64,000 bases of DNA, taken from contig NZ_JAAHGH010000002.1 in the NCBI RefSeq assembly GCF_010672525.1, forward strand, positions 562,754 through 626,753, written 5' to 3'. The notes under the pieces were generated by a model, which worked only from the letters and a program-made list of their open reading frames with translations, was not told the origin of the DNA and did not search any database. A program made the position numbers and the translations under genes. Shown one piece after another: positions 1 to 64,000 of this stretch; within the stretch, counting starts at the first letter, position 1, and each line of letters starts with the position of its first letter. This DNA is from Okeania sp. SIO2B3 (lineage in GTDB: Bacteria; Cyanobacteriota; Cyanobacteriia; Cyanobacteriales; Microcoleaceae).

Positions 1-2473
1 AAGAGAAGAAGGTTACGACGTTGGGGAAATTCCCGAAGATGGGGAAGAACTTATTCGTCAAATTAAAGAAGCAGACGAAATTTATTCTTCTTCCTCCCTC
101 GATAATTCAGAACCAGTGCGAGCATCTTGCTCGCGTCCTTCATCCTCCCATTCTTCATCCTCGCATCCCTCATTCTCCGATGCTTCATCCTCCCATTTTT
201 CATCCTCCCATTCTTCATCCTCGCATCCCTCATTCTCCGATGCTTCATCCTCCCATTTTTCATCCTCGCATCCTTCTCAAGTTAATATTAAAACCCTAGA
301 AAAATGGTTGGGTTATCTATCAACAACTCGCATGGAAAAACAATGGGAAAATCTCACCCGCACGGGTATAAAAACCGATGGAGAAAATTTCCATATTGGC
401 GGAATTAAATTAGGAAATATTTGGCTAGGAGTACAACCACCACTGGGAATTTCCGGCGACCCAATGCGCTTAATGTTTGAAAGAGATTTAACACCCCATC
501 CCCAATATGCTGCTTTTTATAAATGGCTCCAAAATGAATTTCAAGCTGATGCAGTAGTTCACTTTGGAATGCACGGAACTGTGGAATGGTTGCCCGGTTC
601 GCCCTTGGGAAATACTGGCTATTCTTGGTCAGATATTCTGTTAGGAAATATGCCACATCTATATATATATGCTGCTAATAATCCTTCCGAATCTATGTTG
701 GCAAAACGTCGGGGTTATGGGGTGTTAATTTCTCATAATATTCCTCCTTATGGTCGGGCAGGTTTATATAAAGAATTAGTCAGTTTGCGAGAATTAATTT
801 CTGAATATCGGGAAGATCCCCAGAAAAATTCAGCCTTACGAGAACCGATTTTTAAGAAAATTATTGATACTGGTTTAAATTCAGATTGTCCGTTTGAGTA
901 TGGCAAAAAATTAGGAATTGAATTTACTACAGAAAATGCGCAGATGTTTAGTGCAGATGTAGTTAATCCCTATTTTGTCGAAATTTACGAATATTTGCAG
1001 GTAGTAGAACAAAGATTATTTTCTTCTGGTTTACATACTTTAGGTGAAGTTCCGAATGAGGAAGAATTAAAATCTTATTTGGAGGCTTATTTTGGGGAAG
1101 AAATCCCAGAGATAGACACGGATTTTGGGCACGGATATACGGATGATAATGTTAATAAAGATATGGTAAATATTCGGGATTTGTTGATGCAAAATACTGA
1201 CGAACTAACTAATCTTTTGCGTGGATTAAATGGAGAATATATTCCTGCTGCTCCAGGAGGAGATTTATTACGAGATGGTCCGGGAGTTTTGCCAACTGGT
1301 CGAAATATTCATGCTTTAGACCCCTATCGAATGCCTTCTCCCGCTGCTTATGAAAGAGGGCGAGAAATTGCTAGGGAAATTATTAATCAACATTTGGAAG
1401 AAAACAATAATTATCCCGAAACTGTAGCAGTAATGTTATGGGGTTTAGATGCTATTAAAACCCGTGGCGAATCAATCGGGATTTTATTAGAATTAGTAGG
1501 AGCTGAACCAGTAAAAGAAGGTACGGGTCGAATCGTTCGTTATGAATTAAAGACTTTAGCTGAAGTCGGTCATCCCCGCATCGATATTTTAGGAAATTTA
1601 TCAGGAATTTTCCGAGATAGTTTTGTCAATATTATCGAACTATTAGACGATCTATTCCAACGAGCAGCAACCGCAGACGAACCCGTAGAACAGAATTTTA
1701 TCCGCAAACACGCCTTAGCATTACAAGCGCAAGGTATAGAAAATGTTTCGGCACGGTTATTTTCCAATCCCGCTGGTGATTTTGGTTCCTTGGTAAACGA
1801 CCGAGTCGTGGATGGAAACTGGGAGTCAGCAGATGAGTTGGGCGATACTTGGCAAGGGCGAAATGTCTTTAGTTACGGTCGTCAGGACAAAGGTCAAGCA
1901 CGACCAGAAATTTTGCAGGAGTTGTTAAAAGGTTGCGATCGCATCGTTCAAGAAATTGACTCGGTGGAATATGGTTTGACAGATATTCAGGAATATTATG
2001 CTAATACTGGTGGGTTGAAGTTAGCAGCAGAAAAACAAAGAGGTAAAAAAGTAAGTGCGAGTTTCGTCGAAAGTTTCTCCAAAGATACCACCCCCCAAAA
2101 ATTAGAAGATTTGTTGCGGATGGAATATCGCACAAAATTATTGAATCCAAAGTGGGCGGAAGCAATGGCAAATCAAGGTAGTGGCGGAGCTTACGAGATT
2201 TCCCAACGGATGACAGCGTTGATAGGTTGGGGCGGTACAGCTAATTTTGCTGATGATTGGGTTTATGATGGTGCTGCCGAAACCTATGCTTTGGATGCAG
2301 AGATGGCGCAGAAATTACGGGAGGCAAACCCAGAAGCGTTTCGCAATATTATTGGGCGGATGTTGGAAGCGAACGGACGCGGTTTTTGGCAAGCAGATGA
2401 GGAGAAGTTGCAAAAATTGCGGGAGTTGTATGAGGTAGCGGATGAGGATATTGAAGGTGTGAGTGTTAGGTAG
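1..2473 (+). CDS. chlH: Magnesium chelatase subunit H, 3' part (5' end outside window)
   Basis: ChlH is the porphyrin-binding subunit of Mg-chelatase, which inserts Mg2+ into protoporphyrin IX with ChlI and ChlD at the start of chlorophyll synthesis. The frame is already open at base 2 and continues past an internal GTG at 116, so the gene enters from outside. Typical ChlH blocks are visible: KTLEKWLG, GDPMRLMFERDLTPHPQYAA, VVHFGMHGTVEWLPGSPLG, LAKRRGYGV, and a C-terminus ending shortly after LRELYEVADEDIEGV. Roughly the N-terminal 500 residues are missing if the family length of about 1330 applies. A Ser/His-rich stretch encoded by 116-272 sits where family members have a short variable linker; flanking sequence is well conserved in frame, so the protein is probably functional. 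ChlD lies 13 kb downstream on the same strand. Confidence 0.96.
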   Translation, partial: REEGYDVGEIPEDGEELIRQIKEADEIYSSSSLDNSEPVRASCSRPSSSHSSSSHPSFSDASSSHFSSSHSSSSHPSFSDASSSHFSSSHPSQVNIKTLEKWLGYLSTTRMEKQWENLTRTGIKTDGENFHIGGIKLGNIWLGVQPPLGISGDPMRLMFERDLTPHPQYAAFYKWLQNEFQADAVVHFGMHGTVEWLPGSPLGNTGYSWSDILLGNMPHLYIYAANNPSESMLAKRRGYGVLISHNIPPYGRAGLYKELVSLRELISEYREDPQKNSALREPIFKKIIDTGLNSDCPFEYGKKLGIEFTTENAQMFSADVVNPYFVEIYEYLQVVEQRLFSSGLHTLGEVPNEEELKSYLEAYFGEEIPEIDTDFGHGYTDDNVNKDMVNIRDLLMQNTDELTNLLRGLNGEYIPAAPGGDLLRDGPGVLPTGRNIHALDPYRMPSPAAYERGREIAREIINQHLEENNNYPETVAVMLWGLDAIKTRGESIGILLELVGAEPVKEGTGRIVRYELKTLAEVGHPRIDILGNLSGIFRDSFVNIIELLDDLFQRAATADEPVEQNFIRKHALALQAQGIENVSARLFSNPAGDFGSLVNDRVVDGNWESADELGDTWQGRNVFSYGRQDKGQARPEILQELLKGCDRIVQEIDSVEYGLTDIQEYYANTGGLKLAAEKQRGKKVSASFVESFSKDTTPQKLEDLLRMEYRTKLLNPKWAEAMANQGSGGAYEISQRMTALIGWGGTANFADDWVYDGAAETYALDAEMAQKLREANPEAFRNIIGRMLEANGRGFWQADEEKLQKLRELYEVADEDIEGVSVR
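116..134. repeat. GCGAGCATCTTGCTCGC palindrome inside chlH
   Basis: Nineteen bases beginning GTGCGAGCATCTTGC form a near-perfect inverted repeat. The identical 19 bases occur in the spacer at 17727-17745. Related hairpins lie at 15337-15359 and 29016-29032. Here the palindrome is translated as part of ChlH, immediately before the 15-bp tandem repeats. Confidence 0.8.
138..272 (+). repeat. Nine 15-bp tandem repeats coding for Ser/His-rich pentapeptides in chlH
   Basis: Nine consecutive 15-bp units (variants of CTTCATCCTCCCATT) encode pentapeptides such as SSSHS, SSSHP, SFSDA and SSSHF. A 60-bp higher-order block is repeated, which suggests recent amplification. The unit is five codons long, so copy-number changes keep the chlH frame. 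Confidence 0.9.
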
Positions 2474-2561
2474 TAGCTTGGTTTTTGTTGTCTCAAGCAA
2501 AGCTAAAACATGGCTTCTCCCCCTCAAATATTACAGCGGTTTTCATGATTAGTAGACCACA

Positions 2562-2611
2562 GTAGGGGCGATTTCCTACGGAATGCTCCTAATTACGCGA
2601 ATCGCCCCTAC
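2562..2611. repeat. Inverted repeat GTAGGGGCGATT...AATCGCCCCTAC
   Basis: Twelve-base arms at 2562-2573 and 2600-2611 form a hairpin-capable element downstream of chlH. Similar TAGGGGCG/CGCCCCTA arms occur at 58625-58672, so this is a dispersed palindromic repeat. It has no T-run and is not a clear terminator. Confidence 0.6.
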
Positions 2612-2745
2612 AGGGTTTTGGTTATGACGATGTGGTTCATCAATCTGAAAAGCGCTGTAAGTAATATTTCGCTAAGAGTATCCATACCCAATCCGTGATA
2701 TGTTTATATAGTAATTATATAACAGAAATCAGGAGTCAATAAAGT

Positions 2746-3033
2746 ATGAGTATAACTCAAAGTGGTGTAGTTACAGTTGGGAATCAAAATGGCACTACCT
2801 TTAGCAAAGAGGTTACTATAACCTTTCCACAACCATTTCCTACCACACCAGTAGTAGTCGCCAATACTTTACAGCAGCCGAACCTTCCGCCAATACCAGA
2901 TGCCTTCGCTGTATCTATTATAGAGGTTAATACGAAAACAGCTGTCGCCCGTGTTTACCGAGTCGATATAGGTCCACAACCGCCTGGTGGCTGGGCTCAA
3001 AATTTACAACTTGCCTGGATTGCTCACTCCTGA
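2746..3033 (+). CDS. Small H-type lectin-like domain protein
   Basis: A 95-residue protein with a good Shine-Dalgarno sequence (AGGAG, 2731-2735) before its ATG. Its pattern fits the H-type lectin fold (Helix pomatia agglutinin family): an early VTITFPQPFPTTPVVVANT strand pair, a middle strand run, and a C-terminal GWAQNLQLAWIAHS strand in which the family's W..L.V.WIA motif is visible. There is no signal peptide or membrane segment, so it is either cytoplasmic or exported by a pathway not readable here. In this family, single domains assemble as oligomers that bind N-acetylgalactosamine-type sugars; binding here is inferred. It stands alone between chlH and a REP cluster. Confidence 0.6.
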   Translation: MSITQSGVVTVGNQNGTTFSKEVTITFPQPFPTTPVVVANTLQQPNLPPIPDAFAVSIIEVNTKTAVARVYRVDIGPQPPGGWAQNLQLAWIAHS

Positions 3034-3171
3034 TAATAGAAAAAGTGGTAGTTGGGCAGCCTGATTAAAAGTACCTGCAAGGATGGTCAAGGTTAAGTTC
3101 TCGAAGATAGTAGTAGTAGGTTGGGTAGAATGAAGTGAAACTCAACACAAACCAAGACAATAAAGTCACAA

Positions 3172-3355
3172 GTAGGTTGGGTAGAACGAAGTGAAACCCA
3201 ACATCATTATTCTTGTTGGGTTTCGTGACCTCAACCCAACTACAATATAGGCAACAAAAATTCTTGTTGGGTTTCGTGACCTCAACCCAACTACAATATA
3301 GGCAACAAAAATTCTTGTTGGGTTTCGTGACCTCAACCCAACCTACAAAACTTTA
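3172..3355. repeat. REP cluster (GTTGGGTT / AACCCAAC) with three 51-bp tandem units
   Basis: Palindromic REP-like units built from GTTGGGTTTCGTGACCTCAA and its complement lie just upstream of the RAYT gene. An identical 51-bp unit starts at 3210, 3261 and 3312. Further copies of the palindrome are at 3118-3150, 4155-4240 and 38355-38463. REP sequences next to an IS200-like tyrosine transposase are the standard arrangement for the RAYT system. Confidence 0.85.
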
Positions 3356-3840
3356 TGGAATATCGTCGGGCAAAAACACCAGGAGCAACTTATTTTTTCA
3401 CAGTAGTAACATACAACCGCCAGAAAATTTTGTGCAAACCTGAAAATGTAGATTTACTAAGAAAAGCTTTTCGATATGTTATGGAAAAACATCCATTTAA
3501 AATAGATGCTATTGTCATCTTGCCAGAGCATCTCCATTCTCTTTGGACATTACCTGAAAATGATGCAAATTTTTCGACTCGTTGGCGATTAATTAAAAGT
3601 TATTTCAGTCGTCAATGTTATTCTCAATGTGAGGAAAAAATTTCAATATCTCGACAATATAAAAGGGAAAAAAATGTTTGGCAACACAGGTTTTGGGAGC
3701 ATCAAATTCGAGGGGATTCAGATTTTGCTAATCATCTCGAATATATTCATTATAATCCAGTGCATCATGGATTAGTAACTGCTCCGAAAGATTGGGAATA
3801 TTCTAGTTTTCATCGTTATTTGACATTCTCCCCGGCCTAA
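3355..3840 (+). CDS. REP-associated tyrosine transposase (RAYT), 3'-truncated
   Basis: A 161-residue HUH single-strand nuclease of the IS200-like TnpA_REP family, which cleaves and mobilises REP palindromes. The metal-binding HLH (residues 59-61, in PEHLHSLW) and the Tyr-containing helix YIHYNPVHHGLV (Tyr130 the likely nucleophile) are both present. The family normally ends in SSFHRYV followed by about 10-15 more residues. Here the reading frame runs from SSFHRYLTF into the end of an IS200/IS605-type element (bases from about 3823), so the natural C-terminus has been replaced by SPA and a stop. The catalytic core is complete and the protein may retain activity. Its start sits directly after the REP cluster. 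Confidence 0.85.
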   Translation: MEYRRAKTPGATYFFTVVTYNRQKILCKPENVDLLRKAFRYVMEKHPFKIDAIVILPEHLHSLWTLPENDANFSTRWRLIKSYFSRQCYSQCEEKISISRQYKREKNVWQHRFWEHQIRGDSDFANHLEYIHYNPVHHGLVTAPKDWEYSSFHRYLTFSPA

Positions 3841-4081
3841 AGGCACGGGGATTCCTACTGAGCCATAGCTCCTCGGCGGGTTGACGCTTTGCTTCGCATA
3901 GCTGTCGCTAACACAGGGTGCTGCTTCCTTGGCGGTAGTCTAACGCTTCCCTCCACGTCCGTTTAGAGTTTCCGAGTGCCCCCCGGCAACTAATAACACT
4001 ATAGCATATATTCAATTAACTTAACATAAAAATAAAAAGTCGCCCTACAAGGGCGAGGCTTTAAACCCAATTTTTCGGTAA
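3823..4081 (-). mobile_element. IS200/IS605-type element remnant (tnpB 3' end / right end plus opposite end)
   Basis: Read on the minus strand, the left boundary is the typical right end with hairpin GGGGATT...GGCCGGGGAGAATGTCA. Upstream of it is sequence that translates into pieces such as EGSVRLPPRKQHPV, which I take to be the degraded TnpB C-terminus that overlaps the omega-RNA region. Near 4040-4081 is a second hairpin, GTCGCCCTACAAGGGCGAGG, that looks like the other end. No transposase or complete tnpB remains. The insertion removed the C-terminal codons of the RAYT gene. Confidence 0.6.
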
Positions 4082-4574
4082 AAGTGGGAATTTATGACCA
4101 AATGTGGGGAACTTCACAAAGGCTTATTTTTGATAGCAATATTGGTAGAGAATAAAACGTAGGTTGGGTTAAGCGGTAGCGCAACCCAACAAAGCAAGAT
4201 AGTGTTGGGTTTTGTTGCCTCAACTCAATCTACATCTACATATAAATCTACTCGCCATCCGGGAAAAAAATCTCTACTTTACTCAAGCTTTACGAAAAAG
4301 CATAGTAAATATAATAAAAACGTATATTTTTTTTTATATTTAATGAAGAACACTGTAAATACTTGATTTCCTCTTCAGTAGTTGCTATAGTATTTTAACA
4401 TACACAAACATATCCGACTCAAACAAATATTTCAGGAAGTGCATACTGCTATATAAAAAAAATAGTAATATCGCAGTTTGAGAGTAACAATTTGTAGAAA
4501 TAAAGCTAGTCTACTAATTGAAAATTATGATATTAACTAAATAAAACCATTTAATAATAAGGAGTAAGCAAAGT
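4082..4574. other. Intergenic: REP copy and AT-rich leader of the FG-GAP gene
   Basis: No gene is visible. A GTTGGGTT REP palindrome lies at 4155-4240. The remaining 330 bases are AT-rich and probably hold the promoter of the gene starting at 4575; no box is clear enough to place. Confidence 0.5.
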
Positions 4575-5891
4575 ATGTATTTCCAGAAGCTAAAAACTCA
4601 AAGTCTAGTCGTAAAATGGAAAAGTATTAGTGTTGGTACTTTTCTCAGTATTTGTACTTTTGCAGTTCCCGCTACTGCTACTACATTAGATTTTAATCAG
4701 AAAATTATAGCTCCTGACGGTGCAGTGGATGACTATTTTGGTAGCTCAGTCGCTATAAATGAAAACTATGCTCTGATAGGCTCTTATGATGACGACAATG
4801 GTAGAGACAGTGGCTCTGCTTACCTGTTTGATACAGTTACTGGCAATTTACTCCATAAGTTTACTGCTCCCGACGGGGCTTTTAGAGACAATTTTGGGCG
4901 TTCAGTCGCTATAAGTGAAACAAATATTCTGATTAGCTCTTTTAAGGATGATGATAATGGTACAGATAGTGGCTCGGTCTACCTATTTGATACAGTTACT
5001 GGCAACTTACTTCATAAGTTTATAGCTCCTGATGGTGCGGTGGATGACTATTTTGGTAGTTCAATCACTATAAATGGAACTTATGCTCTGATAGGTTCTC
5101 ATCAAGATGATGATCGAGGATTACAAAGCGGCTCTGCTTACCTATTTGATACAGTTACTGGCAACTTACTCCATAAGTTTACTGCTCCTGACGGTGCTGT
5201 TAGTGACTTCTTTGGGGATTCAGTTGCTATCACTGAAAACTATGCCCTTATTGGTTCTTATGGTAAGGATGATAATGGTGACAACAGTGGCTCGGCATAC
5301 CTATTTGATATCGCTACTGGCAACTTACTCCATAAGTTTATTGCCTTTGACGGTGCTGCAGGCGATCATTTTGGGCGTTCAGTTGCCATAAATGGAACTA
5401 ATGTTTTGATTAGTTCTCATGGTGATGGTGATGGTAGTCAAAGCGGTTCAGCATACCTATTTGATGCAGTTACTGGCAATTTAATCCATAAAATTACTGC
5501 TCCTGACATTTCTGCTGGTGACCTCTTTGGGCGTTCAGTTGCTATAAATCAAAGCTATGCCCTGATAGGCTCTTATGGTGATGACGACAATGGTAGTGCC
5601 AGCGGGTCTGCTTATTTGTTTGATATCACTACTGGTGACTTTATCCAGAAGTTTACCGCTCCTGACGGTGCGACTCAAGACTGGTTTGGAATTTCAGTCG
5701 CTATAGATGGAAACAATGTTGTGACCGGCTCTAATGGTGATGATGACAATGGTAGTCAAAGTGGCTCGGCTTATCTGTTTACCATTAATGCTCAAGATGC
5801 AATAGATCCCGAATCTATCCCAGAACCATCATCACTCTTAGGAATATTAGGTACATTTGTTTTGGGGGGTTTGAGTTTGAAGCGACGTTGA
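4575..5891 (+). CDS. FG-GAP repeat protein with PEP-CTERM sorting signal
   Basis: A 438-residue exported protein preceded by AAGGAG. A signal peptide occupies about residues 1-36 (hydrophobic run then PATATT). The body is seven repeats of about 50 residues, each of the form APDGA..DxFGxSVAI....A.IGS..DDDNG...SGSAYLFD..TGNLLHKF, the FG-GAP repeat of integrin-alpha-like beta-propellers. The aspartate-rich DDDNG loops suggest Ca2+ binding. The end, IPEPSSLLGILGTFVLGG then LKRR, is a PEP-CTERM anchor processed by an exosortase-type system in families where this is known. A seven-bladed propeller at the cell surface or in the sheath is the likely form; the ligand is unknown. The repeats are very alike at DNA level, consistent with expansion by duplication. 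Confidence 0.88.
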   Translation: MYFQKLKTQSLVVKWKSISVGTFLSICTFAVPATATTLDFNQKIIAPDGAVDDYFGSSVAINENYALIGSYDDDNGRDSGSAYLFDTVTGNLLHKFTAPDGAFRDNFGRSVAISETNILISSFKDDDNGTDSGSVYLFDTVTGNLLHKFIAPDGAVDDYFGSSITINGTYALIGSHQDDDRGLQSGSAYLFDTVTGNLLHKFTAPDGAVSDFFGDSVAITENYALIGSYGKDDNGDNSGSAYLFDIATGNLLHKFIAFDGAAGDHFGRSVAINGTNVLISSHGDGDGSQSGSAYLFDAVTGNLIHKITAPDISAGDLFGRSVAINQSYALIGSYGDDDNGSASGSAYLFDITTGDFIQKFTAPDGATQDWFGISVAIDGNNVVTGSNGDDDNGSQSGSAYLFTINAQDAIDPESIPEPSSLLGILGTFVLGGLSLKRR

Positions 5892-5961
5892 AATGGTGAC
5901 ACCTCTTTTGAGAAAAACTAATTCTTACTGTTGAATTATTAATTTTTTAATCATTCTTGTA

Positions 5962-6110
5962 ATATCATGTCCGGATAATTAGTGATGAAAAAACTGATCA
6001 TGAATGCTTAAACAATAAATCTTTCTATTTTCCCTACTCCCCTACTCCCCTACTCCTCTACTCCCCTACTCCCCTACTGTCTTAATAATAAGTATTCAAC
6101 CGGACATGAT
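5962..6110. mobile_element. MITE-like element, TIR ATATCATGTCCGG
   Basis: Terminal inverted repeats ATATCATGTCCGG and CCGGACATGAT enclose about 120 bases with CCCCTACT repeats and no ORF. The left interior (ATAATTAGTGATGAAAAAAC) is shared with the copy at 34128-34267. Another copy is at 6796-7000. Confidence 0.75.
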
Positions 6111-6111
6111 T

Positions 6112-6200
6112 AGGACTTACGCAGATACGCTATATATAGCGCTTAAAACTATTGTTCAATAGAATTTACACTCTATAAATAGTGCCTTTGCGTAAGTCCT
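6112..6200. mobile_element. MITE-like element, TIR AGGACTTACGCA
   Basis: Eighty-nine bases bounded by AGGACTTACGCA and TGCGTAAGTCCT (with one arm mismatch). There is no coding capacity. Other copies are at 6689-7006 (interrupted), 10989-11117 and 18653-18745. Confidence 0.75.
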
Positions 6201-6326
6201 GATGATATAACTCTAGCTATTGGCACAAAAAATTTCTAGCTTCCTGTTATAGTTGCTAGGTTTTTTTATCTCATAGGTCAATTATGTAAAAAAATTCCGA
6301 AAGACGAATGATTTGTGGTAGTTGAC

Positions 6327-6620
6327 TCATGGATGCAGTGGAACTCTCAAACTTTTTTGCACTACTACAGCTAAAGCTTCAGATTTTCGCAATAACCCAA
6401 TTTTGTAAACTTGCATTAATGCCAGGAGTTCGTAATTTTCTGCTTCTGTAAACCCAACTTTTTTTCCTTTCGTTTGTAGCTCCCCCAGTCGTTGATTTTG
6501 CTTTATATCCATTTTGCCATCAGCAAGTTCTAAAATTTCTTTGTCTGAAAGTTTGGAGACGGGGGCGTACAGATGATTGTTTGGCAAATTTTCTAAGGTG
6601 GGTAACAATAACAACGTCAT
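6327..6620 (-). CDS. Small conserved cyanobacterial protein of unknown function
   Basis: A 97-residue soluble protein. It begins LLLLPTLENLPNNHLYAPVS and continues with LSDKEILELADGKMD, QNQRLGELQ, LTEAE-like FTEAENYELLALMQVYKIGLLRKSEAL. The arrangement resembles short, helical, charged cyanobacterial proteins that I have seen without a function. No catalytic motif, signal peptide or membrane segment is visible. It is flanked by MITEs and has no operon partner in this window. An antitoxin-like role would be speculation. Confidence 0.6.
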   Translation of the reverse strand: MTLLLLPTLENLPNNHLYAPVSKLSDKEILELADGKMDIKQNQRLGELQTKGKKVGFTEAENYELLALMQVYKIGLLRKSEALAVVVQKSLRVPLHP

Positions 6621-6688
6621 ACACCCAAATTTTGTGCGACCGCGGTCTGCTCCTGGACTTTCATAGTCTACATCACTTTTAAATTATC

Positions 6689-7006
6689 AGGATTTACGCA
6701 GGGACTCTACAGATAGCTAGTGCGCCATTCGGAGCTTTGCGGAATGCAAATGCCATTCACCCCTACAGATGCTGCTTTAAAGGTTAATTTGCGTAATATC
6801 ATGTCCGGTAAATCAGTTACGATATGTCATTGCGTTAGCGTTTGCGCAGCATTGCGAAGGAAAGCTTTGCGATAGCAAACGGAACGAAGTGAAGCGTTTG
6901 CGGAGCATTCCGGAACGGAAAGCAATCAAAGTACTTTGCGATTACTTCACTCCGCTATCGCTGTGTTCGTAATGACAACTGTTCAACCGGACATGATATA
7001 AGTCCT
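6689..7006. mobile_element. AGGACTTACGCA element split by a second element
   Basis: The left end AGGATTTACGCA (6689) and the right end ...AAGTCCT (to 7006) belong to the AGGACTTACGCA family. The right TIR is interrupted after GCGTA by the ATATCATGTCCGG element 6796-7000. Joining the two sides restores GCGTAAGTCCT. The interruption is bordered by TA on both sides, compatible with a TA target duplication. Confidence 0.75.
6796..7000. mobile_element. ATATCATGTCCGG element nested in the previous one
   Basis: TIRs ATATCATGTCCGG (6796) and CCGGACATGATAT (to about 7000). Inside it, 6826-6976 carries a further inverted repeat with GTCATTGCG at one side and CGTAATGAC at the other and many GCGTTTGCGCAGCATT-like motifs, so three repeat families are nested. 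Confidence 0.75.
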
Positions 7007-7072
7007 GATTATTATAATATAAAAACCCGTCAACATTAATGGGACAGAGCAATAGTAACACTGACATGATGA

Positions 7073-7267
7073 TTATTTTTGGTTGGGATAGTTTTTTTCA
7101 TCTGTCTGAGATTGCTTTGTAGGATTTTTTTCAGTTTCTGTAGGTTGACTGGATTTCATTAAACCAGAACCATGCCACAAAAAACTGACAATCATTATTT
7201 TAGTTAATGCATTCAATTGCTCTAACTTTTCTTTGTTCATTGGTTGATTTATATTATTAGCTTGCAT
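7073..7267 (-). CDS. Possible small hypothetical protein (64 aa)
   Basis: A short ORF with a helical, partly hydrophobic middle (NALTKIMIVSFLWHGSG) and a polar Thr/Gln/Lys-rich tail. No clear ribosome-binding site precedes the ATG at 7267; an internal ATG ten codons in (MNKEKLEQL) is an alternative. No family is recognised. It could be a chance ORF in an AT-rich spacer. Confidence 0.3.
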   Translation of the reverse strand: MQANNINQPMNKEKLEQLNALTKIMIVSFLWHGSGLMKSSQPTETEKNPTKQSQTDEKNYPNQK

Positions 7268-7945
7268 GAATTTTGAGCCGATATTTATTCTTGATAAAGA
7301 TTAACAAATCTTTCAATAGATATGCTGATGAATCCGGTGAGGGTAATTACTTAATTTAGAAACTTGATTATGGAGCGATCGGCTTTTCTACCATAGAATT
7401 ACAAATAAGTATTTCAGCACACTTTGACATAATTAATTAACTACTATATTATGCTTCAGTATTAATACATAACATTTCGGATGAGAATAAAATTGACAAT
7501 TCTATTTTTCCGTATTTTTACTGAAATAGCTGTGATTTATCTTCTGGATTTAATGTGATTTATACTATAGATACTGTGTGATTTAAAACACAATATAAAT
7601 TTTATCTAAAAGGTAAGAAATGTAGAAATTAATATCAAATTAACTGAGGAATTTATAGCAATCCTCTTCATAGTTTTGTAGCAAATATTTACATCATTCT
7701 AGCATTAGATCACAGGGGTAAAAATTTCATAATTTGATATATAAATTTAGTTTGTTGTACAAATAATGCACAAGTTTATAAATATCAGAATAAGTCAGTA
7801 GTCAGTAGTTAGTATTTAGAAGAAAGTCAAGAAGAAAAATACTCTAATTTAGACTGTGTTTAGAAAACATCTTCGCACGTTCAATAGTAAGGAATTAAAT
7901 TCATAAATATTTTTCTTCTTCCTTCTTCCTTCTTCCTTCCTAATA
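7268..7945. other. AT-rich intergenic, no gene seen
   Basis: About 680 very AT-rich bases without a convincing ORF. Near 7795-7815 there is an AGTCAGTAGT direct repeat, and 7916-7942 is a CTTCTTC heptamer tract just beyond the stop of the VWA gene. Confidence 0.5.
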
Positions 7946-8677
7946 TTAAGAAGCAAAATATTTACCATATAAACCTGGATATCTTTCTTTTATCCAACCA
8001 CCTAATCCTTTTCTTGGGTCTCCCTCAAGTTGACGTTCAAGAGCAGCAATAATACCCTCATCCATCACCTCATCTATTAAATCAAAAATAAAGATATTAC
8101 AATCTTCTCCTCGTCTAGATTGAAATTTATTAGCATTCAAATCAATGCCTAAATAAAAATCTATTGCTCCTTCTGTCTCAATATCACTACCTACACCAAT
8201 CATTAAAATTTTAATCTCATCTTGGCTATTGATATTAGAACAAGTTTTTCCAATAACATTAATAAATTCTTTACTATCATCAATTTGACCATCAGTATAG
8301 ATAATTATAAAAGCACCTTTATCATCAGTTCTATTAGAAAACCATTGAGATACTGCCTCATTTAAAGTAGGAGCAATATAAGTCGCACCGCCAGGTTTAT
8401 TTTCTTTAAAAGCAGCTTGTACTTGAGCAGCATCTCTGAGATAAATAGTTTTAGTCGGTTGTTGATTTCGATTGAAAAAATATAAAGTTAACTCATCACA
8501 AATTATGCCATAATCATCATCTTGTTCGGACAGAATTTCAAATACATGACCTTGTACAGTTTCTTGAAGATATTGCCAACGATTTTTGTTTCCTGTAGTA
8601 GCATCAGATATTGTCATGGAACCACTACGGTCTATCAAAATAAAAACATCGCGATTGTAAATTTGTGGAATTGGCAT
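7946..8677 (-). CDS. VWA (von Willebrand factor type A) domain protein
   Basis: The start is set at 8677 (MPIPQIYNRDVF) because AAAGGAG lies seven bases upstream; a longer frame to 8854 has no such site. The 243-residue protein is essentially one VWA domain: MIDAS motif DRSGS at residues 16-20, a conserved threonine in GGATYIAP, and IIIYTDGQIDD. The metal-coordinating positions look intact, so Mg2+-dependent protein binding is expected. The C-terminus ends in LERQLEGDPRKGLGGWIKER. No signal peptide or membrane helix, so probably cytosolic, similar to TerY-like stand-alone VWA proteins. No obvious partner (AAA ATPase, kinase) is adjacent, so its complex is unknown. Confidence 0.85.
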   Translation of the reverse strand: MPIPQIYNRDVFILIDRSGSMTISDATTGNKNRWQYLQETVQGHVFEILSEQDDDYGIICDELTLYFFNRNQQPTKTIYLRDAAQVQAAFKENKPGGATYIAPTLNEAVSQWFSNRTDDKGAFIIIYTDGQIDDSKEFINVIGKTCSNINSQDEIKILMIGVGSDIETEGAIDFYLGIDLNANKFQSRRGEDCNIFIFDLIDEVMDEGIIAALERQLEGDPRKGLGGWIKERYPGLYGKYFAS

Positions 8678-8854
8678 ATTTTTCTCCTTTGGTAAGATTA
8701 ATTCAGCAGGTTTTTGATAACTTATATTTTTGCAGATATATCTACATATTTCTAAGATTTTACCAAACTTTGCCACTATAAAAGATATCAGTAAATTAAT
8801 TTCTTTCATCCTACGTTCATTAAAATTAACAAAACTCAAAAAGGTATTCAACAA

Positions 8855-9248
8855 TTAATAATTAATAATTAATAATTAATAATTAACAATTACCTCTCCT
8901 CGAAAACGGATAGGATTGACGCACTACCGATTTTTCAACCCAAAAAAGGCTTGAGTCAATATCAGTTAGTAGGGGTAGGAGACAGGAGACAGGAGTTAGA
9001 GGAATTTAGAGGAATTTAGAGGAATTTAGAGGAATTTAGAGGAAGTAGGAGTAAGAATTGTGCCAAGATTGTTCTGCCCAACTATGCGCCTAAAATACGC
9101 TCCATGCATGAGCATGAAGAGCTGAAAACCAGGCACTTTTTTCGAGCTGAAAAAGGCTAAAGTATTTATAGATCAATGCTTTTAGATTTAATCAGCAAGC
9201 CCTAATTATTAATTATTAATTATTAATTATTAATTATTAATTGTAGTT
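8855..9248. other. Intergenic: simple-sequence tracts and a repeat-family right end
   Basis: Runs of ATTAATA-type heptamers at 8852-8886 and 9206-9242, five copies of GAGGAATTTA near 9000-9045, and the right end TCAGCAAGCCCTAA (9192-9205) of the TTAGGGTTTGCTGA family. A matching left end is not clear, so this copy is degraded. No gene is seen. Confidence 0.6.
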
Positions 9249-10613
9249 CTACATCCATTTCAACTCCATTAAAAAATCAGCAATTCTCTTAGCTGCACCC
9301 GGTTTACCCATTCTCTGAACCCCATTTTTAGCAATTAATTGTAGTCGCTGTGAATCATTTAGCAGAGACTTAACTGCATCTGCAACTTCTCTGGGGTGCT
9401 TGACCAAAGTCACAGAAATTCCTAAAAGGCGACTTTGAGCTTCCGCAAAAGCAGATGTGAACTGAGGGCCATTGCCAGGAATAGCGATCGCTGGTTTCCC
9501 CAGACCAACAAATTGTTCCGTAGCAGTACCCGCCATAGCAATAGCTAAATTTCCCCGATGCAAAAATTCAGGAAAAGCTTGTCGGTCTAAAATCATACTA
9601 GCATTTTTATTCTGAGAAGTTAATTTGACAGGAAACTGAATATTTCCCTCTCCAAAAAAAAAGGTTGGTACAGAACGATCGACTGGCAGTTGTAAAATAC
9701 TATTTTGAGTATCAGTTCTCATCTCTCGCTCAGTCTGCCAATGATAAGAATTTAGAAGTGTAATAAACGGTTCTAAACTTAAGTTAGGAGCGATCGCCCC
9801 CAGAAACAAAAATTGTTGCTGTGGAAAAGTTTCGAGTAACCCTACAACCGCTTGAATCATAATTTCCCAATTCGCATAAGCTTCTGGAGAACGAGATCCA
9901 GGCAATAAAGTAATCGTCACTTGGCGCTGCATTTCTAGCATTTGTGCATCGGAGCGGTCTATTGACAGCAGAGAGTTTTCCAACTCTACACCATCCATCA
10001 TTGGGTTTCCCACATAATAAGAACGAATTGACTTTTTTCTGAGTATTTGTGCTGTTAGATCGTCTCTAGCAAGTACCGCTCTACACTTACTCCTACTCAT
10101 TAACCAACATTCCCAAGGAAAATAAACCGAACCTGACCAATGCTGAAAACTTTCTGCCAAAGACTTGGAGGGAAGTTTCCCAGTTTCATCTCGGATCAAA
10201 TATTCTGATTTAGCAGTTCCTAAAAAAGCATAAGACGCTCCACTCAACCAAGCAAACAATAAAGGTACAATATCGCCAACTGCAAAGATAACTACTTGAT
10301 GACCTAATTGAGTTTCGGAACTTACCCAATATTTTAATGCTTTGAGTTGAGCAAAGGTCATTTTTAATAAACCACCTTTGACATCTTGCCATAACTGTTG
10401 CCCATCCATATAGATAAACCCGCCAGAAGGCATTCTTTGTCGGGGACCAATAATTGAGAGACGAGATATTTTGGTATAAGCGTATCCTTCCCCAACTATA
10501 GGCAAAGCAGCAAGAGTAGGAGGAAGAGGATATTTTTGTAGTTCTTGTAAAATTTGAACTGCGATCGTGTCTTCCCCATGACCATTACTAAGGCAAAGTA
10601 TCTTCAAAGTCAT
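9249..10613 (-). CDS. Lipid-A-disaccharide synthase-related protein
   Basis: A 454-residue GT-B type protein of the cyanobacterial family related to LpxB. The N-terminus has the nucleotide-fold start LKILCLSNGHGEDTIA. Centrally, VLARDDLTAQILRKK and YYVGNPMMDG, then TLLPGSRSPEAYANW, all recall the LpxB core. The C-terminus AIAMAGTATEQFVGLGKPAIAIPGNG is the usual donor-binding region. In plants and cyanobacteria this family is distinct from true LpxB, and its acceptor is not established; a lipid glycosylation role is inferred. Adjacent genes give no pathway hint. ATG at 10613 lacks a strong ribosome-binding site but fits the conserved N-terminus. Confidence 0.85.
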   Translation of the reverse strand: MTLKILCLSNGHGEDTIAVQILQELQKYPLPPTLAALPIVGEGYAYTKISRLSIIGPRQRMPSGGFIYMDGQQLWQDVKGGLLKMTFAQLKALKYWVSSETQLGHQVVIFAVGDIVPLLFAWLSGASYAFLGTAKSEYLIRDETGKLPSKSLAESFQHWSGSVYFPWECWLMSRSKCRAVLARDDLTAQILRKKSIRSYYVGNPMMDGVELENSLLSIDRSDAQMLEMQRQVTITLLPGSRSPEAYANWEIMIQAVVGLLETFPQQQFLFLGAIAPNLSLEPFITLLNSYHWQTEREMRTDTQNSILQLPVDRSVPTFFFGEGNIQFPVKLTSQNKNASMILDRQAFPEFLHRGNLAIAMAGTATEQFVGLGKPAIAIPGNGPQFTSAFAEAQSRLLGISVTLVKHPREVADAVKSLLNDSQRLQLIAKNGVQRMGKPGAAKRIADFLMELKWM

Positions 10614-11173
10614 AGTTGCTGAATTAGTATATGATATTAATCTTAATTTTTTAGGAGTCAGGAGTCAGGAGAGAAGAAAGAAGAGGAGAAGAGAAAGTTT
10701 TTTGTTCGCGCTCTTATCTAGACATGATATCATACCTCAAATCACTAACGCCCAAAATTTAAACTAATAGTTCGTAATTTAACCACCCTGAGAAGTAGTA
10801 ACAGTTAGGATACTATTTAGCATTCAGCAGAAGGAGTCATTTTTTCAGAAGTCAGGAGAAAATTCTTACTACTGTAAGCTAAACTCCTGAATATTAACTA
10901 CCTTATAGTCGTTTTCAGATAGATAAACCATATACTCACGTACCACAACCCTCCTAAAGATGTTCCATGGAACGTCCCTACTACTAACAGGACTTACGTA
11001 TAGACACTATATTGACTGAGGGCGAATGCCATTTGCTAACGCCAAGCTCCGCTTTATATGTTGCGGAGCAAAACGCCCCTACATATGGCGTTTTTAAGGT
11101 GAATTTGCGTAAGTCCTGACTAAAATAAAAACTGCTGTAATTCACTAAGATAAAGAGAAATGGGGAAATAAAA
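10614..11173. other. Intergenic: AGGACTTACG element and palindromes
   Basis: No gene is seen. It contains AGGAGTCAGGAG-type repeats (10653-10670), a GTTCCATGGAAC palindrome (about 10962-10973), and the MITE-like element at 10989-11117. The kinase gene starts 56 bases after that element, so the element is probably upstream of or within its promoter region. Confidence 0.55.
10989..11117. mobile_element. MITE-like element, TIR AGGACTTACG
   Basis: TIRs AGGACTTACG and CGTAAGTCCT bound 129 bases. The interior contains GCGAATGCCATT and CGCCCCTACA motifs also seen at 6720-6770. There is no ORF of its own. Confidence 0.75.
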
Positions 11174-12997
11174 ATGAATATATTAAGAAACTTACAAGAG
11201 GGCAAATATACATTAGAACAAGAATTAGGAAGGGGAGGTTTTGGTATTACTATCAAGGCTACTCATAATTATTTAGGACAACCCGTAGTTATTAAGACTC
11301 TCAATGAGTCTCTATGTCAACATCCCAACTTTGAGGAATTTCAAAGGAAGTTTCAGGATGAGGCAAGAAGACTCGCTTTGTGTGTCCACCCTAATATTGT
11401 CAGAGTCAGTGATTTTTTTGTGGAAGATGGTCAACCTTACATGGTGATGGACTATATTCCAGGTCACACTTTAGCAGAAGTTATATCTGGTGGACAACCT
11501 CTACCAGAGGCGATCGCCGTACATTATATTCGTCAGGTAGGGAATGCTTTGATGGTGGTGCATCAAAATAACTTGCTCCACCGAGATGTTAAACCCCAAA
11601 ATATTATGCTACGTCAGGGTACTGAGGATGTCATCTTAATTGACTTTGGTATTGCGCGGGAATTTATTGCTGGTAAAACTCAGGTTCACACTAATATGGT
11701 TTCTGATGGTTATGCTCCTCCAGAACAGTATTTTATTCAAGGAAAACGTACCGCAGCAACAGATGTATATGGTTTAGCTGCGACTCTCTATACTTTATTA
11801 ACAGCACGACTGCCAATACCAGCAATGAGGAGATCCCAACAAGAAATACCTACTCCGAGGGAGTTACACCCTCAACTAAGTGGTACTGTTAATCAAGCAG
11901 TGCTAAAAGGTATGGCAATGGATATTCAATACCGACCTGCAACTGTGGAGGAATGGCTAAAACAGTTATCAAATTCTAGCACAACTGATTTACATTCAAC
12001 TATTCAGGTTGTGCCTCAACAGCATCCAGCTCATAATGTGGGAAATGGAAAAACTTCTACTACAAATATTCCTCCTACACAAAGACCTACAGGAATTTTG
12101 ATGTGGGGTATACTCGGAGCGATCGCTACCCTAACAGTAGGAACATTAGCAGCAATAGTGTTAAATTCTCAGCCCCCTGACACACCACCTATTGTTCAAA
12201 CTCCTGCACCCTCTCCCACGGTTAGGCCATCAGATATTGCTCAAACTCCTATACCAAAACCAACTACAACTCCTACACCATCTCCAGAACCTAATGATCC
12301 GGACCAATTGCCCAATTTTACTCCTACCCCATCACCATCACCATCTCCAACCCCCACTCCTGTTCCTCCTATTGTTAGACCAACCCCTACTCCTTCACCT
12401 CCAGTAGAACAGCCTACACCCATACCACCTACAGTTGAGCCAACTCCAACTCCAACTCCAACTCTAACTCCAACTCCAACTCCGGTTCAACCTCCCCAAG
12501 GTTCAGTTCCTGACATACCTATAGATTTAATACTGCCAGATAATATTCCTTCCGATCCTATTGATAATTCTACTATTAGGGATCGGTTGCCGATTATTCG
12601 TGGTTTACCTCCAGGCACCTTAGAAAGTAAAGTAATAGAATTATTGGGAAAACCTACAAAAGTTAAAGAGCGTGGCTATTGGCCTAATACTAGGGCTGTA
12701 ATTTATGATTTACTTCCTAATCAGATTACTTTAGGCTATATATATGATCGAGATTCCCGTCGTTTACGACAAACTGAGTTGTCTGTGGCAGATGGTGTAG
12801 ATGGCCTAATGGTAAGAACCGCTTTCATTAGTATGTTGAATTGGAAAATTACTCCAGAAATTAAGCAAGGACTGCAGGACGTGCGAAACCGTAAAATTAA
12901 TCGCTACGAGTTTAAAACAGGTAATCTTGAAGGTCTAATTGAGCGTAGTAGGAATGACCTTGTCTATATTGGTGTGTGGGAAGATGATTTACATTAA
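11174..12997 (+). CDS. Membrane-anchored Ser/Thr protein kinase with PTP-rich linker
   Basis: A 607-residue Hanks-type kinase. The N-terminal kinase domain (about 14-270) has the glycine loop GRGGFG (19-24), Lys41, Glu63, catalytic HRDVKPQN (136-143) and DFGIA (157-161), then APPEQ, so it should be active. One membrane helix lies near 310-333 ([21 protein letters not shown]), followed by a ~120-residue Pro/Thr spacer. The outer C-terminal ~130 residues contain [20 protein letters not shown] and resemble small sensor-like domains appended to cyanobacterial STPKs; ligand unknown. The spacer is coded by CCAACTCC-type hexamers and may vary in length between strains. It is a monocistronic gene, with a spacer of repeats and tmRNA downstream. 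Confidence 0.93.
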
Positions 12998-13407
<410 letters not shown>

Positions 13408-13436
13408 TTGTCATAATGAAAATAATTGTGTAAGAT
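13408..13436 (+). promoter_or_regulatory. Promoter of ssrA
   Basis: TTGTCA (13408-13413), a 17-base spacer and TAAGAT (13431-13436) make a good sigma-70-type promoter. Transcription would begin a few bases before the mature tmRNA 5' end at 13451. Confidence 0.65.
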
Positions 13437-13450
13437 AAAAAGAATAACAC

Positions 13451-13842
13451 GGGGCATTAACGGTTTCGACAGGGTGGTGAAATCTACTTTGTGATTCAGG
13501 TCGAGAGTGAGTCTTCTCTCGCAAATCCCGGGCTCAAAAAATAATAAGTGCAAACAACATTGTACCTTTTGCTCGTAAGCAAGTAGCTGTAGCTTAATTG
13601 CGAAAACACCTCTTATAGGTTCGAGCGTCTGTAGTTTGACTCCGTTAAGGATTGCAGACTTAACCCCAACGGATGCACTGGTAAACTGCCTCTGGTCAGC
13701 TGCTGGTTAAGACTTTACTAGAGAATCCCGCCATCCGGGATAATGGATGGTCCCGGCTCTGAGGGTTAACAAGAGCTAAACCTGTGAATGAGCGAAGAGT
13801 AAATAGCCATTTTGGACATGGGTTCAACTCCCATATGCTCCA
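13451..13842 (+). ncRNA. ssrA: Transfer-messenger RNA (tmRNA)
   Basis: tmRNA rescues stalled ribosomes and tags the nascent peptide for proteolysis. The 5' GGGGCAT pairs with 3' ATGCTCC to form the acceptor stem; TTCAACTCC gives the T-loop; the discriminator A is encoded and CCA is not. The tag reading frame is 13550-13597 and reads ANNIVPFARKQVAVA then TAA, of the cyanobacterial ANNIV type. The frame ends AVA rather than the more usual two alanines. One-piece tmRNA, as in filamentous cyanobacteria. Confidence 0.97.
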
Positions 13843-14172
13843 TTAAACAATTTGAAGAAGGCAGCTATGCTGAAGGCAGCTATGCTGAAGGCAGAAGGGA
13901 AAATGACTTATAAATAGTCTTCGATATGCCACTCCGTGCCTTATCACCCCAAACAATTTTCAGCACCGTTTAGACCCTGGGGTATTAAACTCGCAACAGA
14001 AAAGATAATAATTATCCTAAAGCCGTTTTTTGACTTTTGAGCATAAAGCGGTTTTTTTTAGAGGTTGTTTGTAACCTACATTCCGCACTTCAAAATGTAG
14101 CATAAAAAATCCTGACTTCTTCTTCTCTCCTGTTTAATATTTACCAAAAACTTGAGTATCTTTGATTAGCTA
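13843..14172. other. Intergenic between tmRNA and sRNA pair
   Basis: Directly after tmRNA are tandem copies of GAAGGCAGCTATGCT (13856-13890). A hairpin AAAGCCG(TTTTTTGACTTTTGAGCATAAAG)CGGTTTTTTTT near 14019-14056 may terminate a + strand transcript. No gene is seen. Confidence 0.5.
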
Positions 14173-14269
14173 AAAAATAAAAGCCCCTTTGTCAATTTTG
14201 ACCAAGGGACAAATAACTATCAGGGTGCATCTACTAAACGTAGTATAACACCAGTAAGGGGTAAAACCC
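14173..14269 (-). ncRNA. Putative small RNA gene, copy 1
   Basis: On the minus strand this ~95-base unit has a -10-like TATACT, a short hairpin (CTAC-GTTTA-GTAG closed by GGTG/CACC), a linker with GATAGTTATTTGT, and a strong intrinsic terminator: CCCTTGGTCAA / TTGACAAAGGG followed by T-rich sequence. A near-identical unit lies 177 bases away (14350-14444). Differences between copies within the terminator hairpin fall in the loop (AA versus GA) or keep pairing, which supports an RNA. I do not recognise the family. Confidence 0.55.
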
Positions 14270-14349
14270 ACTATTTCAATAATTTAAAAAAAATATCATA
14301 AATCGAACAAAACATAAGTTTAATTAAACAAAGCACCCACCCATGCCAT

Positions 14350-14444
14350 AAAAAAAAGCCCCTTCGTCAATCTTGACCAAGGGACAAATAACTATCAGGG
14401 TGCATCTACTAAACGTAGTATAACACCCATAAGGGGTAAAACCC
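14350..14444 (-). ncRNA. Putative small RNA gene, copy 2
   Basis: Second tandem copy of the unit at 14173-14269, same orientation. The terminator CCCTTGGTCAA-GA-TTGACGAAGGGG is followed by eight Ts on the minus strand. An additional GGGG-TTTTA-CCCC hairpin precedes the -10-like TATACT. A transcript of about 65-75 nt is expected. Confidence 0.55.
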
Positions 14445-14729
14445 CTCAGTTATGTATTTATATTAATTATGCTACTTATAAATATAAGCTATATTAATTA
14501 AAAGTCATTTTATAAAAGTAAAAAAATAAAATGTACAGCTATATATTTTAATTTAAGTGTAACTTGAAAAGAAGAATATGTATGAGAATTGGCATTTGAA
14601 GCGATCGCTAACTTTAACAAGCACAAAGAGATTGGTCGTAATTTAATTCTGTAATTGAACCGTAAAACGAAAATCTGTGTTATGATAAAAATATACATAT
14701 CAATATTTAGGATTTGGGAGGATAAAAAG

Positions 14730-15278
14730 ATGAAAAATATCTACCAAAAATTAATCGTTGCTAGTGGTGCAGTAGCTCTGAGCTTAGGTTCCTTAGCTAT
14801 GCCTGCTCAAGCAGTATTAATGAGATATGATTTTTCTGTAACAAATATTGACGGAGGTATTCACTATGGTAAGACTGGATCGGGCTATTTTACTTTTGAC
14901 AATGAAGGTGTAGGAGGGTCTGGTGAATTTGTGAAGCAGGTTTCGGAATTTAATTTTAATTGGTTGGGACGAAACTATGGGATAGAAGCATTAGACTTTG
15001 AGAATGACGGAGATGGTGTTCTATTCGTAGATGGAGTATTTCAAGGATTAGATTGGGATTACGTTGCCAGTGCAGATTTGTCTTGGGATCTAACCACAGA
15101 TGAATTTGATTATGTTGATACCAGTGCTATTTTTCCACTATTTCAAGGCTCTGGTGAAGTAATTTATCAACAACAGCAAGCAACTTCTGCTGTTCCCGAA
15201 CCTGGAGTTTTAGTGGGTTTAGGTGTAGTTAGTTTGGGTGGTTTGCTCAATAAAAAGAAGAAATTATTCCATTGTTAA
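14730..15278 (+). CDS. PEP-CTERM sorting domain protein
   Basis: The start at 14730 (MKNIYQKL) is chosen because GGGAGG lies nine bases upstream and a signal peptide follows directly (VASGAVALSLGSLAMPAQA); a longer frame to 14655 adds nothing signal-like. The 182-residue protein has a beta-rich, Asp/Gly-rich body and ends AVPEPGVLVGLGVVSLGG then KKKK, a standard PEP-CTERM anchor. It is expected to be exported and anchored or released at the surface or sheath. The body has no domain I can name. A terminator follows at 15337. Confidence 0.85.
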   Translation: MKNIYQKLIVASGAVALSLGSLAMPAQAVLMRYDFSVTNIDGGIHYGKTGSGYFTFDNEGVGGSGEFVKQVSEFNFNWLGRNYGIEALDFENDGDGVLFVDGVFQGLDWDYVASADLSWDLTTDEFDYVDTSAIFPLFQGSGEVIYQQQQATSAVPEPGVLVGLGVVSLGGLLNKKKKLFHC

Positions 15279-15336
15279 ATTAAGTAAACAAAATATCTAA
15301 CTATCAGGTTTCTAAAAGTGCATAATAATAATAATT

Positions 15337-15363
15337 AAGGTGGGCATCTTGCTCACCTTTTTT
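15337..15363 (+). terminator. Intrinsic terminator after the PEP-CTERM gene
   Basis: AAGGTGGGCATCTTGCTCACCTT hairpin followed by a T-run. The stem core belongs to the GGGCATCTTGCCC repeat family, so a dispersed palindrome appears to act as terminator here. Confidence 0.75.
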
Positions 15364-15464
15364 CACGATAATGTTCCGCATCATTTCACGACCGCCAACC
15401 CCTATCGAAAAATATGTCCCATTATTTTGATATCCTAAAAACCAAGAGTCAAAATATTTAAACT

Positions 15465-17489
15465 ATGCCTGTAGTAAACCCTCCCGCCATCATCAACTTT
15501 CCTCTAGCTGCCGTAGTTGGACAAGAAGCAATCAAACTAGCCCTATTGTTAACTGCCGTCGATCCGGAATTAGGAGGAGTTGCCATTGCTGGCCGTCGTG
15601 GTACTGCCAAATCAGTAATGGCCAGAGCGCTACATTCACTCCTACCTCCCATTGAAATTGTTCAAGATTCCATTAGTAACTGCAATCCTAACTATCCCGA
15701 AGAATGGGACGACCAACTATTAGAGCAGTATACCGACCCCACCTCAGTAGAAGTTCCCACTCAAGTTATACCCGCACCTTTTATTCAAGTTCCTCTAGGA
15801 GTAACAGAGGACCGGTTATTAGGTTCGGTAGATGTAGAAAAATCAGTCACACAGGGAGAAACGGTTTTTCAACCAGGATTATTAGCATCAGCTCACCGAG
15901 GAGTATTATATGTAGACGAAATTAATCTGCTGGACGACAACATTGCCAATTTATTACTAACAGTCTTAACAGAAGGGCGAAATCAAATAGAACGAGAAGG
16001 GATTAGTTTTCAACATCCTTGTCAACCTCTATTTATTGCTACCTATAATCCAGAAGAAGGGCCACTGCGAGAACATTTGCTGGATAGAATAGCGATCGCT
16101 CTCTCAGCAGATATGGTTTTAGGTTTAGACCAACGGGTGGAGGCAGTAGAGCAAGCTTTAGCTTATGCTAAATCTCCCCAAGCTTTTCTCGAACGATATG
16201 CAGAAGATATAGATAATCTCAAAACTCAGATTCTTTTAGCCAGGGAGTGGGTAAAAGATGTCACCATTACCAACGAACAAATCCAATATTTAGTAGAAGA
16301 AGCAATTCGTGGAGGCGTGCAAGGACATAGGGCAGAACTTTTTGCCGTGCGAGTGGCTAAAGCATCAGCAGCACTGGATGGACGGACAACAATTAATGCT
16401 GATGACTTGCGTCGGGCCGTGGAGTTAGTTATTGTGCCACGGGCAACAATAGTGCCAACCCCTCCAGAAGAGGAGCAACAACCGCCACCTCCACCACCGC
16501 CACCACCAGAAGACCAGTCTCAAGATGAGCAAGAGGAGGATGAGGATGAGGATGAGGAAAACCCGGAACCTCCAGAGGAAGAGGAGGCAAGTATTCCTGA
16601 AGAATTTTTGTTTGACCCGGAGGGAGTGGTGTTGGATGATAGTGTGTTGATGTTTGCTCAAACAGCAAACCGTCAAGGTAAGTCTGGTAGTCGGAGTGTT
16701 ATTTTTTCTGAAGACCGGGGGCGTTATGTGAAGCCAATGTTGCCCAAGGGTCAGGTCCGACGTATTGCGGTTGATGCGACTTTGCGAGCTGCTGCTCCTT
16801 ATCAGAAGTCTCGCCGCGAACGTCAGCCAAATCGTAAAGTGATTGTGGAACCTATTGATATGCGAGCAAAGCGTTTGGCCAGAAAGGCTGGTGCTTTGGT
16901 GGTGTTTGTGGTTGATGCTTCGGGTTCGATGGCGTTAAATAGGATGCAGTCGGCGAAGGGAGCGGTGATGCAGTTGTTGACGGAGGCTTATCAGAGTCGC
17001 GACCAAGTGTCGTTGATTCCTTTTCGGGGTGAACAAGCGGAGGTGTTGTTACCGCCTACTCGTTCAATAACTACAGCGCGACGACGTTTGGAAAAGATGC
17101 CTTGTGGTGGGGGTTCGCCTTTGGCCCATGGTTTGACTCAGGCGGTGAGAGTGGGTGTGAATGCCAAGCAGTCTGGTGATGTTGGGCAAGTGGTAATTGT
17201 GGCTATTACGGATGGACGGGGTAATATTCCGTTGGCGCGTTCGTTGGGTGAGCCGATATTGGATGATGAGAAGCCGAATATTAAGGAGGAGTTGTTGGAA
17301 ATTGCTAGTAAAGTTCGGGGTTTGGGAATTCAGTTATTGATGATTGATACTGAGAATAAGTTTGTTTCGACTGGGTTTGCAAAGGAGTTGGCGAAGCAAG
17401 CGGGGGGTAAGTATTATCATTTACCTAAGGCGACAGATCAAGCGATCGCTGCTATGACTCAGAATGCTCTCAAGGATGCTATTGGTTGA
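15465..17489 (+). CDS. chlD: Magnesium chelatase subunit D
   Basis: ChlD forms the AAA+ double ring with ChlI that drives Mg2+ insertion on ChlH. The 674 residues show the N-terminal AAA+ module with Walker A GRRGTAKS (43-50) and Walker [11 protein letters not shown] (147-156), a Pro run and Asp/Glu-rich linker (about 333-375), and a C-terminal VWA domain with MIDAS DASGS (484-488). Length and order match cyanobacterial ChlD. The GTGATGGG repeats begin immediately after its stop. The next gene downstream on the same strand codes for a GUN4-containing fusion, and GUN4 is the known activator of this enzyme. Confidence 0.97.
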
Positions 17490-17774
17490 TGGGGTGATGT
17501 GGTGATGGGGTGATGTGGTGATGGGGTGATGGGGTGATGGGGTGATGGGGTGATGGGGATAAACAACGCAAGTGCAAGGGAGCAAGGTGCTCCCACTGTT
17601 CCCTTGACCAAAATAATTACAATAGACCACAATTATAATGCACCACCACCAAAAATATTACAGCAGATTCGGTCGTATATGAAGTACAAAAATTATAACA
17701 CCTGCCAGGTTGGTGTTTGACAATTAGTGCGAGCATCTTGCTCGCTTCATAATATCAATTTTATAAATTTTTGC

Positions 17775-18175
17775 GGCTTTGTTGCATGAAAGTAGCGTTC
17801 TTAAAATCCATTCCGCAGCTATATCGCTCTCTTTGTGTAGATTGATGTTCTATTCATCTATAGCGCTGTGCGCAGGCAACAGCTCCGGAAAGCAACAGCT
17901 CATCTGGGGGAATAAATTGCCGATAATATAAGACTTTTAGCTATTTAGCCCCTCCTGCAATTTGTAAATATGCCAGCGCTCATTGCTATATTGGACAATA
18001 GTTATCGATATACTGATTAAACCTCAAAGCCTTTACAGGTAAAAGTTTCAGTCTTTTTATGTCAAACTTAGATTTTCGATTCATCTATTGGACAATAGTT
18101 ATAGCAGTTTCCGCAGGTTATTAAGTACATATGCGGAGCAAGTGCGGCAGCTATATACTTTTATGCAACAAAGCC
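17775..18175. mobile_element. MITE-like element, TIR GGCTTTGTTGCAT
   Basis: GGCTTTGTTGCAT at 17775 and ATGCAACAAAGCC ending 18175 form 13-bp inverted ends of a 400-bp element without ORFs. The interior contains CTATTGGACAATAG palindromes twice and the nested TATAGCGCTG element. The ends resemble those of some IS5- or IS6-type elements, but no transposase remains. Confidence 0.7.
17859..17990. mobile_element. MITE-like element, TIR TATAGCGCTG, copy 1
   Basis: Starts TATAGCGCTGTG and ends CAGCGCTCATTGCTATA. The interior shares CCGATAATATAAGACTTTTA and TTTGTAAATATGCCAGCG with the copy at 33942-34056. Confidence 0.75.
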
Positions 18176-18407
18176 AATTTTTGCTACAAATATTTGGACT
18201 ATTTCTAGTAGTCAATAGTCAGTAGTCAGTATAAGTAGCTTTTATTATCATTTTTTGCCATGAAAAAATCTATTAAGCGTAAATTTGCATCTGACTTAAA
18301 CTACTTTATTTGACTAAACTATTTGTAACATTCCTCTTTGAAATTGGTATAAATCATTATAATTACCTGATGTTCTAACTATAGTGGCGACAAGTATAAT
18401 AGACATT

Positions 18408-18515
18408 ACCAAAAATAAAAAATCAAATCAATTCTTATCCATAAATTATCAATTATTTCTCCCTGTTGCCTGTTGCCTTCCGGAGCTGTTGCCTCTTTTG
18501 GAGGAGATGTCTATT
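18408..18515. repeat. Dispersed ~105-bp repeat, copy 2
   Basis: Begins near AATAGACATTACC and ends GGAGATGTCTATTGG, an inverted pair. The interior matches 13033-13142 and the inverted copy 56069-56158. Confidence 0.65.
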
Positions 18516-18652
18516 GGAGATATCTACTTATCTCTAACCTGAAACATTTACCACCTATAATACTAAAGATATATTGTTGATTAGACCACTTCTATAACCT
18601 ACCTATATCCATAAATAGGAGAGAACTTATGTATAATAATTATTATAATATC

Positions 18653-18745
18653 AGGACTTACGCATCAGGTACGAAAAATTAGGATTTAAGATTGCTTCCG
18701 GTGTCGGTCGCTTGGGAGGAAAATACGTTGTACTGCGTAAGTCCT
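18653..18745. mobile_element. MITE-like element, TIR AGGACTTACGCA
   Basis: Perfect 12-bp ends AGGACTTACGCA and TGCGTAAGTCCT bound 93 bases, located 34 bases before the start of the Macro-SLOG-GUN4 gene. It could influence that gene's transcription. Confidence 0.8.
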
Positions 18746-18779
18746 AAATATATTATATATACCAATTTTAAATAAATTA

Positions 18780-21716
18780 ATGAATATTTTAGGTAAAAAT
18801 TGCCATATTCCTACAGAAAATCTACAATGGAGTGAACGTATCACCATTACTCAAGGTGATATTATTTCTCAGCAAGTAGAGGCAATTGTTAATCCAACTA
18901 ACAATAATCTCCGCAGTTACGGACTATGTACCAAAATTCATCAAGTAGCAGGAGAAGTACTCAGAAGCGCAACCAGACAGATAGAATGGCTCGATATCAG
19001 TGAAGCTAAAATCACTAAAGGCTATCAACTCCAGGCTTCGTACATCATTCATACCTGTGCCCCCGTTTGGGATCAAACTAACAGCCAAACCTCTAGTCAA
19101 CAGTTAGCTCAATGTTATCATAACTGTCTGGAGGTAGCAGCAAAAAATCAAATTAATACTCTCGCTTTTCCCTGTGTAAGCACGGGAATGCGAGGGTTTC
19201 CCAGAGATTGGGCTGCAAAAATAGCCATGACAGAAGTGGTGAAATTTTTACAACACAACTCCCTCCCCTGGAAAATAATTTTTGTCTGTGGCGAGTCAGA
19301 TGATTACGAACAATATCAAGCACATCTACCAACTGATATAACTTCTCCCACTTCTTCCGAACAACCTCAAGTTCAAATTGCGAAAAGTTTAGTTGCTCGA
19401 ATTGAATCTAAGTTTAGAGTCGCTATTATTGGCAGTACTTCCTTTTGGGGTGTGACTACCGAGGCAATATGCAAAGCTACTGGTAGACAACTGGCAACAT
19501 TAGAAAATTTAGCTCTGTTGACTGGTGGAATTATGGGTGTACCCGAAGCAGTATCCCTGAGTTTCTGGCGAGAGCATCAACAGCAAAATAAATTTGCCCC
19601 AGTTTACCATATTCAGCCTACTGGATTTGAACCGTGGGAATATGGTATAAATTTGTATGGAGGCAAAACTCTATCTGAGCGCCGAGAAATTCTGGCTCGG
19701 ATGGCATCAATATATATCCTGATTGAAGGTGGCCCCGGAGCTAAACAGGAGGCTGAAACTGCAATGGCAGCAGGTGCAGTGGTGATTCCGGTGGGAGTAA
19801 CGGGAGGTTTTGCTAAGGAACTTTATCAAAAAATGTCTCGCCCTTACTATATACCTTCTCAGTTGTGGCAAAAATTGGGGGAAGGCTATATTTCATCGGA
19901 AACAGTGGCAGAAGCGATCGCTCAAATTATGGAAAAAATCTGGCAACGTCCCAAAGAAGTGATGTTTAACCCTGAAAAAAAATCTGTTACCGATTTAGAA
20001 TTGCGATCGGCATTAGGGGTTAATTACCGGAAGTTGCGAGATTTATTAGCAGCATCTCAATGGCAAAAAGCGGACTGGGAAACTTTCCGCCTGTTTTGTG
20101 AAATTGCCCTGAGAGTAGAAGTACACAAAGGTGTTAAAGAAATTCGGGAAATTTTGAAGACAATTAACAAGAATACTCAACCAAAGAGATTTCGCGAACT
20201 CACTGACTTGCTGCAACATTACCAGACAATGTTTCACAGTATTCATCAACAGAAGTTTCCCTCTTGTTCGCTTTATGGTTATCTTCCTGGTTGCCTTAAT
20301 TGGAAGTTTATTAATAAATTGCCTTTACTAGATTTACAAACAATTGATTTACTCTGGATGGTATATTCTGGCGGGCGTTTTGGTTTCAGCGTGCAGGAAA
20401 GAATTTGGCAAACATTATTTACTCAGGATGAGGCGAAGGTGGAGGATAATTTTATCAGTTGTGTAGGGCGAGGTTATTCTCAAGGTGGAGATGCTTATCA
20501 GGAGGGTGAAAATTTTACCCTGAATTCTCCCGAGGGGTTGTTACCTTGGCTCAACTGGTATGATGCTGAGGGTAATCTTCACGGTATAGAATGTGATGGG
20601 AAGTTACGTTATTTGACGGGTGGGTTTGCTCAGAAGGGTGTGATGAGAAAGCTATGGCAAGAGGGAATTAGGAAAAGGTTGGAAGTGGGAGATAATGATT
20701 TTTCTAATTGCGTGCTGAGTGGTTTAAATTTGCAGGGTTTGAATTTTCAAGGTGCTAATTTCAGGGGTGCTTATCTACAGAATGCTAATTGTGAGGGGGC
20801 AGTATTTACTGATGCCGATCTTAGAGGTGCTAATTTAGTAGGAGCCAAATTTTCAGTGGGAGCTTTGCAAGAGGCAGTTATCGACCGGAGTGATGCGTGC
20901 AGTTGTCAATGGTTGAAATCTTATACTATTTTAATTGTTGATGATTCTATTATTGTTCGTCAACTTTTGAGTACGACTTTTACTAATGCTGGTTATGAGG
21001 TAGAAATTGCTAGAAATGGAGTAGAAGCTTGGGAAAAATTACAAAATAATTTACACGTTGATGTGATTTTATTAGATATAGAAATGCCGAGAATGGATGG
21101 TTATGAACTAACTAAAAAAATCAGAAATGATGCTAAGTTTAAAAATATATTAATCGCTATTTTAACTAATCGTGCTATGGCTAGAAATAAACAGAAAAAA
21201 ATTCAGGAAGAATTTAATTATTGTTGTTATTTGAACAAACCTTTGGCTGAGGAAAAAGTGTTAGAAACTATCAATAATATTTTGAACAAATGTGTGAAGC
21301 ATGAGACTATTTTAATTGTGGATGATTCTATTACTATTCGTGAACTTTTGAGTATGACTTTTATCAAAGCTGGCTATCAGGTAGAAGTAGCAAAAGATGG
21401 GTTAGAAGCTTGGAATAAATTGCAAAATAATTTACAGGTTGATTTGATTTCATTAAATATAGAAATGCCGAGGATGAATGGTAGAGAGTTAGCTTTAAAA
21501 ATTAGAAAAGATTCTAAGTTACAAAATTTACCAATAATTTTTATGACTTCTCGTGGTAAATCTAGAATGGGTGTAGCAATTGAACAATCAGTTAATAATT
21601 GTGCTTATTTGACAAAACCTTATGTTGAAGAGAAGGTATTAGATACTGTCAAAAGTTTATTGAAAAAAGAAGGAGTCAGTCCTCAGGAGTCAGGAGTCAG
21701 GAGAAAGGAAGGATGA
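18780..21716 (+). CDS. Macro - SLOG - GUN4 - pentapeptide - REC - REC fusion protein
   Basis: A 978-residue soluble multidomain protein. Residues about 20-183: Macro domain (QGDIISQQVEAIVNPTNN; PCVSTGMRGFPRDWAA), which binds ADP-ribose-type ligands in known members. About 205-385: SLOG/LOG Rossmann domain (VAIIGSTS; LTGGIMGVPEA; EGGPGAKQEAETAMAAGAVV), a nucleotide-ligand fold. About 405-590: GUN4-like (YRKLRDLLAASQW; LDLQTIDLLWMVYSGGRFGF), with about 70 extra residues between its first helices and core; GUN4 binds porphyrins and activates Mg-chelatase. About 638-705: pentapeptide repeats. REC1 715-835 has DD721-722, Asp766, Lys820. REC2 842-962 has Asn893 in place of the phospho-acceptor Asp, with DD848-849 and Lys946 kept. 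Overall function is unknown; a light, redox or stress input to tetrapyrrole synthesis is inferred. The last ~12 codons come from AGGAGTCAGGAGTC repeats. Confidence 0.85.
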   Translation: MNILGKNCHIPTENLQWSERITITQGDIISQQVEAIVNPTNNNLRSYGLCTKIHQVAGEVLRSATRQIEWLDISEAKITKGYQLQASYIIHTCAPVWDQTNSQTSSQQLAQCYHNCLEVAAKNQINTLAFPCVSTGMRGFPRDWAAKIAMTEVVKFLQHNSLPWKIIFVCGESDDYEQYQAHLPTDITSPTSSEQPQVQIAKSLVARIESKFRVAIIGSTSFWGVTTEAICKATGRQLATLENLALLTGGIMGVPEAVSLSFWREHQQQNKFAPVYHIQPTGFEPWEYGINLYGGKTLSERREILARMASIYILIEGGPGAKQEAETAMAAGAVVIPVGVTGGFAKELYQKMSRPYYIPSQLWQKLGEGYISSETVAEAIAQIMEKIWQRPKEVMFNPEKKSVTDLELRSALGVNYRKLRDLLAASQWQKADWETFRLFCEIALRVEVHKGVKEIREILKTINKNTQPKRFRELTDLLQHYQTMFHSIHQQKFPSCSLYGYLPGCLNWKFINKLPLLDLQTIDLLWMVYSGGRFGFSVQERIWQTLFTQDEAKVEDNFISCVGRGYSQGGDAYQEGENFTLNSPEGLLPWLNWYDAEGNLHGIECDGKLRYLTGGFAQKGVMRKLWQEGIRKRLEVGDNDFSNCVLSGLNLQGLNFQGANFRGAYLQNANCEGAVFTDADLRGANLVGAKFSVGALQEAVIDRSDACSCQWLKSYTILIVDDSIIVRQLLSTTFTNAGYEVEIARNGVEAWEKLQNNLHVDVILLDIEMPRMDGYELTKKIRNDAKFKNILIAILTNRAMARNKQKKIQEEFNYCCYLNKPLAEEKVLETINNILNKCVKHETILIVDDSITIRELLSMTFIKAGYQVEVAKDGLEAWNKLQNNLQVDLISLNIEMPRMNGRELALKIRKDSKLQNLPIIFMTSRGKSRMGVAIEQSVNNCAYLTKPYVEEKVLDTVKSLLKKEGVSPQESGVRRKEG

Positions 21717-22689
21717 AAGTGAGAATTATCTAGGGATATTCCAGTATTTTATGCCTGCATTGAATAGAAGTATAGAGTGCGACAGTTATATAACCGAGTT
21801 TGATATTGAATCTTAATTATTCGGTAATATTTTTAACGATAATAGGCATAAAGTGAAATACTTATTCCTATTCCTAAATTTACCGAAAAATTGTGGTTTA
21901 AAGCCTCCCCTTTTAAGGGGATAATAAATAAAAATTTTCATGATTAGTCAATCCTCTTCTTTTCAAGGAGAGGTAATTATTCATTATTCATTATTCATTA
22001 TTCATTATTGAACATCTTTCCGTTCCCTGTTGCCTGTTGCCTATTACCGAAAAATTGTGGTTTAAAGCCTCCCCTTTTAAGCTATGCTTTATAAACATCT
22101 TTCTTAATATAAAACGTAGACATTATAGACAAGTTATGTACTATCCTTTCAAAGATTTTTGCCAGAGAAAAAGTGCATTAAAAAGTAGATTTTTTTTGAT
22201 AACTTAAGTAGTTTTTCCTATCTACTATGATTCTTTCTCCCTTCTCCCCTGCTCCCTACTCCCCTACTCCCCCTACTCCACACAAGGTTTTCAGGAGTTC
22301 CTTATAAGGGATAGCCTTGGATAGGGGATGGTAAAGAAAAATTTTCATGATTAGTCAATCTTCTTCTTTTCAAGGAGAGGTAATTATTAATTAGGGTCTG
22401 CTGAAAAAATTGGTTGGTGGGGTAAGACACGGGGACGCACCAGACGCGGGGACGGGGAGATGGGAGCACAGACAACAGTTTCGGCCATTTTATGTGAAGA
22501 AATTTTCTTGAATTTCAGCAGAAAATTTCAGTAAATTGATGCCCATAAGAGCCATAAACTAGGAGATAAATTGAATATAAAAAGCTCCATTACCTTAGCT
22601 ATCCTGACTTTTAGCTTTATTCAGCAAGCCCTAATTATTAATTATTCATTATTCATTATTCATTATTCATTGTTGAACTGTTCCCTATT
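21717..22689. other. Intergenic: repeated fragments and one TIR element
   Basis: No gene is seen. The block TACCGAAAAATTGTGGTTTA...CCTCCCC occurs at 21884 and 22045, and AAAATTTTCATGATTAGTCA...CAAGGAGAGGTAATTATT at 21932 and 22339 (a related pair is at 24570-24680). CTCCCCTACTCC repeats lie at 22238-22278. A TTAGGGTCTGCTGA element fills 22391-22634. Confidence 0.65.
22391..22634. mobile_element. MITE-like element, TIR TTAGGGTCTGCTGAAAAA
   Basis: Left end TTAGGGTCTGCTGAAAAA, right end TTATTCAGCAAGCCCTAA. No ORF. A better matched copy is 24228-24498; a degraded right end is at 9192-9205. Confidence 0.7.
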
Positions 22690-24195
22690 ATGAAACTTTT
22701 ATTAAATTATTTCACAATTATAATTAGCTTATTTTCCCTGCAAAACTTAGCTTTAGCAGAAACAAATACTCTAGAAAATCAACCTCAAAAACCTCGGTCA
22801 GTAAAAATATTTCCTACTAATTTTCAGCCAGAAACACCAGAGCAAAAATTAGCTGAAGCAGACAGACTTTATTTAGCAGGAGAAAAAACAGCAGCCGAAA
22901 AACTTTACCGAGAAGTAAAAGAACCATTTTCTGAAGATATTGAAGCTAAAATTAATCGTCCTAAAGCAATTTATGAACCTACAGAATTACCAATAACAGC
23001 TCAAGTTTATTGGCGACAAGCACAAGAAGGATTAGCTAAAAATCTAGAGACTCAAATCTTGATAGCTTTAGAATTATTAGTCAAAGAATATCCTGAATTT
23101 ATTCCAGCTCATATTAAATTTGCAGAAGTATTAAAAGCTGATGAACAAACAGAATTAGCCTTAGAAAGATTACATCAAGCAGCGAGTTTATATCCCAACG
23201 AACCAGAATTAATGAAAGCTCAAATTACTGCTCTAGCAAATGAAAAAAAATGGTTAGAAGCAACTTTATCTGCCCAACAATTTGCTTTAATGAATCCCGA
23301 ACATTCCCAAGTAGATGAATTTAATCAATTAGCAGAAACCTATAGAAAAAAATTTCAGTCTCAACTCAAATCAAAATTAAGAGGAAATACAATTGCTAAT
23401 GTTGTGACTGGTGCTTTAGGAGTAGCTCTTACTGGCAATCCATTTGCTGCTATGAATGCAGTTCAAACAACAGCATTAATGCTCCGAGGAGAATCAAGAA
23501 TTGGCAAAAATTTAGCAAAATCTGCCACTAAAAGTTTACCTATGGTTGAAGATGAAACAATTCTTGAATATGTTAATACTATGGGGCAAAAACTTGCAAA
23601 AATGACTGGTAGAGACGAGTTTGAATATCAGTTTTATATAATTAATGATGAAAATCTTAATGCTTTTGCTTTACCTGGTGGGCAAATATTTATTAATTTA
23701 GGAGCAATAGTTAAAACTAATTCGGAAGCAGAATTAGCAGGTTTACTTGCTCACGAACTAGCTCATACTGTATTATCTCATGGATTTCAGTTAATGTCTG
23801 AAGGTAATTTAATTAGTAGCGTTACTCAATATATTCCTTATGCGGGTGGTGTAGTTAGTAATTTAATTGTACTTAACTATAGTCGAGAAATGGAACGTCA
23901 AGCAGATGTATTAGGAACACGAATTTTAGTATCAGCAGATTATGCAGCAGATGGGGTAAGAAATTTGATGAAGACTCTGAATAAAGACACAGAAGATAGA
24001 GGTATTATTGCTTGGTTATCCACTCATCCAGAGACAGCAGAAAGGGTACGTTATTTAGAAGAGTTAATTGTTAATAGTGGTTATAATCGTTATGCTTATG
24101 AAGGAGTAGTTTATCATGGGAAAATTAAGGAAAAAGCTAAAGCATTATTAGTAGAAAAGAAAAAAGATTTTTCAGCAATAGGGAATAGGGAATAG
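22690..24195 (+). CDS. Exported M48-family metalloprotease with TPR-like N-terminus
   Basis: A 501-residue BepA/YfgC-like protease. A signal peptide is clear (residues 1-23, ending LALAE). Residues about 50-225 are helical repeats of TPR type (EQKLAEADRLYLAGEKTAAEKLYR; AEVLKADEQTELALERLHQAASLYPNEPEL). A Gly/Ala-rich, moderately hydrophobic stretch is at 232-262. The M48 catalytic site HELAH is at 355-359, with the third zinc ligand in EMERQAD (Glu402). Unlike BepA, which has C-terminal TPRs, these repeats precede the protease domain. It probably acts in the periplasm in outer-membrane protein quality control. No strong ribosome-binding site; ATG chosen for the signal peptide. Its C-terminus is coded at the edge of repeat sequence (AGGGAATAGGGAATAG). 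Confidence 0.9.
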   Translation: MKLLLNYFTIIISLFSLQNLALAETNTLENQPQKPRSVKIFPTNFQPETPEQKLAEADRLYLAGEKTAAEKLYREVKEPFSEDIEAKINRPKAIYEPTELPITAQVYWRQAQEGLAKNLETQILIALELLVKEYPEFIPAHIKFAEVLKADEQTELALERLHQAASLYPNEPELMKAQITALANEKKWLEATLSAQQFALMNPEHSQVDEFNQLAETYRKKFQSQLKSKLRGNTIANVVTGALGVALTGNPFAAMNAVQTTALMLRGESRIGKNLAKSATKSLPMVEDETILEYVNTMGQKLAKMTGRDEFEYQFYIINDENLNAFALPGGQIFINLGAIVKTNSEAELAGLLAHELAHTVLSHGFQLMSEGNLISSVTQYIPYAGGVVSNLIVLNYSREMERQADVLGTRILVSADYAADGVRNLMKTLNKDTEDRGIIAWLSTHPETAERVRYLEELIVNSGYNRYAYEGVVYHGKIKEKAKALLVEKKKDFSAIGNRE

Positions 24196-24879
24196 TTGGG
24201 AGTGGGGGAGATTAAATATTGAAGTAATTAGGGTTTGCTGAAAAAGTCTGATGGGTGAGGGTAGGAGACAGGAGACAGGAGACAGGAGACAACCCACCCC
24301 TCCCCTCCCAGGAGGGGAGTTATGGGAATAAGCGAGGAGGTAGAAGTAAGAATTGTTCCTCAATTTTTATGTCATAATTATTCCAAAATACTAGCTTTTT
24401 GCAGCTTTTTCCATCGAAAAGCTGGTACTTTTCCCATACCTAAAATTGCTAAAACCAATATCAGTCAATACGCGTGATATTTATTCAGCAAACCCTAATT
24501 ATAGAGTTATAAACATATGCTATATAACTGGATTTTTCCTCCTTTTGATTCCTGACTCTTCTCTGATTATTTACCGAATAATTAAGATTTAAAGCCTCTC
24601 CTTTAAATGAGAAACAAGAAAAAGTTTTCCTTTTAGTCAATCCTTTTCTTATTCAAGGAGAGGCAATTATTAATTATTAATTGTTGAAAATATAATCTCC
24701 GAATAATAGCGTGACAAAAAAACCTTCTCCCTTTAAACCTTTCTTTTCCTTCTTTCTTTCCCTTTCTCCTTCCTCCTTCTTCTTTCTTCCTTCTTCTTTC
24801 TTCCTTCTTCCTTCTTCCTTCTTCCTTCTTCCTTCTTCTTTCTTCCTTCTTCCTTCTTCCTTCTTCCTTCTTCAAAAAA
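24196..24879. other. Intergenic: TIR element and CTTCTTC heptamer tract
   Basis: No gene is seen. 24228-24498 is a TTAGGGTTTGCTGA element; 24570-24680 repeats the CCGAATAATTAAGATTTAAA...CAAGGAGAGG blocks of 21884-22390; 24775-24873 is a long TTCTTCC heptamer tract of STRR type ending near the stop of the next gene. Confidence 0.65.
24228..24498. mobile_element. MITE-like element, TIR TTAGGGTTTGCTGAA
   Basis: Left TTAGGGTTTGCTGAA and right TTCAGCAAACCCTAA are perfect 15-bp inverted ends of a 271-bp element. The interior includes GGAGACAGGAGACAGGAG repeats also present near 8970. Confidence 0.78.
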
Positions 24880-25278
24880 TTAATTCGACTTACCGTCACT
24901 ACCTAAATATTCTCGGTAGGAACAAATTTTATCTCCTCTCACATCAAAAGAAACTGCTACTCGATTTTTATAAGCTTTTCCCCACATCGGACCTTCATCC
25001 CGAAATTCAAATACTACTGTTGTTTTATTGCTAGTAATATTGTCTAAAGAAGTAATTGAAAGTCCTTCACTATAAGCTTCAGAAACATACTGAAAAAATT
25101 CTCTAGCACGGTCTTTTCCTTGGTTTAAACCATGAAATTTTCCTACAGGAAACCAAAAGGTAAAGTCATCAGTAAGCATATCCAAAAATTCTTCCCATTC
25201 TCCAGTTGCTAAACCGTGGGTAAATTTATCAAATGCTTTTTTAGCAACGGTAATTGTATTTATTTCTGTTTGAGTCAT
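24880..25278 (-). CDS. SnoaL/NTF2-like protein
   Basis: A 132-residue single-domain protein. The order of elements fits the NTF2-like cone fold: N-terminal helices (AKKAFDKFTHGLATGEWEEFLDML), TDDFTFWFPVGKFHGLNQGKDRAREFF, and strands (TTVVFEFRDEGPMWGKAYKNRVAVSFDVRGDKICSYREYLGS). Members include SnoaL-type cyclases and many proteins of unknown ligand; no catalytic residue set can be assigned. It stands alone, and the 3' end runs up to the heptamer tract. ATG at 25278 has no strong upstream ribosome-binding site. Confidence 0.8.
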   Translation of the reverse strand: MTQTEINTITVAKKAFDKFTHGLATGEWEEFLDMLTDDFTFWFPVGKFHGLNQGKDRAREFFQYVSEAYSEGLSITSLDNITSNKTTVVFEFRDEGPMWGKAYKNRVAVSFDVRGDKICSYREYLGSDGKSN

Positions 25279-25892
25279 TTTTACAAATTCATTTATATAC
25301 TGTTTGTAAACAAAAGATTAACATAGGGTGTGTGACGGTATGCTTATATAGCAATTCCCATACTGATGAGGTACAAAATTTTAGGTTTGAGGGAACAGGG
25401 AATAAAAAGACAAAAAGATAACTGTACCTCACGACCTTGGAGGCTATATCATGTATCTTTGAATACCCACAATAATAATTTTAGAGAACAGGGAGAAATT
25501 TATCAGAGAAAACATTTTTATTATGGCTAATTAATGAGACTTAATATTACTATTTCTGGAATAATGGCCGGTTTTACACCTCACGCATCACGTCCTGTAG
25601 GAGGGGTGCATTACATTTCATTCACTCACCCTACGTGGTTTAATATTTATTTGATAAATTTTGTAAAATATAAAATGCTTTTTAGTTAATAGTTAGGCAA
25701 TAGCAATTAAAGCACAATCATAGCCACGCATCACCAACGCCAGAATTTCATATATCTTCACCCTTGGTTTTACACAAACAATTCCATTCGGACATGATAT
25801 AAAATCTTAATGCATGACTTTTGAATTTTGAATTTTGACTGATAACTTCTTAGAGCTTTAGGAAAGAAACTCAACTTACCCAATCTAATTTT
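25279..25892. other. Intergenic, no gene seen
   Basis: AT-rich spacer. GAGGTACAAAATTTTAGGTTTGAGG (25367-25391) and ACTGTACCTCACG (25422-25434) form loose inverted ends. A lone CGGACATGATAT end of the ATATCATGTCCGG family is at 25790-25801. Confidence 0.45.
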
Positions 25893-26414
25893 TTACAAAA
25901 ACTTATAAATAACTGCTCCTGTTTCAGGGTGATTTTCCATTTCAATTAATCCGTCTTTATATAAACTTTTTAACAGTTCTTTCATTTCTGGTACTGTTTT
26001 ATTTGTGGCAATAATACAATCTCCTATAGAAATTCCTTCTGGATGTTTCTTTGCCAATTCAAGAATAATTTGTGTGTCTGACTTGGGAGGATCTTTTTCT
26101 ATTACTCTTTCTATTTGTTCCTGGGGTAAGTAATTAAATGTTACATCTCCAGAATAGAATCGTTTCTTCAGTATTTTCAGATTTTTCTGTTCTACCATTC
26201 CAGGAATAAAAAATAAATCCAAAAATTGACCCATTCCTAATAAACCTAAGGTGGCTAACCAGATAGTACCTGTGAAATATTTACCCGAATAAAATCTATG
26301 TAATCCGCAAATACCTAAGAAACTAGAACACCATAAAAGGTAAGCCATACCTATATTTCTAGTTTCATCTGTTTCAAGTGCTTTAGGATTGTTAACAATT
26401 TTAGATTTGTTCAT
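25893..26414 (-). CDS. TM2-domain membrane protein with C-terminal winged-helix-like region
   Basis: The start at 26414 (MNKSKIVNN) is chosen because GGAG lies eight bases upstream; a longer frame would overlap the upstream gene. Residues about 20-75 are a TM2 domain: two membrane helices with the GLHRFYSGKYFTGTIWLATLG loop. The soluble C-terminus (about 110-173) has TQIILELAKKHPEGISIGDC and MKELLKSLYKDGLIEME, which resembles a winged helix. This domain pair occurs in cyanobacterial proteins of unknown function. It follows the oxidase gene by 40 bases on the same strand and may be cotranscribed. Confidence 0.82.
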   Translation of the reverse strand: MNKSKIVNNPKALETDETRNIGMAYLLWCSSFLGICGLHRFYSGKYFTGTIWLATLGLLGMGQFLDLFFIPGMVEQKNLKILKKRFYSGDVTFNYLPQEQIERVIEKDPPKSDTQIILELAKKHPEGISIGDCIIATNKTVPEMKELLKSLYKDGLIEMENHPETGAVIYKFL

Positions 26415-26454
26415 TTTTTTGCTCCATAAGTCAATACAAAATTCTATATAAATT

Positions 26455-27546
26455 TTATGAGCTGAATTGACGTACCAAACTAACATCTATATTTTCAATT
26501 TTAGCACAGCCACTCAATGCCATTGCCACTTCTAATTCATCGCGCAATAGCTCTAACAAATGATGTACTCCTGCTTCTCCATTCACTGCTAGTCCCCACA
26601 AAACCGGACGCCCAACTAAAACGCCTTTTGCCCCTAATGCTAATGCTTTGAGAATATCTGTACCCCTGCGTATACCTCCATCCATCAGTACATCAACTTG
26701 ATGTCCCACTGCTGCAACTACTTCTGGGAGAGCATCAAGAGTAGCGATCGCTCCATCTAACTGTCTACCTCCATGATTAGAAACAATAATTCCTTTTGCC
26801 CCATGTTCTACTGCTCGAATGGCATCATCTTCCCGCAAAATTCCTTTAACTACTATAGGTAATGATGTCAATGACTGCAACCAGTCTATATCTCTCCAGG
26901 TAAGAGCTGGATCTAGTTGATCAGCAACATAAGCAAATAACCCAGACTCATCTTCTGTTTGAGGAATTTCTAAATTTGCCATCGATTTTAAATTAGCTAA
27001 TTCCATGTCAGATGGTAAAGTAAACTTATTTCGGCGATCGCGTTCTCTTATGCCCAAAATTGGCGCATCAACTGTCAAACACAATGCTTGATAACCTGCA
27101 GCTTCAGCTCTTTCTACTAAAGCACGAGTGAGAGCACGGTCGCGATGTACATAGAGTTGAAACCAAAAATTTTTTGGCACATTTGGAGCTAATGCCACAT
27201 CTTCTAAACTTTTAGTGGACATGGTACTTAATACCATTATTGTACCTAAATCTGCTGCTACTCTTGCTGTTGCTAATTCTCCTTCTGGATGTGCTAAACA
27301 TTGAAAAGCCATAGGGGCAATTAAAATTGGCATTTTAATATGCTGTCCCAAAATTTTTGTAGTTAAATTTCGCTGGCTAACATTTACTAACATTCGAGGT
27401 CGTAGTTTATATCGTTCATAAGCAGTACGGTTATCTTGTAAAGTAATTTCATCCCATGCGCCACTAGCATAATAATCTTGTGCCATTTGAGATAAATGTT
27501 GTATTGCCAAAGATCCATACTCGAAGATATTAATTGGTTTGTTCAT
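26455..27546 (-). CDS. FMN-dependent alpha-hydroxy-acid oxidase (lactate/glycolate oxidase family)
   Basis: A 363-residue TIM-barrel flavoenzyme that oxidises L-2-hydroxy acids to 2-oxo acids, transferring electrons to O2. Key residues are visible: Tyr25/26 region, PILIAPMAFQ phosphate/FMN motif, QLYV (Tyr132), Lys234, the catalytic SNHGGRQLD (His258, Arg261), and DGGIRRGTDILKALALGA. In cyanobacteria such as Nostoc, close homologues act mainly as L-lactate oxidases, whereas plant relatives are glycolate oxidases; the substrate cannot be settled by eye. It fits the glycolate/lactate disposal branch of photorespiration. ATG at 27546 gives the family-typical N-terminus. Confidence 0.92.
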   Translation of the reverse strand: MNKPINIFEYGSLAIQHLSQMAQDYYASGAWDEITLQDNRTAYERYKLRPRMLVNVSQRNLTTKILGQHIKMPILIAPMAFQCLAHPEGELATARVAADLGTIMVLSTMSTKSLEDVALAPNVPKNFWFQLYVHRDRALTRALVERAEAAGYQALCLTVDAPILGIRERDRRNKFTLPSDMELANLKSMANLEIPQTEDESGLFAYVADQLDPALTWRDIDWLQSLTSLPIVVKGILREDDAIRAVEHGAKGIIVSNHGGRQLDGAIATLDALPEVVAAVGHQVDVLMDGGIRRGTDILKALALGAKGVLVGRPVLWGLAVNGEAGVHHLLELLRDELEVAMALSGCAKIENIDVSLVRQFSS

Positions 27547-27806
27547 TATTGTTGGTAATTGGTAATAATTAAATGGTAATTGTCAACAGTTTCAATAGTG
27601 TTTGTAGGTCTGATGCTGTAAATGAGAAAAATTTATCTAATACCTAAGTTAAACAAAAGACAATTTTGCGGAAATTGAACGTGAATACTCACTACTAAAT
27701 CTCGTCATAACTAATTATCAAAATATTATAAGTTTTGGATAAAAAATTAATTTATATCGTATCATAATCTTGTACTATTTAGAGTATATTGCTTATCGAA
27801 AAAATC

Positions 27807-28223
27807 ATGGTAAATTTGAATACTAACGATCGTCTCAAGCGAGAGATACTAACAAATTCTAAAATAATTGCCGTGGTGGGTCATTCCGATCAACCAATTC
27901 GTACTAGCTATCAAATTGCTAGATTTTTACGAGAGGTAGGTTATAAAGTTTATCCTGTTAATCCAGTAGTTAAAGAAATTGATGGTCAGCCTAGTTATGC
28001 TGCTTTAACAGATATTCCTGAACCTGTGGATATTGTTAATGTTTTCCGCCGTTCTGAATATTTACCAGAAATAGTAGATTCAGCGATCGCTATTCATGCC
28101 AAAACTATTTGGACTCAGCTAGGTGTTAAAGATTGGCAGTCAGCAAATAAAGCATTAGATGCAGGTTTAAATTTAGCAATGGATGTTTGTATTAAGGTTG
28201 AGTATTTGCGACTTCTTGGCTAA
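27807..28223 (+). CDS. CoA-binding domain protein (YccU-like)
   Basis: A single Rossmann-type CoA-binding domain of 138 residues: KIIAVVGHSDQPIRTSYQIA, YKVYPVNPVVKEIDGQPSY, DIVNVFRRSEYLPEIVD, TIWTQLGV, NLAMDVCIKVEYLRLLG. The ATG at 27807 is chosen; the frame opens earlier at a TTG with no support. Members bind CoA and probably sense acyl-CoA state, but no reaction is known. Its last 32 bases overlap the 3' end of the convergent membrane-protein gene. Confidence 0.85.
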   Translation: MVNLNTNDRLKREILTNSKIIAVVGHSDQPIRTSYQIARFLREVGYKVYPVNPVVKEIDGQPSYAALTDIPEPVDIVNVFRRSEYLPEIVDSAIAIHAKTIWTQLGVKDWQSANKALDAGLNLAMDVCIKVEYLRLLG

Positions 28224-28923
28224 TCATTTGCTGATTTTTATCTAGTCTTTTGCCCAAAAAAAGTAAAAATCCATAGGCAATTAAATTTTCACCAATTAGT
28301 TCAAAAAATTCTTCAAAAGCAATGCGAATTTTTTCAATAAAACTCATTAAAAAATCTTGTGTAAATAATAAACTAAGCAAAGGTTGAGCAATATCTTTAA
28401 AAATTTCAGCTCCAAATCCTCCAATGGCAAAAATCAGCATTCCTAGTAATGCTAAAAAAGTTTCTCGACGATAGGAACGCCACAAGAATTGTAAGTCTGA
28501 GTAAAAGAGAATCAAAGGCATAATAAAAAGAACTATATATATTTGCAGCCAACCACGTTCGCCTAACCAAGGAATCCAGTTTTTTAGTTGTAGATGAATT
28601 TTAAATACTTCATCAATAGCGCCGTAAATTAAGAGCATAGCAAAGGTTAATTTAAACCAATTAGAAGGGGAAATTTGAGAATGCCATTCTTTGAAAAGTA
28701 ATATCAAAGGTATCAATCCAATTATCAATAAATGTAATGCTTGTAAGAGAGAAGAAATAGTCATTTGACCGTTCATATCAAATAGGGGATAGGATTTACC
28801 CCTAATCAAGATACTGCCAAGATAAATTAGAACTAATAAAAGTTCAAAAATAATGAAGCCAACTAGCAGGAAATTTAGAGTTTTTTCGTATGGCGATTTC
28901 TGAAAGTTGTTAAGGTCGAACAT
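28192..28923 (-). CDS. Polytopic membrane protein of unknown function
   Basis: A 243-residue protein with about six to seven hydrophobic helices (for example LLVGFIIFELLLVLIYLGSI, LLIIGLIPLILLF, IYIVLFIMPLILFY, FLALLGMLIFAIGGFG, LIAYGFLLFLG). Conserved-looking charged residues lie in or next to helices: YGAIDEVFKIH and FEEFFELIGENL. That pattern recalls membrane enzymes of ceramidase or similar type, but I cannot name a family. The 3' end overlaps the convergent CoA-binding gene by 32 bases, which is unusual for this sparse genome. Confidence 0.7.
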   Translation of the reverse strand: MFDLNNFQKSPYEKTLNFLLVGFIIFELLLVLIYLGSILIRGKSYPLFDMNGQMTISSLLQALHLLIIGLIPLILLFKEWHSQISPSNWFKLTFAMLLIYGAIDEVFKIHLQLKNWIPWLGERGWLQIYIVLFIMPLILFYSDLQFLWRSYRRETFLALLGMLIFAIGGFGAEIFKDIAQPLLSLLFTQDFLMSFIEKIRIAFEEFFELIGENLIAYGFLLFLGKRLDKNQQMISQEVANTQP

Positions 28924-29657
28924 TATGATTAAACTCTTGAATATTTAAACTCTTTATAACAAAAAAATTACGACAGATTCTGTGGTATATAAGGTACAAA
29001 TATTAATGATAAAGTGTGGGTATCTTGCCCACCACAGATGTACCTCACTGATGATCGGATTTTTTATATCAAGTAACATTAATAACTGCAATGTAGGTAG
29101 GTTGCATACAACCTCCCTACGAGGTTGGGTAAAGATTGTTTATTACAGTTATTTAATGAGACATGATATTAATCCTATGTAACTCATCTATCACATGGAT
29201 TTTACTAGCAGCAGCAATAATAATGGACTTGTAAAAGTTGATAGGAGTCCCGATGATGGCGATTTTGTGTATTGATATAAAATGCTTATCAAAAAAGCAT
29301 CATAGTCTAAATTTAGCTCATTAAAGTTGTGTAAGTCCCACTACTAAATTCAATAGCTCTACACTTCTGTATATCTACTTAAAGCTGACAAACATGAAAT
29401 CCTTAATTACGGATAAATACTTATAAAAAAGTTATTTTGTCAGTGATCTAAATCATGACTTATCCGTTATTTTATCAGTATGTAGGTTGATACAAAGCTT
29501 ATACTGTAAATGTGGCACATCAGTAATAATACTGTTGAGAGAAGAAGTTCTTATAAGTTGATCCAGAAGGATTTGTGAGTTAATAATTCACAAAAGTTTA
29601 ATTAGAACAGGTCTCTATGCTGAAAAATATTCATTAAGTATTGTGGAATATACTGAG
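28924..29657. other. Intergenic, repeat hairpin only
   Basis: No convincing gene. GTGGGTATCTTGCCCAC at 29016-29032 is a copy of the GGGCATCTTGCCC palindrome. The rest is AT-rich and presumably includes the promoter of the next gene. Confidence 0.5.
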
Positions 29658-30092
29658 ATGAGAAACCCTTTTATAAAAATAACCTCTATAACTATTAGCA
29701 CTATTCTTAGCTGTAGCACGATTAATATAAATTCAGCACAGGCAGCTAATAATGCCTCAGAATTTTTTTTAACCGCTCAGGCAACTCAAACAGACATTAA
29801 AATAGAACCTACAACTGTAATTGATGATGTTATTAACTCAAAAGCTAATAAAGCTAATAATGAGGCAATAGCAGTTACAAAACTTATAATTTTACTGTTA
29901 CAAAAAAGTAATTTAAAATTAAAGTTTATTTACACTTACAGTCAAACAGACTTGATGATGGCAAAGGTAGGAAATTTGAAATATAGTCTTAATCCTGATC
30001 AAGAAACTTCTCAACCACTAATAGATCCAGGTACATTATTGGGAATAGGATTGATTAGTCTCAGCTATTTACTTGCAAAAAAAAGACCCTGA
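29658..30092 (+). CDS. Small exported protein with variant PEP-CTERM-like anchor
   Basis: A 144-residue protein from ATG 29658 (a GTG five codons earlier is possible). A signal peptide is evident (residues 1-29, ending NSAQA). The body is Asn/Lys/Thr-rich without a known domain. The end, LIDPGTLLGIGLISLSYLLA then KKRP, has the architecture of PEP-CTERM (motif, membrane helix, basic tail) but with IDPGT where VPEPGT is expected. It may be recognised by the same sorting system or be decaying. No clear ribosome-binding site. Confidence 0.65.
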   Translation: MRNPFIKITSITISTILSCSTININSAQAANNASEFFLTAQATQTDIKIEPTTVIDDVINSKANKANNEAIAVTKLIILLLQKSNLKLKFIYTYSQTDLMMAKVGNLKYSLNPDQETSQPLIDPGTLLGIGLISLSYLLAKKRP

Positions 30093-30166
30093 TAAATTAT
30101 CAGAGTTCAATATCAATATATTAAAAAAATCTTTGAAGTCAAAAATTGTTTAATATTTGAATTTAA

Positions 30167-30526
30167 GTGACATACTCCCACACTAACCTGACGGTATAGT
30201 GTGGGCTTCTCGTTTCACAGTCCCGGTATCCCGTCGGACTCCACGAGCTTTAAGAACGAGATGCCCCACCGCTCTTTTTGCACATAAAAAACTGCTCACC
30301 TAGTTCCGCAATAAGATTTTACGTTTTCCCACAGTTGACTAGGAATTCGGGACAACAACCCCATATACTATTAAATTTTTATGGTTCATTACTGGCGGCG
30401 ATGAGCTGCAGACCAGCATAGTTCGATGATAACATAAAAATTTGTAAATTAATGGGACATCGAGTCCCATTAATTTACCGCCGATTCATCTCACGCTATA
30501 ATCTGTGATTTGGCGTGAGGCTTCTC
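30167..30526 (-). mobile_element. Short IS200/IS605-family element A (both ends, no transposase)
   Basis: On the minus strand it runs from GAGAAGCCTCACGCC through a perfect hairpin AATGGGACTCGATGTCCCATT to a right end with AAAGCTCGTGGAGTCCGACG, the CCCACACTA/TAGTGTGGG hairpin and GGGAGTATGTCAC. The right end is the same as the tnpB 3' region at 31457-31600 and as element C at 56804-57161. Between the ends is a ~130-base structured segment (GGTGAGCAG etc.) shared with C. No ORF. It lies 10 bases after the stop of the TPR gene. Confidence 0.8.
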
Positions 30527-30536
30527 AGTGATTTAG

Positions 30537-31427
30537 CTAATTATTTTCTGACTCTTCTACCTGAGTTTCAGTAGAATTTGATTCTGGAGATCCTTGTGCT
30601 TCAGAATCAGAATTAGCTGAAACTTCCTGCTTAATTTGATCTTTAAATCCCGCAGGAGCTAGCTCTATTGCCAGATTAAAAAGCTCTTGAGCAGCTTCAT
30701 TATTACCTTGCTCCCTGAGCATAATTGCCTTAGCTAAAACAGGCCGAAAATCTTCAGCATTGCCCTTCATTGCTTCATCATAAACCGCGATCGCCTCATC
30801 GTAGCGTTTCTGCTCTGCATAAACCTGCCCCAAAATCAACTGCACTGAAACCACATCAATACTGCCAACTTCCACTTGATTTGCTTGAGGAGCAGCTTTT
30901 AGTGTATCCTGCAATAAACCAATAGCAGCTTCTGGGCGCTCCTGTTGTAACAACAAATTAACCAAACCCTGCAAAGCTTTTAAATTTCCAGGTTTAGCTG
31001 TCAGAAGGGAACGATAGATTTGAGCAGCACCTTCACGATCGCCCGTATATGTCTTAGCTTGAGCCAGCAGTACATTATAATCTGTATTACCAGGATTTAG
31101 CTCAGACAATTTTTCTAATGGAGGTATAACCTCCTCAATATTACCCTTGCCTGATTGAATTAACTCCAACTTAACTTGTAAAAGTCCTTGTAGTGCAGTT
31201 TGATTATCTGGTTCCCTTTGTAAAACTAACTCATAACCCCGTGCTTGTGCCAGCAGATCTGCTTCTCGATCTGCTACAGGAGTCTGAGTTGAAGATGGAG
31301 TGGATTGACCATTATTTTGATTGGCCTCTAATAGTCCCCCTAATAAAGGAGATAGAGAAAATCCTAAAAAAGCAATTATTACCAACACCACCACTGCCAT
31401 CAAAAAACCACGACGTTTATCTACCAT
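30537..31427 (-). CDS. TPR protein with N-terminal membrane anchor
   Basis: Start set at 31427 (MVDKRRGF); a longer frame runs back toward the IS605 remnant. The 296-residue protein has one membrane helix (LMAVVVLVIIAFLGFSLSPLL), a Gln/Ser/Thr linker, then tetratricopeptide repeats (YELVLQREPDNQTALQGLLQVKLEL; PPLEKLSELNPGNTDYNVLLAQAKTYTGDREGAAQIY; RYDEAIAVYDEAMKGNAEDF) and an acidic Ser/Glu tail. It is typical of cyanobacterial TPR scaffolds attached to a membrane. A shorter paralogue is at 56165-56572 and a fragment at 55466-55525. It is bracketed by same-orientation IS605-type remnants A and B. Confidence 0.88.
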   Translation of the reverse strand: MVDKRRGFLMAVVVLVIIAFLGFSLSPLLGGLLEANQNNGQSTPSSTQTPVADREADLLAQARGYELVLQREPDNQTALQGLLQVKLELIQSGKGNIEEVIPPLEKLSELNPGNTDYNVLLAQAKTYTGDREGAAQIYRSLLTAKPGNLKALQGLVNLLLQQERPEAAIGLLQDTLKAAPQANQVEVGSIDVVSVQLILGQVYAEQKRYDEAIAVYDEAMKGNAEDFRPVLAKAIMLREQGNNEAAQELFNLAIELAPAGFKDQIKQEVSANSDSEAQGSPESNSTETQVEESENN

Positions 31428-31456
31428 GAGATTAAATTCGGTTCTACTGAACTTAT

Positions 31457-31860
31457 TCACCTTGTGACATACTCCCACACTAAGCTGACGCGCATTGTGT
31501 GGGCTTCTCGTTTCTCAGTCCCGGTATCCCGTCGGACTCCACGAGCTTTAAGGACGGAATGCCCTACCGCCCTGTGTTTTACATTTCCGGCAGCATTTTG
31601 ATCACGACACATCACAATGCCACAATGCAGACAGGAATGAACTCTATCTGATAATTTTTTTGAAAGCTTTTCACCACAATTTGAGCAATCTTGGCTTGTA
31701 CAATTGGGATTTGCAGCTATTGTTTTCTGCCCAGCTTTCTCAGCTTTGATAGCAAGAATAGTTAGGAATTGTCCCCCAAATCGCATCATTGATTGATTTA
31801 CTCAAATGAGTTTTAGCTAGTCCTTTAATATTTAAGTTTTCATAAGCAATCACTTCATTT
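31457..31860 (-). pseudogene. tnpB: tnpB (IS605 family) 3' remnant, frameshifted (element B)
   Basis: The C-terminal half of a TnpB RNA-guided nuclease. Reading on the minus strand, [20 protein letters not shown] (RuvC-II region) is followed by a frame change in a run of five Cs (31771-31777), after which [13 protein letters not shown], the zinc ribbon CSNCGEKL...CLHCG and MCRDQNAAGNV (RuvC-III) follow in another frame. The end merges with the right-end/omega-RNA sequence, as usual for TnpB, ending GGGAGTATGTCAC at about 31463. The N-terminal half is missing or decayed. It cannot make active TnpB, though the RNA scaffold could still be transcribed. Confidence 0.85.
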
Positions 31861-32625
31861 TTTGATAAAAGTTCGTTGATTTAGCTAAATTTTCTCCACT
31901 GGCTGAAAATCTGTGGTAATTCCACCTAATAAAAGCTTTTGATTAATTTTCAAACTTTGCTACTCTATTCAATTATTTTCGGTATATTTTCAGGTTAATG
32001 GATTTCTGAACTACTTTTCTAGTCAACCTACTCTTAAAAGTTTTTTACAGGATTTCAAGACGGAGAATTAATGATAATTCAATTAAATTAGCTTAGTTAT
32101 TGCTTTTGTTATTGTAGCAAGCTATCAAATATTTCCACAATTTATTTATTATGGATATGTCCAATTTTTTTCATTTCCTACGATATACTAAACGAACAAG
32201 CTAAGTTAATTAAAGAATTATTGAAAATTTACGGATTAATCAACAATATCATTGGATTAATAACAATAGTAAGGTTAATCATCCTACCTGATACTAAATT
32301 TTTTCAAGTAGGCTGAAATAAAAGTTGCTCGGACTACCCGATAAAAATCAAAAATTATGGCTTTAGGTCTTGCTTGAGCAGTTGCTCAAAGAAACCTAAA
32401 ATTTTCATAATATATATTAGAGTTCCAACCTAGGTTAATTAAGTCCGATTTTAGTCTAAATCTTGAGCGATATCAACAACTCAGGCAAAAATAACTGTGT
32501 TATCGTTGGATATCTGGGCATTTAAACTAATTATTGACTGACCTAAGACTGAGACTTCTAATATAGTATTTTTCTATAATTCCCATTATATATAAGGGAT
32601 GTATCTGTGCCCCTAGGAATTTTTT
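31861..32625. other. Intergenic, AT-rich, no gene seen
   Basis: About 760 bases between the tnpB relic and the next gene. Short traces of further decayed tnpB may extend to about 31950. A palindromic GCTTGAGCAGTTGCTCAAG lies near 32373-32391. Promoter boxes of the next gene could not be placed. Confidence 0.4.
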
Positions 32626-33813
32626 ATGAATTCTTCTATTAATCACTCCTACAACACAAATAATTCTACAACACCGAACCAGGCCCACCTTAGTGAGCTA
32701 GCTATTCATGAAGTAGAAGGTAAGGAAAGCCTCTCTATACCAATTCATGGTCAAGTTGATGAGGGCTTTGTAAAATCAACTAATAAATCTTCAGGTAAAG
32801 AGATGGCCAAAGAAAATGATAGAAATATTGATACTTTAACTGTGACAGATAATCAGCCGTTAAATTCTTCAGAATCTAAAGATTTAGATCGAAATGAAAT
32901 TGATACTCCTAATCAAGATAATACCATTGTGCGACAACATCCAATTGCTCCCCCAAGCGAACCAAAACAGTATCGAGCTATAGGTTTAGTTCGAGGTCGT
33001 TATCAACCTTCTACAGAACAATTTACACGGGGCAATTTACAAACTCCAGATGGTTCAGAAATAGATGCTGTATTGTTAGGTCGGGTAATGAGTCTATTAA
33101 AAAATCATCTAGACCTAGAGGAAGAACATCTGTGGGTTGTTTATCCTCGTACTAGACAAGAAAATGATGACCTACATATTCAAATTATGGGGGTATGGGA
33201 ACCAGAAACCCTCAGAAAAATCAAAAATACTGAATCAAAAGATGAAAAACAAGATAATGTTATTTCTTCTTTGACTATTTCTCCCACTGCTGAAGATAAT
33301 CAAAGTGAAGAAATACCACAAACATCAGAAGATATAGATAATTATCAACAAACTACTATTGTTACTGATGATGGAACTCAAACAGATAGTTTATTAAGCT
33401 TAAATGATGGTTATTTTTCCATACGAGGAGAAGTAATTTATCAATCTCAAGAAGAAGAATATATAATAGTTAGAGTTAAACAATCTCCTCGCAAAGATGA
33501 AGATACTCCCAGATTTTTCAAACTGAAACTAAAGGGGAATTTAGGCGATCGCCCATTGAATCGTTTCTGGGATTTACATATTAAAAGGCAGGATACATTT
33601 CTTGTCATTCAATATGCTAATGATATAGGTAGTCTATTTGTTAATAATCGTCGTAAGCCTCCATTTAAAGGTCGTAAAACATTTAATGATAATAGAAGAA
33701 GTAATTATTCTCGCAGACCTACTTCCCAGAGTTATAATTCGGCAAATTCAGCTCCAACTAGAAAAGAACCTATTCCTAAACCTACTAAAAAAAATAAAAA
33801 TGCAGATGAGTAG
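32626..33813 (+). CDS. Conserved cyanobacterial protein of unknown function
   Basis: A 395-residue soluble protein with low-complexity Asn/Ser/Thr N-terminus (1-105) and a basic Arg/Ser/Asn tail (345-395). Two conserved segments stand out: 110-200 (QYRAIGLVRGRYQPSTEQFT; AVLLGRVMSLLKNHLDLEEEHLWVVYPRT; IQIMGVWEP) and 258-345 (YFSIRGEVIYQSQEEEYIIVRVKQSPR; FFKLKLKGNLGDRPLNRFWD; FLVIQYANDIGSLF). I recognise the pattern from other cyanobacteria but no function. The paired beta-rich segments and basic tail would suit nucleic-acid binding; this is inference only. Confidence 0.72.
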   Translation: MNSSINHSYNTNNSTTPNQAHLSELAIHEVEGKESLSIPIHGQVDEGFVKSTNKSSGKEMAKENDRNIDTLTVTDNQPLNSSESKDLDRNEIDTPNQDNTIVRQHPIAPPSEPKQYRAIGLVRGRYQPSTEQFTRGNLQTPDGSEIDAVLLGRVMSLLKNHLDLEEEHLWVVYPRTRQENDDLHIQIMGVWEPETLRKIKNTESKDEKQDNVISSLTISPTAEDNQSEEIPQTSEDIDNYQQTTIVTDDGTQTDSLLSLNDGYFSIRGEVIYQSQEEEYIIVRVKQSPRKDEDTPRFFKLKLKGNLGDRPLNRFWDLHIKRQDTFLVIQYANDIGSLFVNNRRKPPFKGRKTFNDNRRSNYSRRPTSQSYNSANSAPTRKEPIPKPTKKNKNADE

Positions 33814-33941
33814 GATAATTTATTTTTGTTTTGTTTAGAGTTTTGAACGACAAAGTTGTGAGATTTTTATCATCATTAGCATACTTGAAAAACAAGAAAG
33901 AAAGGAGCATCTAATAAATTATCAATATCTTTAATATTAAG

Positions 33942-34056
33942 TATAGCGCTGTGGGCAGGCAACAGGCAAAAGAGGGAATAAAAAACCGATAATATAAGAC
34001 TTTTAGCTATTGGACAGTTCCTGTGATTTGTAAATATGCCAGCGCACATTGCTATA
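33942..34056. mobile_element. MITE-like element, TIR TATAGCGCTG, copy 2
   Basis: Begins TATAGCGCTGTGGGCAGG and ends CAGCGCACATTGCTATA. Interior shares CCGATAATATAAGACTTTTA with 17859-17990. Confidence 0.75.
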
Positions 34057-34127
34057 CCTATGCCAAATTAATTTAATATTTGTAATTAATTTAATATTTG
34101 TAATTAGGGGGTAGGGAGTAGGGAGTA

Positions 34128-34267
34128 ATATCATGTCCGGATAATTAGTGATGAAAAAACTTTCTCCTTTTTTTCCTTCTTCTTCCCTATTTTTTTCTCC
34201 TGAGTCCTGAGTCCTGAGTCCTGAGTTCTCCGTAGTTTATTTATAACTGTTCAACCAGACATGATAT
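34128..34267. mobile_element. MITE-like element, TIR ATATCATGTCCGG, copy 3
   Basis: Left ATATCATGTCCGG, right CCAGACATGATAT, flanked by TA on both sides. The interior holds CTGAGTC heptamers. Its left interior equals that of 5962-6110. Confidence 0.75.
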
Positions 34268-34597
34268 AAGTAGTAGGGAGTAGGGCACAAAAAATATACC
34301 TCAGTCATAAGAAGTATAAAATTAATGTGGCTTCACTACTTATTGCCTATAGCAAACCTATGACAAATTAATTTAATATTTGTAAGTACAGAGTAGGGAA
34401 AACAAAATATACCTTAGTAATCAGAAGTATAAAATTAATGTTGGTTGAGTGCTTATAGCCTATAGCAAACTTAATCAATAAGTAGACAAAATTCAACACG
34501 AAATAACAGTAGTAAGTAAATTTCTCCAAACTATTCTGACTCGTACCATTCTGACTCCTAACTTCTGTACTACACTAATCAAAAAACTCTCTTAACT

Positions 34598-34771
34598 CTA
34601 TATCCTTACACATAAAGGGTCTAATAACTCACCTTCTACAAGGTGTTGACAATTGATTGGGTTGATAAGACACAAAATTGCAGGTCGTTGACTATCCCCA
34701 TCCAATTTTTCCAACAAACTCAGTCCTAAATCGCTTTTTCCTTCTTCCTTCTTTCCTTCTCTCCTAGATAA
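34598..34771 (-). pseudogene. Possible coding remnant, unidentified
   Basis: An open minus-strand stretch of about 55 codons reads SDLGLSLLEKLDGDSQRPAI then LCLINPINCQHLVEGELL and ends TAG at 34598. It looks protein-like but has no start codon and begins in a heptamer tract (CTTCTTC type). I cannot name the family. It lies 37 bases downstream of the homocysteine-type gene. Confidence 0.25.
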
Positions 34772-34807
34772 CTAAAGTCTTCTTCCTTCTTCCTTCTTGA
34801 ATCAAAA

Positions 34808-35962
34808 TTAACTTTCTAGAAATGGTAAAAAAGTTCTATTCATAGGAATTGGAGCAACTGATTCAGTTAGAGTAAATTCTCCCGCTTTAATCCATTGTTT
34901 TAACTCTAAAGCAATTTGATGAGAAAGAAAAAAACTAGCAAGAGGAGCACATCTAACAAATTTGCCCTCTATTTTTATACGACCAGACTTGAGTTGAGCA
35001 TAACTAACTAAACCAAAAGTTGGACGCACCCGTCGGGGAATAGAAAAATCTACTACTGGTGCAACAATATCTTGGTCCTGAATAGTGCAGTTCGCCACTA
35101 CTTTCTCATTCAAAACAGGTAAAGGAATGCCCACACCCAACATAATTGAGGGACCATGATTTTTGAAATAGCAGCCACGCACCCATTTAGATTGCATTTG
35201 TTTAGCGTCTCCAATTAAGGCCAAAGTAGCAGCAGGTCCAATGGGAGTACGATTAGGTAAACGTTTTTGCAAAGGAAAGTGTTGAGTACCTTCCCAAGTT
35301 ATATATCCAATACCGCCGCCCAAAAATATGCGGGTACCAAGACCAATTACTTGTAAGTCTGGGTCATTGAATAGCGGAGAGATAGCACCAGTATTAGAAT
35401 AAACTGCATTGCCTAAATTTGGCATTAGAGGGCCAAGATAGGTGAATAGAGGGCGATCGCCACCGTTCACACCAACTATAAAATTTTGATATAGATTTCG
35501 TGGATTGAATAAATAAAACTGGTTAATTGTTTCACGGGTAATTGTAGTTTCAAAGGTAGCTCTAGGATAACAATCTGTTACTTGACCAATTGCTCTAAGA
35601 TGGACAGGTTTACCTGCAATTAGGTCTTCAATTACATGACCACCACCTCTTTCTTTAGATTCTTCATTATCTTCAGGTATTTGAGTAGCGCCAATATATA
35701 AATCTACAGCCCCAAAGCCCGAATAAGCAGAAATACCATCTAGCCAGCAGGAGCGAATTTTAATTGGTGGGTCGGTATGTCCTAGATTAATGATGGCTCC
35801 AGAGGACTCCATTTGCTCAAAAGTCCCGGTGGTAATTACATCAACTTCTTTTGCTACTTGGGTAATACTGGTTTGAGCAACTCTAGTTTTTATTTCTGTT
35901 ATTGTGGATACAACGGCTTTTTTGTTGATAATTTTGTCGTTAATTTCAGCAATTGTTCTCAT
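34808..35962 (-). CDS. Homocysteine biosynthesis-type protein (DUF39/HcyBio family)
   Basis: A 384-residue protein with the signature regions of the HcyBio family: EVDVITTGTFEQMESSGAII, CWLDGISAYSGFGAVDLYIG, GGGHVIEDLIAGKPVHLRA, FNPRNLYQNF, GLGTRIFLGGGIGYITWEGTQHF, KWVRGCYFKNHGPSIMLGVG. In methanogens members are needed to make homocysteine from aspartate semialdehyde and sulfide, together with a ferredoxin-like partner. No partner is adjacent here. Cys residues at CWLDG and RGCYF could be functional. The role in sulfur assimilation of this organism is inferred from the family. ATG at 35962; no clear ribosome-binding site. Confidence 0.85.
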   Translation of the reverse strand: MRTIAEINDKIINKKAVVSTITEIKTRVAQTSITQVAKEVDVITTGTFEQMESSGAIINLGHTDPPIKIRSCWLDGISAYSGFGAVDLYIGATQIPEDNEESKERGGGHVIEDLIAGKPVHLRAIGQVTDCYPRATFETTITRETINQFYLFNPRNLYQNFIVGVNGGDRPLFTYLGPLMPNLGNAVYSNTGAISPLFNDPDLQVIGLGTRIFLGGGIGYITWEGTQHFPLQKRLPNRTPIGPAATLALIGDAKQMQSKWVRGCYFKNHGPSIMLGVGIPLPVLNEKVVANCTIQDQDIVAPVVDFSIPRRVRPTFGLVSYAQLKSGRIKIEGKFVRCAPLASFFLSHQIALELKQWIKAGEFTLTESVAPIPMNRTFLPFLES

Positions 35963-36117
35963 CAGGAAATAATATTTTTTGTGACAGTTAATATTGTGAC
36001 AGTTAATGTGGTTTCAAAATTAACTTTCTTTGTTCAAGGGAAGAAGGAAAAATCTAATTCAATAAAGTTTAGTTTTATCTAAATACGACTATTATTGCGC
36101 TTCGCCTCTCTTTGAAA

Positions 36118-36656
36118 TTATCCCCTCACTTCTAGTAATTTCAGCATAAAACTACAAATTTAATCAGGGGTTACAGTATTTCGGTAAGGTTCAAATAAAG
36201 CAGTTGTTGTGGCGAAACGACATAATAATTCTAATGCTTCTGGGTTTCCTTGAAGTTCTGGTTGGTAAGCATTCAGCCGTCAGCCAGCCTCCTATCGGAG
36301 GAACTGCGTTATCAGCTATCAGCTATTGCCTTTAGTTTACGATCAAAGCTTTATTAATTGTCTTACTACAAAAATTGGTTCCCTTGAGCTTAAAGTCAGT
36401 TGTTAATTTAAACACTGTTCTTAAAGAGAAAGTCTTTTTGCTGTTAACGCAGTTCCTCCGCAGGAGGCTAGCTGACAGCTAATAGCTGTTTGCGCAGCAT
36501 TCCGTAGGAAATGCTTACTCTGGTTGTGGTGAAAAAAACATCTATTTGCCTAGCTTCTCCCCGCACTTCACGGAGTGCTTTTACTTCACCAATAGTTGAT
36601 AGTAATTCTTCTAAATATTGTTTAGCAAATTGGTCATAAGGGAATCTGGTCATCAA
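36118..36656 (-). pseudogene. Cyanobacterial conserved gene disrupted by a MITE and a nonsense codon
   Basis: The 5' part (36656 to about 36505) reads TRFPYDQFAKQYLEELLSTI, GEVKALREVRGEARQIDVFF, the start of a common cyanobacterial protein family of unknown function. The continuation appears at 36270-36118 as AYQPELQGNPEALELLCRFA, TTTALFEPYRNTVTPD, then TAA, then ICSFMLKLLEVRG. The two parts are separated by an inserted inverted-repeat element (36274-36490), and the TAA replaces a codon where relatives carry Glu. The distal part of the gene is absent. Confidence 0.75.
36274..36490. mobile_element. MITE-like element with CAGCCTCC...GGAGGCTAG ends
   Basis: Left CAGCCAGCCTCCTATCGGAG and GAACTGCGTTA are mirrored by TAACGCAGTTCC and GCAGGAGGCTAGCTGAC on the right. 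It separates the two halves of the pseudogene above. No ORF. Confidence 0.7.
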
Positions 36657-36715
36657 ATTTTCTTGCTTTTCTAAAATTTCTCTGAAATTGCCTAAAAACT
36701 AGCTTTCTGTCCCCT

Positions 36716-36913
36716 CTATTCCACATTCTGAATTTGTCCCCAAAGTCGCCACCCCAATAATATCCCTACAACTATTGGAGGTGTGAGTACAGCAATAATG
36801 GCGTTGGTTGCTGTGGAGGGAATGGAAAGATAGGGGCCAGCATATTTGATCGAGAGGGAAAGTCCAGCAGAGAGAATTAGAACTTTGAGAATGAAAGTTA
36901 TTTGATTATTCAT
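36716..36913 (-). CDS. Small two-helix membrane protein
   Basis: Sixty-five residues with two hydrophobic helices (FILKVLILSAGLSLSIKYAG and NAIIAVLTPPIVVGILLGWR). Similar short membrane proteins occur in other cyanobacteria without known function. It is upstream-adjacent to the methyltransferase gene but on the opposite strand, 103 bases apart, so the two may share a divergent promoter region. Confidence 0.6.
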   Translation of the reverse strand: MNNQITFILKVLILSAGLSLSIKYAGPYLSIPSTATNAIIAVLTPPIVVGILLGWRLWGQIQNVE

Positions 36914-37016
36914 ATTACGATGTTACGATCAATTCTTATATCAATCAAAATTTAATCTATTCATAAATTATACAGAATAAGTATATTTATAAATCAGCAT
37001 TACCAATCAAAAAATT

Positions 37017-38345
37017 ATGAACTATCAAGAATCAGAACTACAAGCAAAAATTCGTCAACAATTTGATGTAGTAACTTATCCTAGAATACCTGTAGAAAAA
37101 TCTCCTAAAGATGGCTATGAATTACTTTATATTCATAATCTAGTTACACCATATTATCTGAGAAATCAAAAAGTAATAGAAACTGAAGGTAAAGTAATTT
37201 TAGATGCCGGATGTGGCAGTGGTTACAAAGCATTAGTATTAGCAGAAGCAAATCCAGGAGCGAAAATAGTTGGCATTGATATTTCTGAAAAATCTGTAGA
37301 ATTAGCTCGTCAACGTCTGCAATATCATGGTTTTGAAAATGCCGAATTTCATGTATTGCTCATAGAAGAATTGCCAAATTTAGGTTTAGAATTTGACTAT
37401 ATTAATTGTGATGAAGTGCTTTATTTATTGCCAGATATAGTGATTGGTTTACAGGCAATGAAATCTGTTTTAAAACCTGATGGAATTATTAGAACAAATC
37501 TCCATAGTTCTCTACAGCGACATAACTATTTTAAAGTTCAAGAAGTTTTTCAAATGATGGGATTAATGAATGAAAATCCTGGAGAAATGGAGATGGAAAT
37601 TGCGCGAGAAACTCTTGCAGCTTTAAAAGATTCAATCATACTTAAACGACAAGTTTGGAAGCCAGAAAGGGCACAATATGAAGAATGGATGCTGAGTAAT
37701 TATTTATTACTGGGAGATAAAGGTTTTACTATCCCTGAAGTTTTTACTGCTCTGAAAAATGCTGATTTAGAGTTTATTAGTATGGTTAATTGGCGGCATT
37801 GGGAAGTAATAGATTTATTCAAAAATGAAGATGATTTGCCAGCTTTTTTAGGAATGAGTTTGCCAGAAATTTCTGTGGAGGAGCGACTACATTTATTTGA
37901 GTTATTACAACCTGTACACCGTTTACTGGACTTTTGGTGTGGCCATCCTCAACAAAGCCAGTCTTTTTTGCCTGTTTCAGAATGGACTGACTCTGACTGG
38001 CAAAAGGCCAAAGTGCAGCTACATCCTCAGCTGCGAAACTCTCAAGCTAGAGAGGATTTGATTAACTGTATCAATAACCATAAACCTTTTGAAATTAGCA
38101 GTTATATTAAATTGCCCGCCTGGATACCTATTCATATAGATAGTAGTATTGCTATTTGTCTGCTTCCTTTATTTGATGGTGTTTCTACTATTGAGTCTTT
38201 GGTGGAAAGGTGGATGAAGATTAGGCCATTAGACCCTATTACTCTGGAAACTGTAAGTCAGGAGAGAGGTTGGGAAGAAGTTAAGGAATTGTTGGATACT
38301 CTAGACCCATTTCTGTATGTGCTTTTGGAACGTTATATGGCCTGA
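37017..38345 (+). CDS. SAM-dependent methyltransferase with long C-terminal extension
   Basis: A 442-residue protein. Residues about 55-165 are a class I methyltransferase: motif I VILDAGCGSGYKALVLAE, acidic IVGIDIS, INCDEVLYLLPD, then LKPDGIIRTNLH. The 270-residue C-terminus (WRHWEVIDLFKNEDDLPAFL; LQPVHRLLDFWCGH; LPAWIPIHIDSSIAICLLPL) is helical and ends with a winged-helix-like GVSTIESLVERW. The substrate is unknown. It begins the glycan/pilin locus on the + strand, 220 bases before the pilin gene with a REP in between, so cotranscription is uncertain. The family is seen in cyanobacteria near glycosyltransferases. Confidence 0.85.
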   Translation: MNYQESELQAKIRQQFDVVTYPRIPVEKSPKDGYELLYIHNLVTPYYLRNQKVIETEGKVILDAGCGSGYKALVLAEANPGAKIVGIDISEKSVELARQRLQYHGFENAEFHVLLIEELPNLGLEFDYINCDEVLYLLPDIVIGLQAMKSVLKPDGIIRTNLHSSLQRHNYFKVQEVFQMMGLMNENPGEMEMEIARETLAALKDSIILKRQVWKPERAQYEEWMLSNYLLLGDKGFTIPEVFTALKNADLEFISMVNWRHWEVIDLFKNEDDLPAFLGMSLPEISVEERLHLFELLQPVHRLLDFWCGHPQQSQSFLPVSEWTDSDWQKAKVQLHPQLRNSQAREDLINCINNHKPFEISSYIKLPAWIPIHIDSSIAICLLPLFDGVSTIESLVERWMKIRPLDPITLETVSQERGWEEVKELLDTLDPFLYVLLERYMA

Positions 38346-38354
38346 AGTAGTTAG

Positions 38355-38463
38355 TAGGTTGGGTAGAACGATAGTGAAACCCAACAAACTTCAATGGTGT
38401 TGGGTTAATTGGTGTTGGGTTACTCCTACGGAAAAGCAAGCTACGTCCCTCAACCCAAGCTAC
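38355..38463. repeat. REP copy (GTTGGGTT palindromes)
   Basis: TAGGTTGGGTAGAACGA...AACCCAACA followed by GTGTTGGGTT and CTCAACCCAAGC. Same family as 3172-3355 and 4155-4240, probably mobilised by RAYT activity. Confidence 0.8.
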
Positions 38464-38565
38464 TGCTGAAAAAAAATTTCTAGGGAATGATATGAAATTT
38501 GGGAAAGGTGGGTAAGTTAGATTCAGGAGATAAATTTTATTTGTCCAATTTTTATAGGAGAAAAA

Positions 38566-39075
38566 ATGAAAACTGAATTTAAGGCCAAATTCCTACAGCA
38601 CGTTGCTAGGAAGAAAAAAGAAGAGGGTTTTACCCTGATTGAATTGTTGGTGGTTATCATCATTATCGGAATTTTGTCTGCTATTGCACTGCCTTCTTTC
38701 TTGAGCCAAGCGAACAAAGCCAAACAAGCAGAAGCTAAACAATACATTGCTTCTATCAATAAGGGACACCAAACGTACTATGCAATCAATACTCAGTTCG
38801 GTCCCAACATTGAGTCATTAGGGATTGGTATCAAGACTGAAACTGCTAACTACAGTTACACTACAACAAACGCAGTAGGAAATCAGGCCACTTCTGATGC
38901 TAACCCAGCGCCGGGCTTGAAAAGATATGGTGGTGCTGTAGTTCTAGTGGCTCAGGCAGGTACGGGAGATAAAACTACAGAAACTTCTCTGTGTGAGAGT
39001 CTAGTTGCAAACTTTGGTACTCTTTTCGCCGAGACAGACTGTAGTGGTAACGACTGGAAAGATTCTGGTGCATAA
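38566..39075 (+). CDS. pilA: Type IV major pilin-like protein
   Basis: A 169-residue prepilin, ATG preceded by AGGAG at a good distance. The leader of about 20 residues is rich in Lys and ends KKEEG; prepilin peptidase would cut before FTLIELLVV, and Glu5 of the mature protein is present. The N-terminal helix continues IIIGILSAIALPSF. The C-terminal globular part has two Cys (SLCES, ETDCSG) suited to the pilin D-region disulfide. It resembles general cyanobacterial PilA. A strong terminator follows. The downstream OGT-like gene suggests that it, or another pilus product, may be glycosylated; Ser/Thr are plentiful (YSYTTTNAVG, TGDKTTETS). Confidence 0.92.
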   Translation: MKTEFKAKFLQHVARKKKEEGFTLIELLVVIIIIGILSAIALPSFLSQANKAKQAEAKQYIASINKGHQTYYAINTQFGPNIESLGIGIKTETANYSYTTTNAVGNQATSDANPAPGLKRYGGAVVLVAQAGTGDKTTETSLCESLVANFGTLFAETDCSGNDWKDSGA

Positions 39076-39115
39076 TAGCTTGGGAAAAAATTTGGTAGTA
39101 TATCTTAGCTAAATC

Positions 39116-39152
39116 AAAAAGGTAGCGTTTTTTGAACGCTACCTAATTTTTA
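39116..39152 (+). terminator. Intrinsic terminator after pilA
   Basis: GGTAGCGTT-TTTTG-AACGCTACC (39121-39143) followed by T-rich sequence. It overlaps the possible first start of the next gene, so that gene may be read at a reduced level from the pilA promoter. Confidence 0.8.
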
Positions 39153-41422
39153 TGTTTATTGGCGGAAATTATCCAATGATATCTGATCCTCACAACTTAC
39201 CCACTTCCTCTGTAGCTCTGCAACACGAAGCTAATGAGTGCCTCCTCAGCGGAGACTATGCTCAAGCAATAAGTATTTATGAAGAAGCAATACAAGCACA
39301 ACCAGAATGTAAACCCAACTATTGGTATTTGGGGCTGAGTCTGCTGTTGCAGGGGCAAGAAACTGAAGCTCAGACAACCTGGCTATTTGCAATGGCAGAT
39401 GGTGACTCAGAAGAAATAGAACGTTGGACATCAGAACTAGCAGAGGTATTGCAAGCTGAGGGCGATCGGCAAGAAAATTTAAGCAATTACTCTGTTGCCT
39501 GGGCTATCCGTCAGCATTTACGGGAGATAGCTCCAACTAATATTAATAACCTATTACATCTACTTTTGCTCTCCATAAAACTAGAGATGAATATCCGCGA
39601 AATATTGACATCTCTAGAACTAATAGAAATGTTGCAAGCAGAGGAGATAAATGCAGAACTAGATTCAGATTTGTTATTAACAGTTTTACGGAAAACTTTC
39701 AGTTACGCACCAATAGAGCCATTATCCTTAGAATTGACCGCCGCTTGTGTTTCTCATGTAGATGAACCCCCAAGATTAGTATCAATTCTACTGCCATTAG
39801 TATATGAAATAGCCTACTCTTTTAAAGCTCCCGAACTGGCAACTAAATTTTGTAAGTTAGGTTTAAGGGTAGATCCTCAAAACTTAGAACTCCTCAGAGC
39901 ATTAGCTTCTTTTTACATATACGCTGGCGAACACGCAAAAGCTATAGAAACAGCTAAGTTGTGTTACTCTCTTGTAGAAGAACTGCCAGAGAAAATTTAT
40001 AATAGTTATTTGCTGCTTAAAGGAATAATGAGCGCTGGTAGTTATGAGGAAGAAGTTTCTTTATCGTTCAAACAACACGAATTACTGATAAAATCCTTAA
40101 TTGAGCAACAACCAATAGGACTTCACAACTCTACCGTTCTTCGCTTATATAGTGCCGGATATTTTTTTCCTTATTTTCGGGATAAAGCTGAGACTAATCT
40201 CAGACTTCGCAATCAAATTGCTCGTGTCTGTCAAGCAAATATAGAAGCAGAAAAAAGAGAGAAAGTAGAGCGCTATCGTCACAAACTATTATCAATCAAA
40301 AGCACTGCATCCTTAACTAAGCGACTGAAAATTGGATATGTTTCCCATTGCTTGAGAAGACATTCAGTAGGTTGGTTAACTCGTTGGATTTTTCAATATC
40401 ACAACCGCGAGAAATTTGAAATTCATGCTTATTTAATCAACTCTCTGCGTCAAACTGACCATTTGCAAGAGTGGTATTTAAAGAAAGCCGATGTTGCATA
40501 TCAAGGAGGGCTAAAAAGTCAGAATGAAATAGCCGAACAAATTAATCAGGATGAAATTGATATTTTAATAGACTTAGATAGTATTACTCTGACTAATTCC
40601 TGTGAGATAATGGCACTGAAAGCAGCAGCAATTCAGGTGAGTTGGCTGGGATGGGATGCTTCGGGAATACCAACTATAGATTATTTTATTGCTGACCCCT
40701 ATGTTTTACCAGAGTCTGCACAAGATTACTATCAAGAAACTATTTGGAGACTGCCTCAAACCTATATTGCTATTAATGGTTTTGAAGTAGATGTGCCGAC
40801 TTTGCGACGGGAAGATTTAGAAATTCCTGGGGATGCAGTGGTTTATTTCAGCACTCAGAGGGGTTTCAAACATCATCCTCAAACTACAAGATGGCAAATG
40901 AAAATTATCAAGGAAGTGCCAAATAGTTTTTTCTTGATTAAAAGTTTTGGGGATAAGGAATCTCTCAACGATGCCATTATTGAAATTGCAGAACAAGAAG
41001 GTGTAAGTATGGACCGCCTACGATTTTTACCAGAAGTACCATCATCAGAAATTCATCGAGCTAATTTGGGTATTGCAGACATTGTTTTAGATACTTATCC
41101 ATACAATGGAGCGACAACAACATTAGAAACTCTGTGGATGTGCATTCCTATGGTAACGCGGGTTGGTCAACAATTCGCTGCCCGTAATAGTTATACAATG
41201 ATGATGAATGCTGGCATTACTGAAGGTATTGCTTGGAGTGATGAAGAATATGTAGAGTGGGGAATTAGATTAGGGAAAGATGAAAAGTTGCGTCAGGAGA
41301 TATCTTGGAAGTTGCGCAAGTCAAGACAAACTGCTCCATTGTGGAATGCTAAACAGTTTACCCGGGAAATGGAGAAAGCTTACGAGCAAATGTGGCAGAG
41401 GTATATTGAGGGTGGGAGTTGA
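39152..41422 (+). CDS. TPR / O-GlcNAc-transferase-like glycosyltransferase (GT41)
   Basis: 756 residues from ATG 39152; a start at 39176 (MISDPHNL) is equally plausible because the first lies in the terminator tail. Residues about 20-110 are TPRs (ANECLLSGDYAQAISIYEEA); 110-370 are helical. The C-terminal GT41 domain (about 385-750) shows KIGYVSHCLRRHSVGW, DILIDLDSITLTNSCEIMAL, AIQVSWLGWDASGIPTIDYF, FSTQRGFKHHPQTTRW, RFLPEVPSSEIHRANLGIAD and the UDP-binding DTYPYNGATTTLETLWMCIP. GT41 enzymes add GlcNAc or related sugars to protein Ser/Thr. Next to pilA, pilin or other cell-surface protein glycosylation is a reasonable inference. It lacks the ~125-residue tail found on its neighbours. Confidence 0.9.
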   Translation: MFIGGNYPMISDPHNLPTSSVALQHEANECLLSGDYAQAISIYEEAIQAQPECKPNYWYLGLSLLLQGQETEAQTTWLFAMADGDSEEIERWTSELAEVLQAEGDRQENLSNYSVAWAIRQHLREIAPTNINNLLHLLLLSIKLEMNIREILTSLELIEMLQAEEINAELDSDLLLTVLRKTFSYAPIEPLSLELTAACVSHVDEPPRLVSILLPLVYEIAYSFKAPELATKFCKLGLRVDPQNLELLRALASFYIYAGEHAKAIETAKLCYSLVEELPEKIYNSYLLLKGIMSAGSYEEEVSLSFKQHELLIKSLIEQQPIGLHNSTVLRLYSAGYFFPYFRDKAETNLRLRNQIARVCQANIEAEKREKVERYRHKLLSIKSTASLTKRLKIGYVSHCLRRHSVGWLTRWIFQYHNREKFEIHAYLINSLRQTDHLQEWYLKKADVAYQGGLKSQNEIAEQINQDEIDILIDLDSITLTNSCEIMALKAAAIQVSWLGWDASGIPTIDYFIADPYVLPESAQDYYQETIWRLPQTYIAINGFEVDVPTLRREDLEIPGDAVVYFSTQRGFKHHPQTTRWQMKIIKEVPNSFFLIKSFGDKESLNDAIIEIAEQEGVSMDRLRFLPEVPSSEIHRANLGIADIVLDTYPYNGATTTLETLWMCIPMVTRVGQQFAARNSYTMMMNAGITEGIAWSDEEYVEWGIRLGKDEKLRQEISWKLRKSRQTAPLWNAKQFTREMEKAYEQMWQRYIEGGS

Positions 41423-41529
41423 TGATTTTTGATGTTATTGCTAGGGGATATGGTTTAAAAGTAGTGGTGCGTCTAAAATTAGAATGTGGCTAAATCCAAA
41501 CTAATACCTTTCCCCTAACTCCTATCCTT

Positions 41530-44520
41530 TTAATTTGAAGTTTTATGTAAGAAATTTTTTAATTGAATTAGGGGGATTGTATCTGCTTTAACTTTAGCTA
41601 TTGCTTCTGTATTCTCATTTTCCAATACAATTCTACCCCGAACACAACTCAATAGGCTTTCCCACTGCATTTGACTCAACTTTCCAATCAGTGAAATTTC
41701 TGGCCCCTCTTCGACATCTAAATCTTCTTCCATAAGTAGATTCATTACTATGCTAGATAATACCATATCTGCATCTTCCTCTGAAATATTAGTAGTATCA
41801 ATTACAAGAGTTATTTGAGCTTTATCTGGATTGGAAGCAATCACTTTGAGTACCATCTCTAAATCTTGATAGAGATATTTTTTAGACTGACTCCAGTCTG
41901 GAAAAAGAATAAAATTAATGTTTCTCAATCTTAAATTTTCACGGAAAATTATTTCATTAAACTGAGGATATTTTTTTTCAATATTTGCAAATTCTACAAT
42001 CTTAGATAAAGCATTAATATCGACTAAAATATCTTCTGCTACAGGATGTTTTTGCTGATTAGGAATTTTATCGCCTATTAAGTAGTAGTATTCTAGATCT
42101 ACTTGATTGGCAATTACCCAAAAACAACCATTAACATAATTAGGGCTAAATATTTCTACTACTTTAGTTCCTGGACAACAGAAAACAAGATTAGTTAATC
42201 CAGCACCATGAGGAGCAACTACAACTTCAGCAGCAGCCATAAAAGATATCTGCTCCCTAAAAGAAATTGACTCGAAAATCACAGTTTCAAATCCATATTC
42301 TCTTAAAAAGTTTACCACCTCATCTTCATTGATAATTCTACGAGATACTGCTAATTTTCTACTAATATATAACCGTTTTGGTCTTGCTTCTTCTTCAAAT
42401 TTTGCATAGTTTAAAAACTCCCTTCTCAGGAAATCGCAAACCCATTTAGGTATTCTTGTACTACCTGACAAAGAAGGAACAATTAGATTTTTTGCTTGAA
42501 TATGAGGAAAATTAGAACTTTCAATAATTTTTTCTTCGGGAATACCTAGAAGTCTAAGAGTTTCTTTTTGAAAAGTATCAATACAACTATTAACAACAAA
42601 TTTGTCAATATTATGAAAAGGTATTTCAGCAGCACGAATTAACTCAAACCGAGATACTAAATCAAAAATCCAGTGGTAGTAAGACTCCACACCTCGTACA
42701 GAAAGAAAAGCAACAGTTCCATCAATATAACTAACAGGTAGTAACTTATCTGAAGATGCAATTAAAGTAAAACTGCCTGTCGATATATCCTTTAAAACTT
42801 GACGGTCTGGAGTAATAATTGCACTGGTAAAAAAATCTGCCCAAGCTCGTCCATTAGAAATAATCGCAACAAAAGTCGGTGGACATTTTATTCTTTTCTC
42901 TCTTAAGTTTGGGTGAACGTTTTCATCGGGAGTTTTTGCCGAAGATAAATAAGAATCTTTTTGAAGCTTTTGAGATAAATTAATAATTTCTACTAAAGGA
43001 TGGTCTAATGTAGAATTTATTGACCAATTAGCATTAGTTCGATCAAACTCAACTAAAACATTAGTTGACAGACAAACTGTAAAACAAGTATTTGCCTCAT
43101 CTAACCTACCTTTTTTTCTTAAAATTTGCCCTAAACTAATATAAGTGTTCTTAGAGTTTGGTTTAATTTTTAGTGCCTGGATATAATAATTTATCGCTTC
43201 ATCTAACTTTCCTTTTTGTGCTAGAATATTTCCTAAATTTTGATAAATTTTGGGGTCATCTAATTGTAGTTCCAGAGCTTTTTGATAAGAAGCGATCACC
43301 TCATCTAACTTTCCCCTTTCTCCCAATACATTACCTAAGTCTCGATGGAATTCAGGTCCGACTAAATTAGGTTTAAGTTCCAAGGCTTTTTGCCAGCATG
43401 GCAAAGCTTCCTCCAACTTATTTTCCTCATTCAATGCGTGTCCTAAATTCCAGTAGGCGGTCGCTAATTCTGGGTCGAGAGCGATCGCCTCTTCGCAACT
43501 ACTCTTAGCATCATCTAACTTTCCTTGCTTGAAGTAAATGCTACCTAAACTAGCATGAACTGCGGCTAGATCAGGTTGAATTTCTAATGCTTGGGAATAG
43601 GAAGCGATCGCCTCATCAAAATTTCCCAGTATTTGCAAAGCATTTCCCATCGTTAGGTACGCAGTTGTCAAATTCGGTTTCATTTCGATCGCTTGCTTGC
43701 TTGTCGCGATCGCTTCTTTGAACTGACCTTTATTATAAAAGATAGTTGCCTGTTTACAAAGGGCGTGTGCTTCAGAATATCGATCTTCAATATAAGCTAT
43801 TAAATTTTCTCTATAGTTTTTTAGGCTTGCAGTCATTAGTTCTGTTTGTTCTTTCTTAATATAGGTTTTATTTTTTCTAAATCTTCCTGACTCTTTCACA
43901 AACACCATATCGCATTGCCAGAGAGCATTGTCTAAAGGTCGCCACGACAAATTCACAATGTCATAGATAACAAATCCTTGAGCTTTCATACATTCAATAA
44001 CATTAAAAATCTGAGTGAACAGACCAACTTCCACAATTACATATTCTGTTTCCCACAGCATTCTAGTTGCACCCGCCATAACATCAGTTTCACTGCCATC
44101 CACATCAACCTTAATTAAGTATGGCGGTTCTAATTCTTTCTCTTCACATATCCAATCTAGTGTTATTCCATCTATAGTTCTACGATAAAAGTTTTCTTCG
44201 CTGCTTGAGACTAGATCGGATACGGAAGAATGTACTAAATTAGGATCAACATTAATAGTAAATAAGCCTAACTCTTTAGTAGCAGCAGCAATAAGATACT
44301 CTGCATTATTAAGATTTTTACAAATCTTAGCAAGATAGGGTTCATTTTCCCGAATGGGTTCAATTAAAATATGCCGAGAATTGGGAAAAATCTCATATAA
44401 ACAGAAAGTACCTAGAGCCGCACCCACATCAATAACCGTTTTAGGTTCAAAGCCCAACTGTTTAATCTGTATTAATCCGCCTTCCATAGAGCCTCTATAA
44501 ATTTTTTGATCTACCATCAT
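41530..44520 (-). CDS. FkbM methyltransferase - TPR - GT61 (DUF563) protein with shared C-terminal tail
   Basis: 996 residues; GGGAG precedes the paired ATGs. About 25-210: FkbM methyltransferase (VIDVGAALGTF; LIKVDVDGSETDVMAGA). About 250-485: seven TPRs (KPNLTTAYLTMGNALQILGN; GKLDDAKSSCEEAIALDP). About 560-845: GT61/DUF563 glycosyltransferase (VESYYHWIFDLVSRFELIRA; KRLYISRKLAVSRRI; FMAAAEVVVAPHGAGLTNLV; VVEIFSPNYVNGCFW). 863-996: a tail nearly identical in pattern to that of the next protein (INFILFPDWSQ; VIDTTNISEEDADMVLSSIV; EEDLDVEEGPEISLIGKLS). It would build or methylate a surface glycan. It is the last gene of the minus-strand operon, 46 bases after its neighbour. Confidence 0.9.
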   Translation of the reverse strand: MMVDQKIYRGSMEGGLIQIKQLGFEPKTVIDVGAALGTFCLYEIFPNSRHILIEPIRENEPYLAKICKNLNNAEYLIAAATKELGLFTINVDPNLVHSSVSDLVSSSEENFYRRTIDGITLDWICEEKELEPPYLIKVDVDGSETDVMAGATRMLWETEYVIVEVGLFTQIFNVIECMKAQGFVIYDIVNLSWRPLDNALWQCDMVFVKESGRFRKNKTYIKKEQTELMTASLKNYRENLIAYIEDRYSEAHALCKQATIFYNKGQFKEAIATSKQAIEMKPNLTTAYLTMGNALQILGNFDEAIASYSQALEIQPDLAAVHASLGSIYFKQGKLDDAKSSCEEAIALDPELATAYWNLGHALNEENKLEEALPCWQKALELKPNLVGPEFHRDLGNVLGERGKLDEVIASYQKALELQLDDPKIYQNLGNILAQKGKLDEAINYYIQALKIKPNSKNTYISLGQILRKKGRLDEANTCFTVCLSTNVLVEFDRTNANWSINSTLDHPLVEIINLSQKLQKDSYLSSAKTPDENVHPNLREKRIKCPPTFVAIISNGRAWADFFTSAIITPDRQVLKDISTGSFTLIASSDKLLPVSYIDGTVAFLSVRGVESYYHWIFDLVSRFELIRAAEIPFHNIDKFVVNSCIDTFQKETLRLLGIPEEKIIESSNFPHIQAKNLIVPSLSGSTRIPKWVCDFLRREFLNYAKFEEEARPKRLYISRKLAVSRRIINEDEVVNFLREYGFETVIFESISFREQISFMAAAEVVVAPHGAGLTNLVFCCPGTKVVEIFSPNYVNGCFWVIANQVDLEYYYLIGDKIPNQQKHPVAEDILVDINALSKIVEFANIEKKYPQFNEIIFRENLRLRNINFILFPDWSQSKKYLYQDLEMVLKVIASNPDKAQITLVIDTTNISEEDADMVLSSIVMNLLMEEDLDVEEGPEISLIGKLSQMQWESLLSCVRGRIVLENENTEAIAKVKADTIPLIQLKNFLHKTSN

Positions 44521-44566
44521 ATTTCTCCCATATCTATAAACATTTTTTAACTACTGAAATATATAT

Positions 44567-47500
44567 TTAGTGCACCTGAAAAATTGGAACATCATAAGCG
44601 ACTAATTTAGCGATCGCTTCCTCATTTTCGCACTCCAAAGCAATTTTACCCTTAACCAAAGTCAAAAGAGCCTCCCACTGAATTTGACTCAACTCGCCAA
44701 CCAGAGAAATATCTGGTCCTTCCTCCACATCTAACTCCTCTTCCATCATCAGATTCATCACAATGCTAGATAAAGCCATATCTGCATCTTCCTGAGAAAT
44801 GTTGGTAGTATCCACTAAAAGCTTCATCCTACCTTTATCTGGACGAGAGGCGATCGCTGTTAACACCCTGGCAAAATCCTTGTAAAGCTCTTCCTCCTCG
44901 CAACTCCAATCTGGGAAGATAATTAAATTAATATCCCTCAACCGCAAACTTTTCCGGATGGCATCTACCATATAACCTTGAAACAGTTCTTTAAACACTG
45001 TTCCTATTTTTGCCGAATAAACTTGACTATCCAAAAATGCAGGATTAGCTTGCATCTTCTGCTTAATTTCGCTTTTCTTTTGTTGACGTAACTCCGCATT
45101 AGTTCCTAAGGCAACTGCTAAATCTATGTAAAACTCTTCACTATCGGCAACTAGATCGGAAACATCAAGCGATCGCAATATTGCACCACCCATCGCACCT
45201 CGGAAACAACTGCCTTGTCTGGAAATTATTGGCATTCCCACTTCTAAAGGTTCTATCAAAGAGCTAGTACCGGAAAAAGGATAAGAGTCCAAATAGACAT
45301 CAGCTATTTTCAAATATTGCTTAACATCATGCCGATTTAATAACGGTTCAGGGTCTAGAACGATTAAACGATTAGCGACGATTCCATGTTGGGAAAACCG
45401 ATTATTTACCTGCTCCAAAAACGCTTTCTTGGGATAAGCATTCGACCAATTTGGCCCAAAGGGCATCAACAGCAACACAGAGTTAGGTACGGCAGCAATA
45501 ATTTTTGCCCATGTTTCCATCACTTCTGGGATAATTTTAAAGAAATTCGCACCAGAAATAAAAATCACGCTATCTTCGGAAATTCCCAAACTTTCGCGAT
45601 TGACTTTAACCCTTGCCTCTTCTGTTTCTACTCCGTAACTAAAACAATGAGCAGTTCCCTCTAATTTTACCAATTGCTCTTGATAGTGCTGTTGTGCCTT
45701 TTCCATGGGGTCTGTAAGTTCGCCGGAAATGTAATAATCGATATTGTGCATTCCTGTAGTTACCACCGAAGCGACGCTAGTAACTTGTACCCTTGCCAGT
45801 CGATGTAATGCTAACAGACAAATTTGATTGGTAACAGCTGTGACATTTGTGCCGATAAACAGGATATCTAGATCGTCAGCGCGAATAGTATTTACTTGCT
45901 CTTTTAAATTTTGAGGCAGTTTAGTAAAAAAGTTAGCACAACCACGGCAATATTGCTCTAGGGAACGGTCTGTCTGTTTTAGAGAGTACAATACGACTTC
46001 ATATTCCCTGCTGATATACTCGTAAACTGGAAGGGATGCAAAAGTTTCTGCTGTTGGCTCAAAGTGTGTGGCTAAAATACCGAGACGAATCTTTTTGCGA
46101 TTTCCTCTTTCTGGGAATTCATAATCTATTTGATGAACTTGCCGTTTCAGTGTCGATTCTATAATTTCGGCACGCTTGACATAAATATCTTTGAGGTTGC
46201 CAGAGTTAAAGTAAAGGGGAATAAAATTAGCATTTTGGCTAAACTCATTAGCTACCTTTTGCCAAATAGTTGAGTTAGGGTTGCTAAATATGAAGGAGTG
46301 CAAGCTATCTACTAACTCCTGGAGATAGGAATAGTATTGATCTGCTTGCCCTCTTTCTGAATACAGAATAGGAGACTCTAGCAGAAATTTGAGGTAGTCG
46401 TCAAACAGCCATTGGGGGATTTTAGTCAAGTCATATTCTAATGGCAATTGCTCTGGACGACGGTAAAGCATTGCTGTCAAGAAATATTGGATAACTTTCG
46501 GTTTGTCAAAAACTTCTTTGAGGTTAATTAAGATTTCTGCAACAAAGCTTTGTTCGCTATTAGTAAGGGGTTCGTTTTTGATACCGCTTTTCAGTAGATG
46601 TTGATGAGTTTGACCTAAAGTTCCCAAATAGGCAGTTACCAATTCATCTGTCGGTAAACTCAGCCACAGCTCGGCGATTTGTTTTCTCGCTAGACGCAAA
46701 TTAGCAAGTGCGAAGCGATCGCTAGGCTCTTTCTGATAGTTGCTAATTAAACGAGGTAATCCCGAAAGCAAATCTTGAATGTCGGGCGCTAAACTCAGTT
46801 CTGTCATAATTGTTTTGTTATCGTCGCTTAATAAGTTTAAAGAAATATTGCGTTCTCGTAAGATTTGCTCTGCTTGCTTGACTTCTTCTTCGGCGTACAG
46901 TTGAGAATGAAGTTTAATTATCTTGGCAATATGCACTGAAAAAGCATTTTTGTCGTTATAAAGAGTTTGGTTTCTCGCTCCAGAAGCGTGCTGTCGGTAG
47001 TAAAGATATGGTTTCGCCAAACGATAGCCCTGCCATCCTTGTTCGTAAGCAGATATCCAAAATTCCCAGTCTTCCAATCCTTGCTCCATGACTTTCTTAA
47101 AGCCGCCTACGCGATGGTAAACTTCTTTTCTGACCAGAGAAGTGACTGCTGCCTGATTATTTCTTAAAAAGACTTCTGGAATAAACTCTTGTCTTTCGAC
47201 AATTTCGTTACTGACTCCAAAATACTGAGCGTCAGTATAAACAAAACCAACATCAGGTTTTTCCTGCAATAGCTTCATTGTTTCTGCGAGAAAATTAGGG
47301 TGAATTGTATCGTCTGCATCTAAAAATAAAATGTATTTACCTGATGACTTGATCGCTCCTGCATTTCTGGAATCACCTACCCCACTATTAGCTTTTTCTA
47401 ATAACCGAATATTGCGATCGGGATATAACTCAATCAAAGACCTCGCTACTTCGCTAGTATTGTCGGAGCTGCCGTCATTAACTATGATGCACTCCCAGTT

Positions 47501-50500
47501 TTCATAACTCTGATTAATTACACTTTCTACTGCTTCTGGGAGGTATTGAGCGTAGTTGTAACAAGGAATAATTACACTTACCATTTCAATCACTTTTGTG
47601 GTGCGATAAGGCAGGGTCTCTAACTCAGACGTAGATACTGAAACTGGTATCGTGTTTGGATGTGGCAAATTGCGCTGAAGAATCCCGTATTCCTCCCATA
47701 CCTGCAATGTCTCCCTAGCAGATGTTGGCGAATTTTGTTCTAAACCTTGTTGGTTATCGTAGTACAATCCCAGAATTTCGGGCAGACGCACAATATTTTC
47801 GTTCTTGCCTATTCGGAGCCATAATTCGTAATCTCCCGCGACAGTAAACTCTGAACGGAAATAACCGTACTTTTCGTGAAGTGACTTTCTCCACATTGGT
47901 TGGGAACCGATAATGCACCGTCGTTCGAGTTCTTCGTAGGAAAATTCCGGCCAATTCCAACGTTTATCTGCTTGCGTTGTCACCCAAGTATCGTTAGCAA
48001 GATCGGTAATTAAATGGTCGGCATACACTAAAGACGTTTGGGAATGATCATCTAAATAGGCTGCCATTTTTTCTAGAGCATCGGGACGGTGGCGATCGTC
48101 TGTATTGGCATTGGTAATGTATTTACCTTTGGCAAGTTTAATCCCCCGATTCCAAGCTGCATAAATAGTTTCTCTTTCGGGAGTTCGATAATAAGCGATC
48201 TGGGAATATTGAGTTTGGAATTCTGAGGCGATCGCCCCTTCTTTTTCCGTGGAGGCACTGTCAATAATAACAATTTCCAACTCACCTTTTTTGTACAGAG
48301 TTTGATTAACTAAATCTTCCAGACAACCAGGCATAAATTTCTCCGAGTTGTAAGTAGAAACAATCGCCGATACTTTAGGCAAAATTGTTGATTTTGCTTC
48401 CCTTGTAACTGTTGCCCAAATCCAAGGTTTATAGCATTCCAGAGAAATTAAATTGAAACCAGCTTCGACGAGCAACTGTTTTAATTGATCGTCAGTATAG
48501 GCATTGCCTAAGAAATAGTATTGTCGCTCTGCCATGCCTTCTTCATCAAAATTGCCCCAATTTTCTGTGCTGCGATCGTGTACTTGAATTCTAAAATATC
48601 CCCCTGGTTTTAAGACACGAAATATTTCGCGAAAATAGCTTTTGACAATAGACACAGAACGGATGTGCTGAAAAACAATTATCGAAAAAACAAAATTGTA
48701 ACTTTCGTCAGCTAACTGTTGTAAATCGCAGCCATTATTAACGTATAATTCTCCATTTTGTTTGCCATCAGCTAAATATTGCTTGGCAAACTCAACCATA
48801 TTTTCCGATATATCTACCCCATCAACCCAGGCGAACGCTTCTCGTAAATGCTTAATTAGACGACCAACACCGCAACCAATTTCTAATACTTTCCACTCCG
48901 GTTTTGCCGGAATACCTTTAAGAATTTGTCTGCTTGAAGACAGTATTGATTTTTGCCAAGCTTGCCTTTTTTCCTCTGGGGATAATTTTTCTATACCTTC
49001 ATAAACAAACACCCTGTTGAACATAGCTTCATCTAGGGAGCCAACATTCCAAAACTGACGCTGGTGGTTGAGTTGTGCTTCGTTAATTCCTAGTTTTTGG
49101 GAAGGCGAACGCTCAAGTATTATCGGTGTTTTAACTAGGGAAGTTGACAAAGATGCCGTTGGCTGTTGGTTAAAAAATAATTCCCGGTAATTTACTTTAG
49201 GGAAAACTGGACAGTGACCTTCTACCGTAGCATCAATAATTTGACGATTATTAGCTCGAAAGTATTCTTCAGCAATTCTGTAAAACCTTTCTGAATTTGC
49301 CAAATCTGGTAGATTCCATTTAATTCCCTTTCCAAAATAATCTGGATGGAAGTGATTGGGGTCTTCTCCCTGAGAAACAACTTCTTTATTTGCATCGCCT
49401 TTGGTGACAAAATTATGATCTACACCAATCAAAATTACAGTTTCAAACCCCATGTAGTAAGCTAACTGCATAGCCACATAAGTGACTGTGTAACCTTCAT
49501 GGACTCCCGTTTGAGGATTTGTAGCAAAAGCAGTTTGAGGGTGAGTTGTATTTATAAATATCATATCTGACTGCGGTTGCAAATAAGGAATTCCCTTATT
49601 ACTAATAAACTTAGGGCAGGGAATTTTGCTTATTTCTTCAGCACTTTGCTCTATTACTAAGGGATTAACTGACACATAATAAGTCGGAGTAAAGCCCCAC
49701 TTTTCAAACCCTAGATAAATGCGATTCATTCCAAAGCAAATCTCATGCTTGAGGAATGATAAATCCATCTTATTTAAACTCGGTCCGTTGCCTATAATAA
49801 CGCATCTTTGACCCTTGTGTCTATTTTGAAAAGCAAGTAGTTTTTGATTGGACTCTTGTAGTATGGCTAGCTCTCTGTTTGTTGTCAGATATGATGATTG
49901 ATTTTTCAAAGCACTAATATAACTAGATAAAGCTCGCTCAAACTCTGTAAGTTTATCCTGACGGACAAAAATTAAGTTTCCCCAAGCTGGATGATGATTT
50001 AAGGGGTAGGTACTAAATTCTAAAAATTGATGGGTGGTAGTTGCTTTACCTTTCCTGCCATACTCTTTTATTGGATCCCATTCTGAAACAAATACATGAT
50101 AACCCCGCTCTTCCATGTAACGAGCCATATCGTGATGCGAATAGCCGAAATTAGGTTGCGAGCGATCGTCCATAAATTCGCAGATCACGATTTCTGGTTG
50201 CATTTTGCTAAAGTCAAAGCTCTGCAATGCCAAAAAATCTGCACCTTCAACATCTATTTTCAATAGCGAGACCCGATCTACTCCCAGTGCTTTTAAAGTA
50301 GTATCTAATCGGACTGTCTCTACTTTCAGCTTAGGTTGATGGGTGTCATGAAACGGTTTTAGGGAATGAATGCCCCAATGTTCCGAACTTACATAAAATG
50401 GTATTTCTTGACCTGCTTTATCGGATACTGCTTTAGGTATGATGGTTACGTTTGGATAATTCTGCAAATAGCTTTCTAACTGCCGTCTATTTTCCGGTTC

Positions 50501-51409
50501 TGGTTCAAAAGCGATAACTTGCCAGCCTTTTTTCGCAAATGGTTCAGCAGAAGACCCAACGTGAGCGCCTACATCTATTAATGTAGGCTTTGGTTCTGCG
50601 TGAAAGGGAAATTTAAGTAGTAAATCTAATTCTGAAAAATTCATTTGTCTTCGTTTTTTATATACACACAAAATAACGCCTTCAGTATGACCTTTATGTA
50701 AAGCTTTTGCTTCTATCATTGAGATTCTTCGCCAGGTGAAAAGTCCTCCCCGATCTAGCTTAAATCTTTCACTGCCTACACAAGGTTGATATTCGTAATA
50801 CTCTTGCTTAACTAAATCTAGTAGTTCTTCAAATTTTCTAATTGAATTGATGGTGTAGTTACGAGCTTGTTCACCTAGTATTAGTTCATCCTTAACTCCA
50901 AATGGCAGTGTCATTATTAATTCTCCACCAGGCTTTAATAGCCTGGTCAATTCCTGAACAGCTTTATAATCACCATTATTTTCAACATCAGGAAGTTTAT
51001 CTGAGCGAACTTGTGGCGAATACAAGCCTATATGCTCTATTACTGATACAGCTATGATTTTGTCAAAAGTATTATTGGGAATCGGAATATTTCTGACATC
51101 CGCTTGATGAAAAGTAATTTTTTTAAACTGTTTTAAAGGTGGATCGTAGTCAGTGGCGTGTACATCTATTGACAGGCTTTCCAACCATGAAATCCAAGCT
51201 GGATCGGATTTGACTGTTCCCACATCAAGGATACATTGGGCATTACCTAGTTGAGAAGCTGCAAATGGATACTCAATACAACGACTGTGAAGAAAATCCC
51301 AAGGTCTGTGAAATAGAGGATTAGGTTTAACTTCACCTATCTCATTTAATTCAAAAATTGGAACAGTGACACTACCAAAATCATTTTCACTTTTTTTTAT
51401 TAGATTCAT
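44567..51409 (-). CDS. Giant glycan-assembly protein: methyltransferases, DUF115, two GT2, GT41, shared tail
   Basis: 2280 residues in one frame. 57-170: class I methyltransferase (ILDVGTVKSDP; VSVIEHIGLY; LLKPGGELIMTLPFG). 275-470: FkbM methyltransferase (LIDVGAHVGSSAEPFAKKG; LLKIDVEGADFLAL). 530-735: DUF115/MptE-like (GQRCVIIGNGPSLNKMDLSF; VILIGVDHNF), found in Maf-type flagellin glycosylation proteins. 835-945: another methyltransferase (VLEIGCGVGRLIKHL). 1010-1215 and 1275-1480: two GT-A family 2 domains, with TNANTDDRHRPD and LFLDADDTIHPN as metal sites. 1500-1765: helical linker. 1772-2150: GT41 (IRLGILATHFEP; LDSYPFSGTSSLIEPLEVGM). 2155-2280: the tail shared with the 996-residue protein. 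Activities and order of reaction are inferred. Nothing suggests an assembly artefact in frame, but a read-through check is worthwhile. Confidence 0.9.
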   Translation of the reverse strand: MNLIKKSENDFGSVTVPIFELNEIGEVKPNPLFHRPWDFLHSRCIEYPFAASQLGNAQCILDVGTVKSDPAWISWLESLSIDVHATDYDPPLKQFKKITFHQADVRNIPIPNNTFDKIIAVSVIEHIGLYSPQVRSDKLPDVENNGDYKAVQELTRLLKPGGELIMTLPFGVKDELILGEQARNYTINSIRKFEELLDLVKQEYYEYQPCVGSERFKLDRGGLFTWRRISMIEAKALHKGHTEGVILCVYKKRRQMNFSELDLLLKFPFHAEPKPTLIDVGAHVGSSAEPFAKKGWQVIAFEPEPENRRQLESYLQNYPNVTIIPKAVSDKAGQEIPFYVSSEHWGIHSLKPFHDTHQPKLKVETVRLDTTLKALGVDRVSLLKIDVEGADFLALQSFDFSKMQPEIVICEFMDDRSQPNFGYSHHDMARYMEERGYHVFVSEWDPIKEYGRKGKATTTHQFLEFSTYPLNHHPAWGNLIFVRQDKLTEFERALSSYISALKNQSSYLTTNRELAILQESNQKLLAFQNRHKGQRCVIIGNGPSLNKMDLSFLKHEICFGMNRIYLGFEKWGFTPTYYVSVNPLVIEQSAEEISKIPCPKFISNKGIPYLQPQSDMIFINTTHPQTAFATNPQTGVHEGYTVTYVAMQLAYYMGFETVILIGVDHNFVTKGDANKEVVSQGEDPNHFHPDYFGKGIKWNLPDLANSERFYRIAEEYFRANNRQIIDATVEGHCPVFPKVNYRELFFNQQPTASLSTSLVKTPIILERSPSQKLGINEAQLNHQRQFWNVGSLDEAMFNRVFVYEGIEKLSPEEKRQAWQKSILSSSRQILKGIPAKPEWKVLEIGCGVGRLIKHLREAFAWVDGVDISENMVEFAKQYLADGKQNGELYVNNGCDLQQLADESYNFVFSIIVFQHIRSVSIVKSYFREIFRVLKPGGYFRIQVHDRSTENWGNFDEEGMAERQYYFLGNAYTDDQLKQLLVEAGFNLISLECYKPWIWATVTREAKSTILPKVSAIVSTYNSEKFMPGCLEDLVNQTLYKKGELEIVIIDSASTEKEGAIASEFQTQYSQIAYYRTPERETIYAAWNRGIKLAKGKYITNANTDDRHRPDALEKMAAYLDDHSQTSLVYADHLITDLANDTWVTTQADKRWNWPEFSYEELERRCIIGSQPMWRKSLHEKYGYFRSEFTVAGDYELWLRIGKNENIVRLPEILGLYYDNQQGLEQNSPTSARETLQVWEEYGILQRNLPHPNTIPVSVSTSELETLPYRTTKVIEMVSVIIPCYNYAQYLPEAVESVINQSYENWECIIVNDGSSDNTSEVARSLIELYPDRNIRLLEKANSGVGDSRNAGAIKSSGKYILFLDADDTIHPNFLAETMKLLQEKPDVGFVYTDAQYFGVSNEIVERQEFIPEVFLRNNQAAVTSLVRKEVYHRVGGFKKVMEQGLEDWEFWISAYEQGWQGYRLAKPYLYYRQHASGARNQTLYNDKNAFSVHIAKIIKLHSQLYAEEEVKQAEQILRERNISLNLLSDDNKTIMTELSLAPDIQDLLSGLPRLISNYQKEPSDRFALANLRLARKQIAELWLSLPTDELVTAYLGTLGQTHQHLLKSGIKNEPLTNSEQSFVAEILINLKEVFDKPKVIQYFLTAMLYRRPEQLPLEYDLTKIPQWLFDDYLKFLLESPILYSERGQADQYYSYLQELVDSLHSFIFSNPNSTIWQKVANEFSQNANFIPLYFNSGNLKDIYVKRAEIIESTLKRQVHQIDYEFPERGNRKKIRLGILATHFEPTAETFASLPVYEYISREYEVVLYSLKQTDRSLEQYCRGCANFFTKLPQNLKEQVNTIRADDLDILFIGTNVTAVTNQICLLALHRLARVQVTSVASVVTTGMHNIDYYISGELTDPMEKAQQHYQEQLVKLEGTAHCFSYGVETEEARVKVNRESLGISEDSVIFISGANFFKIIPEVMETWAKIIAAVPNSVLLLMPFGPNWSNAYPKKAFLEQVNNRFSQHGIVANRLIVLDPEPLLNRHDVKQYLKIADVYLDSYPFSGTSSLIEPLEVGMPIISRQGSCFRGAMGGAILRSLDVSDLVADSEEFYIDLAVALGTNAELRQQKKSEIKQKMQANPAFLDSQVYSAKIGTVFKELFQGYMVDAIRKSLRLRDINLIIFPDWSCEEEELYKDFARVLTAIASRPDKGRMKLLVDTTNISQEDADMALSSIVMNLMMEEELDVEEGPDISLVGELSQIQWEALLTLVKGKIALECENEEAIAKLVAYDVPIFQVH

Positions 51410-51445
51410 AAAAATTTCCAGATTTATTTTAGCTTCTACAATTAA

Positions 51446-52198
51446 TTATTCCGTACTCAGCCTGGCAGTCGCTCCCCCATCAACAACCAAACTCTGACCC
51501 GTCATAAACGAAGATCGATCGCCATCTGCCAAAAAATAAATCGCCTCAGCAATTTCCACTGGCAGACCGATACGACCGATAACGTGCTTGCTTCCTAGCT
51601 GCTCGACTAACTCGCTGAGATTTTCTCCAGCCAAATGACCGCGAGTCAAACCAGTCTGCAACATCGGAGTATCCACCGCCCCCGGAAGAACAGCATTAAC
51701 CCGAATCCTAGAGGGACCGAGTTCGATAGCTAAAGCCCGAGTCAAAGCCAATAACCCTCCTTTACTGGCGGCATAAGCAGCAATATTAGCAGAAGTGGCG
51801 ATCGCGTGTACTGAACTAACATTAACAATTGCCCCACCCGCTTTTTCCATCAGTGGATAGACGTTGCGGACTGCCAGATAAACCGAAGTCAAATTAACTC
51901 CCATCACCCTATTCCACTCTTGGGGAGTAGTCTCCACAAAAGGCTTGCATACTTGAACCCCAGCATTATTCACCAAAGCATCAACCCGTCCTTGTTTCTC
52001 CCTAATTCCAGCAACAATTTTCTCCCACGCCTCGCTATCCGAGACATCAGCCAGAAAAAAATCGCCCCGTTCGGTCAAAGACTCCGCAGGTTCAGATACA
52101 TCAATGCCAATAACCTGCCAACCCTGTTTGCCAAAAAGTTCTGCCGTCGCCTTGCCAATACCACTGGCAACACCAGTAATTACTGCTACCTTGCTCAC
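51446..52198 (-). CDS. Short-chain dehydrogenase/reductase
   Basis: A 250-residue classical SDR: nucleotide motif TGVASGIGKATAELFG, Asp in IGIDVS indicating NAD preference, NNAGVQVCKPFVE, catalytic Ser in NVSSVHAIAT, Tyr/Lys in AAYAASKGG, and the C-terminal TGQSLVVDGGATARL. It overlaps the upstream dehydrogenase gene by four bases (ATGA), so translation is likely coupled. In this operon it probably oxidises or reduces a sugar or polyol intermediate; the substrate is unknown. Confidence 0.93.
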   Translation of the reverse strand: MSKVAVITGVASGIGKATAELFGKQGWQVIGIDVSEPAESLTERGDFFLADVSDSEAWEKIVAGIREKQGRVDALVNNAGVQVCKPFVETTPQEWNRVMGVNLTSVYLAVRNVYPLMEKAGGAIVNVSSVHAIATSANIAAYAASKGGLLALTRALAIELGPSRIRVNAVLPGAVDTPMLQTGLTRGHLAGENLSELVEQLGSKHVIGRIGLPVEIAEAIYFLADGDRSSFMTGQSLVVDGGATARLSTE

Positions 52199-53139
52199 CT
52201 GATGCTACCCTCCAACCCTTCCAAGAGATTTTGAATAGCCATTTCGTTCACTCGCATCACCGCTTCCAGAGTATTAGAAGCATTATGAGTACCAAAAATA
52301 CAATTATCGAACTGACGCAAGGGACTATCCATTGGCAACGGCTCTTCTTCAAACACATCTAAAGCGGCACCCGCCACTTTACCTTCTGCCAAAGCTTTTA
52401 CTAAAGCTGCTTCATCTACCAAAGGTCCGCGAGCGGTATTAATCAGATAAACTCCCTCTTTCATCAAATCGAATTGCTTTTGCCCCAATAGATGACGATT
52501 ATCCGAAGTAAGATTGCAATTGAGAGAGATAAAATCAGACACTTGCAACAGCGATTCCAAAGATTGCTGGCTCATGCCAGTATCTTGTATAAACGATTCT
52601 GGAACCGAAGCAACATCGTAGCCAACTACCGACATTCCTAGAGCGACTCCCCGTCGCACTACTGCTCGTCCGATACTGCCAACTCCAATTACTCCTAAAG
52701 TTTTGCCCCGCAAAGACCGACCCTGAACCTTCAACCAACCGCCATTTCTCACAGAATGGTCTAATTTATGGAGTCTTCTTGCTAATAAAACAATATAACC
52801 TAAGACCACATCTGCCACTTCATCGGCGAAAACATCAGGAGTATTGTGCACTAAAATTCCTAATTTTTTTGCTGCTTCTAGGTCAATAGCATCTAAACCT
52901 ATTCCCCATTTAGCAACTATTTTGAGACGTTTTCCCTTCTCTAAAACTTTAGCGGTAAAAAAATCATCTCCGGCAATTACCCCATCAAAGCGATCGATAA
53001 TTTCTAAAAGTTCGGCTTCGCTCAACTGTTGCACCAATGTCGGTACTTCAATTTCCACATTGCGTTCGGCAAACAAAGGACGATAGGGGTCAATCGTCTT
53101 TTGCAAATGGGGACAGGTAATTAAAATTCTCCACTTCAT
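52195..53139 (-). CDS. D-isomer-specific 2-hydroxyacid dehydrogenase (phosphoglycerate dehydrogenase-like)
   Basis: A 314-residue protein with substrate-domain VAKWGIGLDAIDLEAAKKLG, the Rossmann motif GKTLGVIGVGSIGRAVVRRG, catalytic Arg in NTARGPLVDEAALVKAL, Glu in FEEEPLP and His in FGTHNASNT. It is shorter than biosynthetic SerA and lacks ACT domains, which suits a role in sugar-acid metabolism rather than serine synthesis. It overlaps both neighbours by one and four bases. The substrate may be a 2-hydroxy acid linked to the cytidylyltransferase product, which is inference. Confidence 0.92.
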   Translation of the reverse strand: MKWRILITCPHLQKTIDPYRPLFAERNVEIEVPTLVQQLSEAELLEIIDRFDGVIAGDDFFTAKVLEKGKRLKIVAKWGIGLDAIDLEAAKKLGILVHNTPDVFADEVADVVLGYIVLLARRLHKLDHSVRNGGWLKVQGRSLRGKTLGVIGVGSIGRAVVRRGVALGMSVVGYDVASVPESFIQDTGMSQQSLESLLQVSDFISLNCNLTSDNRHLLGQKQFDLMKEGVYLINTARGPLVDEAALVKALAEGKVAGAALDVFEEEPLPMDSPLRQFDNCIFGTHNASNTLEAVMRVNEMAIQNLLEGLEGSIR

Positions 53140-53810
53140 CAGACTTTCTCCCGCTCTTTATAAAGAAATTCGGCAATTCGGAAATCTAATTCTTCGTCAA
53201 TATCTGTTGCTTCGAGACGATCTATTTCAAGCATAAAGGGGCGATCGCCTATTCTATTGTGTTTTGATTCTAATATTTGCTTAGTAAAAATGTACAAACA
53301 TGAGTTTTCTTCATAGACTGGAGGCAAATCTTGAGTCCGCAATAAAATGGCAGGATTATGATTAACTGCTCTTGTTAAACTATCCCATAAACGAGTTTGA
53401 AGTCTGTTGACAGAAAACATAGAATCATAAATCGGATAGTTGTTGAGAAACTGCTCTACAGCATTAGTAATAGTCTCAGTGCGCAGTAAAGGATTTGTGC
53501 TATGAGTTTGTAAATAATAATCGGCTTCTACCTGAGCCACATCATTGAGCAAAACATCGTTCATGGGAACCGTGCCCGCCCTTAAATGTTCTGGTCTTTC
53601 TAATAAGACAACCTGGGGAAAATTATTTTTAACATCTTCCTGAATAGTCGGGCTATCTGTATCGATTACTACTTCACTAATTAAAGGGCAAGCAACTAAA
53701 CTGCCAACGATGTAATGATAAAGCGGTTTGCCAACAAAAGAGCGATAGTTTTTTCCCGGCACTCTCTGGCTGTGGTGGCGCATGGGAACTAGAGCAACAA
53801 TATTAGGCAT
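53139..53810 (-). CDS. Acylneuraminate cytidylyltransferase-like protein (CMP-sugar activation)
   Basis: A 223-residue nucleotidyltransferase of the NeuA/KdsB type: ALVPMRHHSQRVPGKNYRSF (a variant of the R.GSKG(I/L) loop), GKPLYHYIVGSL, EVVIDTDSP, ADYYLQTHSTNPLLR, and YEENSCLYIF. Such enzymes couple CTP to nonulosonic acids, KDO or a few other acidic compounds. The usual partner NeuB-type synthase is not in this window, so the activated sugar is unknown. It sits five bases after the cyclase gene and overlaps the dehydrogenase gene by one base. Confidence 0.87.
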   Translation of the reverse strand: MPNIVALVPMRHHSQRVPGKNYRSFVGKPLYHYIVGSLVACPLISEVVIDTDSPTIQEDVKNNFPQVVLLERPEHLRAGTVPMNDVLLNDVAQVEADYYLQTHSTNPLLRTETITNAVEQFLNNYPIYDSMFSVNRLQTRLWDSLTRAVNHNPAILLRTQDLPPVYEENSCLYIFTKQILESKHNRIGDRPFMLEIDRLEATDIDEELDFRIAEFLYKEREKV

Positions 53811-53815
53811 TTAAT

Positions 53816-54457
53816 TTACTCCTCTTCCTCGATTAAAACCGCTCTTGCTGGCGCTCCATCAGCATCGACTAGCTTCAACGGCAAGCAGATTAGTTGATAG
53901 ACTCCAGCTTGTATGTTAGTTAAGTTCAAACCTTCGAGAATCACCACACCTGCTTTGAGTAAAATTTCATGGATCAGCGGACTATCGCGGTAGCGCTGCA
54001 CTGAAAGATAATCTACACCGATTAAGCGAATTCCACGATCTACTACCCACTGGGCGGCATCCGCTGTCAGCGCTACGAAGTCTTCTTGGAACTCAGTTAC
54101 GCCGTCAGCCCACAATTTAGAGTTGCGAGTATGAAGCAGCAGTCGTTTGATATTTTTTGGTAAGTCTAAGGCTGCCAAATCCTTTGCCGTTACTGAACTT
54201 ATATCAGGCAGATAAGCTACCGCCGCCGGTCCGATTAAGTCATCCAGGGCAAGGTGTTCTACAGTATTTCCCTCTGTCAGAAAGTGCCAAGGAGCATCTA
54301 CATGAGTGCCGACGTGAATATCTGTAATGAGTTGGGAGACATTAGCGATGTCTCCAGCATCCAGACGCATTGTTGGCAATAATTGAAAGCCAACGCTTCC
54401 AGGCCAAACTGGCATCTGAGATTGCAAAGGTACTGAAATATCGATGATTCTTGTCAA
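53816..54457 (-). CDS. Cyclase-family metal-dependent hydrolase (kynurenine formamidase-like)
   Basis: A 213-residue protein with the family signature HVGTHVDAPWHFL (pattern HxGTHxDxPxH), GVDYLSVQ, and a C-terminal GVVILEGLNLTNI and PLKLVDADGAPARAVL. Known members are arylformamidases or related amide hydrolases that need Mn or Zn. In a sugar-nucleotide operon it may remove a formyl or similar group or open a lactone/lactam, which is speculative. It begins one base after the GT2 gene stop, so it is translated in the same transcript. Confidence 0.88.
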   Translation of the reverse strand: MTRIIDISVPLQSQMPVWPGSVGFQLLPTMRLDAGDIANVSQLITDIHVGTHVDAPWHFLTEGNTVEHLALDDLIGPAAVAYLPDISSVTAKDLAALDLPKNIKRLLLHTRNSKLWADGVTEFQEDFVALTADAAQWVVDRGIRLIGVDYLSVQRYRDSPLIHEILLKAGVVILEGLNLTNIQAGVYQLICLPLKLVDADGAPARAVLIEEEE

Positions 54458-54458
54458 T

Positions 54459-55442
54459 TTATTTCTCTCCTGTAGCGTTAGCGTATTTGATGCGGCGCGA
54501 GTTCTGAGTAGGGCTTGCTACTGCCTGAGAACGTTTCCAGCCGTTAGGATAGTAAAAGGTTTGTTTAAGTTTGCTGGTAACTGGACCTTGCTGCAAAAAT
54601 CCTTGATATGTACCCCAAAACTGCATTAGTCTAAACACAAATATTTCTAACATATTTTTCCTTAATAGGCGATCGTACCAAGCATGATACCAGTCGCTAA
54701 CGACATTGCCAAGGAATAAGCGAACGAAGTCGAAAAAATTAAAGTGTTCTTGAGGAAAAATATGCTTTAAAGCAATTGCTTCTCTTCGGTATCGGTTGTA
54801 AATATTTGTAGGCGTTTCTTGATGAACGTGAATAATTTCTGCCTGGGCTGAATAAGCAATTTTACAACCTTTTTGTATGGCACGCCTAGCCCAGTCAATA
54901 TCTTCTAAACCTGTTAGCTCTTCATCGTAGGGCAATTGTTCCCATAACGATTTCCTGATGGTTGCATTGGCGTTATTGCAAAAAGGATGTTTTTGAGACA
55001 AATTAGACTGCTCTGGGAACCACTTAGCAAATACTTGATGTTCTGAATATTTAGTAATTTCATTGCCCCTTTGCTTGCCATAAACTAAAGCAACATCTGG
55101 ATTGACAAAAGGAGCTAGTAATTGTTCTAACCAATCTTTGTAAACTGGATAGACATGGGCGCTGGCAATAACTATGGTCTCACCAGTTGCAGCTTGACAA
55201 CCAATATTTAAAGCTTTTCCAAAAGAAAATTCTTCTGGGCGAATTGAAATAATTTTTACTGGGTACTTAGAAACAATAGAAACTGTGGCATCGGTAGATC
55301 CTGAATCTACTACAATAATTTCCACATCTTTAATAGTTTGCTCCATTATGCCACCGAGCAGTCTGCCTATGTGTTTTTCTTCGTTATAACAACGAATTAC
55401 TATAGATGCTGTAAACATTTTATTTAATCTTCTAAGATTCAT
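54459..55442 (-). CDS. Family 2 glycosyltransferase (first gene of the glycan operon)
   Basis: A 327-residue GT-A enzyme: SIVIRCYNEEKHIGRLL, VEIIVVDSGSTDATVSIV, FSFGKALNIGCQAATGETIV, SAHVYPVYKDWLEQLL (SAHVYP in place of the more usual DxD), NANATIRKSLWEQLPYDEEL, GLEDIDWARRAIQKG. It resembles rhamnosyl-type transferases of surface polysaccharide synthesis. The C-terminal FGNVVSDWYHAWYDRLL-like region may bind the membrane. ATG at 55418 (MFTASIV) is an alternative start. No clear promoter; the region upstream is made of gene relics. Confidence 0.9.
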   Translation of the reverse strand: MNLRRLNKMFTASIVIRCYNEEKHIGRLLGGIMEQTIKDVEIIVVDSGSTDATVSIVSKYPVKIISIRPEEFSFGKALNIGCQAATGETIVIASAHVYPVYKDWLEQLLAPFVNPDVALVYGKQRGNEITKYSEHQVFAKWFPEQSNLSQKHPFCNNANATIRKSLWEQLPYDEELTGLEDIDWARRAIQKGCKIAYSAQAEIIHVHQETPTNIYNRYRREAIALKHIFPQEHFNFFDFVRLFLGNVVSDWYHAWYDRLLRKNMLEIFVFRLMQFWGTYQGFLQQGPVTSKLKQTFYYPNGWKRSQAVASPTQNSRRIKYANATGEK

Positions 55443-55465
55443 TCTTTTGCCAAAGCTTTCCTCGT

Positions 55466-55525
55466 CTACACCAAAATAACTTTATAATCCTCCCTCTGAG
55501 CATACAACTCTACCAACTTTTCCAG
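55466..55525 (-). pseudogene. TPR gene fragment
   Basis: Twenty codons read LEKLVELYAQREDYKVILV followed by TAG. This matches the end of the intact paralogue at 56165-56572 (LEKLVALYPDREDYKVVLE). It has no start and is a relic, probably of a duplicated TPR gene. Confidence 0.75.
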
Positions 55526-55527
55526 AT

Positions 55528-55757
55528 AAGGGAGCCTTCCTCTAATAAACTTTGTTCTAAAGGGATAATTTTAATAATATCTGGAACTTGTTTAATTCCA
55601 TTAATATGCGCATAAGTTTGTTGACGTAGATGAGTTTTGCATCAAGCATCAGCTACTTCTAACAAAACAAACTCTGTTGTTACTAAAATAACTTGCTGTT
55701 GGTTTAGTCTAACCAGAATTTGTTTAGCTTTAGCTGTTAAGTTATCACTACTATTTG
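55528..55757 (-). pseudogene. PIN-domain (VapC-like) toxin relic
   Basis: The minus strand reads SDNLTAKAKQILVRLNQQQ, VILVTTEFVLLEVADA then TGA (55642-55644), and in another frame RQQTYAHINGIKQVPDIIKI, IPLEQSLLEEGS. This is the PIN ribonuclease pattern of cyanobacterial VapC proteins (TTEFVLLEVADAL). The N-terminal Asp region, the C-terminus and the frame are lost, so it is inactive. Confidence 0.75.
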
Positions 55758-55979
55758 GTCTACTAAATCGGATATTCCTGTTTCCATCTGACAACTTTCT
55801 ACCACAGAGAATAACTTATCCTACTGGCCTTGATTTTTTGCTTCTTGTTCTTTTACAGTTTTAGAACTCGTCGCTACATCTAAGAAAGTAATAATAATTG
55901 GGTGAGATTCGGGATAAGAAACAGGTTCACTTAGATGAACCACGCCATCTTTAAAAATACCTTTTATTGACTGCATCAT
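55737..55979 (-). pseudogene. Antitoxin relic with internal TAG codon
   Basis: From ATG 55979: MMQSIKGIFKDGVVHLSEPV, SYPESHPIIITFLDVATSSK, then NQGQ and TAG at 55821-55823, after which the same frame continues DKLFSVVESCQMETGISDLV to TAA at 55737. This is a typical VapB-like cyanobacterial antitoxin (AbrB-like N-terminus, METGISDLA C-terminus) with a premature amber stop. It could still give a 52-residue product. Its cognate PIN toxin relic follows. Confidence 0.75.
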
Positions 55980-56068
55980 AAAACCAATAGTAAATAGTAA
56001 TCATTGAATAATCTATGGCTTTTTCTCAACTCATAATATCAAATAAAAGAATAATATTGGTTATTTTC

Positions 56069-56158
56069 AGAAAAGAGGGAACAGGGAACAGGGAGGAATA
56101 ATTAATAATTTATGGATAAGAATTGGTTTTATTTTTGATTTTTGGACATTTCTATTGG
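56069..56158. repeat. Dispersed ~105-bp repeat, copy 3 (inverted)
   Basis: The reverse complement of this stretch has CCAATAGAAATGTCC, AAAATCAAAAATAAAACCAA, TTATCCATAAATTAT and CCCTGTTCCCTGTTCCCTC, matching copies at 13033 and 18408. Confidence 0.7.
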
Positions 56159-56164
56159 TCATTT

Positions 56165-56572
56165 TCAGAAATTATTCCCTCGAACCTCTAACCTCACCCC
56201 CTCTAACACAACTTTATAATCCTCCCTATCCGGATACAACGCCACCAATTTCTCCAAAGGCTCGATCGCCCCTTCTTTATCCCCCATCTCCAACCGCACT
56301 TTAACCAAACCCTCTAAAGCATTCACATTCTCTGGCTCTCTCTCCAATACTTTCTCATATCCTTGCGCCAGTTTCTGCAACCTCTCCTCTACCGACACAA
56401 CTTCCACCGTTTCTACTTGTTGAGACTCTTGTAAACCGCTTTTAAACATATTCGCTATCCCAAACAAGGCCGTACCACTAAAAGATACAATCCCAATTAG
56501 GGAGATTATCTTTTTTAATATCTTACTTCGTTGCTGCCGAGCTTCCATATTCCGTTTCTGTGTACCTTGCAT
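56165..56572 (-). CDS. Short TPR membrane protein
   Basis: 135 residues: basic N-terminus (KRNMEARQQRSKILKK), one membrane helix (IISLIGIVSFSGTALFGIAN), and about two TPRs (LAQGYEKVLEREPENVNALE; VRLEMGDKEGAIEPLEKLVA, then LYPDREDY). It is a short paralogue of the TPR protein at 30537-31427 and a source for the fragment at 55466-55525. ATG at 56548 is an alternative start. IS605-family element C lies 232 bases upstream of the start, as element B lies upstream of the other paralogue. Confidence 0.85.
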   Translation of the reverse strand: MQGTQKRNMEARQQRSKILKKIISLIGIVSFSGTALFGIANMFKSGLQESQQVETVEVVSVEERLQKLAQGYEKVLEREPENVNALEGLVKVRLEMGDKEGAIEPLEKLVALYPDREDYKVVLEGVRLEVRGNNF

Positions 56573-56803
56573 TGGCTATTTTACTCCCAATTTCTACTTT
56601 CTCCAGTTTTCCCAATTTTAGCCAAAAAGCGATCGCTTAAGCGGTGCGGAGTATTATCGCTCCCTATCATTTCGTCCCTTGTCCCACAAAAGTCCGTTTA
56701 ATTAGTGACTTAAGCCAATATCAAATACCAACAATTCAATGCTCTGGAGTATCACAGTATGTAGGGTGGGCAAATACTGATAGATTAGTTTAGCTAGAGC
56801 GTC

Positions 56804-57161
56804 GAGAAGCCTCACAGCATAATTGAAAATTTGGTGTGAGATGAATCGACGGTAAATTAATGGGACTCGATGTCCCATTAATTTACAAATTTTATGTTAT
56901 GATAGATTTAAGCTGGTTTGAGTTAACAACCGCCAGTGATCAACCATGAAAATCAAATCAGATATGGGGTGAAATCCCAGAAATCCTAGTAATCCGTTGG
57001 GAATGTCAAATCTGATGGTGGCCCTAGGTGAGCAGCTTTTTGATTGGCCAAAAGGGCGACGGGGCATCCCGTCCTTAAAGCTCGTGGAGTCCGACGGAAT
57101 ACCGGGACTGTGAAACGAGAAGCCCACACTATACCGTCAGGTTAGTGTGGGAGTATGTCAC
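56804..57161 (+). mobile_element. Short IS200/IS605-family element C (both ends, no transposase)
   Basis: Same structure as element A, on the + strand: GAGAAGCCTCAC, the AATGGGACTCGATGTCCCATT hairpin, a structured middle (ATGGGGTGAAATCCCAG; GGTGAGCAG), then AAAGCTCGTGGAGTCCGACG, the CCCACACTA/TAGTGTGGG hairpin and GGGAGTATGTCAC. No ORF. The right half corresponds to the tnpB 3'/omega-RNA region of relic B. Confidence 0.8.
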
Positions 57162-57688
57162 TATAGATGGTTAAATGTTTGGGCGTTGCTGAATTGAAGT
57201 ATGAATGTGCGATTGTTTGGTTCTGGTCAAGCCCCCTAAATCCCCCAATTTTGGGGGACTTTTAGAGTTTTATTCCCCCCAATTTTGGCTTGCTCGGGGG
57301 GCAAAATCATACCCAGAATCAGCAACGCCAATATTTGCTTGCCTCATTACTCTCAAAGGATAAAATAACTAAGCTATCGCCCCTCTTTTTTCTAGAGCAA
57401 CAGCTTTTCAAATCGCAATATTTTAAAAGTTAAGTTCTTTGATTTTCTGTAGTTACAAAGAAATATATACGTCCGGGAAAATATATCCCTTCCTAAACTA
57501 CACTGTCAAATAAGGTTAAATAGATTGCCCTAATTATACCTAACCTTATTTGATAAGTTTTCTTTCAGTTAAGAGGGATATATTCCTAATTTTTATTTAA
57601 GCAGTTTATTTAATGTTTGTCAATAGTTTATTCTGAATTTTCTCAAATTTTTAGTCCCTAGTAATGGCAAAATATTCCTAAATTCCAC
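57162..57688. other. Intergenic: TIR element and nested palindromes
   Basis: No gene is seen. 57181-57329 is a MITE-like element. 57473-57592 has nested palindromes: an inner perfect TCAAATAAGGTTA/TAACCTTATTTGA pair and an outer ATATATCCCT/AGGGATATAT pair. Confidence 0.65.
57181..57329. mobile_element. MITE-like element, TIR GGCGTTGCTGA
   Basis: GGCGTTGCTGA near 57182 and TCAGCAACGCC ending 57329 bound about 148 bases with an internal CCCCAATTTTGGGG palindrome. Similar ends are common on cyanobacterial IS elements; no transposase is present. Confidence 0.7.
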
Positions 57689-58459
57689 CTATACAAGCTT
57701 TCTCAACCCAGAAGTCATAATTTCTGCTAAGTTATCAGCTAGTGTCCTAAAGCTTGATTTAAGTTTCCATTGGCCAACTTTTGTAGGTTGTAGAAAGCCA
57801 TGAGCTGTAACATTTCTGAGAGCTTTTGCTAATTTCACTGCCTCCTCCCAATTACAAACAGCTTGAGAGTTGACTAACCACTGGTTAATAATTCTGGCAT
57901 CACCTGCTGTTACTCCAAGGAAATCAGCGATCGCCTCATCTTCTTTATTCAACCATTTTTCAAGATTGGATTTTTCTTTAGGAGTCGGTGGTTCTAATTT
58001 CTGGTAACATGGTAGTTTACACTTGTTGATAAAATCCCGAATTATTTCTGGTTTAGTATTTCTTTCAAAATAATTCATCAACCCTTTAGCAGTAATTTCA
58101 AAACCTGCATAAGCAATCACAAGTTGCCATTGAATTCCCCGTAATTTTTCATGTTTTTTGCGAGGGGAACTATCATCGCCAATATGAGGATTTTGCCAAT
58201 CAACTGCTGCTTGCGTTAGACTTACTCCACGACAGAGAGCTTTGATAACTTTGTCTATATGCTCTGGAGTATCATAGTGGTCTTGAGAAAAATAAACAAG
58301 CTTTTCTTTTATTCTTGTGCATTTACTCTGGTCATCTTTCCAAGAGTTATCAGGTTCAAAAATCTGCCAGACTTCACTCCAAACATTTCTCAAATTTTCT
58401 GGTATTTCTTTGGAATATTCCTCCATCGTCCATGATTTTTTGTGCTTTGCATCAATCAA
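57689..58459 (-). CDS. Protein of unknown function with HEPN-like C-terminal motif
   Basis: A 256-residue soluble helical protein. The C-terminal part has WEEAVKLAKALRNVTAHGFL, which fits the R-x4-H motif of HEPN ribonuclease domains (Arg215, His220), followed by the usual terminal helix FRTLADNLAEIMTSGLRKL. The N-terminal 200 residues have no recognisable domain (WSEVWQIFEPDNSWKDD; GIQWQLVIAYAGFEITAKGL). HEPN proteins often act in toxin-antitoxin and phage-defence systems, but a partner gene is not seen: the next gene on this strand upstream is gltS, 225 bases away. Function is not assigned. Confidence 0.65.
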   Translation of the reverse strand: MIDAKHKKSWTMEEYSKEIPENLRNVWSEVWQIFEPDNSWKDDQSKCTRIKEKLVYFSQDHYDTPEHIDKVIKALCRGVSLTQAAVDWQNPHIGDDSSPRKKHEKLRGIQWQLVIAYAGFEITAKGLMNYFERNTKPEIIRDFINKCKLPCYQKLEPPTPKEKSNLEKWLNKEDEAIADFLGVTAGDARIINQWLVNSQAVCNWEEAVKLAKALRNVTAHGFLQPTKVGQWKLKSSFRTLADNLAEIMTSGLRKLV

Positions 58460-58624
58460 AAAAGAGGCGATCGCTATTTATCGCCTTTACAATTATTCGC
58501 AAATTTTTCTGTTGTCTGCTAATTGTAGTGCAACGTGCGTTGCAACTAACCCTACGGCTAGAGTTTATACTACGGTTCCCGAGAAATCTGAGTAATATAA
58601 TTCCTTCGATCATTATACAATGTG

Positions 58625-58672
58625 TAGGGGCGTTAGCGCAGCTTTGCGTTCGCAAATGGCCATTCGCCCCTA
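58625..58672. repeat. Inverted repeat TAGGGGCG...CGCCCCTA
   Basis: Hairpin between gltS and the HEPN-like gene, same family as 2562-2611. It could end gltS transcription in part, but there is no T-run directly after it. Confidence 0.55.
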
Positions 58673-58683
58673 AAATATTTTTC

Positions 58684-61600
58684 CTAAACCTTCACAGCAA
58701 CCTTCTCTTCAGCATCAACACTTGCTTGTGGTGTACCCGCTTCTGAAGGAGGCACAACTTGATAAAACTTCGGCAAATACTCAGACCAACTTGCCAAAAT
58801 AATCTTCGCCTTCTCACTTCCAGTCCGATCAACGTGCAATGAAATCAAATCCTGCAACTGCGCCTCACCTTCTGGAGTACAAACACGCTGAATAGAAACG
58901 ATTTCATTATTCACCCTGGTTGGAAAATCACCATCCTCATCCAAGAAATAAGCAATTCCACCAGTCATACCAGCGCCGACATTCCGACCTGTCTTACCCA
59001 AACAAACAATCACACCACCAGTCATATATTCACAAGCATGGTCGCCAGCCCCCTCAATAACTGCCTTACCCATAGAATTCCGGACAGCAAAACGTTCCCC
59101 TGCTTGACCATTTGCAAACAAAATTCCACCAGTAGCACCATACAAACAAGTATTGCCAATAATTACATTTGTTGCCGGGTCGTAACCAGTTTTGGCAGGT
59201 GGCTTAATAATAATCTCTCCACCGTGCATTCCCTTACCAACATAATCATTCGCATCACCTCGTAATGTTAAAGTCATTCCTGGCAAGTTGAAAGCGCCAA
59301 AGCTCTGGCCAGCACTACCATTAAACATCAGATTAATCTGCCCTTCAAAACCAGTATTACCATAACGAGCAGCGATCGCTCCTGCCAACCTGGCTCCCAC
59401 TGTACGGTCGGTATTGACTAATTTTATTGTCTTGGTAACAGTTCCCTGGTTGCGAATTGTAGCCTGAATTTCTCGGTCATCCAGTAGCACATCATCTAAA
59501 ACACAGCCATTGCTGTGAACAGTTTCATGGTTTAACCAACCCCGGTCACTGCGAGTATCTGGCAACTTGAGCAAACAATCTAAGTTTAAAGCTGCTGTTT
59601 TTGTTAACTGTACATTTTCCCGTACTTTCAGCAAGTCAGCACGACCCATCACTTCACTCAGAGAGCGATAACCTAACTTTGCCAAAATACTCCGTACTTC
59701 CTCAGCAATAAACCAGAAGAAATTAACCACATTTTCTGGCACCCCAGTAAATTTCTTACGCAACTTTTCCTGCTGAGTTGCCACACCCACCGGGCAACTA
59801 TTGGTATGACAAATTCGTGCCATGATACAACCTTCAGCAATCATAGCAATAGACCCAAAACCATATTCTTCTGCTCCCATTAAGGCCGCCATGAGTACAT
59901 CCCAACCAGTCTTCAGACCGCCATCAACCCGGAGAGTTACCCGATCGCGTAACTGATTGTCCATCAACACCCGATGCACCTCACTCAAACCCAACTCCCA
60001 AGGACTACCTGCGTGTTTGATTGAACTTAAGGGGGAAGCACCTGTACCACCATCGTGACCAGAAATTTGAATCACGTCAGCATTTGCTTTAGCTACACCA
60101 GCAGCGATCGTACCAATACCAATTTCTGCTACCAACTTCACCGACACACCAGCATTAGGATTAATTTGGTGGAGGTCAAAAATCAATTGTGCCAAATCCT
60201 CAATGGAGTAAATATCATGGTGAGGAGGGGGTGAAATCAACGTAACTCCTGCTTTAGAACGACGGAGTGTGGCAATGTAGTTACTTACCTTTTTACCAGG
60301 CAACTGACCGCCTTCACCTGGTTTTGCACCCTGAGCAACTTTAATTTCTATCTGTTTGGCATTCATCAGATATTCTGGAGTCACACCAAACCGACCAGAA
60401 GCAACCTGTTTAATTGCAGAAGAAGCAGTGTCACCATTTTGTAATCCCTTGAGATGAGGGAACAAAACAGACAAACCTTGACCGTTAATATCATCTAATA
60501 CCTTAAATCTTGTGGGGTCTTCGCCACCTTCCCCAGAATTAGACTTACCTCCTATCCGGTTCATAGCGATCGCTAAAGTTTCATGTGCTTCCCGTGACAA
60601 TGACCCCAGAGACATTCCACCAGTACAGAAACGTTTCATTATTTCTGCTACGGGTTCCACTTCTTCTACAGGGATGGGAGAGTGATCGCTATTAAAATCC
60701 AACAAATCCCGTAAAGCAGTTATAGGTCGCCCTTGCAAATATTTTCGGTAAACTTCATAGTGGTCGTACCCGGATGTTTCTGGTTGTTTACCATTGCCAT
60801 TACCATCATTAAAAGTAGCAACTGCTTTATGGAGTGTTTTCGCCATCTCCGGACTATTCATGTGATATTCCCCGGTGGGGCGATATTGCACAAACCCATA
60901 ATTCTCCAACTTCTTAATATTCAATTCTGGGAATGCCCGACTGTGGAAAGCGATCATCTCTTGTGCTAACTCTGCTACTGTTAAACCACCTACGCGAGAA
61001 GTAGTTCCTCGGAAAGCAAGTTCCAACAAATCTCCACCAATACCGATCGCCTCAAAAATCTGTGCGCCTTGATAAGAAGACAACAAAGAAATTCCCATTT
61101 TAGAGAGAATTTTTAATAACCCCGCTTCTACTGCTTTGCGATAATTTTTCTGAGCTTCTTCGATAGTAATTTTTGCAATCTTACCCCGTTCCATTTGTTT
61201 TTGAACTGTTGAGTTCGACCACCAAGAACGTACAGATTCTAATGCTAAATAAGGATGAACTGCACTAGCTCCATAACCAATCAAACAAGCAAAATGATGA
61301 GTACTCCAACATTGAGCTGTTTCTACCACCAAAGACGCCTTCATTCGTAATTGTTCTTTTATCAAATGATGGTGAACTGCGCCCACAGCTACTAAAGGAG
61401 GAATATAAGCCAACTCAGCATTAATTCCTCCCTCAATTTTGTCAGATAAAATAATAATTTCCTGACCATTTTTAACTGCTGTTGCTGCTTGTTCGCACAA
61501 ATTATTTACTGCTATTTGTAATCCTTCTGGTCCATTAGCTATAGGAAAGACAGTAGATAAAGTTTCTGTAGCAAATTCTGACTCGTAAACTTCCCTTAAT

Positions 61601-63369
61601 TCTGCTTCATTTAACAGTGGTGATTCTATCTTTAATAACCGTGCATTTTCTGGGTTAATTTCTAATAAGTTACCCCGCTTACCTAGCAGCATATTTAGTG
61701 ACATTACCATACCTTCCCGGAGAGGGTCTATAGGAGGATTTGTCACTTGAGCAAACCTCTGCTTGAAATAGTCATACAGTAAATGAGGCTTTTGAGAAAG
61801 CACTGCCAGAGGAATGTCATCTCCCATACAAAATGTTGGCTCTTTTCCTAGATTTGCCATGTCAGAAATCACCATATCTAGGTCTTCTAAACTATAGCCA
61901 AAAGCTGTTTGTGACTTCAGCAAAGTTTGTGAATCCAACTTAGTATTAGTAACAAAAGGTTGCTTTGTTATCTGCTTTCTTTGTTGTAACCATTCTCCCA
62001 AAGGAAACTGCTTACTAATACGTTTTTTAATCTCCCAATTTTTCAGAATTTCATTAGTCGCTAAATCTACAGCAATCATTTGTCCGGGCCCGAGGCGACC
62101 TTTTTCGACTATTTCTGCCTCCGGTATTTCTACAACTCCTGCTTCAGATGCCACAATTATTAGATCGTTATTTGTAATGCAATAACGCGCTGGTCGCAAA
62201 CCATTCCGGTCTAGAGCTGCTCCTACCTGTTTGCCATCACTAAACACCAATAATGCCGGACCATCCCAAGCTTCCTGCAAACCACTGTAATATTCATAAA
62301 AATCAACAATTTCTGGATGCTCTGACAAGTCCGGTTGATTTCTGTATGCTTCCGGCACCATGATCATCAATGTTTCCAGTGGTGAACGCCCGGAACGTAC
62401 AATTAATTCCATCACGTTGTCTAGATTTGCCGAATCACTACTGTCAGCATTTACAAAGGGTTTTAATTCATTTAACCGCGCTCCCCAAGTCGATGAACTT
62501 AGACTAGACTCCCGAGCTTTCATCCAGTTAATATTTCCCAACAGAGTGTTAATTTCTCCATTGTGACCAAGCAAACGCATCGGTTGAGCCAGAGGCCATC
62601 GAGGCATTGTATTTGTGCTGAAGCGTCGGTGGTAAACTGCAAAGGCGCTCTCGTAGGTTGGGTTTTGCAGGTCTGTGTAAAATTCTCCCAAAACAGCAGA
62701 TCGCACCATTCCTTTGTATACAATAGTGCGACTGGAGAAAGAACAAATATAAGCATCTACTCCCCAAACAAAACCTTCTGCTTCTAAAGCACAACCAATA
62801 TTACGACGTATTAAGTAGAGCGATCGTTCTAAATTATCTCCTTGCAATGTTTCTGAAGCTACAATTAGCTGTTCAATCTGTGGTTGATTTGCCCGTGCTT
62901 GTGGTCCTAATACTTCTGGTCTGACTGGTACAACTCTCCAACCAACCACTTTTAAACCTTCTTTAGTAATTACTTTTTCAATTATTTGGCGTGCCTGTGC
63001 TGCCTTATCTTCTGTTTGGGGTAAAAATATCATTGCCACCCCACAGCGTTCAGTATCTAACTCCAAATTTTCAGATAATAATTTCCACGGAATTTGACTC
63101 ATTAAACCTGCTCCATCTCCTGAGTCTTGGTCTGCACTACAGCCACCACGATGTTCTAAGCAAGTTAGAGCAGGTAAAGCTTTCATCATAATTTCATGAC
63201 TCTTTTTTCCTGATGGATGAGCAATGAAACCTACCCCACAAGCATCTCGTTCTTCTACTAGCCATCTTTGGCCGTTATAAGTTTCTTTGTTGACTTTTAG
63301 ATTTATGGGCGCGGAGATTTGTTTGTGTTGAGAATCGTTACTAATTTGATCCATGTTTAATTTACTCAT
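58684..63369 (-). CDS. gltS: Ferredoxin-dependent glutamate synthase (Fd-GOGAT)
   Basis: This enzyme makes two glutamates from glutamine and 2-oxoglutarate with reduced ferredoxin, the main ammonium assimilation route with glutamine synthetase. From ATG 63369 (MSKLNMDQ) it has about 1561 residues; the frame extends to a GTG at 63399 without support. The propeptide ends before the catalytic Cys in [12 protein letters not shown]. The class II amidotransferase domain ([38 protein letters not shown], then HNGEIN), the central domain, the FMN-binding synthase ([47 protein letters not shown]), the 3Fe-4S Cys cluster ([15 protein letters not shown]) and the C-terminal GXGXG helix domain are in order. 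No NtcA box of the GTA-N8-TAC form was found upstream by eye. Confidence 0.96.
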
Positions 63370-63399
63370 AATATTGTAAACTTTAAGTGAGGGTTTCAC

Positions 63400-64000
63400 C
63401 CTTTATATAAGTGTTCATCTCATCCTATTGCTACTTGCTTGGGATAAATACACTACAAAACAAACCACATAATTGAGTGAAATTTTAATATTGTTTGAAG
63501 GTTGATATAATACTTTGGTATTGGTATAGTATTTCGCGTTTTCCTCATTTTCTTTACAAAGATATAAGATTTTACAAAAATAGCTCGCTAATATATCAAC
63601 CACGAAAACCTACAACACCACTGTTTTTGCTATTTTATCAACTATCTTAACGATTGCTTGAAAATAATTATGATACAAAAAATACTCTAAGTTATACTCA
63701 ACTGATGTATTATGAAACACGCAGCTCACGCTAATTTCTTATTTGTCGATTGATTTAAATTTATAGTGCGATCTTTCCCAATTATGTTTCAACCTAATAT
63801 GAGTATGAGCTTGAATCTTGCTTTCATGCTTATCGCTTATAGCTCATCATTTAGTTAGAATTATTTTACTTATTATAGTCGAGTGTTTATTAGATCGAGT
63901 AGGCTTATATATTTTTTAATTTTTCACTCTTAATAGATTTATCTAAAATCTAAAAAAAAAATTAGATTGATTTATGTATGGACATATATCTAAAATTAGG
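63400..64000. other. Upstream region of gltS, no gene seen
   Basis: Six hundred AT-rich bases with no convincing ORF or repeat family. The gltS promoter must lie here or further upstream; no clear boxes were found. Confidence 0.5.

Follow-up and report, generated by a model that had tools for sequence, protein, structure and literature searches.

A single open reading frame in the window (the whole 64,000-nucleotide stretch of Okeania DNA analyzed here) encodes a protein that carries a Macro domain, a SLOG domain, a GUN4-like domain, pentapeptide repeats, and two receiver domains in one chain (Table 1). The frame starts with an ATG at 18780, its stop codon ends at 21716, and it contains no internal stops. 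Every domain type exceeds its Pfam cut-off when whole-protein scores are judged against the curated values, and the Macro, SLOG, GUN4, and pentapeptide segments each score higher in isolation than within the full-length protein. The domain order proposed in the original prediction is thus borne out by Pfam profiles in one intact frame. The full-length AlphaFold model is poor (mean pLDDT 54.5) and too weak for judging contacts between domains.

Table 1. Coordinates of the fusion gene, its parts, and its flanking genes in the window
Feature	Position	Strand	Evidence or remark
chlD, upstream, not judged a system member	15465..17489	+	above BchD-ChlD equivalog cut-off
Whole gene, Macro-SLOG-GUN4-pentapeptide-REC-REC protein	18780..21716	+	978 aa; Pfam, orthologues
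Macro domain, about residues 18-186	18831..19337	+	Pfam, PDB profile match, alignment
SLOG domain, about residues 212-390, LDcluster4/STALD type, RR...EGGPGAKQE	19413..19949	+	profiles, alignment
GUN4-like domain, about residues 397-600, paralogue type	19968..20579	+	Pfam, tree, model fold search
Lineage-specific insert in GUN4 domain, residues 446-503	20115..20288	+	alignment, model
GUN4 bilin-motif site, residues 585-596: EGLLPWLNWYDA; orthologues GHLPLSNxLR	20532..20567	+	alignment
Pentapeptide repeats, about residues 638-700	20691..20879	+	Pfam
Receiver domain 1 (REC1), phosphoacceptor Asp766 retained	20925..21287	+	Pfam, alignment
Receiver domain 2 (REC2), tandem copy of REC1, Asn893 at phosphoacceptor	21306..21674	+	repeat comparison, alignment
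M48 peptidase gene, downstream, not judged a system member	22690..24195	+	marks shared site in most genomes read

Distribution, neighbors, and selection

The same fusion lies in one frame in four other Okeania genomes, which rules out a sequencing error as its source, the possibility raised with the original prediction. In a fifth (L094), the gene spans an assembly gap, and its two pieces meet at an ambiguous assembly base with overlapping ends. No protein with this domain order was found in the portions of the literature consulted, in line with the earlier claim. The protein is genuine but rare. SLOG matches occur in 7 of 61 genomes of the family, a patchy, accessory distribution, and a sister genome (G606) keeps chlD together with a fusion gene reduced to a 3′ fragment. 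Another genome, G609, is not counted among the losses because its contig starts shortly ahead of the M48 gene.

On either side of the fusion gene lie chlD, separated from it by 1,290 bp containing repeats, and the M48 peptidase gene. An inverted repeat is present upstream of the fusion gene. Pfam searches covering 13 of 36 ORFs of at least 100 aa in the window reveal no adjacent TIR, sirtuin, membrane effector, or conserved partner gene. A VMAP/vWA-MoxR ternary conflict system would call for neighboring MoxR and vWA genes; as judged over the same 13 ORFs, the immediate neighbors are chlD and the M48 gene. A phage or plasmid origin was considered and rejected: two peptide patterns run against viral contigs picked up no SLOG relative, and the plasmid (best 20 of 113) and phage (9 of 9) records match the Macro part only, with none covering 80% of the query.

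Across five pairs, dN/dS is low in the Macro domain (0.09-0.17), the SLOG domain (0.15-0.31), and GUN4 residues 504-600 (0.11-0.30), and higher in the GUN4 insert (0.29-0.83), residues 601-637 (0.13-0.98), and the linker (0.43-2.14). The low values in the Macro, SLOG, and GUN4 core, together with intact genes in five genomes, make it hardly credible that the protein is a functionless, drifting multi-domain relic, a reading that would draw on the rarity of the gene, the fragment in G606, the degenerate REC2, and linker dN/dS above 1 in two of the five pairs.

Macro and SLOG domains

Macro and SLOG are domain kinds known to bind ADP-ribose-type nucleotides. The Okeania Macro domain scores 101.9 bits over residues 37-149 (cut-off 22), and its top PDB match is MACROD2 (E 1.8e-27). 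In MacroD hydrolases, a glycine-rich GGGGVDG loop bears the catalytic aspartate. The fusions lack this loop, reading [S/G]YGLC[T/S] in its place. The protein in the window has Cys50 at the MacroD Asp position and retains Asp27, Asn41, and the STG loop, all of them positions with a role in MacroD proteins. The cysteine is present in all six fusions, and Asp occupies the position in 16 of 17 Macro relatives. The sole exception (L064) has a vWA-Macro architecture, so loss of the Asp is not unique to the Okeania fusion, a point counted against the explanation preferred below. A canonical MacroD-type ADP-ribosyl hydrolase is rejected on these residues, and the domain probably reads ADP-ribose or a derivative rather than acting as a hydrolase.

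The SLOG domain matches the LDcluster4 (36.2 bits; cut-off 26.3) and STALD (30.2 bits; cut-off 24) families of Pfam as well as the ThsA/STALD models of PADLOC. In a profile search of the PDB, ThsA-named chains account for four of seven matches at E up to 1, which also include 1rcu; the best ThsA match (E 9e-4) is weak and restricted to the C-terminal part of the domain. The next cyanobacterial SLOG matches with an intact frame, in G077 and G576, are TIR-SLOG proteins. Together with the ThsA match, these relatives argue for the NAD/ADP-ribose character ascribed to the Macro and SLOG domains in the original prediction. A standalone SLOG gene of G586, separated by 21 bp from a divergent NUDIX gene, adds to this picture. 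A 42-position SLOG match in G495 has a frame interrupted by stops.

The domain may instead be an enzyme, either a LOG-like phosphoribohydrolase or an N-glycosidase that cleaves cADPR, with the other domains only regulatory. Arg301 and Glu324 lie 23 residues apart, the spacing of Arg99 and Glu122 in CgLOG, and this pair and the EGGPGA loop are conserved in 8 of 8 close relatives (six fusions, the TIOX110 protein described below, and the standalone SLOG of G586). The LOG motif PGGxGTxxE, however, is altered to EGGPGAKQE, with P replaced by E and T by A. In addition, sensory SLOGs can retain similar residues: Glu324 aligns in the profile match with BcThsA Glu403, whose role is given in PMC10022894. 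An enzyme in place of a receptor appears unlikely.

Related domain combinations are known. Thoeris ThsA types include SIR2-SLOG and TM-macro proteins, both of which read TIR-made ADP-ribose signals (PMC11204291). Whereas ThsA carries a STALD-like SLOG or a Macro domain depending on type, the Okeania protein has both kinds in one chain, shows low sequence similarity, and has no SIR2 domain (none among the Pfam matches up to E 1) and no TIR neighbor found. Membership in Thoeris is rejected because SIR2 is missing and no TIR_2 match lies nearby. DNA viruses likewise encode SLOG fused to Macro, predicted to act on ADP-ribose signals (PMC9503650), but the Okeania gene is cellular and adds the GUN4, pentapeptide, and receiver parts. 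The closest architecture belongs to Aphanizomenonaceae cyanobacterium TIOX110, whose SLOG-GUN4-pentapeptide-REC protein keeps the same order after the Macro domain, with SLOG domains 47-51% identical. It lacks the Macro domain and the GUN4 insert and has a longer pentapeptide part; its single receiver is accompanied by an additional C-terminal region.

These likenesses raise the prospect of an antiphage protein, whose Macro and SLOG domains would sense nucleotides that a TIR, supplied in trans as in Thoeris, produces during infection. The ThsA-like SLOG, its TIR-fused relatives, the accessory distribution, and three TIR_2 (PF13676) matches elsewhere in the genome (contigs C24 and C30) are consistent with it. 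No more than a lead is a GUN4-kinase gene that a table in PMC10811720 gives among the mutated genes of a phage-resistant cyanobacterial substrain. Conversely, TIR_2 has no match on the fusion's own contig (C112) and SIR2 is missing from the Pfam list. The PADLOC match of the GUN4 part is to the PD-T4-6 model, a family that also matches the neighboring kinase at 11174, and such kinase matches are generic. An antiphage role is a minority possibility.

GUN4-like domain and C-terminal receivers

The GUN4 assignment holds, and residues 405-590 do not pass to another family. In Pfam, GUN4 scores 86.9 bits for the whole protein over two stretches (best 506-593; cut-off 29.2) and 91.4 bits for the segment alone. 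A model of the segment, built on a 44-row alignment with orthologues included (mean pLDDT 78.6, pTM 0.79), finds GUN4 structures as its best 14 PDB fold matches, all at probability 1.00. An insert of about 58 residues splits the domain; the model shows a long helix (428-461) entering it, followed by a second one (468-489).

The GUN4 orthologue is the Mg-chelatase cofactor, and a GUN4 profile finds one match of at least 208 bits in 24 of 25 genomes, the next best scoring 165. The fusion's domain scores 63.5 and 29.5 bits against about 208 for orthologue grade. It falls outside the 100/100 clade formed by 12 sampled orthologues; only that clade is used, as TIOX110 and several paralogues form long branches. 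The bilin motif LxNxLR, present in 24 of 24 orthologues and in none of the genome's 15 own paralogue genes, is replaced by WLNWYD, with one of four motif residues kept. On this sequence evidence, the GUN4 domain is a paralogue rather than the Mg-chelatase cofactor orthologue, and the module now probably lacks bilin binding. The motif Asn is retained in the Okeania proteins, so some tetrapyrrole binding may remain. Porphyrin binding survives loss of this Asn in CrGUN4 N219G (PMC10156173), and PMC8967248 names F191 and R211 as porphyrin residues in Arabidopsis.

The original prediction suggested a link from the protein to Mg-chelatase; on such a reading, its GUN4 domain would activate or restrain the chelatase upon ADP-ribose-type and phosphorelay signals. 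The upheld GUN4 fold and the CrGUN4 variant lend this something, as does chlD, which is indeed the first gene upstream in the window and lies less than 2 kb upstream in L035 and, across an intervening 190-aa ORF, in L036. But an upstream chlD is confined to one of two lineages, and G606 retains it beside a mere fragment; the chlH also reported in the window is present but is a divergent second copy, not the canonical one. The host genome has 18 GUN4-domain loci, and its single orthologue-grade gene sits on another contig. According to PMC10156173, Synechocystis that has lost its paralogue sll1380 shows no gun4 phenotype. Given the synteny, the fragment in G606, the motif, and the tree, chlorophyll regulation through chlD linkage is rejected, and a Mg-chelatase regulator is very unlikely.

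In this genome GUN4 serves as a fusion module. Among 10 Pfam-scanned intact paralogues (of 15), the partners are kinase (3), trypsin (3), caspase (2), and KAP NTPase (2). Other cyanobacterial fusions likewise join a GUN4 paralogue module to signaling domains (PMC7159879, PMC8195603; caspase-GUN4, PMC5756287), but the Okeania domain bears the helical insert. The sections of this literature consulted describe no GUN4 fused to Macro or SLOG.

C-terminal to the GUN4 domain, the pentapeptide repeats score 55.8 bits (cut-off 20.2) and Response_reg 148.6 bits over two stretches (cut-off 30.2). REC1 and REC2 share 78% DNA identity over 279 nt, and REC2 is absent from the second lineage. The phosphorelay input originally proposed is possible through REC1, but in REC2 the phosphoacceptor Asp is replaced by Asn.

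Proposed role

The explanation we prefer, at roughly an even chance of being right, is an accessory multi-input signaling protein of Okeania-type cyanobacteria that combines a NAD-derived stress or defense signal with a second input. It is favored because of the ThsA/LOG-like SLOG, the Asp-to-Cys change in the Macro domain under low dN/dS, the use of GUN4 as a fusion module, and the patchy distribution. The non-catalytic Macro domain would probably read ADP-ribose or a derivative, and the SLOG domain would bind a related adenine nucleotide or cleave off its base. The GUN4 paralogue, probably bilin-free, may serve as a sensory or docking module and the pentapeptide stack as a scaffold, with REC1 a phosphorylatable receiver and REC2 a lineage-specific copy predicted not to be phosphorylatable in the usual way. 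The whole protein would convert its inputs into a conformational or interaction change. Published surveys, in the extracts consulted, place GUN4, Macro, SLOG, pentapeptide, and kinase-independent receiver domains in conflict systems.

A bolder and distinctly improbable version is a single-chain coincidence detector of a previously undescribed type, in which Macro and SLOG read two NAD-derived signals, gated by tetrapyrrole status at GUN4 and by REC1 phosphorylation. If true, it would mean that a marine cyanobacterium balances the state of its photosynthesis against infection or NAD stress.

GUN4 matches range from 1 to 26 per genome across the 25 genomes of filamentous cyanobacteria. Such paralogues are abundant in these organisms, and the literature consulted says little about what they do. 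A fusion with two domains whose ADP-ribose-type ligands can be assayed provides a handle, with ligand binding, porphyrin binding, and phosphorylation accessible on one protein. It has been suggested that conflict systems receive information on tetrapyrrole status through GUN4 modules (PMC7159879), and the Okeania fusion could show whether that idea has a basis.

Domain architecture and distribution

The gene at window positions 18780-21716 is a stop-free frame of 978 residues, and the domain order claimed in the original prediction (Macro, SLOG, GUN4, pentapeptide repeats and two receivers) is confirmed, with every domain over its Pfam cut-off. Excised segments, scored singly by Pfam, give the same assignments as the whole protein. 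A search for this order elsewhere was also productive, as a scan of genome contigs recovered four relatives, all in Okeania MAGs (SIO2C9, SIO1I7, SIO2F4 and SIO3I5). The architecture is real, conserved and rare. No description of a Macro-SLOG-GUN4-pentapeptide-REC order was found in the literature searched, which lay mostly outside subscription journals.

Domains of the 978-residue window protein
Domain	Residues	Assignment
Macro	37-149	Pfam, over curated cut-off
SLOG	LDcluster4 212-348; STALD 302-386	Pfam, both over curated cut-offs
GUN4	two stretches	Pfam, over curated cut-off
Pentapeptide repeats	best 655-692	Pfam, over curated cut-off
Receivers	two	Pfam, over curated cut-off

In the order-level sample, the SLOG-GUN4 part was matched in 3 of 291 genomes, including its own (E 1e-20). 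Across the phylum, the SLOG profile matched 5 of 386 genomes at E 1e-6: its own, Aphanizomenonaceae cyanobacterium TIOX110, G495 (where the match is short and its frame has stops) and two with TIR-SLOG proteins. Of the 7 family genomes with a match, among 61, six have the fusion and one, G586, has a SLOG gene standing alone. The TIOX110 protein has SLOG, GUN4, pentapeptide and REC without Macro, which leaves the Macro domain seen only in Okeania-type proteins; it may have been gained there or lost in TIOX110. In the incomplete genome G586, 21 bp separate the standalone SLOG gene (locus L093:1235-2434) from a divergent NUDIX gene.

The GUN4 domain

The Okeania genome has 20 GUN4 matches at 18 loci, as two genes have two matches each. 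Besides the window gene (63.5 and 29.5 bits), these loci comprise an orthologue-grade gene on contig C157 (209.4 bits), 15 further genes and a locus containing stops. A single match of at least 208 bits occurs in 24 of 25 family genomes, the next best match scoring 165; G586, 55% complete, is without a match of this grade. The LxNxLR motif is present in all 24 orthologue-grade proteins (21 parsed, three read) and absent from all 15 own-genome paralogues; its place is taken by WLNWYD in the window protein and WFYWRD in TIOX110. In the tree, the 12 orthologues sampled group together with 100/100 support, apart from the Okeania fusions, which have their own clade at 100/99; deeper forks are weak. 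The suggested link of the GUN4 domain to Mg-chelatase is not supported, given the domain's position outside the orthologue clade, its score and its motif, and on these characters the window protein is not a GUN4 orthologue.

Rockwell and Lagarias (PMC10156173) link LxNxLR to bilin binding and report the motif Asn to be absent from a paralogue clade. Unlike that clade, the Okeania fusions retain the Asn, without the other three motif residues. Because a GUN4 variant at this Asn still bound porphyrin in the same study, the fusion GUN4 domain may, by analogy, bind porphyrin.

A model of the GUN4 segment (mean pLDDT 78.6, pTM 0.79) has only GUN4 structures as its 14 best PDB fold matches; since orthologues are among the 44 rows of its alignment, it does not count as evidence separate from the sequence. 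Most of the insert splitting the domain (residues 446-503) is predicted to be taken up by a long helix (428-461) and a second helix (468-489).

Ten of the 15 other own-genome genes were Pfam-scanned, with protein kinase (3), trypsin (3), caspase (2) and KAP NTPase (2) as partners; the remaining five were assessed from their translations only. Several of these paralogues (loci L010-L024) share a similar short C-terminus with Cys (e.g. ETCRL, VDACRL, VECNI). A KAP NTPase-GUN4 fusion (L034:9652-12567) has a hydrophobic, putative membrane-spanning stretch before the second half of its GUN4 domain.

Macro, SLOG and receiver domains

In MacroD proteins, the Asp of the VDG/IDA motif is catalytic. Among 17 Macro relatives at E 1e-30 (16 from other genomes among the 292 searched, one from the own genome), this Asp is present in 16 (15 parsed, plus L056), the exception being L064, with Ser. 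The fusions (five aligned, plus L094) have NPT[N/D]NNLR-[S/G]YGLC[T/S]KIH, with Cys in the Asp position, and retain the STG loop and Asp27. Judged by sequence, the window protein is not a MacroD hydrolase. Both L064:226-1992 and L056:1507-3360 encode vWA-Macro proteins, with both domains assigned by Pfam in the former and vWA by reading only in the latter. A further protein, of 2377 residues (L049:6546-13679), combines Macro with five FGE-sulfatase stretches and adjoins iSTAND and AAA genes of the same genome, resembling published conflict systems. In TM-macro Thoeris, Macro senses ADP-ribose-type signals (PMC11204291), and SLOG-Macro fusions are reported in viruses (PMC9503650).

Searched against the PDB, a five-sequence SLOG profile matched 1rcu as well as chains of ThsA, with a best E of 9e-4. 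Its alignment pairs Glu324 with Glu403 of ThsA, which is among three residues reported to coordinate 3'cADPR (PMC10022894). The spacing of 23 between Arg301 and Glu324 is like that of Arg99 and Glu122, the proposed catalytic residues of CgLOG (PMC4979012), whereas EGG and GA replace the PGG and GT of LOG. The TIR-SLOG relatives are just 23% identical and have no Arg aligned at Arg301, which counts against a simple reading. PADLOC ThsA models score at most 24.0 bits on SLOG. With no SIR2 match by Pfam up to E 1, the window protein is not a SIR2-type ThsA. The top PADLOC match, at 75.3 bits, is of a PD-T4-6 model to residues 498-596 in the GUN4 part. It was given no weight because kinases in general match these models, as does the neighbouring kinase gene (11174-12997), which scores up to 196.4 bits.

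The phosphoacceptor Asp is kept in the first or only receiver (5/5) and replaced by Asn in REC2 of all three proteins having one; REC1 and REC2 share 78% DNA identity over 279 nt. Nei-Gojobori dN/dS over five pairs (own script), in which single ratios are rough because close pairs have few substitutions, was 0.09-0.17 for Macro, 0.15-0.31 for SLOG, 0.11-0.30 for GUN4 residues 504-600, 0.29-0.83 for the GUN4 insert, 0.13-0.98 for residues 601-637, 0.43-2.14 for the linker, 0.18-0.48 for the pentapeptide region, 0.25-0.42 for REC1 and, over three pairs, 0.30-0.64 for REC2.

Gene neighbourhood and functional setting

chlD, noted upstream in the window, has this place in one of two lineages. It lies upstream in the window, L035 and L036, which encode two receivers (with an intervening 190-aa ORF in L036), but in the single-receiver loci L037 and L038 its place is occupied by genes whose sequences look TPR-like and UDP-GlcNAc epimerase-like. 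An M48 peptidase gene, assigned by Pfam in the window and by similar translation start elsewhere, is downstream in all but L038. In G606, a genome of this genus that gave no SLOG match, chlD and M48 flank the site, and all that matches the protein in the interval is a stretch corresponding to residues 820-978 (84% over 119 residues and 72% over 39, not in one frame). In G153 the site lies between the epimerase-like gene and M48, and nothing in that interval matches the gene. Because the two lineages differ, G606 has only a remnant and G153 none, the gene is accessory, with at least one apparent loss next to chlD.

The chlH gene noted in the window is present (116-2473, extending upstream; L046:297-4427; 1376 aa), but as a divergent second copy: it scores 983 bits against the PRK12493 cut-off of 1300, exceeds the TIGR02025 cut-off, and its best-scoring segment is 40% identical to the canonical ChlH of contig C90. 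Just upstream of the fusion gene, an imperfect inverted repeat (18641-18757; arms with AGGACTTACGCA) resembles a small mobile element, and an 8-bp tandem repeat (17490-17569) directly follows the chlD stop codon. Window positions 44567-51409 encode a 2280-residue protein with methyltransferase and glycosyltransferase domains.

GUN4 has been described as a cyanobacterial module found beside kinases, caspases, trypsin and TIR, with tetrapyrrole sensing suggested (PMC7159879). GUN4 and macro domains are also listed as parts of conflict systems, together with pentapeptides and with receivers that lack a kinase (PMC8195603). In anatomy, the window protein resembles a sensor that would respond to ADP-ribose-type signals and carry a repurposed GUN4 module.
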